Shown: positions 1 through 11,590 of the stretch, one piece after another
How the letters are laid out: each line of letters begins with the position of its first letter
Position numbering within the stretch: position 1 is the first letter of the stretch
Notes under the pieces: generated by a model
What the model was told of the DNA's origin: nothing
Seen by the model: the letters and a program-made list of their open reading frames with translations, nothing else
Databases searched by the model: none
Assembly (NCBI GenBank): GCA_023864145.1
Contig: JAIVER010000017.1
Location: 1 to 11,590 of the forward strand
Source: Thiohalomonas sp.
GTDB lineage: Bacteria; Pseudomonadota; Gammaproteobacteria; GRL18
DNA length: 11,590 nucleotides
Direction: 5' to 3'
Translations under genes and position numbers: made by a program

Positions 1-78
1 TTACCGAGCATTGGAAAATCATTAGATTCTCGAATTAATGATAATTTCCAAGTGTTCGATCCTGCATTTTCAAGTTGA
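1..78 (+). CDS. possible C-terminal tail of an upstream gene (partial)
   Basis: One forward frame is open from the first base to a TGA at 76-78 and would encode about 25 residues ending in FQVFDPAFSS. The other two forward frames are interrupted within this stretch. The length is too short to judge coding potential, and I do not recognise the peptide. It may be the end of a gene starting outside the window, or chance. No promoter or terminator is clear between it and bipA. The only structure seen is a weak 6-bp inverted repeat, TGGGTA (80-85) with TACCCA (105-110). Confidence 0.25.
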   Translation, partial: LPSIGKSLDSRINDNFQVFDPAFSS

Positions 79-153
79 TTGGGTATAAACTAACAATGTT
101 CTTACCCAGGTTGAAACTATTTATTAACTATAGCTTATTTTTGGACTTTCACA

Positions 154-1980
154 GTGAAAGATATTAGTAAAATCAGAAATATCGCCATCATCGCGCACGT
201 TGACCATGGCAAAACCACGCTCGTTGATGAGCTGCTGAAACAATCCGGTACTTTTGATGACCGTCAGGAATTAACTGAACGGATGATGGATTCTAACGAT
301 CTGGAAAAAGAACGCGGCATCACGATTTTATCCAAAAATACAGCTATTGAGTGGAATGACTACCATATTAATATTGTAGATACACCGGGACACGCTGATT
401 TTGGTGGTGAAGTTGAGCGGGTACTGTCTATGGTAGACTGTGTTTGTCTATTAGTTGACGCAGTTGAAGGCCCTATGCCACAAACCCGTTTTGTGACACA
501 AAAAGCATTTGAATTAGGCTTAAATCCCATTGTTGTGGTCAATAAAATTGATCGTGACGGCGGTCGTCCTGACTGGGTAATTGACCAGACTTTTGATCTG
601 TTTGACCGTTTGGGCGGCAATGATGAGCAGCTTGATTTCCCCATCGTATATGCCTCAGCTATTAATGGTTATGCCTCACTTGAAGATGATGTACGTGAAG
701 GCGATATGACACCTTTATTTCAAACCATAGTTGATAAAGTCTCACCACCGGATGTCGATATTAATGCACCATTTCAGATGCAGGTTATTAGCCTGGACTA
801 TAATAGCTATATAGGAGTTATTGGTATTGGCCGTATCAAGCAGGGTATCATTAAAGCCAATACACCGGTGGTCATGATTGATCATGAGGGTAAAGAACGT
901 AAAGGCCGTATGTTGAAGCTGTTTGGTTTCAAAGGACTGGAAAGAATTGAAGTAAAAGAAGCTCAGGCGGGTGATATTATTGCATTTTGTGGTATTGACG
1001 GTCTTAATATCTCAGATACCCTATGTGATCCTGATTCAGTGGAAGGATTGCCTGCATTGAAAGTTGATGAACCAACGGTCACCATGACCTTTCAGGTAAA
1101 CAACTCACCTTTTGCCGGACGTGAAGGCAAATTTGTCACCTCTCGCCAGATTAAAGATCGATTAGAAAAAGAACTGCTGCATAATGTAGCCCTTCGAGTT
1201 GAACAGACAGAAGATCCTGACAAGTTTAAAGTTTCCGGTCGTGGTGAACTGCATCTGGGTATTCTGATTGAAAATATGCGCCGTGAAGGTTTTGAGCTGG
1301 GTGTTTCCAGACCAGAAGTAATCACCAAAGAAATTGATGGTGTTATGAGCGAACCATTTGAAGAAGTGATGCTGGATGTGGAAGAGCAGCATCAGGGCGC
1401 CATCATGAAAAAAATGGGTGAAGTTAAGGGAGAACTGACCAATATGCTTCCTGAGGGTAAAGGCCGGGTAAGACTGGAATATATTGTCCCATCAAGGGGA
1501 TTGATTGCTTTTCAGACTGAATTTATGACACAAACATCGGGCAGCGCCTTGTTTTATCATAACTATTCTCATTATGGCCCTATGATTGCGGGTGATTTTG
1601 CTAAACGTGACAAAGGTGTTCTGATCAGTAATGCTCAGGGGGCTTCCGTTGCTTTTGGTTTGTTTAATCTGCAGGAGCGTGGTCGTCTCTTTATTGGTAG
1701 TGGTGTTGATATCTATGAAGGTATGATTATTGGTATTCATTCACGCAGTAATGACCTGGTGGTTAACGCATTAAAAGCCAAGCAATTAACCAATGTACGT
1801 GCCTCTGGAACAGATGAAGCAGTGACTTTGACAACACCTATTAAGATGCCTCTGGAGCAGGCTCTGGAATTCATTGATGAAGATGAATTAGTTGAAGTGA
1901 CGCCAGAAAGTGTGCGAATTCGTAAGCGTTTATTGACTGAAAATGCACGTAAACGTGCATCACGTCCGAAAAAAGCATAA
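154..1980 (+). CDS. bipA: ribosome-associated translational GTPase BipA/TypA
   Basis: BipA/TypA is a cytoplasmic translational GTPase of the EF-G/LepA superfamily. It binds 70S ribosomes and is needed for 50S assembly and growth under cold or stress. At 608 residues it matches the usual length of about 607. G-domain motifs are complete: G1 AHVDHGKT (14-21), G2 RGITI (54-58), G3 DTPGH (76-80), G4 NKID (130-133). BipA-typical stretches follow, including [18 protein letters not shown] near 365-382 and [13 protein letters not shown] near 450-460, and the C-terminal region is lysine/arginine-rich. The start is GTG at 154, since the protein begins like other BipA proteins ([17 protein letters not shown]). 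The Shine-Dalgarno is poor (GGA at 143-145). A possible promoter is TTGAAA (111-116) with TTATTT 18 bp downstream, but it is weak. The gene stands alone, followed by a hairpin spacer. Confidence 0.97.
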
Positions 1981-1987
1981 TTCTGCT

Positions 1988-2023
1988 AATGGCTTACGTT
2001 TTATTGTTAAATTGTAAGCCATT
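1988..2023. terminator. hairpin after bipA, possible terminator
   Basis: AATGGCTTAC (1988-1997) and GTAAGCCATT (2014-2023) form a perfect 10-bp stem with a 16-nt AT-rich loop, 8 bases after the bipA stop. No T-run follows on the plus strand, so it is not a canonical intrinsic terminator. It could stabilise the mRNA end or work with Rho. Confidence 0.4.
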
Positions 2024-2172
2024 GATTGTAACCTGTAAATTTCTCTCCTTAATAGAGCTCTTTAGAAACATAACTCTTTTTTCTGTTTCTTCGGTAAATA
2101 CTCATTGCGTATTATTAAAAAAGCATCTACTCTAAGAACATAATAAAACAAAGAGTTTACCGGAGAAAACTT

Positions 2173-2613
2173 ATGAAAAACCTGAAAAATACACTTATTC
2201 TGTCTTTAGCATTCTTCTTTTTAATAATAGGAACTGTTTCCCAGGCAGAAAATGCCAAAGAATATGCCGATCATATTGTTTATTACAATGCCTTTCTTAC
2301 TGATTCACTACCTCCTCAGATGACCAAACAATATGCTCTGAAGCGTAGTAAAAATTACGCCATGATCAATATTTCAGTGATGGAAAAAGGTGCTGCCGTA
2401 CCAACAGGGGTCAAATCTCAAGTGACTGGCCAATTAAAAAATCTAATGGGCCAGACCAGAGCACTGGAGTTTAGAGAAATTAAAGAAGGGCAGGCTGTTT
2501 ATTATATTGCCCAAATTGGTGTGCAGAGCAAAGAAGTGGTCAATTTTTCTATTGATATAAAACCAGAAAGCAGTAAAGAAAAATATGAAATTAAATTCAG
2601 TAAAAAATTCTAA
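2173..2613 (+). CDS. DUF4426 family periplasmic protein
   Basis: This is a 146-residue exported protein of unknown function. Residues 1-25 form a signal peptide: two lysines, a hydrophobic core (LILSLAFFFLIIG), and a likely signal peptidase I site after VSQA. The mature part carries the pattern I recall for DUF4426 of gammaproteobacteria: YNAF near 35-38, then ALKRSKNYAMINISV, LEFREIKEGQAVYYIAQ, and a C-terminal run of alternating polar and hydrophobic residues suggesting beta strands. Family members are often near metX/metW or rdgB, but not here. The ATG at 2173 has a good ribosome site (CCGGAGA at 2160-2166). Its TAA (2611-2613) lies inside the stop region of the opposing gene, so the two converge with a 4-bp overlap and no terminator between them. 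Confidence 0.85.
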   Translation: MKNLKNTLILSLAFFFLIIGTVSQAENAKEYADHIVYYNAFLTDSLPPQMTKQYALKRSKNYAMINISVMEKGAAVPTGVKSQVTGQLKNLMGQTRALEFREIKEGQAVYYIAQIGVQSKEVVNFSIDIKPESSKEKYEIKFSKKF

Positions 2614-3347
2614 GCCTGCATACGTATACTGAGATTAAACAGAGAAAAGATACCGAATGCAATAATGATCCCGCCAGCTAAACCCCTTACCCAGTTTTTT
2701 CGAATAAAACTGGACAGGCTGGTGGCAAACACGCCCATTGTCAGCAATAAAGGCAAGGTGCCTAAACCAAAGCTGAGCATTAATAAGCCTCCCTCAATTG
2801 CATTGCCTGTAGAGATAGCCCAGATTAAGATGGTATAGACTAAACCGCAAGGTAGCCAACCCCATAATGTGCCTAAAATAAATGTCTGAGATGGTGATTT
2901 AACTGGAATAAACTGACGACTGATAGGCTCAATTCGCTTCCAGATCATGCCGCCGGCTTTTTCTATCGCTCGTAAGCCGAACCACCAGCCGCCAATATAT
3001 AAACCCAAGGCAATCATAAAGACGGCGGCAAATATTTGTAAAATGAATTGTAAATTATTTAAAATTGGCAAATTAGAGGCCAGCATGCTGATGCCGCCAA
3101 CGAGTAGTCCCGCTATAGTATAGCTGAATAAGCGCCCGCCATTATAAGCCAGAATATAGGGAAATAGATTTTTTGAAGATTTAGTCGAAGCCGCATGTTT
3201 GCCTGGAGAGTTGGCAGGGATAGCTTCATTATCCTGCTTGATGCCGAATGTCAAAGCGCCGACAATGCCGCCGCACATACCCAGACAATGAATACCACCG
3301 AATAAACCGGCAAAAAAAGCAGTAACATAGGAGATTTCAACTGGCAT
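2610..3347 (-). CDS. TauE/SafE-like (DsbD_2-type) six-TM membrane protein, probable metal or cytochrome biogenesis factor
   Basis: A 245-residue integral inner-membrane protein. Hydrophobic segments lie near 7-30, 63-90, 98-120, 155-180, 185-207 and 220-240, about six helices. Helix 1 holds HCLGMCGG (20-27), with His20, Cys21, Met24 and Cys25. Helix 4 holds LPCGLVY (165-171). This pair of Cys motifs is the signature of the cytochrome c biogenesis/DsbD_2 family, commonly annotated 'sulfite exporter TauE/SafE family protein'. In gammaproteobacteria, relatives often lie beside ccoGHIS and are thought to serve copper supply or cbb3 oxidase maturation; that role is inference here, since no cco gene is in view. 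The Cys/Met/His set suits copper or thiol chemistry. The ATG at 3347 is the only usable start, because an in-frame stop lies just upstream. The gene starts 37 bp after the nuclease gene on the same strand, so they may be co-transcribed. Confidence 0.82.
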   Translation of the reverse strand: MPVEISYVTAFFAGLFGGIHCLGMCGGIVGALTFGIKQDNEAIPANSPGKHAASTKSSKNLFPYILAYNGGRLFSYTIAGLLVGGISMLASNLPILNNLQFILQIFAAVFMIALGLYIGGWWFGLRAIEKAGGMIWKRIEPISRQFIPVKSPSQTFILGTLWGWLPCGLVYTILIWAISTGNAIEGGLLMLSFGLGTLPLLLTMGVFATSLSSFIRKNWVRGLAGGIIIAFGIFSLFNLSIRMQA

Positions 3348-3384
3348 ACAAGGTACTCATAAGATATTCCTGTCGGGGTAATAG

Positions 3385-4161
3385 TTAAAGATCTCTATTG
3401 TAAGTCATAAGTAAAGGGGCGTGATCGGAAAAACGCTGATCTTTATAAATTGAGGCAGATTCTAATAAGGGAACAAGTGACGGAGAAATGACCTGATAAT
3501 CAATGCGCCATCCGGTATTATTTGCCCATGCCTGTCCACGATTTGACCACCAGGTATATTGCTCAGCTTCTTTATTAAGCACACGAAAGCCATCGCATAG
3601 TCCTATTTCATCACCAAAAAGCCTATCTAACCAGGCACGTTCTTCGGCTAAACAACCGGAACGTTTTTTATTACCATTAAAGTTTTTAATATCAATTCTT
3701 TTATGCACAATATTCCAGTCACCGCAAACAATGTACTGGCGTTCGCTTTGAGCCATTTTTTTAAGTATGGGTGTTAATTGCTCCAGAAATTCCATTTTTA
3801 ATAATTGGCGCTCATCCTGGGAAGATCCGGAAGGCAAATAAAGTGAAGCAATGCTTAAATCACCAAAGTCTGCCTGAATATAACGTCCTTCCGTATCGGC
3901 AACGTCCCAACCCAGGCCGGAGGTAATAAAATCAGGCTCTTTTTTTGAATAAATAGCCGTACCGCTATAGCCTTTTTTCTGCGCATCAAAGAAATACTTA
4001 AAATAGCCGGCAGGGGAAAAAACAGGGGCATCTAACTGATCAAGCTGCGCTTTAGTTTCTTGAATACAAACCACATCAGGAGATTCTTTGAGCATCCATT
4101 CAAAAAAACCTTTTTTTACAGCAGCACGTATACCATTTAGATTAGCAGAAATGATTTTCAT
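3385..4161 (-). CDS. xth: exodeoxyribonuclease III / AP endonuclease (ExoIII family, at the crc locus position)
   Basis: A cytoplasmic DNA-repair nuclease of the Mg2+-dependent endonuclease/exonuclease/phosphatase fold. It would cleave DNA at abasic sites and remove 3' blocking groups. The chosen start (MKIISANLNGIRAA) is ATG at 4161 with AAGGG a few bases upstream, giving 258 residues. The frame is open back to 4260, but the extra 33 residues are unlike the family and contain a candidate promoter. Catalytic motifs are all visible: NLNGIRAA (about 7-14), IQETKAQ with the metal-binding Glu, GYSGTAIYSK, the LYLPSG loop, CGDWNI with Asp and Asn, a tryptophan-rich TWWSNR, WRIDY, and the final SDHAPL with Asp-His. 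It is divergent from pyrE, exactly as crc is in Pseudomonas. Crc is a catalytically dead ExoIII relative; this copy keeps the residues Crc has lost. Confidence 0.92.
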   Translation of the reverse strand: MKIISANLNGIRAAVKKGFFEWMLKESPDVVCIQETKAQLDQLDAPVFSPAGYFKYFFDAQKKGYSGTAIYSKKEPDFITSGLGWDVADTEGRYIQADFGDLSIASLYLPSGSSQDERQLLKMEFLEQLTPILKKMAQSERQYIVCGDWNIVHKRIDIKNFNGNKKRSGCLAEERAWLDRLFGDEIGLCDGFRVLNKEAEQYTWWSNRGQAWANNTGWRIDYQVISPSLVPLLESASIYKDQRFSDHAPLLMTYNRDL

Positions 4162-4359
4162 AATACCCTTTATTGCCGTCTTTTGCTGGTAAATCGGCTT
4201 TGTAATTCTTGTTCGCAACGCAAAAATCGCTATTATAACTGAATCTGAGGTATAATTCATTCACTCTTAGAATCGTTTATAAGAATTTCCTTAAATAAAT
4301 TTTAACTACTGGCTCAATAGTAGTAATTTTGAAACTGTTTTAGAAAAAAAGGTAAAAAA
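4162..4359. promoter_or_regulatory. divergent promoter region between xth and pyrE
   Basis: On the minus strand a perfect TATAAT lies at 4237-4232, about 70 bp before the xth start, with only a weak -35. On the plus strand TTGTTC (4209-4214) is 16 bp from TATTAT (4231-4236), and a second TATAAT lies at 4251-4256 without a good -35. The two -10 boxes overlap on opposite strands, so the promoters could compete. The pyrE leader contains a small stem, CTACT/AGTAG, around 4305-4322, followed by TTTT. A Shine-Dalgarno AAAGG lies near 4348-4352. No pyrE attenuator like that of enteric rph-pyrE is evident. Confidence 0.4.
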
Positions 4360-5001
4360 ATGCAAGATTATCAACGTGCCTTTATTGAATTTGCCATCAA
4401 CAAAGGAGTGCTTCGTTTTGGTGAGTTTACCCTGAAATCCGGGCGCATCAGCCCTTATTTTTTTAATAGCGGTTTATTTGATACAGGAGGCTCTTTAGCG
4501 AAACTAGGGCGTTTTTATGCCAGTGCATTAATAGCCAGTGAAATTGAATTTGATATGCTGTTTGGCCCGGCTTACAAAGGTATTCCTCTGGCTTCAACCT
4601 GTTCGATTGCTCTGGCAGATGAGCATGGACGAGACTTGCCTTATAGTTTTAATCGCAAAGAAGCTAAAGATCATGGAGAAGGGGGTACGATTGTCGGCTC
4701 TGCACTGAAAAATAAAGTGATGATTATTGATGATGTCATTTCTGCCGGTACCTCGGTTCGCGAATCCATTGAGCTGATTAATCAGGGAGGGGCAACTTTA
4801 GCGGGTGTGGTTATTGCCCTTGATCGTCAGGAATTAGGTAAGGGTGATGTTTCGGCAATTGCTGAAATTGAAAAAAATTACGCTATGCCTGTCACCAGCA
4901 TTATTAAACTGGAACATCTGATTTCATTCCTGCAGGGCAACACTGAGCTGGCACAATATTATGACAAAATTCAGGCTTATCGTGATCGCTATGGTGCTTA
5001 G
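4360..5001 (+). CDS. pyrE: orotate phosphoribosyltransferase
   Basis: PyrE catalyses orotate + PRPP to orotidine 5'-monophosphate + PPi, the fifth step of UMP synthesis, as a cytoplasmic homodimer. The 213 residues equal the length of the E. coli enzyme. Visible motifs: the N-terminal orotate region [16 protein letters not shown] (23-38), [11 protein letters not shown] (68-78), [15 protein letters not shown] (95-109) with the flexible catalytic loop, and the PRPP-binding motif [13 protein letters not shown] (120-132) with adjacent acidic residues. The ATG at 4360 follows an AAAGG ribosome site. The stop is TAG at 4999-5001, and its last G is the first base of an inserted MITE. Removing the insertion restores TAA with the same protein end, so the gene is intact. 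No native terminator remains between pyrE and the insertion. Confidence 0.97.
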
Positions 5002-5160
5002 GGCCTTGGAAATAATAAATTTTCCAAGTTTTACGTCGCTATTTTATTCAGATTCAAGGCGTGATAAAGGGCGCATAGTTAGCCTACGCAACCTTTATCA
5101 CGACACAGAAGCTGGATAAAAGGGCAATTAAAACTGGAGCATTTATTATTTCCAAGGCCC
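5001..5160. mobile_element. MITE-like 160-bp near-palindromic element with 20-bp perfect terminal inverted repeats
   Basis: The left end GGGCCTTGGAAATAATAAAT (5001-5020) is the exact reverse complement of the right end (5141-5160). The element is flanked by TTA on both sides (4998-5000 and 5161-5163), a 3-bp target duplication of the TNA type known for some IS5-family subgroups; that assignment is inference. Inside, CGTGATAAAGG (5060-5070) pairs perfectly with 5092-5102, and the arms between pair imperfectly (AGTTTTA... against TAAAACT). All pairings share one centre near 5081, so the whole unit is one long imperfect palindrome. It has no coding capacity and must rely on a transposase elsewhere. 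It lies between the converging 3' ends of pyrE and the START-domain pseudogene and may act as a bidirectional RNA hairpin. Confidence 0.87.
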
Positions 5161-5184
5161 TTAAACTTGGAATAATGATAATAA

Positions 5185-5901
5185 TTACTCAATACCAACC
5201 AGATCGATTATAGCTCCTTGTGCATCAAGCACTAATCTGGCTTTTTGATATTTGTGGTTAAAGACCTTTTTTCGTAAGCCCTGTAAGGTATGATAGGGCA
5301 TCGCCTTAATTAATTAATTGATTGACCAGCCACAGGGGTAAATTACCACCAGGATTGGTATGATGCGTCCAGGTGACTCTGGTGATGTTATGTGCAACTG
5401 GCTTTAATAAATATTCTCCATGAGAGTGCTCAACTCTCATAAGTGATGATTTTGAGATAAGAGAACATGCTTTTCATTTTGTTGGCAAAATTCGGGAATA
5501 GCCTCCATTTGAATGCGAACCTCACCTGTTTGAGGGGAACGGGAAATCCTGGAATGAAAAATAAATTCACGATTGTGAGCCGGAAATGCTAATTGATGAA
5601 CTTGATAATAATAACTTTCTGAAAATGATTTTCTAAAAAGTAATAGTGGATTTTTACAGCGGTGAACCCAGTCAGTACCGGCGTCAACATCCACAATAAC
5701 GGCGGGTAGGCTATCCACAGAAGAATTAATATGGATTATGCCCTTAAACGATTTAATATCGTCAGCCCAGAATTCTTTTAAATAAACCTGAATGCCGTCC
5801 TCATCCCTGAGCATTTCCCAGTCATATTGTGAGCTTGCAAATGTTTCAAATGTGAACAGAAACATGATAAGCAATAACATTAATTTGAATTTTGTTCTCA
5901 T
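5185..5901 (-). pseudogene. START-domain (StAR-like lipid-binding) exported protein, broken by two frameshifts
   Basis: The intact first part starts at ATG 5901 (AGGGTG ribosome site) and runs to a premature TGA at 5437, 154 residues. Residues 1-23 are a signal peptide ending TFAS. The rest resembles bacterial START-domain proteins: WEMLRDEDGIQVYLKE, then FKGIIHINSSVDSLPAVI, DWVHRC and HNREFIFHSR. The missing C-terminus is still present in other frames: VEHSHGEYLLKPVAHNITRV and TWTHHTNPGGNLPLWLVNQL follow in the next frame. Then, after an AATT-repeat slip, KAMPYHTLQGLRKKVFNH leads to a stop at 5185. Adding one A to the four-A run near 5451-5454 and removing one AATT near 5303-5316 rebuilds a protein of about 237 residues. 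The ligand is unknown. The gene ends 24 bp from the MITE. A sequencing error could explain the A-run change but not easily the AATT duplication. Confidence 0.85.
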
Positions 5902-5960
5902 CAGAACACCCTGAAATCACTGGGCACAATGAAATTTACGTTTTCTAATTATTCGCTTAT

Positions 5961-5988
5961 ATTATAAAAAAAGGAATAGTTTTGTCAT
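5961..5988 (-). promoter_or_regulatory. candidate promoter for the START-domain pseudogene
   Basis: Read on the minus strand, ATGACA (5988-5983, 5 of 6 to consensus) is followed after 16 bp by a perfect TATAAT (5966-5961). Transcription would start about 50-55 bp before the start codon at 5901. This is the best sigma70-like match in the spacer. Confidence 0.5.
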
Positions 5989-6016
5989 TGACAGGTATCA
6001 GAGAAACTGCTTATTT
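5988..6016 (+). promoter_or_regulatory. candidate upstream promoter for fusA, sharing a -35 palindrome with the divergent gene
   Basis: A perfect TTGACA (5988-5993) is followed after 17 bp by TTATTT (6011-6016), which is preceded by TGC as in extended -10 promoters. The -10 itself is poor. The transcript would carry a leader of nearly 290 bases before fusA. Confidence 0.35.
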
Positions 6017-6045
6017 ATGGAATTTAAGCGAATAGTTTCCCTTAT

Positions 6046-6318
6046 TTAAATAAAAATTAGTAATAAAACATTATTTTTGTTGATGTTTAGCCATAAAATC
6101 ACTAAAATCGCAGGTAATTTTCTATGCATCTCAGCATCCGGCCAGAATTTTATAGCAATATCTGTGTCTGCTGAAGCTATTTTTCCGTCTGTTTTTAAAG
6201 ATTTTAAACACCAATGAAATAACTTGGTGCCGATATTTTTTTCGCTATCAGAAAGTGAAACAAAAGCACGTTTTATATCAATTAACCAGAGTTTAAGCAG
6301 AGTAATATTATGGCTGAT
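6046..6318 (-). other. spacer 5902-6309: promoter elements and a start-less 90-codon open frame, no functional gene
   Basis: The 408-bp spacer before fusA holds the divergent promoter elements listed separately and no convincing gene. One minus-strand frame is open for 90 codons (6318-6046) and reads like protein in places (KNIGTKLFHWCLKS, DTDIAIKFWPDAEMHRKLP). It has no ATG, GTG or TTG near its upstream end and overlaps the fusA start antisense. It may be the remnant of a lost gene or chance. A plus-strand frame of 44 codons (6083-6217) also lacks a ribosome site. I recognise neither. Confidence 0.25.
6080..6108 (+). promoter_or_regulatory. candidate proximal promoter for fusA
   Basis: TTGATG (6080-6085, 4 of 6) is followed after exactly 17 bp by TAAAAT (6103-6108, 5 of 6). 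The start site would be near 6115, giving a leader of about 195 bases. It matches consensus at the -10 better than the upstream candidate at 5988-6016. Confidence 0.4.
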
Positions 6319-8400
6319 TTAAGCAAGTACCGTAACATAGGCATCTTCGCACACGTTGATGCTGGTAAGACCACCACTACCGAGCGTATTTTGAACCTAA
6401 CGGGTAAAACCCACAAGATTGGTGAAGTACATGATGGTGAAGCAACCACCGACTTTATGGAACAAGAGCAGGAACGTGGTATCACCATTCAGTCTGCTGC
6501 GACTTCATGTGAGTGGGATGGCCATCGTATGAACATTATTGACACACCGGGACACGTTGACTTCACCATTGAAGTTTATCGTTCTTTAAAAGTGCTTGAT
6601 GGCGGTGTCGGTGTATTCTGTGCTTCTGGTGGTGTTGAACCTCAGTCAGAAACAAACTGGCGTTATGCAAATGAATCTGGTGTTGCTCGTGTAATCTTTG
6701 TTAACAAACTGGACCGTATAGGTGGAGACTTCTACCGTGTGCTCGATCAGGTTGAGAACGTATTACAAGCTAACCCTTTAGTCATGGTCTTACCAATCGG
6801 TATAGAAGATGAGTTCACCGGTGTTGTTGATCTGCTGACTCGTAAAGCATGGGTGTGGGATGGTTCAGATGATCCAAGGAACTATAAGATAGAAGACGTT
6901 CCTGCGGATATGGTCGATAAAGTTGAAGAGTACCGTGAGCAATTAATCGAAAGTGCTCTAGAGCAGGATGATGACCTGATGGAAGCGTATCTAGAAGGTG
7001 AAGAGCCTGCTATTGATGACATCAAGCGTTGTATTCGTAAGGGTACTATTGCACTTGACTTTTTCCCGACTTATTGTGGTTCTGCTTTTAAGAATAAGGG
7101 TATTCAATTAGTATTGGATGCGGTTGTTGATTATCTGCCTAATCCGATGGAAGTCGCTCCTCAGCCAGAAGTTGATCTGGAAGGTAATGAAACGGGTGAA
7201 TATGCGATTGTTGATGAAGACAGACTTGTTCGTGCTTTAGCATTCAAAATTATGGATGACCGTTTTGGCGCCCTGACCTTTATTCGTATGTACTCAGGTC
7301 GGGTTGATAAAGGCATGAGCTTATTAAATACCTTCACTGGTAAAAAGGAACGTATTGGTCGTATTGTTGAAATGCATGCCGACTCTCGTGAAGAATTAGA
7401 TTCTTGTGTAGCGGGCGATATTGTTGCTTTTGTTGGTTTGAAGAACACTCAAACGGGTCATACTTTATGTGATCCTAAAAATCCTGCAACTTTAGAGCCA
7501 ATGGTTTTCCCTGATCCCGTTATTTCAATTGCCATTAGTCCTAATGACAAGGGGGGCTCTGAAAAAATGGGCATCGCGCTGAATAAAATGGTTAAAGAAG
7601 ATCCTTCTTTCCATGTTGAGACCGATGAAGAAAGTGGTGAAACCATTCTTAAAGGAATGGGCGAATTACATCTGGATATTAAGATTGATATCCTTAAACG
7701 TACCCATGGTGTTGATGTGACAGTTGGTAAACCGCAGGTTGCTTACCGTGAGTCTATTACACAATTAATTGAAGAGAGCTACACACATAAGAAACAGTCT
7801 GGTGGTTCAGGTCAGTTTGGTAAGATTGATTATATTATCGAGCCAGGTGAGCCAAACAGCGGTTATACCTTTGAATCTAAAGTTACTGGTGGTAACGTCC
7901 CAAGCGAATACTGGGGTGCTATCGATAAGGCTTTCGGACGTATGATGGCCGAAGGTGTTCTGGCTGGATTCCCGGTTGTTGACGTATTTGTTACCTTACT
8001 GGATGGTTCATATCACGCAGTGGATTCATCAGCAATGGCATTCGAATTAGCAGCTTATGGTGCTTATCGTCAGTCTATGAAAAAAGCCGGTCCTCAATTA
8101 CTTGAGCCTATCATGAAAGTAGACGTATTTACTCCGGAAGCTCATGTTGGTGATTGTATTGGTGACTTGAATCGTCGTCGCGGCATGATTAAAGATCAGG
8201 AATCTACGCCAACAGGTACTCGTATTAAAGCCGAAGCGCCTTTGAGTGAGATGTTTGGTTATATTGGTGATCTGCGTACTATGACTTCTGGTCGTGGTCA
8301 GTTCTCAATGGAGTTTTCACACTATAGCGCATGTCCTAAGAACGTTGCTGAAGTCGTGATTAAAGAAACTTTAGAGCGTAAAGAAAAACAGAAGAAATAA
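6310..8400 (+). CDS. fusA2: elongation factor G, FusA2-type paralogue
   Basis: A cytoplasmic translational GTPase that moves tRNA and mRNA through the ribosome and/or assists ribosome recycling. It has 696 residues, the normal EF-G length. G motifs: AHVDAGKT (14-21), RGIT (56-59), DTPGH (78-82), NKLD (132-135). Domain II begins near 300 ([22 protein letters not shown]), domain III has [16 protein letters not shown], domain IV has [14 protein letters not shown], and domain V has [20 protein letters not shown]. The sequence is closest to the second EF-G (FusA2) of Vibrio/Shewanella-type genomes as I recall them, for example [20 protein letters not shown] where the str-operon EF-G usually has AVGGVQPQSETVWRQANKY. 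It is not next to rpsL, rpsG or tuf, which fits a paralogue. The ATG at 6310 has a weak AGAG ribosome site. It ends before a strong terminator. No truncation is seen. Confidence 0.93.
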
Positions 8401-8478
8401 GTATTACTCTCTCACTCTTTCGTGAGCATAAGTTTAAAGAAAAGTTCTTAGCTTCTAAAGAAGTGTACTAAGAAAAAG

Positions 8479-8513
8479 GCCAGTGATTTTTAATTAAGTC
8501 ACTGGCTTTTTTT
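8479..8513 (+). terminator. rho-independent terminator of fusA2
   Basis: GCCAGTGA (8479-8486) and TCACTGGC (8499-8506) form an 8-bp perfect stem with a 12-nt loop, followed at once by seven T residues (8507-8513) and preceded by an A-run. Two smaller hairpins lie upstream in the 3' UTR: CTCAC/GTGAG at 8411-8426, and CTTAG...CTAAG near 8447-8472. Confidence 0.92.
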
Positions 8514-8550
8514 GATCTTTTGTAACTATTTAAATAATTAAGAGTCTAAT

Positions 8551-8805
8551 ATGCAATGTCGTAATGGTTGCGGTGCTTGTTCTATTAGAGCTTCAATTGC
8601 TACAGCAATTCCCGGAATGCCTGATGGTAAACCTGCGGGTGAACGCTATATTCAACTGGATAATAATAATTCCTGTAAAATCTTTGCTCAGCCGGAACGA
8701 CCAGAAGTCTGCATCATGTTTCTGGCCAGTGAAGAATTTTGTGGTGACTCAAATGAATATGCGCTGCAGCGCATCAGACAATTAGAACAAGAAATGTGCC
8801 CATAA
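8551..8805 (+). CDS. YkgJ-type CxxxCxxC cysteine-cluster protein
   Basis: A small 84-residue cytoplasmic protein with seven cysteines (3, 7, 10, 42, 54, 64, 83). The N-terminal CRNGCGAC, a central SCKIF and a PEVC element are the pattern of the YkgJ family (zinc- or iron-chelating CxxCxxCC domain). Middle residues read IPGMPDGKPAGERYIQL, as is common in short gammaproteobacterial members. The family is presumed to bind a metal or Fe-S cluster; its biological role is not established. The ATG at 8551 follows the fusA2 terminator by 37 bp, so it is probably a separate transcript. The AAGAG ribosome site is modest. A second open frame over the same bases is a shadow with no family resemblance. 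Confidence 0.85.
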   Translation: MQCRNGCGACSIRASIATAIPGMPDGKPAGERYIQLDNNNSCKIFAQPERPEVCIMFLASEEFCGDSNEYALQRIRQLEQEMCP

Positions 8806-8825
8806 ACCTTCACCTGAAAAAATTA

Positions 8826-8854
8826 TAAACTTCTGCTCAATAAACCATTATAAT
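8826..8854 (+). promoter_or_regulatory. candidate promoter for the TraB-family gene
   Basis: A perfect TATAAT (8849-8854) lies about 85 bp before the GTG start, with a poor -35 (TAAACT at 8826-8831, 17-bp spacing). Downstream, TTTCTAAGAAA (8890-8900) is a small perfect palindrome that could be an operator half-site; no regulator is evident. Confidence 0.35.
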
Positions 8855-8938
8855 GCTTATCAATTAAATCTCAATCACCGGGATAATGATTTCTAAGAAA
8901 TAAATTTCTAATAAATCCTAAAAGGCCAGTAAAAAAAC

Positions 8939-10210
8939 GTGGAAAAGCAAGAAACACAAGATATCGACGATCCAAAAAAAGCATCACAGGATGAATTAAA
9001 TGATGAACCCATTTTTCAGCATCAATTAGCTGGAAAATCAATTAGCGTTCTCGGCACTGCACATGTATCCAAAGCCAGTGCTGACAAAGTAAAAGAATTA
9101 TTAGCCACAGGACAATATGATGGTGTTGCTATCGAGCTTTGTCCCAGCCGCTACAATAGTATGATCGATCCTGATAGTCTGGCGAAAATGGATTTGTTTC
9201 AGGTGTTTAAAGAAGGTAAGGCCTCAATGGTCATTGCTTCACTAGCACTGGGTGCGTATCAGCAAAAAATGGCTGAAGAATTTGGTATTGAGCCGGGTGC
9301 TGAAATGCGTATGGCCATTGATCAGGCCAAAGATATGGATAGTGAAATTCATCTGATTGATCGTGAAGTCGGCACTACCTTAAAACGAGTTTATAATAAC
9401 GTACCCTGGTGGAAAAAAATGGGTATAGTCGGCGGTTTACTGGGCAGTGTTGTGTCCAATGAAAAAGTGTCAGAAGATGAAATTGAGCGTCTTAAAGATG
9501 GTGATATCCTGGAAACCACATTTTCTCAATTTGCCGAAGAAGCCAAAGAGCTTTTTGGCCCGTTAATAGACGAACGTGATCAATATATGGCTGCTCGTCT
9601 GGAACAAATTGTTACCAGCTCTGATAATCAATCCATTCTGGCCGTTGTTGGTGCCGCTCATCTCAAAGGTATTGAATATTATCTGGCAAAAGATGAGAAA
9701 ATCACTACACCTGAAGAATTGCACAGCAGTGCTCAGGAAACCATTGACAGGCTTGACACTTTGCCTAAAAAGAGTCGCTGGCCAAAAGTTATTCCCTGGT
9801 TAATTGTTGCCATCTTGTTAGTGGGCTTTGGTATTGGTTTTAACAAAAGCACTGATCTGGGTATACAATTAATTATCTACTGGGTACTCATTAACGGCTC
9901 ATTGTCGGCATTGGGTGCTGCTATAGCAAAAGGACATCCGCTAACCGTCATAGCTGCTTTTTTTGCCGCACCACTGACCTCATTGAACCCAACCATAGGT
10001 GCCGGTATGGTGACCGCCGGTATTGAGCTTTATTTGAGAAAACCCAATGTCGGTGATTTTAGTGCCTTAAGAAAAGATACCACACATGTTTCCGGCTGGT
10101 GGAAAAATAAAGTGGCCAGAACCTTATTAGTCTTTTTCTTCTCCACCATAGGTTCAGCAATAGGCACCTATGTCGCAGGCTTTAAAATATTTGAGAGTCT
10201 GGTGAATTAG
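8939..10210 (+). CDS. TraB/PrgY-family membrane protein
   Basis: A 423-residue protein with an N-terminal soluble TraB domain and a C-terminal membrane part. TraB motifs: LGTAHVSKAS (38-47), VAIELCPSRY (63-72), EMRMAIDQAKDMDSEIHLIDRE (122-143), LIDERDQYMA (209-218) and VVGAAHLKGIEYYL (236-249). The paired GTAH/GAAH histidines and conserved Glu are typical of the TraB/PrgY/GumN-EreA-like superfamily, proposed to be metal-dependent hydrolases. Four hydrophobic segments follow (about 284-301, 308-330, 334-366, 393-415). In enterococci PrgY and TraB dampen peptide pheromone; the role in proteobacteria is unknown. The start is GTG at 8939, because an in-frame TAA lies at 8930-8932 and the next in-frame Met falls inside the domain. 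AAAGG (8921-8925) is a rather distant ribosome site. The first 28 residues are acidic and look disordered. Confidence 0.88.
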   Translation: MEKQETQDIDDPKKASQDELNDEPIFQHQLAGKSISVLGTAHVSKASADKVKELLATGQYDGVAIELCPSRYNSMIDPDSLAKMDLFQVFKEGKASMVIASLALGAYQQKMAEEFGIEPGAEMRMAIDQAKDMDSEIHLIDREVGTTLKRVYNNVPWWKKMGIVGGLLGSVVSNEKVSEDEIERLKDGDILETTFSQFAEEAKELFGPLIDERDQYMAARLEQIVTSSDNQSILAVVGAAHLKGIEYYLAKDEKITTPEELHSSAQETIDRLDTLPKKSRWPKVIPWLIVAILLVGFGIGFNKSTDLGIQLIIYWVLINGSLSALGAAIAKGHPLTVIAAFFAAPLTSLNPTIGAGMVTAGIELYLRKPNVGDFSALRKDTTHVSGWWKNKVARTLLVFFFSTIGSAIGTYVAGFKIFESLVN

Positions 10211-10241
10211 TTGGTAGGTTTATAAGTTTATAGGTTTCTGA
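10210..10241 (+). repeat. short degenerate tandem repeat (8-bp unit GTTTATAG) after the TraB-family gene
   Basis: Four consecutive 8-mers, GTTGGTAG, GTTTATAA, GTTTATAG and GTTTCTGA, begin at the last base of the stop codon. The rest of the spacer to 10402 holds a 10-bp hairpin with one mismatch (10262-10286, loop GAGGA) and nothing I recognise as a gene. A 28-codon open frame at 10293-10379 lacks a well-spaced ribosome site. Confidence 0.45.
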
Positions 10242-10420
10242 TTACCCACAACTCACAGGCATATTATAATCGAGGAGACTATAATAAATTCAATGAGTTA
10301 CAAGTTGAGTGCTATGCGGGGTCGGAGTCAAATGGCAAAAAGTATAAAATTAATAGTTAAACCTAGTTTAATCAGTTGAAAATAGGCTAAAATCACAAGT
10401 TTTTGAAAAACAAGGATGAA

Positions 10421-10651
10421 ATGATGGTTTTGCCACCCAAATTTGAACACCCAACGGGTGATCAGGCTTTAGCGACTAGAAATCCACTTTCTGAGGAGGT
10501 AGAAGTTGACACTTATGCTGGGAAATTACATATTGAATGGGATTCCAATGGCAAAGTCACCCCCATGGGGCAATTAGCCTTTTTCATCCAGTTTTTAAAA
10601 TTAGGTGGTCCATTTGATCCCTGGGTAAGCGATTGTCCTTTACATTATTGA
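10421..10651 (+). pseudogene. IS1380-type transposase, N-terminal remnant
   Basis: About 77 residues from ATG 10421 (MMVLPPKFEHPTGD...) to TGA 10651 match the opening I recall for one group of IS1380-family (DDE_Tnp_1_4) transposases: KFEHPTGDQALATRNPLSE, then VEVDTYAGKLHIEWD, a GQLAFFIQFLK helix and WVSDCPLHY. Intact members run to more than 400 residues, so the DDE catalytic domain is absent. The frame stops abruptly after DCPLHY, where relatives continue with a serine- and proline-containing stretch. AAGGATG (10412-10418) is a plausible ribosome site for 10421; a TTG at 10403 in the same frame is less likely. It should be inactive. The family call rests on memory, not a search. Confidence 0.65.
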
Positions 10652-10756
10652 AGCAATAAAGAGACAGATTAAATATAAGCAATTTGCTTTACATTTAGGC
10701 ACACCTCAACCTCAGAATATTTAAATTCTGAAAAACTGTATTGAGTGGTGATTTTT

Positions 10757-11590
10757 TTAGTGCACGGCTCTGGTTGGTGGATAGCCAATTATGGACAGCT
10801 AGTCATCCACTTTTTGGCCAGAAATGCATTCATGGGTAGAAGTCCCTTTGTAACGACCCTGCCTGCGTGTTTTTAGGTTGTACCAAGCTTTAAAAAGCTC
10901 TAGAAAATTCTGATTAATGCCTTTTCGCACATAGAGATAAGGACGTAACACTGAATTAAATCCTTCAATCGCACTGGATGCCCGATAACGATTTTCGAGT
11001 AAACCTTTAATGCGATCAAGTAATTCATCCAGGTTGTCACCCAACTCTTGCTGCAGATTACGAAAAAGCGCCTGAAAGAATTGGTATTTTTTTTGATAGT
11101 CTCGAATGTGTTTCTGCTTTTTCAATTCATCAAGCAGACGTAACAACAAACAACTTCGGCTGACCTGAACCCTGGAGTATTGTGGTGTTAAAATAGCCAA
11201 TTCAACATCCAGCGCATGGGCGGCATAAGCAATACCAGTCACTCTATTTTCAATGTAAGTGGCCAGCTTCTGGCAATGGTATTGCGGGATGATTTTTAAT
11301 GTGGTTGCTGCTGTTCTCATCATCATTTCAACCCGACTACCTGAGTAGAACTCACCTGTTTCAGGATGGACAGTTTGCATTGCTTCAATGATCAATTTTG
11401 CGGCCACTTCAAACTGATCAAATTATTCAATTTTTTCCAGATTGAAGCTGTTTCTTAAGTTTGACTAATTTCTTTTGCAAACTGTATTCATTTTCGATGG
11501 TATTATATACCCATGACCTATGAAAATGCTTGATTTTCATAGAGAAGAAGCTCAAAATTATCCAATGACGCAAATTACTCTCACAGCCCA
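10757..11590 (-). pseudogene. degraded DDE-type transposase, family unresolved, running off the window
   Basis: The longest intact piece (GTG 11407 to TAG 10799) gives 202 residues: HPETGEFYSGSRVE, a helical QKKYQFFQALFRNLQQELGD region, then ASSAIEGFNSVLRPYLYVRK and FLELFKAWYNLKTRR. The SAIEGFN segment looks like the final catalytic Glu region of a DDE transposase. The same frame continues past the TAG as LSIIGYPPTRAVH to TAA at 10757, so the TAG is a nonsense mutation. Upstream, an in-frame TAA lies at 11425-11423. Beyond it the protein continues in another frame (SWVYNTIENEYSLQKKLVK, open from near the window edge to a TGA at 11427) across a six-A run at 11436-11431. I could not name the IS family. 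The 105 bp between this and the IS1380 remnant (10652-10756) hold a 7-bp hairpin (10712-10731) and probably the end of this element. Confidence 0.75.

Follow-up and report, generated by a model that had tools for sequence, protein, structure and literature searches.

How can a mobile element insert into a stop codon and leave the encoded protein unchanged? This question is raised by the 3' end of pyrE in a DNA stretch of 11,590 nucleotides from a Thiohalomonas genome, referred to here as the window (its genome is G000 among the 16 compared genomes of the genus). The stop codon of pyrE in the window is TAG (4999-5001), and its final G doubles as base 1 of a 160-bp element (Table 1). Removal of the element together with one TTA leaves GGTGCTTAAAC, and the pyrE 3' end of the nearest relative, G001, whose PyrE is 99% identical to that of the window, is exactly this junction, i.e. 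an empty site. Where G001 reads GGTGCTTAAACCTGG, the window reads GGTGCTTA, the element and then TTAAACTTGG. pyrE was detected in 15 of the 16 genomes (the window's own counted), and the element is absent from the 300 nt past the pyrE end in all 14 relatives in which that end was read; pyrE of G010 and G011 likewise terminates in GCT TAA. Because the site is empty in G001 and the element is absent in the 14 relatives, the element entered the pyrE stop on the window's branch, duplicating TTA and converting TAA to TAG while PyrE remained unaltered. A first-pass annotation had deduced the target duplication and the protein-neutral change of stop codon from the window alone and had proposed an alignment with relatives. 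This comparison bears it out, as TTA stands on either side of the element in the window and once in G001, where the junction reads TAA. The pyrE case is therefore an exact, relative-verified instance of protein-neutral insertion of a mobile element into a stop codon. The further suggestion of that annotation, that the insertion may have parted pyrE from an original 3' UTR or terminator, is conjectural. By eye, no obvious terminator follows directly after the pyrE stop in the G001 empty site, and CCCTTAAAC, which lies directly 3' of the element in the window, has no T run.

Table 1. Coordinates of pyrE, the inserted element and its parts in the window.
Feature	Position	Strand	Basis
pyrE (orotate phosphoribosyltransferase), 213 aa	4360..5001	+	ORF; TIGR00336 205.7 bits vs cut-off 106.8
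Left TTA copy of duplicated target	4998..5000	.	Ala codon base 3 + stop TA; G001 empty site
160-bp MITE, long imperfect palindrome	5001..5160	.	Hairpin fold, family alignment, flanks
Left terminal inverted repeat	5001..5027	+	25/27 bases as in left end of G011 insertion sequence
Direct repeat TTTCCAAG, inner copy	5021..5028	+	
Apical stem-loop, conserved family interior	5060..5102	+	Inverted repeat, alignment of copies
Right terminal inverted repeat	5134..5160	-	22/27 bases vs either end of G011 insertion sequence
Direct repeat TTTCCAAG, outer copy	5149..5156	+	
Right TTA copy of duplicated target	5161..5163	.	G001 empty site

The element contains no internal ORF of 60 aa or more and no transposase gene, and its ends read GGGCC...GGCCC, so that the first base is G on both strands. 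Its ends recur in two complete insertion sequences of 1302 and 1303 bp (G011:C153:6082-7383 and G007:C23:25157-26459), each flanked by TTA on both sides. Of the 27 left-end bases of the window element, 25 are identical in the left terminus of the G011 insertion sequence and 24 in that of G007, and the right end of the element has 21-22 of 27 bases in common with them; matches at E ≤0.001 are confined to the ends, the interior being at noise level. The 369-aa ORF of the G011 insertion sequence scores 231.1 bits against NF033519 (ISAzo13; cut-off 200) and 210.3 bits against PF07592 (cut-off 26.9), and reaches 44 bits with an IS630 model, below the cut-off of 100. By these profile scores it is an ISAzo13-family transposase, and the G007 protein is 88% identical to it. 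The window element, having no ISAzo13 transposase, does not itself qualify for that family; on the sequence criteria tested, it appears to be a MITE derived from an ISAzo13-type insertion sequence. Relatives of the transposase at E ≤1e-5 were found in none of G000, G001 and G015, and G014 has only a fragment with 53% identity. This absence is weak evidence, since the drafts are fragmented and repeats are often missing from them, and a source transposase in the same cell is a candidate only, none having been found in G000 at that threshold.

A genus search with the element (E ≤0.001) gave matches in five of the 16 genomes. Copies with paired ends are present in four of them (G000, G001, G014 and G015); in the fifth, G011, the matches are confined to both ends of a single insertion sequence. 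A family-wide search (E ≤1e-6) found the element in 4 of 24 genomes, none outside the genus; a search of plasmid records for distant matches to the element found none, and viral contigs contained no match to an exact pattern of its conserved interior. At least 43 end pairs were called by a script from the fetched stretches. They include at least 21 copies of 32 bp (eight each in G001 and G014, three in G000, two in G015) and at least 15 of 158-160 bp (ten in G001, two each in G000 and G015, one in G014); the remaining rows are two of 1302 and 1303 bp and five of 60, 188, 210, 416 and 469 bp. The pairings behind the 210-bp and 469-bp rows (G014:C304 and G015:C285) were judged spurious. Identical 3-bp flanks border 32 of the other 41 called elements (21 TTA and 11 TAA), a proportion biased towards flank agreement by a caller that allowed extra end mismatches when the flanks agreed; the flanks of nine are unequal, one of these being cut by a contig end. 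The catalogue is a lower bound, as 40 of 52 first-look candidates were scored in G001 and part of the listed ends was fetched. Single ends lacking a partner (e.g. C145, C165 and C42 of G000) were left out of the counts, and a 31-bp look-alike, G000:C38, was neither called nor counted.

Other sites also have empty counterparts. The site of the G001 C344 copy is empty in G000 and G010, that of the 32-bp copy C359 is cleanly empty in G010, and the empty site for G000:C31 rests on a continuous 97% match. The G000:C31 copy is the 416-bp row (L026:1050-1465, i.e. G000:C31:4049-4464), a MITE copy divided by some 260 bp of inserted DNA with the ends TATACCC/GGGTATA; the G001 C451 copy, which has the same left flank, is uninterrupted. 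As a separate observation, the C344 site occurs in G001 in a second, 94% identical version that lacks the element (L255, G001:C176:5698-5957), which suggests a duplicate or mixed strains within the G001 draft. The MITE centre (around AAAGGG.GCATAGT...CTACGCAACCTTT), which lies outside the element ends, is near-invariant in both subfamilies of the 15 long copies.

The identification as a MITE made in the first-pass annotation thus stands: the element is short, ORF-free and multicopy, and shares its ends with complete insertion sequences. The boundaries 5001 and 5160 are upheld by copies in the window's genome and three further genomes that end at the corresponding bases. The further copies with TNA duplications for which it had suggested a search were found, and neither contrary outcome that it had named, relatives with no empty site or copies with mismatched ends, occurred.

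The element is very probably a non-autonomous MITE moved in trans by an ISAzo13-family transposase, with stops preserved on insertion and some copies collapsing later. In this mechanism, the transposase, supplied in trans as the common ends suggest, would cut a 3-bp target TTA or TAA, and gap filling at the cut target would give the 3-bp direct repeat. For a target that shares bases with a TAA or TAG stop there are two outcomes, both with a stop at the same codon: the first repeat retains the entire TAA, or the first G of the element completes its T-TA to TAG. pyrE is a case of the second kind, its stop completed by the G of the element. Later deletion between short direct repeats would remove the interior of some copies and leave a 32-bp palindrome.

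The positions of the copies relative to genes were classified at 38 sites, the two complete insertion sequences included. These are the 43 rows minus five: the two spurious pairings, G001:C451 (cut by a contig end and orthologous to G000:C31), and G001:C20 and G001:C345, each the second of an orthologous pair. Two doubtful rows were kept, namely the 188-bp row G014:C202 and G014:C340, which can also be read as 31 bp with unequal flanks. Genes were taken as open frames of at least 80 codons in 131-800 bp of flank, so that short genes are missed. On this basis, seven sites coincide at least partly with a stop codon, 11 follow one at a distance of 3-30 bp, 13 lie otherwise between frames and seven are inside frames. 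If sites were drawn at random from the TTA/TAA positions of these loci, 0.7 of the 38 would be expected to overlap a stop, and 3.1 of the 31 non-coding ones (p ~0.02; 0.008 against independent genus loci). Stop overlap was seen in 6 of 15 rows of 70-1000 bp vs 1 of 21 shorter rows. None of the seven stop-overlapping insertions alters the encoded protein: TAA is retained at four sites and TAG at one, and in the window and G001:C123 TAA has become TAG. All seven stops survive because no reading other than TAA or TAG is possible where a TTA/TAA target is followed by the G of the element, and this simple target-plus-G rule explains how one family can repeatedly land in stop codons with the protein intact. 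A literature search on stop-codon restoration through insertion found no report.

The excess is not peculiar to the stop codon. The zone from the stop to +30 bp holds 18 of the 31 non-coding sites vs 8.9 expected in the same loci (2e-5), or 1.8e-6 against independent loci (164 of 859 non-coding positions). Within this zone, the stop codon shows no clear enrichment (7 of 18 vs 40 of 122 background positions), and the bias is therefore one towards gene 3' ends in general. Such a bias would be expected if the family actively targeted gene 3' ends, e.g. transcription ends or terminator DNA, as opposed to surviving there after random insertion. However, purging from genes and promoters would yield an identical picture, the stop codon itself does not stand out within the zone, and neither the 3' zone nor the stop-codon class contains either complete insertion sequence; active targeting is accordingly considered somewhat unlikely. 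We infer that 3' ends are the commonest places because copies elsewhere are purged or such places are less preferred. Combined with the target-plus-G rule, this leads to a tentative generalisation, held with less than even confidence, that the family is stop-safe: with its TTA/TAA target and leading G, copies would build up at 3' ends and collapse there to 32-bp palindromes.

Collapse in place is observed at one pair of orthologous sites. The 32-bp palindrome G000 C26 is orthologous to the 160-bp copy G001 C20, with flanks 97.0% and 93.5% identical, so that a 160-bp copy has collapsed where it stood. As this pair illustrates, a short palindrome dispersed in a genome can be what remains of an eroded mobile element. 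Several 160-bp forms carry direct repeats of 6-8 bp near their ends, and the deletion predicted between them gives exactly 32 bp; in the window element, the predicted deletion between the two TTTCCAAG copies would give a 32-bp palindrome of a type seen elsewhere. Of the 21 short copies, 13 are letter-identical to a predicted deletion product, and for these and the other 32-bp copies collapse is the probable origin, judged from their sequence. The longest near-end direct repeat leads to 32 bp in only 4 of the 15 long copies.

Alternatively, the 32-bp palindromes could be mobile elements in their own right that never passed through a 160-bp form. At least 21 copies fall in this one length class, many with a TTA/TAA duplication of their own, eight of the 21 equal no predicted product exactly, and one site is 32 bp long in both genomes (G000 C18 and G001 C345). 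The clean empty site of C359 in G010 has also been counted in favour of this reading; it fits insertion followed by collapse as well as movement of the short form. The orthologous pair argues against it, since one palindrome stands where a relative has a 160-bp copy, and several palindrome variants are the deletion products of different long copies. In addition, the 60-bp copy G001:C19 (reverse complement) matches, at 55-56 of its 60 bases, the deletion product of a second repeat, of 11 bp, which occurs in three other copies. Independent mobility is thus regarded as unlikely, and collapse of MITE copies is retained as the preferred reading.

The long palindrome could also have been kept as a functional RNA hairpin at mRNA 3' ends, acting as a terminator, a stabiliser or an RNase III site. 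The window sequence 4998-5163 folds as a single long hairpin of -80.3 kcal/mol, and 200 dinucleotide shuffles of it have a mean of -32.1 (z = -12.1), with none as low, so the hairpin is not due to chance. Among the 15 long copies, 15 of 57 consensus pairs have changed on both sides, and in 12 of the 15 the aligned strand folds more stably than its complement, the window copy being an exception. The two-sided changes, however, mostly separate the two subfamilies, which leaves few independent events behind them; since the copies are of common descent, they cannot be counted as independent events, and template switching can keep the arms of a palindrome matched without selection on RNA. Moreover, no U run follows the hairpin in the window, at the stop sites the element lies in either orientation with respect to the gene, and Rfam gives no match in the window at gathering cut-offs. 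A retained RNA function is accordingly decidedly improbable as an account of the element. That the structure is a chance inverted repeat or an assembly artefact can be given practically no credence in spite of the 432-contig draft of G000, in view of the folding z and of the matching ends and duplications shown by copies in four genomes.

Some further features of the window and its genome were observed. The convergent gene 3' of pyrE (5185-5901, minus strand) is frameshifted in the window and intact in G001, and from its sequence looks like a pseudogene in the window. Positions 10357-10486 resemble a stretch in at least 15 G000 contigs, the window's own included (18 of 101 candidates scored); the window end therefore belongs to a multi-copy repeat, which is perhaps an insertion sequence. 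The nearby 202-aa ORF (10799-11407, minus strand) has no Pfam or NCBIfam match at E ≤0.001. G000 is 1.94 Mb in size and 94% complete, and the other 15 genomes of the genus are 2.1-5.2 Mb except G008 (1.7 Mb, 64% complete); the small size of G000 may reflect genome reduction. A literature search on insertion sequences in Lucinoma symbionts found no report.

Several known systems resemble parts of this case. ISAzo13 elements produce 3-bp duplications, according to introductory remarks in a study of other transposons (PMC10045372), and the G011 element, with its above-cut-off transposase and 3-bp flanking repeats, is like them in this respect. The window element differs in being ORF-less and sharing only the ends with this family (PF07592, NF033519). 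A literature search, with most subscription papers outside its reach, found no ISAzo13-linked MITE. MITEAba12, as described in the available portion of its source, is likewise short, with ends like those of a complete insertion sequence and a target duplication of the parent's length (PMC6382973). It has a different parent family and a 9-bp duplication, in contrast to the 3-bp TTA/TAA here, and the window MITE, unlike MITEAba12, pairs over nearly its whole length (PMC6382973). The pneumococcal BOX repeat can supply the stop codon of a gene with no strong sign of truncation, and 36 of 58 overlaps with CDS are at the extreme 3' end, at least in the sections of the paper at hand (PMC3049150). BOX is thus similar to the window element in providing a stop codon, whereas it is modular and variable in size, and those sections describe no target-plus-G rule (PMC3049150). 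In Haloquadratum walsbyi, core deletion of PATEs is mediated by repeats; PATEs are given in the accessible text as of IS605-type origin and without terminal inverted repeats, whereas the collapsing element here is a MITE (PMC3119063). REP sequences, in the excerpt available, are palindromes of 20-40 bp scattered genome-wide, comparable to the 32-bp copies (PMC3733652). The difference is that at least one 32-bp palindrome here is a MITE remnant. REP sequences are associated with RAYT transposases. If the stop-safe generalisation is true, it would offer a direct route by which REP-like intergenic repeats arise from an insertion sequence. MITEs, stop-supplying repeats and repeat-mediated core deletion are all already known; to these the present case adds a stop-safe rule and one documented decay step.
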